Positions 1-11,770 of a DNA stretch of 11,770 bases are shown here, piece by piece. Source of the DNA: Firmicutes bacterium AM31-12AC (GTDB lineage: Bacteria > Bacillota > Clostridia > Lachnospirales > Lachnospiraceae); the NCBI GenBank assembly GCA_003480425.1, contig QUJA01000062.1:1-11770 (forward strand). The letters run 5' to 3'. Both the position numbers and the translations under genes were made by a program. The notes beneath the pieces are model-generated. The model was not told the origin of the DNA and made no database searches. It worked only from the letters and a program-made list of their open reading frames with translations. How positions within the stretch are numbered: position 1 is the stretch's first letter; each line of letters opens with the position of its first letter.

Positions 1-27
1 TGGCTTTTTTGGCAAGCCAAAAAGCCA
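1..27. repeat. Near-perfect hairpin downstream of the operon
   Basis: The sequence TGGCTTTTTTGGC is followed after a two-base AA loop by GCCAAAAAGCCA. The arms pair over 12 bp with one bulged base. It lies about 35 bp beyond the repaired stop of the last operon gene, so it could terminate transcription from the right, or be a bidirectional terminator. No U tract outside the stem can be seen because the window ends here. It could instead be part of a repeat element, since a 10-bp sequence shared with the other window edge lies next to it. Confidence 0.55.
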
Positions 28-31
28 CTAA

Positions 32-41
32 ACTCCGTCCC
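32..41 (+). repeat. ACTCCGTCCC, left copy of flanking inverted repeat
   Basis: The decamer ACTCCGTCCC here is the exact reverse complement of the last ten bases of the window (11761-11770). The two copies bracket the pilus operon in inverted orientation. GC-rich words of this kind recur in some clostridial genomes in REP-like elements, but no transposase is present, so the nature of the element is inferred only. Confidence 0.45.
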
Positions 42-101
42 CAACCGGCACCTTTATTTGGTCTTAAACACGCCGATTCTTATTCCACTTATATACTACT
101 A

Positions 102-689
102 TTATAGCAGTGCACTCAAAATCAATACAATCAACGAAATAAAGGACTGATCGTCTCCTGATTTTGGGACACTTGCTGTATTTTTCACTGGTGTCTCATC
201 TTCCGCCTTATGTTGGATTGTAAAACTTAATGTCGGCGATTTATTCCCATCTTTTCTTTTAATTGCAGTCTTAACTAAAAAATCTTCTGAGCCATTCTGC
301 ATTACATAATTCTCTATGGTATAAACCTGCCCATCATAATCCTTATCATCTTTCTCAACAACCTGTTTCAGCTGATATCGATAAGTAGCTGCCTCCTCAT
401 AAGAAAAAACCAATTCCTTACTTTCATTACCATTAAGACTAAATTTCAACCTGTCTCCATTGCTTCCTTCCGGCATTGGATTGCCAGAATCTAAACTTGT
501 CAACTCATATTGAAACTCATCTGTAGTCCCGTTTGTTTTCCCTTTTACAGTCTGTTCCACCGTCAGAGCAGCTTCTTTATTTTTCCCCGCTGCATATACC
601 TGATTTGGAATGACCACACATACCATCATCACAAAAGCAAGGCATACCAGCTTTATTCTCTGTTTATATCTTTCACTTTTCACATACAT
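102..689 (-). CDS. Small FctB-like base pilin, frame broken in its C-terminal anchor
   Basis: This 195-residue secreted protein is a probable minor pilin that anchors the fibre to the wall. A signal peptide ends near VYA-A (residues 31-34). One Spy0128/FctA-like domain follows, with the typical YRYQLKQV strand (103-110) and YDGQVYTIENYV (118-129). The usual Asn of FxNxY, which forms an isopeptide bond, is not seen at the domain end. A sorting-like VPKSG (174-178) precedes a hydrophobic helix (183-195) that stops abruptly without the usual basic tail. The -1 frame continues from that point with IIVVYKWNKNRRV to a TAA at 64-66, so one base appears to be missing near 104-107; repaired, the protein has 208 residues. 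AGAGG lies only one base before the ATG at 689 but seven before an in-frame GTG at 683, which may be the true start. It follows the second sortase after 7 bp. Confidence 0.75.
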   Translation of the reverse strand: MYVKSERYKQRIKLVCLAFVMMVCVVIPNQVYAAGKNKEAALTVEQTVKGKTNGTTDEFQYELTSLDSGNPMPEGSNGDRLKFSLNGNESKELVFSYEEAATYRYQLKQVVEKDDKDYDGQVYTIENYVMQNGSEDFLVKTAIKRKDGNKSPTLSFTIQHKAEDETPVKNTASVPKSGDDQSFISLIVLILSALL

Positions 690-696
690 ACCTCTG

Positions 697-1647
697 TCAG
701 TTTTCCAGTTTTCTACTGTTATTTTTTGTTTTCTTTCTCTTTCCGCTCCTCTCCACTGCCATCAGTAACAAAATACTGAACAACAGCAGAATCAGAACAC
801 CTAATCGCTTCATACTAGTTTTCCAGAAAATCCCCCAGTCGATTCGGTCAATCTGACTGTTCCTTTTCAAAGTTTTCTTATACGTATCTTTATACGTTTG
901 TTTTGAAAGCTTTCCTATCAGAATATGCCTTCCGTTCGTGATATTTTCCGTACACGTAGACATCACTACCAGCCGGTCCTCTGTGGAAAGACTAATCTGA
1001 CGATACCACAAAGCAGTATCTTCTATCTCTTGCAAATACTGTTCTTTCCGGGAAACTTCCTGCACTGGTGTTACATAAAGACCTGTATTATAAGCATCCA
1101 ACTCCAAGAATGCAAATAACTCCAGACCATAATCTTTTCCATTGGTAAAAACATTACCATACAAATGACTGTCCGCAAAAGACGGATCCAGATACCGGTC
1201 AAAATCCCCGAACATCGCTCCGCCATCCATATGGTGACCATAAATAATGGTATTAAAATCTGAAAAATCCTTCTGATTCATATAATCCATGAAGATTGAG
1301 CCAGACAAGCTATATTCTCCACGCGGATTTCTCATTAAATATGTGCTGTTATCCTCCGACTGTACTACCGGATAATCCACATGTGTTCCATAAATCGTAA
1401 TCCAGCCACATACATCACTGTTCTGCGCCTTCAATTCGTCAAAATCCCCATAGTCTTCTTCCGTTGGACGATAGATTTCATAATGTTCCGGCATGGCATT
1501 TTCTTCCAACATGTAGCTGTCTCCAATGCCATAGGTTCCATAACAAAAAAGAACAACTAAAATAATCATCAAAATCCAATTCAATAACTCGTTACAAATA
1601 TCCAGTATACGAAACGCCTTGTCAGTTTCTGCGTTCTGTCTCTTCAT
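697..1647 (-). CDS. srtB: Class B sortase, pilus-associated (second of two)
   Basis: This 316-residue membrane transpeptidase cleaves sorting signals and joins pilins to each other or to the wall. An N-terminal membrane helix (about 23-42) is followed by the sortase barrel. The catalytic residues are visible: His138 in IIYGHHM, Cys232 in VVMSTCT and Arg240 in NGRHIL. A second membrane helix (283-297) ends in a basic KRKKTK tail; two membrane helices are common in pilus-dedicated sortases. The ATG is 7 bp after the stop of the preceding sortase, with GGAAAGGA inside that gene as ribosome binding site. It shares matching segments with its neighbour (EHYEIYRP/EQYAIYKP, QTYKDTY), so the pair arose by duplication. 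Which one polymerises pilin and which acts on another subunit cannot be told from sequence. Confidence 0.93.
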   Translation of the reverse strand: MKRQNAETDKAFRILDICNELLNWILMIILVVLFCYGTYGIGDSYMLEENAMPEHYEIYRPTEEDYGDFDELKAQNSDVCGWITIYGTHVDYPVVQSEDNSTYLMRNPRGEYSLSGSIFMDYMNQKDFSDFNTIIYGHHMDGGAMFGDFDRYLDPSFADSHLYGNVFTNGKDYGLELFAFLELDAYNTGLYVTPVQEVSRKEQYLQEIEDTALWYRQISLSTEDRLVVMSTCTENITNGRHILIGKLSKQTYKDTYKKTLKRNSQIDRIDWGIFWKTSMKRLGVLILLLFSILLLMAVERSGKRKKTKNNSRKLEN

Positions 1648-1654
1648 TTTGATG

Positions 1655-2575
1655 TTATTTCCGTCCTTTCCTTCTTCGTCTGCAAATCCACTGATCTGCG
1701 AAACAGATTAATATCAATAGGAGCAGTAATAAGAACAACGCAGCCTTCCATCCAGGCATAAAATCTCTCCATCCGCCTCGTCGGTCTACCGCTTCATGCC
1801 CGGCATGATCTTGATCTTTGGCACTGTATGTATCTTTGTATGTCTGGTCTGTAATTCTTGCTACAAGAATATCTCTTCCGTTAGTTGACTCTGATGAGCA
1901 AGTAGATAATAGAAGAATTCTATCATCTGCTTCTAACGTAATGTCATTCATATAAACTGCATGATTTCGAATCACTTCCATATAAGGGATACTGTCATTT
2001 CTTGTTACATTTATATTAAAAACAGAACTGTCATAAGCATCCGCTTCTATTAATGCAATGATTTCCAATCCAAAATTACGATTCTGAACAAATAGATTAC
2101 CATATGGGTGTGCTTCGTAAAAGGCTTGTTCTTTAAATTCCTTGATACTTCCGAACATGACATTTGGAACCATATTATGTCCATAGAGAATAGTATTAAA
2201 ATCCTGAAAATCCGGATTATTTTCGGAATCCATAAAAATTGCACCGGTCAGGGAATATTCACCTTCTGCATTCTTGTTAACATATTCCCAATTATCTTTT
2301 CCCTGTACAACCGGATAATCAATCGGGGTATCATACACTGTGATCCAGGCAATCACATCCGAATTCATCGACTGTAATTCCTGGAATCCCAGCGTATCTT
2401 CTTGAGGTTTATAAATCGCATATTGTTCTGACGTTGCTTCCTCTGCCAGATTCTGCGAATCCCATAATGCATAGCATCCATATACCAGACCCAGAAGCAA
2501 AAGCAGAAGTAAACCATAATCCAGTATTCCATTCATCCCTCTTATTACTCTGCAAATACCTCTGTGTCTGCACAT
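1655..2575 (-). CDS. srtB: Class B sortase, pilus-associated (first of two)
   Basis: This 306-residue membrane-bound cysteine transpeptidase sits directly after the major pilin, the position of SrtC2 in streptococcal FCT-3 pilus loci. It is therefore the better candidate for the pilin polymerase (inference from order). Helix 1 is at about residues 17-38. The sortase B core carries His133 in LYGHNM, Cys226 in LLSTCS and Arg234 in NGRDIL. Helix 2 is at about 277-297, followed by a cluster of Arg and Lys. An AGAGGA ribosome binding site lies about 10 bases before the ATG, and 33 bp separate it from the pilin stop. All catalytic residues are present and the frame is intact. Confidence 0.93.
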   Translation of the reverse strand: MCRHRGICRVIRGMNGILDYGLLLLLLLGLVYGCYALWDSQNLAEEATSEQYAIYKPQEDTLGFQELQSMNSDVIAWITVYDTPIDYPVVQGKDNWEYVNKNAEGEYSLTGAIFMDSENNPDFQDFNTILYGHNMVPNVMFGSIKEFKEQAFYEAHPYGNLFVQNRNFGLEIIALIEADAYDSSVFNINVTRNDSIPYMEVIRNHAVYMNDITLEADDRILLLSTCSSESTNGRDILVARITDQTYKDTYSAKDQDHAGHEAVDRRGGWRDFMPGWKAALFLLLLLLILICFADQWICRRRRKGRK

Positions 2576-2608
2576 GCTAAATCATTCCTCTGTCTATATT
2601 CATTACCC

Positions 2609-3877
2609 TTATCTTCTGTTCATTCTCTTCTTGCTATTCATTGCTACGATACCTGCAAATGCAACAACTGCGATAGCAATCATGATAATGAATGGGAAGT
2701 TATTTACGATGATACCTGTTACTGCGATATCTTTGTAAGTGTTTGTGTAATCAACCTTGTTTTCCTGCTGTCCAAGAGTTTTGTTTTCAACCTTAAGATT
2801 CTTACCTACTGCTGCTGTTAATGTACTAGAATCTGCTTTTCCATTGAACATTGTCTTTGCTATTGCTGTCCAGTTTGCTACACCTTGCTGATCAACTGTT
2901 ACTTTAGATCCAGCATAGCAGCTCTTAATCATCATGCTCTTAGTATCTGGCAATGTAAATGTTACCTCTGCTCCATAAGTTCCAGTTTCTTGTTTTCCAT
3001 TTACATAATAAACATATGTATTATCAGTTGTAGCAATTCCTGATGGCTTTGTTACTGTCATAGTATAGTCGAAGCTTCCAGTTTGAGTTCCTTTGCTCTC
3101 AGTATTATTCGTTACTTTGAATGCGTAAGAGGCTGGCTTATTCGGATCTGGTACATCCGGATCTGTTGGATCTACGCTACCGGCTTTTGCAACATATTCA
3201 TTCACGAATTTAAGACCACTAAAGTTACTTTCTATACCACCTGTTGTTGTTCCTGGATTACCATTTACTTTTGTACCGTCAGTATTATCTGCTCCAGCAT
3301 CAGTCTTAGTATTAATAATTGAAAGACCTTTAATGTATAATTTACCATTTGTATCCTGTGCTACGAAAATATTAAGTTTGTATTCAGCCTTTGACGCTGT
3401 AAATACATCATTAGTTTTTGCCTTTTTTACAGTACTAGTTGACTTTACTGTATATACATATTCACCAGTTGTCATGTTTGTACTAGAATCCATTGCTGTT
3501 TTGAAACTTGCAAGAAAGTTATTGCTCTGTTTTCTTAACACTTTGATGTCTTTAGCAGTAGTATCTTTAATCAAATCTTCTCCTGCATTGAATTTAACAT
3601 TTGCAACTGAAATAGCCGGCATATCGTTCGTACTCATTCCTGAAGGTGCAGCAGTTTTAGTAAAGGTAAAGCTGACATCATTCTCAGGAGTCACTACATC
3701 ATTTCCCATCTTGTACTCTACAGTAATTGCTGCACTTGGAGTATCTGTTGGTTTCCATGTAGCAGGACCATTATTATCTGCTGCGTTTACATTTGCTACA
3801 TTTCCGAGACACATTGTTCCGACTAATACTGCGGATGCAAAGAGTCTGCTCATTTTTTGTAAGGATTTTTTCTTCAT
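2609..3877 (-). CDS. Major (backbone) pilin, FctA/Spy0128-like
   Basis: This 422-residue precursor is the probable repeating subunit of the pilus shaft. A signal peptide ends near VNA (30-32). Domain 1 (about 48-229) has Lys56 in VEYK, Glu139 in TGEYVYTV and Asn226 in FVNEY, which are candidate residues for an intramolecular Lys-Asn isopeptide bond. A linker rich in Asp and Pro (234-247) leads to domain 2 (about 249-382), which ends in DYTNTY with Asn379. The sorting region is AVTGI (385-389), a membrane helix (about 391-413) and a basic tail ending RMNRR. It is not LPXTG; it resembles the QVPTG type handled by class B pilus sortases in streptococci. A good GGAG ribosome binding site lies about 8 bases before the ATG. 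It sits between the SipA-like gene and the sortases, as fctA does. Confidence 0.87.
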   Translation of the reverse strand: MKKKSLQKMSRLFASAVLVGTMCLGNVANVNAADNNGPATWKPTDTPSAAITVEYKMGNDVVTPENDVSFTFTKTAAPSGMSTNDMPAISVANVKFNAGEDLIKDTTAKDIKVLRKQSNNFLASFKTAMDSSTNMTTGEYVYTVKSTSTVKKAKTNDVFTASKAEYKLNIFVAQDTNGKLYIKGLSIINTKTDAGADNTDGTKVNGNPGTTTGGIESNFSGLKFVNEYVAKAGSVDPTDPDVPDPNKPASYAFKVTNNTESKGTQTGSFDYTMTVTKPSGIATTDNTYVYYVNGKQETGTYGAEVTFTLPDTKSMMIKSCYAGSKVTVDQQGVANWTAIAKTMFNGKADSSTLTAAVGKNLKVENKTLGQQENKVDYTNTYKDIAVTGIIVNNFPFIIMIAIAVVAFAGIVAMNSKKRMNRR

Positions 3878-3920
3878 CTTTCTTTCTCCTTTTCCTTAGT
3901 ATATCTTTTTATTTAACACC

Positions 3921-3938
3921 CTCCGCCATTATGCGGAG
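3921..3938 (-). promoter_or_regulatory. Intergenic hairpin before the major pilin gene
   Basis: In the 87-bp gap between the signal-peptidase-like gene and the pilin, CTCCGC and GCGGAG form a 6-bp GC-rich stem with a 6-base loop. No run of U follows directly, so it is not a standard terminator. It could stabilise the 5' end of a processed pilin transcript or partly attenuate readthrough, either of which would let the abundant shaft subunit be made at a different level from the tip. I find no convincing sigma-A promoter in the gap. Confidence 0.4.
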
Positions 3939-3964
3939 AAATATTAACAAGTTCTTGCGGCTTA

Positions 3965-4501
3965 TCAAAAGCCTCTTCTTCGTACTATCGTCATAACTTT
4001 TCCCTTCGTGTCTTTCACATCTACTGCTCCGTACACTCGACTGTCTGACGCATTCTCACGGCTGTCTCCCAGGACGAAAATCTGCCCTTCCTGTAGTTTG
4101 ATTGGGAAATCCACTCCCGTATCATACCGCTGTGTCTTTTCGTAAATCTGATGTTCTTGTTGCGGTGCTCCGTTAATTGTAAGACCGTCCTCTGTAATAT
4201 CCACTACATCTCCTGCAGTTGCAATCACTCTCCGGACCTGTTCTTTTCCTTGATAGTTCAAAACAACCAGGTCCGAAGCTACATAACTCTTCCTTAACCG
4301 ATAATAAAAGACCAAATCACCATCTTTCACTGCCGGAAGCATGGCATTGTCTGCATAACGGAACACTCCGAAGATAAATGTGAAGATAACCACAATTGCA
4401 GTTGCAATTGCTACAATCTTCAACAGAAGGTACAAAATCTCACGGAAAATCCCTCCTGCCACTGATTCCTCAGAAATTACTTTTTCCTCTGCAGTGTCCA
4501 T
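3965..4501 (-). CDS. SipA-like, probably non-catalytic signal peptidase I homologue
   Basis: This 178-residue protein has the fold of type I signal peptidase: one N-terminal membrane helix (about 22-46), then an extracytoplasmic domain. The box holding the nucleophile normally reads SMxP; here it is NAMLP, with Ala53 in place of Ser. The general-base Lys box (normally VKRV) reads VRRV, with Arg90 in place of Lys. The last box is intact: VLGDSRENASDSRVYG (143-158). Loss of both catalytic residues with the fold retained is the hallmark of streptococcal SipA, which is needed for pilus polymerisation rather than for cleavage. An assembly chaperone role is therefore likely here. Its ATG abuts the TAG of the adhesin, and GGAGGAG inside the adhesin's last codons serves as ribosome binding site, so translation is coupled. 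Automatic annotation would probably call it an active signal peptidase. Confidence 0.88.
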   Translation of the reverse strand: MDTAEEKVISEESVAGGIFREILYLLLKIVAIATAIVVIFTFIFGVFRYADNAMLPAVKDGDLVFYYRLRKSYVASDLVVLNYQGKEQVRRVIATAGDVVDITEDGLTINGAPQQEHQIYEKTQRYDTGVDFPIKLQEGQIFVLGDSRENASDSRVYGAVDVKDTKGKVMTIVRRRGF

Positions 4502-5491
4502 CTAGGATCTCCTCCTCCCTCTCACTCGTAAGATAGAAACTCCTGTGATTAGCAGAACTCCCATCAGACCTACAAGTAACAGACTGTTATCTGTATTTCC
4601 TCCATCAACGCCTGTAACTACGATATTCTTCGTATTGGTAAAAACAAAATTGGTACTGATCTCATCTACATCTACATTCGCTACACTTGAAATAACTTTT
4701 GCATCTTTTTGAATCTCGCAATTTGTTCCGTTGCTGTCTTGAATGATGCTCTTAATCGTATATTGGTTATCCCCAGGTATCAGTTCTAAACTCTGTCCTG
4801 CTTTCAGCTTAAATGTAATCTCCTGATTCGCATCTACTGTCAGCGATGTAATATTTGGTGCATTTACTGCCGGTGATACATAACTTCCTTTACACGGAAT
4901 CACTTTTCCTTTTGGATAACTTGTCTTAACCTTATAAGTAAATTCTTGATTATTCCAGATACCATCTCCCTTTATCATCTGTTTAATTATTACACCTGGT
5001 TTCTCATAATCTGCATTTAAGATTACCGATTTTGTCATCTTTGCTGTTTTCAGATCTACTTTTTTCTTGTTCGGATCTGTGCTATCTGACCACTGCGTAA
5101 ATTTCTGGCTTGTATTATCATTATGGAAGCCTGGATTAGATGGAATCTGACTTGGCGAAAGTTTCTGTCCCTTTGCAACCAATTCTCTCTTTAGTCTTAT
5201 GTTATTTTCAAAACTTGCTTTCTTGTACTGTGCATTTCCTGATGCATCAAATCCAACCAGTACATACTGCTGTGCTGTCGTATTACCATAATAGTCCTGA
5301 GCATATACATAGAGCATCTCTCCATTATTCATTGACTCCACAGCCGTATAAGTTCCATCTTCTTTTGTAGGAGTTTTGTAAGTATCTGAAAATTTTCCAG
5401 TTTTGTTGTTACGTACAAGTGAAACCTCCGTTCCCTTATATTTTGTTGCATTTGCAACATATGTAAAGTTCTCCTGCGACTCGTTTGTCAA
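4502..5491 (-). CDS. C-terminal fragment of the tip adhesin, with sorting signal
   Basis: This is the third piece of the broken adhesin frame, 329 residues if started at the TTG at 5491. It has no signal peptide and continues module 2 without loss: TSDLTNES and YVANATKYK correspond to TSDIADVS and YKANATQYS in module 1. It then holds LYVYAQDYYGN (about 60-70), an InlB-repeat-like stretch (QIPSNPGF...TQW), and a Spy0128-like domain ending VFTNTKN. The C terminus is a wall-sorting region: VVTGV (291-295), a membrane helix (about 303-320) and the basic tail RVRGRRRS. The TTG is not preceded by a convincing ribosome binding site, so independent translation is unlikely. Its stop is adjacent to the start of the SipA-like gene. 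Confidence 0.8.
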   Translation of the reverse strand: MTNESQENFTYVANATKYKGTEVSLVRNNKTGKFSDTYKTPTKEDGTYTAVESMNNGEMLYVYAQDYYGNTTAQQYVLVGFDASGNAQYKKASFENNIRLKRELVAKGQKLSPSQIPSNPGFHNDNTSQKFTQWSDSTDPNKKKVDLKTAKMTKSVILNADYEKPGVIIKQMIKGDGIWNNQEFTYKVKTSYPKGKVIPCKGSYVSPAVNAPNITSLTVDANQEITFKLKAGQSLELIPGDNQYTIKSIIQDSNGTNCEIQKDAKVISSVANVDVDEISTNFVFTNTKNIVVTGVDGGNTDNSLLLVGLMGVLLITGVSILRVRGRRRS

Positions 5492-6071
5492 ATCGGACGT
5501 ACCATTGCTGCATCAATCATTTCATCCTTGACTTGAATCTTTGAAATTGTAAACTCCGTGTCATTATCTTTATCTTTTGATTTCGTGATAGTTCCTGTAT
5601 TCTCTATTCTAGGACCCTTAGTATCTAGCAGATATTTTGTCCACTTTCCTGTAAGATCGCGCACATAAATGAAATAATTCTTATTCTGGTCGAACTTATA
5701 AGTATTAAGCATCTTAAATGTCCATACCGGTTTTTCTGAAGTTGCCGTCACTGTTTTACCTTCAATATCTGTAACACTTCCTCTGGTAAGTTTCCTGCAA
5801 CTGCACAAACTTTCCAATCTCTCAGATTCCGATGCATTATAACGGAATTTGAATCCTCTGTCTGCCTTTGGTGCATCATAGGTGCTGAGATATACCTGTG
5901 CATATGTACATCCTGGGAATTCTGCTCTCTCCGATGTTGAGAATGAACTTCCCTGTGTGTCAATTCCATCTCCATAAAGATCTCTGATATAACTGTCAGT
6001 TTTCTTCCATAGTTATCTCCCTGGTCTTTTGTCCATTCACCTTCCATCTTTTGCTGATAGATTACCGGCTG
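4628..6071 (-). repeat. Adhesin module 2 (about 480 residues)
   Basis: This is the second copy of the adhesin's large C-terminal module, spread over three reading frames by the two breaks. Landmarks shared with copy 1, in order: VIYQQK/LVYQAK, RDLYGDGIDT/RDLYRDGIDT, YLSTYD/YLSTQD, LLDTKGP/LLDTKGP, TSDL/TSDI, DYYGN/DGYGN, SQIPSNP/AQVPSSP and FTYKV/FTYTI. The correspondence continues through both breaks without missing segments. Protein identity is moderate, so the duplication is old. Confidence 0.75.
5488..5817 (-). pseudogene. Middle fragment of the tip adhesin, between two frame breaks
   Basis: This frame carries part of module 2 and is open from about 6000 down to its TGA at 5488. The translated part upstream of 5817 (SYIRDLYGDGIDT, QVYLSTYDAP) matches module 1 (IYLRDLYRDGIDT, QVYLSTQDVQ). 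Further on, NYFIYVRDLTGKW and LLDTKGP match NYYIYARDIAGNW and LLDTKGP. It is therefore an internal segment of the same protein, not a separate gene. Its own candidate start codon is fortuitous. A one-base shift connects it to the upstream frame near 6000-6003 and to the downstream frame near 5494-5505. Confidence 0.8.
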
Positions 6072-9000
6072 ACTGGAATCATTGCTATTAACAAATGCAA
6101 GTGAGCGATTCGTTGCATTCACACTGATTTCCCCTGTGTAATTTTGGTTATATTGTTTATTCTCCTCTGTTGTGTACACTGTCCAGTAAGGGGATTCCTT
6201 GTTCTGACTTACAGATACGTAATCATAATAACCTGGCAGCTGAATCGTAACACTCTGTCCATGGGAAAGCTCAATTGTAAATTCTCCATTATAATCTCCC
6301 GTTTTCGTTCCATTAGCCGGTGCCGTAACCCCTGATATTCCTGCTATCGTTCCACCTGTATATGGAAAGTCCTGCCCATTATATCGATTACCTGGATCTG
6401 GTTGCGCATAAATGGTATAAGTAAATTTTTTGTTCTTATCTGCAACACTTCCTGTAACCTGGTTACTAATTGTTAAGGTCGGATACGTCCACTGCGGATA
6501 ATAAGTAGTTGCACCACTTACCGTCACACTTGTTAGAAAAACTTGAGCTTTTCCACTGTTCGTAGAATTATACCAGTAGCGGAATGTCTGATTTCCAAGT
6601 ACCGGACTTGATGGCACCTGTGCACTCTTCAAAGTACTTCCCACCAGTCCCAGTGTAGATGAAGTGGTAGACCCATCTCTGAACTTTCCAGTTGATGTAG
6701 CTCCACCGCTCTGTGCATCAAAAACAATTGGTACATAAGTAAATCTTGAGATATTTCCATAGCCATCCTTTACAAACACATATAATTTTTCCGTTACTGA
6801 AACAGATACATTACTGAGTGTACACGTCCCAGTACTTGTATTGAGACTTGCCGTACTATAACTAACTCCGGATTCCCATGGATTCTTTCCTGTTTTGTTA
6901 TATCGTACTGTAGCATCTAGCTTCTTATCGTTATAACTATACTGTGTTGCATTCGCTTTGTAACTTACATCTGCAATATCTGATGTTCCATATGTTGCAG
7001 TTTGTATTGGATCTGTAAATTTTAGCCCCGTAAATGTATAACTGTAAGTTCCATCTGATACTTTCGTTGATGTAATATTTGTGTAAGTACTTGTCGGACC
7101 TTTCGTATCCAGAAGGAATTTACTCCAGTTTCCGGCAATATCTCTTGCGTAGATATAGTAATTTGTGTTTGTCTGATAAGTACGTGACTCTAATTTCAAA
7201 TTCAATACTGGTGATTCTGTTGTAGCTGTCCTTGGCGTTCCATTGATATCTCTAAACGCCCCATTGCGCATCCAACTATAAGAATATACATTTGCTGGCT
7301 TCAACTGAAGATCTGTACTGGAATTATATGTATATCCATAAACTCCATCCTTTAACTGAACATCCTGCGTACTTAAATACACCTGAAAACCAGTTGGATA
7401 CGCACCATCCGATGCATCATTAATGCTAATGCCACTCGTGTCAATTCCGTCACGATATAAATCCCTCAGATAAATCTCCAGTTGTCCACTCTGACTTCCA
7501 TTCGAATTGAGAGACATATTCGTTGTCTTCGCCTGATATACCAGCGGCGCATATGTATCTGCACGAAGTACGATCTGGTTACTGTTTCTAGAACCTATTG
7601 CCAAATAATATTGTTTGTCTGCAATCCAGTTATACTGCTCCAGCTTCGCATCATTCGAATAATCGAACTGAATCAACGGATATTCCACCGCTCCCTTATG
7701 TGTTGGAGCAAACGTTGTTGATATGCGAAGCTCACGATTTGTTGGTACTCGCAACGTATTCTTAATAATTAATGGTCTTCCACTTGGAGAAGTCTCACCT
7801 TTATAGTCATATGTAACCGATACTTCTGTATTTGTACCATCTGTCGTAAGACTGTCAATTGTTCGAGGTATCCTTTCGGAAGGCAAATAATCTAACATCA
7901 GTTTTCCTGAATTCTTGAGTGAGATATCCGGCCTTTTTCCACCGTTTCCAAATCCACCTGTCACTGAATTGGACGCATCTCCAAGATGAAGTTCTCCTCC
8001 ATCAATCTCTATCTGGTCAAAGTAGTCCAAATTTACACTTGTAGCATCTTTTGGTCTCACTTTCGCAATTACATACAGTCTAGACGATCCATCTGGTGCA
8101 TTGAATGCTCCTTTGCAATCCCCTAATAAAACAACTTCATGATTTGAAGAATCCTTATTAAGGTAAACCTTTGCTGTATGCCCACTTGAAACAGTTGGGC
8201 TAGTGAACATCAGCTGTGTGTTCTCTGCTACCAGAATATAATCTTCCTTAACTTTTACGGTTTTATAAGTCGGATCAACTTTTGCAGCACAATCCTTCAA
8301 AAAAATGTACAGATTTTTAACACTATAGTATGCCGGATCAATTATTATAGTATCAGTGTGGCCTGTACAGGACTCCACATTAATCGTTGTATTTCCTAAT
8401 CCATCTTGTTGCTTTGAAGCATAGATTTTATTTACATTCACGCAATTTTTTAATGTGAGCGTAGAGCCTGATGTTCCCTGCGTACTGTTTCCTCCTGCGT
8501 TTATTGTTACATCACCTGCGAATGTACAGTTTTCAAATGTCAGATTGTGCCCATTTCCATGCATCACATACGGATACTTATGAGTTAAGAGGAAATCTGA
8601 GCGAAATTGTGCATTTTTCCATGTCAGTGACTTAAATTGTGGATAAACAGTACCCCACAGGTTCACTCCTGTATTTGGAGAACCCTGCACATTTGATCCC
8701 GACAATCCAGAATCTACTATCATTGTCACGTTCTTATTTGTAAATCCTGTTGGATCATTAAATGCAGTAACATCATCATTAACCAGAATATATCCCCTTG
8801 CAAACCATATCGTATAATAGGTTCCTGTCTGCCCTCGTAGATATTTTAGCACCGCTGCAAATGAATCTGCCGAATATAATGCAGTTCCTGTATTGGAACT
8901 TCCACTATATAGATAGATTGTATTTTGTCCATTTGTTGTATACAGCTTAATCAAGTTATTCGTTGAATCTTGTGCCATTGTACAAGATACATTCGCATGT

Positions 9001-11477
9001 GTTTTTAATGTCCCTATCGCACTTACTGACAGATAAAAATAGCTCCTTATACGAATCATGGAAAATGCATTACTTGCGGTTGTATTTGCCGGTCTTGCCA
9101 TCAGTTCAACAGTAGCTTTATAAGAATCTGAAATTCTATCCAGATAATCCACATCTACAACATTTGTACTATTTCCCCCCATGGCATTGTATATCTGAAA
9201 TGTGTTATAATTATCTTCTAATACAATTCTTCCAAAACGCTGGCGATTCCATGCTTCATAGCAATCTCCACCAGAACAAATGGTTGAACTTTTTGTTGCT
9301 ACATATCCAATACAAGTCGGCAAGTCCGGTTTATAGTCCTTTGGAACATAGCGATCTCCACCTTTGGCATCCTGCTTTTTCTGTTCTGTCCAATAATGAT
9401 AGAAACTGGAATCATACTGCATATGTCCGAAATTGTTCACACCCCCATCACATGTAACAGAATTATTCAACCTCAGATATCCCCAGCCAAATACGTTAGC
9501 AACCTGCGTGTTATTGACTTCAATATAACCTTTCGATGTGGTTGCTTGATCATATCCAGCATGTTCATATGCTCCTACAAATCTCAGACTTTCCTTAATA
9601 TCATTGAATATATACGATATAGATCCTGCTGTGCAGCCCTCCTTCGCTGTAAACCAGGTTCCACAGTCCGCCGAATAACTTCCAGATGCTCTTAGATAGA
9701 GGTCTCCACTTACAGTTCCATACAATCCCCAGAAAGATCCACCTACGGTATGGACTTCATCCGGTTTCAACATTGGATCTACTACAGTTGTATCGAATTT
9801 ACGAATTGCGGTATCTTTCAGTGTTGCATCGACATTTCCTGTATGAGTATAGGTGGTATTCTTATATGGCCCACTTGATGCATATACATTTCCATAGATT
9901 GTACAATTTGTCATTGTTAGATTAATATCTCCTGTTGACTTATCCTGTCCGCCTCCAAAGATCTGCTTTACAGGAGCATCCTTTGTCATCTCTACATCTT
10001 TAAATTCCAAGTTATAGGATACACTGGTGCTATTAGGAGTATATCTTCCACCATAAATTGCAGTTACTGCTCCGCCTATAAATTTTACATCATCAAAAGT
10101 GGTGTCATTCTGGTTTCCATAAACTGTTGATTCGCTCCAGTTCAGATTAACGTGTGTAAAATAAGCATTGAATCCATTAAAATAGATTCTTTGATTTTGG
10201 GAAGTAAATGTTGTCCAACTGCTATAAGAAGTCCCTGTGCTATAATTGGTTGCTCCTGTGAATACAATTGTTGGTTTATTCGTTGTTCTATTCCCTAGTG
10301 CTCCACTCGTACTGTAATCTCTTCCCATCGCACCTAAATCATCTGAGCTTGCCGTGTAATTATCTAGGAATGTAATTTTAAAGCTGTTGGATGTTGTATC
10401 AGTATTGATTGCAGTCAGCGCATCTTTCAAGGTTCCATACGCATGTCTTACAGTACCTGCTGAAGGCGTCTGGTTGGTTCCTCCCTGCACCAGAACTGAC
10501 CACTTTCCATTCGTTCCTGCAGCACCTACACGCTGTACTACTGTCATATCCTGTGTCAGGGCAATCAAGCTTGCTATCGACATATTCGCCTGTGTACTCA
10601 ACAATGAAATTCCATCATCGGCTGCTGTCATCTGTACTTCGCTAATCTTATCGGCTGGAATGACATCTCCCATCTTAATCTCAGTCCCATCTGGATAGGA
10701 CAACATAATACCTGCCGTCTTTGCTACTTGCCAGCCAATCAGCGGATTTGTGTTCTCCGCATCTGCATCCTCTTCCAACTGTACATCATCTGAAAGTGAA
10801 ACCTCCGGTGCCTGAAGCCCTTCTCCTGTCACAGCCATCTGTGTGTAGCTGTCATATTCTTCTTCCGATACAGCAGATGCTGTCAGCTCCTGCGTATTAC
10901 TTTCTATCCCTTTCTCTTTCTGCTGTTCAATCAGCTTTTGTGTTGTCTCATCCCCAAGTGCCTGTTCAATTACTGCACTTTTTGCTTCTTCCTGTGCTTC
11001 TCCTTCGGTATAGCTGTCCGGTGCATCTACCTGTAAATTCTGTGATTTCGGAAGATAATAGTTGACTGTTACGGGTACAACAGCATCTGCGATATTTACC
11101 GTCTCTTCCGCAGCCTCACCTGTTGTCTCTACTTCTGGTGACTGTTCTGCGTCGGCTGCATCTTCTGTTTGTTGTTCTCCCGACTGTATCGGTTCCGATG
11201 ATTCGACGGTTGTATCTTCCGATACCTTATCTTCTGTCTGTTGTTCTTCCGATTGTATCGGTTCCGACGGTTCGGAGATTGCATCTTCCGACATTGGCAG
11301 TACTGTCTCTGCTCCATCCACCACAGTTTTCTCTTCTGTATTACTTTCCTGACTGTAATTCGTATCTGCGGCGAATACAGCCGGCATGATTTGGGAATGA
11401 ATGAGCACAATTGCTAACAAAAATGCTAAAATTCTTCGTAAGATAACACTCCTTCTTTTCTTCTGTCCTTTCTTCAT
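5748..11477 (-). CDS. Giant pilus tip adhesin, N-terminal part (frame broken near 6000)
   Basis: This open frame of 1909 codons begins the operon; about 1826 codons are authentic and the rest are out of frame. With the two downstream pieces the repaired protein has 2325 residues. The signal peptide is MKKGQKKRR plus a hydrophobic core, ending AVFA (34-37). Residues 40-130 are acidic, rich in Glu, Ser and Thr, with a 23-residue repeat. Residues about 400-1130 look like a parallel beta-helix: short repeated turns with recurring NC or similar pairs (NCTIYG, NCTFAG, KNCVN). Module 1 (about 1311-1800) has Ig-like strands, an InlB-type repeat and a Spy0128-like domain ending AFVNSND. No TQXA thioester motif is evident, unlike streptococcal Cpa. 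The leading position, size and C-terminal sorting signal (in the last fragment) suggest the tip adhesin. GAGGG lies nine bases before the ATG. The ligand is unknown. Confidence 0.82.
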   Translation of the reverse strand: MKKGQKKRRSVILRRILAFLLAIVLIHSQIMPAVFAADTNYSQESNTEEKTVVDGAETVLPMSEDAISEPSEPIQSEEQQTEDKVSEDTTVESSEPIQSGEQQTEDAADAEQSPEVETTGEAAEETVNIADAVVPVTVNYYLPKSQNLQVDAPDSYTEGEAQEEAKSAVIEQALGDETTQKLIEQQKEKGIESNTQELTASAVSEEEYDSYTQMAVTGEGLQAPEVSLSDDVQLEEDADAENTNPLIGWQVAKTAGIMLSYPDGTEIKMGDVIPADKISEVQMTAADDGISLLSTQANMSIASLIALTQDMTVVQRVGAAGTNGKWSVLVQGGTNQTPSAGTVRHAYGTLKDALTAINTDTTSNSFKITFLDNYTASSDDLGAMGRDYSTSGALGNRTTNKPTIVFTGATNYSTGTSYSSWTTFTSQNQRIYFNGFNAYFTHVNLNWSESTVYGNQNDTTFDDVKFIGGAVTAIYGGRYTPNSTSVSYNLEFKDVEMTKDAPVKQIFGGGQDKSTGDINLTMTNCTIYGNVYASSGPYKNTTYTHTGNVDATLKDTAIRKFDTTVVDPMLKPDEVHTVGGSFWGLYGTVSGDLYLRASGSYSADCGTWFTAKEGCTAGSISYIFNDIKESLRFVGAYEHAGYDQATTSKGYIEVNNTQVANVFGWGYLRLNNSVTCDGGVNNFGHMQYDSSFYHYWTEQKKQDAKGGDRYVPKDYKPDLPTCIGYVATKSSTICSGGDCYEAWNRQRFGRIVLEDNYNTFQIYNAMGGNSTNVVDVDYLDRISDSYKATVELMARPANTTASNAFSMIRIRSYFYLSVSAIGTLKTHANVSCTMAQDSTNNLIKLYTTNGQNTIYLYSGSSNTGTALYSADSFAAVLKYLRGQTGTYYTIWFARGYILVNDDVTAFNDPTGFTNKNVTMIVDSGLSGSNVQGSPNTGVNLWGTVYPQFKSLTWKNAQFRSDFLLTHKYPYVMHGNGHNLTFENCTFAGDVTINAGGNSTQGTSGSTLTLKNCVNVNKIYASKQQDGLGNTTINVESCTGHTDTIIIDPAYYSVKNLYIFLKDCAAKVDPTYKTVKVKEDYILVAENTQLMFTSPTVSSGHTAKVYLNKDSSNHEVVLLGDCKGAFNAPDGSSRLYVIAKVRPKDATSVNLDYFDQIEIDGGELHLGDASNSVTGGFGNGGKRPDISLKNSGKLMLDYLPSERIPRTIDSLTTDGTNTEVSVTYDYKGETSPSGRPLIIKNTLRVPTNRELRISTTFAPTHKGAVEYPLIQFDYSNDAKLEQYNWIADKQYYLAIGSRNSNQIVLRADTYAPLVYQAKTTNMSLNSNGSQSGQLEIYLRDLYRDGIDTSGISINDASDGAYPTGFQVYLSTQDVQLKDGVYGYTYNSSTDLQLKPANVYSYSWMRNGAFRDINGTPRTATTESPVLNLKLESRTYQTNTNYYIYARDIAGNWSKFLLDTKGPTSTYTNITSTKVSDGTYSYTFTGLKFTDPIQTATYGTSDIADVSYKANATQYSYNDKKLDATVRYNKTGKNPWESGVSYSTASLNTSTGTCTLSNVSVSVTEKLYVFVKDGYGNISRFTYVPIVFDAQSGGATSTGKFRDGSTTSSTLGLVGSTLKSAQVPSSPVLGNQTFRYWYNSTNSGKAQVFLTSVTVSGATTYYPQWTYPTLTISNQVTGSVADKNKKFTYTIYAQPDPGNRYNGQDFPYTGGTIAGISGVTAPANGTKTGDYNGEFTIELSHGQSVTIQLPGYYDYVSVSQNKESPYWTVYTTEENKQYNQNYTGEISVNATNRSLAFVNSNDSSQPVIYQQKMEGEWTKDQGDNYGRKLTVISEIFMEMELTHREVHSQHRREQNSQDVHMHRYISAPMMHQRQTEDSNSVIMHRNLRDWKVCAVAGNLPEEVLQILKVKQ
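6078..7547 (-). repeat. Adhesin module 1 (about 490 residues)
   Basis: This is the first copy of the tandem module, residues about 1311-1800 of the adhesin. It contains Ig-like sections with LLDTKGP and FVKDGYGN, an InlB B-repeat-like part ending YYPQWTYP, and a Spy0128/DUF7601-like domain (TISNQVTGSVADKNKKFTY to LAFVNSND). Such stacked domains usually form a stalk that holds the binding domain away from the cell. Confidence 0.75.
11161..11298 (-). repeat. Imperfect 69-bp tandem repeat, two copies
   Basis: Two in-frame units start at 11161 and 11230. They encode two copies of SEPIQSxEQQTED followed by diverging acidic residues. The repeat lies in the acidic region just after the adhesin signal peptide. 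The 69-bp period keeps the frame, so copy-number change would alter stalk length but not disrupt the gene. Confidence 0.7.
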
Positions 11478-11669
11478 AAACTCTGTCCCTCACTTCTTCT
11501 CATGTTTCTTTAATATTCTGAATTCAAATAAAAAAAACCAAATTTCACAAACAACTGTCTCTTCAATGATGTTCATAAAATCCGGTTTTGCCTACTGAAA
11601 GTAACAATCCTACTTATATTAATTTATTAATTTGTTTTTCCATGTTATAATTTCTTGTCAATTTTTTAT
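11478..11669 (-). promoter_or_regulatory. Long AT-rich 5' leader of the pilus operon
   Basis: About 190 bases separate the predicted transcription start (about seven bases after the -10) from the adhesin ATG. The leader contains a second TTGACA (11656-11661) without a good -10 at the right distance, overlapping ATTAAT palindromes near 11620-11636, and a run of eight U (11529-11536). I find no strong stem before that run, so a terminator is not supported. Near the ATG, GAGGG is a good ribosome binding site. No known riboswitch is recognised. Confidence 0.4.
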
Positions 11670-11675
11670 AACAAC

Positions 11676-11705
11676 ATCATACCCCCCCCCCGTATTTTTT
11701 GTCAA
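11676..11705 (-). promoter_or_regulatory. Sigma-A promoter with homopolymeric spacer
   Basis: On the minus strand, the -35 TTGACA (11700-11705) matches consensus six of six, and the -10 TATGAT (11676-11681) five of six. The spacer is 18 nt: AAAAATAC then ten G. Spacers of 17 nt are optimal for housekeeping sigma factors, so gain or loss of one G would change strength. It is the only strong promoter upstream of the adhesin, so it probably drives the whole operon. The layout matches known phase-variable promoters such as Neisseria porA and opc and Bordetella fim. Confidence 0.75.
11682..11691. repeat. Ten-base C/G homopolymer between -35 and -10
   Basis: There are ten consecutive C on the + strand (G on the coding strand) in otherwise strongly AT-rich DNA. 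It is the longest G/C run I saw in the window. Tracts of this length are prone to slipped-strand mispairing. The exact count may be unreliable in a consensus sequence, both biologically and technically. Confidence 0.9.
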
Positions 11706-11760
11706 TACCTTATAAATAAGTTTTTTCACAACCCCTCATGTGGAAAAAATAAGCCAAACA

Positions 11761-11770
11761 GGGACGGAGT
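11761..11770 (-). repeat. Right copy of flanking inverted repeat
   Basis: GGGACGGAGT at the window edge is the reverse complement of 32-41. It is cut by the window end, so the repeat may be longer. It lies about 55 bp upstream of the -35 element. Confidence 0.45.

Follow-up and report, generated by a model that had tools for sequence, protein, structure and literature searches.

A predicted pilus operon promoter with a probably slippage-prone poly-G spacer, and the recurrence of its layout in Clostridia

A predicted pilus operon and the site upstream of its adhesin gene

The window, by which we mean the whole 11,770-nucleotide stretch of Lachnospiraceae DNA that was analyzed, carries a gene cluster on the minus strand that begins with a large adhesin gene:

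5748..11477, minus strand: large adhesin-like surface protein, first gene, with an export signal and DUF7601 (domain match; frame broken)
3965..4501, minus strand: signal peptidase I (Peptidase_S26, TIGR02227)
2609..3877, minus strand: probable major pilin (weak DUF7601 match below the Pfam cut-off; C-terminal sorting-like tail seen by eye)
1655..2575, minus strand: class B sortase (TIGR03064, 190 bits)
697..1647, minus strand: second class B sortase (TIGR03064, 191 bits)
102..689, minus strand: small pilin-like surface protein (weak TIGR03786 isopeptide-linkage match, below the cut-off)

With two class B sortases beside pilin-like DUF7601 proteins and a signal peptidase, the cluster has the make-up of a sortase-assembled pilus operon, and pilus assembly is predicted from these genes. 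The sortases and the peptidase are firm assignments, whereas the pilin labels were given from gene position, weak matches to domains and an inspection of the C-terminal tails by eye. Two breaks interrupt the adhesin frame, near 5990 and near 5490, each at a short homopolymer, with the remainder of the protein in 5488-5817 and 4502-5491; unbroken relatives exist, and all except two of 120 relatives listed are 2,317-2,336 residues long. The breaks reflect either decay of this copy or indel errors in the sequence.

At E values up to 0.001, 708 relatives of the adhesin were found among 7,990 candidates scored. The adhesin had no match in the representative-genome scan, where the single remote relative of a sortase (L001, 49% identical) came from Candidatus Scybalocola faecavium, a member of the Lachnospiraceae (Clostridia) whose genome (G001) served as the centre of the family and class samples used below. 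Among 397 Lachnospiraceae genomes the adhesin gave merely weak partial matches, in 12 genomes (best E 4.5e-15), and copies of the locus were absent from the viral contigs and from the plasmids and phages scanned. A sortase search of the genus of G371 returned a match in 75 of 77 genomes, with identities of 25-37% among the matches listed. The window likely comes from a gut Clostridia bacterium, the gut habitat being an assumption.

Upstream of the adhesin gene lie the following features:

11700..11705, minus strand: -35 hexamer TTGACA (6/6 consensus letters)
11682..11699, minus strand: 18-nt spacer, 8 nt plus G10 (11691-11682), with G10 abutting the -10 (read from the sequence)
11676..11681, minus strand: -10 hexamer TATGAT (5/6 consensus letters)
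11650..11715, minus strand: 22-nt direct repeat, copies at 11694-11715 and 11650-11671, 82% alike and 44 nt apart
11643..11673, no strand assigned: perfect 8-nt dyad with arms TGTTATAA and TTATAACA, around the expected transcription start
11530..11589, minus strand: terminator-like hairpin, stem 11589-11534 (24 pairs) with T8 (11537-11530), 52 nt before the start codon

The minus strand from 11705 to 11676 reads TTGACA-AAAAATAC-GGGGGGGGGG-TATGAT, the plus strand showing C at 11682-11691, so that the perfect -35, near-perfect -10 and 18-nt spacer with ten G given in a preliminary description of this DNA are exact. A leader of 198 nt separates the -10 from the adhesin ATG (11477). In 10500-11770 the number of promoter-like sites (3) was not above that in shuffles (mean 2.3); the poly-G site had the top score, 11 of 12, and was the sole site so high, the other two scoring 9. 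A second TTGACA (11661-11656), checked by eye, is not followed by a suitably spaced -10 hexamer. G10 is the longest G or C run of the window, the next longest being 6, and only ∼0.005 runs of ten or more are expected at the window's composition. The upstream region, 11478-11770, has 96 A, 107 T, 63 C and 27 G on the plus strand. Because of the two homopolymer-associated breaks in the adhesin frame, the exact count of ten G is uncertain, and it becomes an approximate count if indel errors in the sequence are real.

Each copy of the 22-nt repeat holds TTATAA and TTGACA, and one copy is the source of the -35. The repeat is possibly a regulator site, or else a product of chance in AT-rich DNA, and the 8-nt dyad is a possible operator. 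Searches of the window against Rfam and for tRNAs gave no match.

Recurrence of the promoter layout and the genes behind it

The family and class samples were searched with the pattern TTGACN{2,12}GGGGGGGGN{0,6}TATNAT (TTGAC, gap, G8, gap, TATNAT), which allows spacers of 9-25 nt and matches the window once. Of the 397 genomes in the Lachnospiraceae sample, 22 had a site, with 28 matches in all and none for the reversed-pattern control, compared with 2 matches in 2 genomes for a poly-C version of the pattern in the same sample; the restriction of this strict pattern to 22 genomes counts against the reading that we prefer below. The class sample (Clostridia) gave 20 matches in 7 of 391 genomes, again with zero for the reversed control. 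With a looser pattern (seven G, wider gaps) there were 146 matches in 44 of 61 genomes of the genus of G746, and the looser seven-G pattern gave 34 matches in 22 of 77 genomes of the genus of G371, both with reversed controls of zero; these two genera were picked as already positive, so their rates describe those genera and not the class. The stereotyped promoter was present in most sampled genomes of one genus, and a single 1.7-Mb genome of the G746 genus (G780) had as many as 21 sites. The other two of the three genomes in the genus of G270 had no pattern match. A shorter pattern, G8-N{0,3}-TATAAT, matched 23 of 29 genomes with one reversed-control match, a count that is descriptive as the 29 were chosen as already positive. 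The viral contigs held 4 poly-G and 2 poly-C sites, too few to use.

Although 9-25 nt were allowed, spacers measured 16-20 nt in 23 of the 28 family matches, and 14-20 nt in 24 of 28 family and 18 of 20 class matches. The G tract touches the -10 in 22 of the 28 family matches, as it does in the window, and for the 32 of 48 matches with an abutting tract the distance from the -35 to the tract was strongly non-uniform (chi-square p 7e-7). In the G746 genus, where statistics use 145 of the 146 matches after one overlapping duplicate row was dropped, spacers ranged from 13 to 21 nt and were commonest at 15 nt, where copies in G780 make up many of the sites, and at 18 nt, and TGN preceded the -10 in 61 of 145 matches.

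The genes directly downstream were mostly those of exported proteins. By a home-made heuristic for both gene calls and export-signal calls, rather than a trained predictor, 19 of 26 first genes in the family had an export signal compared with 73 of 290 other genes of the same stretches (Fisher 1.6e-6, with such p-values overstating independence because several loci are orthologous to one another or are duplicates in the same genome). First genes in the other sets exceeded their controls as well (19/24 vs 3/24, 20/27 vs 10/29 and 12/13 vs 4/16). Sites with no callable first gene were excluded: 2 of 28 in the family, 7 of 20 in the class, 5 of 29 loci (of 146 matches) in the G746 genus, and 2 of 29 matches in 28 loci (of 34 matches) in the G371 genus. 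The adhesin of the window passes the same heuristic, so that the window has both the promoter and the exported first gene of the design.

A Pfam scan covered 25 of the 26 family first genes (L057, at 95 aa, was left out). Cell-wall-binding, Ig-like or BspA-type domains were found at L042, L047, L048, L054, L059 and L067, a TctC lipoprotein at L049 and DUF4230 at L043. The matches ahead of an AraC-type regulator (L062) and an ABC transporter (L069) have 11-nt spacers and look like chance. No pilin or sortase family was matched among the 25 scanned genes, so that in these data only the window places a pilus under such a promoter. Diguanylate cyclases were the first genes at L061 and L068. Within the G746 genus (L078-L097 in part, L128-L156, L193-L196), similar promoter families stood ahead of related lipoprotein genes.

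Because the layout recurs on the same strand and mostly ahead of exported genes, the promoter reading of the site, already proposed in the preliminary description, is well supported; the range of spacers and the reversed control of zero in four scans add to this. The recurring Clostridia design consists of TTGACA, a few nucleotides, usually G8-G11 placed against or close to the -10 and almost always on the coding strand, and TATAAT, mostly ahead of genes for exported proteins.

Tract length in related promoters

The earlier suggestion that slippage tunes this promoter held in part: the promoter reading is well supported, and of 10 comparisons between related promoters 6 showed a difference in tract length and 4 showed none, the comparisons having been chosen by eye (20 stretches in 9 groups, plus further by-eye pairs). 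The clearest case is L185/L186 (G8/G9), whose flanks are 97.5% identical upstream and 100% downstream over 200 nt with no other indel, and L080/L090 (G11/G12) are 98% identical over 60 nt upstream. Only these two pairs have near-identical flanks, as the other differing pairs are 73-94% identical: L190/L191 (G13/G11; 85% and 93.5%), two copies within L187 (G10/G9; 80% and 92%), two copies within L192 (G9/G10; 81% and 85%), and L193 with G7 against L194-L196 with G8 (73-87% and 84-90%). Equal lengths were seen in L199/L200 (G10), L201/L202/L203 (G9), L197/L198 (G9) and L078/L091/L094/L096 (G9), and the G780 promoter types with ten and with three copies were all G8. Left out of the comparison were L188/L189 (G13/G12, flanks only 73% alike), L204 (G9, flanks 67-79% alike to L201-L203), and L025/L038 and L028/L039 (flanks 33-38%, ungapped).

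Tract lengths from G7 to G13 occurred, and in a scan of the G746 genus more than one length was present in 3 of 6 groups of sites whose flanking letters are identical. Longer tracts had been expected to come with a shorter remaining spacer, but no such compensation was found (rho 0.01); this would agree with promoters sampled in different states and equally with a loose requirement for spacing. Part of the length differences could stem from homopolymer errors in draft assemblies. Taken together, these comparisons support, short of proof, a change of tract length in sibling promoters.

Proposed slippage, its alternatives and known systems

The reading that we prefer, and hold to be likely, is that of a pilus-operon promoter with a slippage-prone G10 spacer, one member of the recurring Clostridia design. 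Replication slips would add or remove G in the tract, and one or two slipped G would move the distance between -35 and -10 from 18 to 16-20 nt. The spacing of these hexamers is a well-known determinant of promoter strength, and an altered spacing would raise or lower transcription of the adhesin, pilins and sortases in sub-populations. We infer that slippage is the cause of the length differences and that spacing sets expression. The strand bias of the tract (28 matches with poly-G, 2 with poly-C) goes beyond what spacing can account for and may reflect a contact made by G of the coding strand beside the -10, similar to that in extended -10 promoters.

A slippage switch acting on transcription is known in Bordetella. 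The preliminary description also named Neisseria, which is borne out by porA of Neisseria meningitidis, where, in the accessible part of the report, 11, 10 and 9 G in the promoter give graded expression (PMC3639595). The likeness is close, with poly-G (G9-G11) between the -35 and -10 of a surface-protein promoter in porA (PMC3639595) and a homopolymer in the same place in the window, and by this likeness tract length may tune expression in grades. The porA case belongs to a Gram-negative pathogen, whereas the present design, known from sequence, stands ahead of a pilus operon and of many Clostridia genes for exported proteins. Bifidobacterium belongs to a different phylum from that of the window. 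In the gut commensal Bifidobacterium breve, G-tract slippage controls sortase-dependent pili, and the available text also mentions further G-tracts in promoter spacers (PMC9187656). The tracts that govern its pili are found within the first gene and work through frameshifting, in contrast to the promoter spacer described here (PMC9187656); such an intragenic switch does not apply to the window, whose tract precedes the 11477 start codon. A promoter-near homopolymer also serves as a rheostat for an adhesin in sabA of Helicobacter pylori, but according to the accessible part of that report it is a T tract that adjoins the -35 and acts through DNA shape and UP-like elements (PMC4081817).

One alternative explanation gives the G tract a fixed role in the spacer, contacted by the sigma factor or RNA polymerase next to the -10 or bound by a regulator of surface genes; it would define a regulon and not vary in phase. 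The tract lies against or near the -10, and it is almost exclusively G on the coding strand (28 vs 2 C). The equal lengths in L199/L200, L201/L202/L203, L197/L198, L078/L091/L094/L096 and the G780 copies would likewise be expected of a fixed element. However, related copies do differ in length, in L185/L186 by the sole indel within 200 nt on either side, lengths of 7 to 13 are loose for a fixed site, and long G tracts slip in other bacteria, as far as the text available from two reports goes (PMC3639595, PMC9187656). We therefore regard a fixed spacer as rather unlikely. An artefact of two-colour sequencing or of assembly is hardly credible, even though the window ends 79 nt beyond the tract and the two adhesin frame breaks suggest indel errors or decay, for the tract sits between two good hexamers and away from the very end, and the layout is common to many other assemblies with reversed controls of zero; an error could alter the count but would hardly create the site.

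The leader hairpin could instead be the main switch, by attenuation, with a promoter that is simply on. A precedent is the phase-variable pil1 pilus operon of S. gallolyticus, which, in the part of the report at hand, carries a repeat-driven leader peptide and, ahead of its pilus genes and behind the promoter, a leader terminator of -18.7 kcal/mol (PMC3894217), and the hairpin of the window, with its T8, reached -20.3 kcal/mol in a 68-nt segment chosen by eye (z -4.44, 0 of 200 shuffles as good). The preliminary description mentions neither this hairpin nor the breaks in the adhesin frame. Taken whole, the leader showed no folding advantage over its shuffles (z -1.02; 29 of 200 shuffles were as good), and a simple terminator scan, with loops of 3-8 only, listed none. 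In pil1, GCAGA repeats change the leader peptide, again as given in the accessible text (PMC3894217), whereas the window has no leader repeat and carries its homopolymer in the promoter: inspection by eye gave no leader peptide that has a convincing ribosome site, and 11478-11770 holds no tandem repeat, only two short direct-repeat families, neither of them tandem, so that a pil1-type repeat within a leader peptide does not apply. A similar hairpin was found in 5 of 103 other poly-G leaders, in a scan that took the first ribosome-site-like motif as the leader end and may have cut some leaders short; because 98 of 103 lack one, the hairpin stands outside the shared design. Attenuation as the main switch is thus improbable, although it may act in addition, the predicted hairpin adding a second, attenuator-like layer at this locus. 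We give very little weight to an invertible promoter with an incidental G run. A 10-nt, 90% inverted repeat does flank the promoter (11662-11671 / 11710-11719), and the invertons of human gut bacteria are frequently located close to surface genes according to the text available (PMC11892184), but the arms are short, AT-rich and of low complexity, and no recombinase was found among the 8 ORFs scanned (Pfam; 7 also in NCBIfam).

Phase variation in Clostridia is known mainly as DNA inversion, as in C. difficile. The accessible part of a review of phase variation describes invertible promoters through which c-di-GMP genes, among other traits, are controlled stochastically in that species (PMC11868660), and the diguanylate cyclases at L061 and L068 parallel these phase-variable enzymes, with recombinase-driven inversion there and a spacer homopolymer here. 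The words 'spacer' and 'Firmicutes' are absent from the available text of the same review (PMC11868660), and the survey PMC2831843, as far as its text was available, treats tracts within coding genes and lacks the word 'intergenic'. We found no description of poly-G promoter spacers in Clostridia among the open literature matches listed. The larger finding is the coding-strand poly-G spacer promoter design itself, present in several Clostridia groups. Beyond slippage at the single locus, we lean towards a Clostridia contingency system, in which a stereotyped TTGACA-N-poly-G-TATAAT, its G run nearly always on the coding strand, stands ahead of many adhesins and lipoproteins, some diguanylate cyclases and one pilus operon, and in which promoters that slip independently would yield combinatorial surface diversity without recombinases. 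If poly-G promoters tune surface genes throughout Clostridia, a major source of variation among cells and strains has escaped notice, and the blurring of homopolymers in assemblies may be the reason.

Several minor observations concern contig ends and the adhesin. Contig ends are no more than ∼130 bases away from several of the poly-G promoters (G334:C31:36-66, G746:C40:55-81, G780:C29:8-34, G780:C50:97-123 and G799:C89:106-132), as if assemblies might break there. The window itself has an inverted 10-nt repeat at its ends (32-41 / 11761-11770; ACTCCGTCCC / GGGACGGAGT), and the longest contig measures 11.4-12.1 kb for 51 of the 120 adhesin relatives listed (counted by eye), so that contigs apparently break off at either end of the operon. 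In 10 aligned relatives of the 120 listed, residues 1 to ∼350 of the adhesin (about 10430-11477) are almost invariant and later parts vary more, suggesting mosaic alleles.
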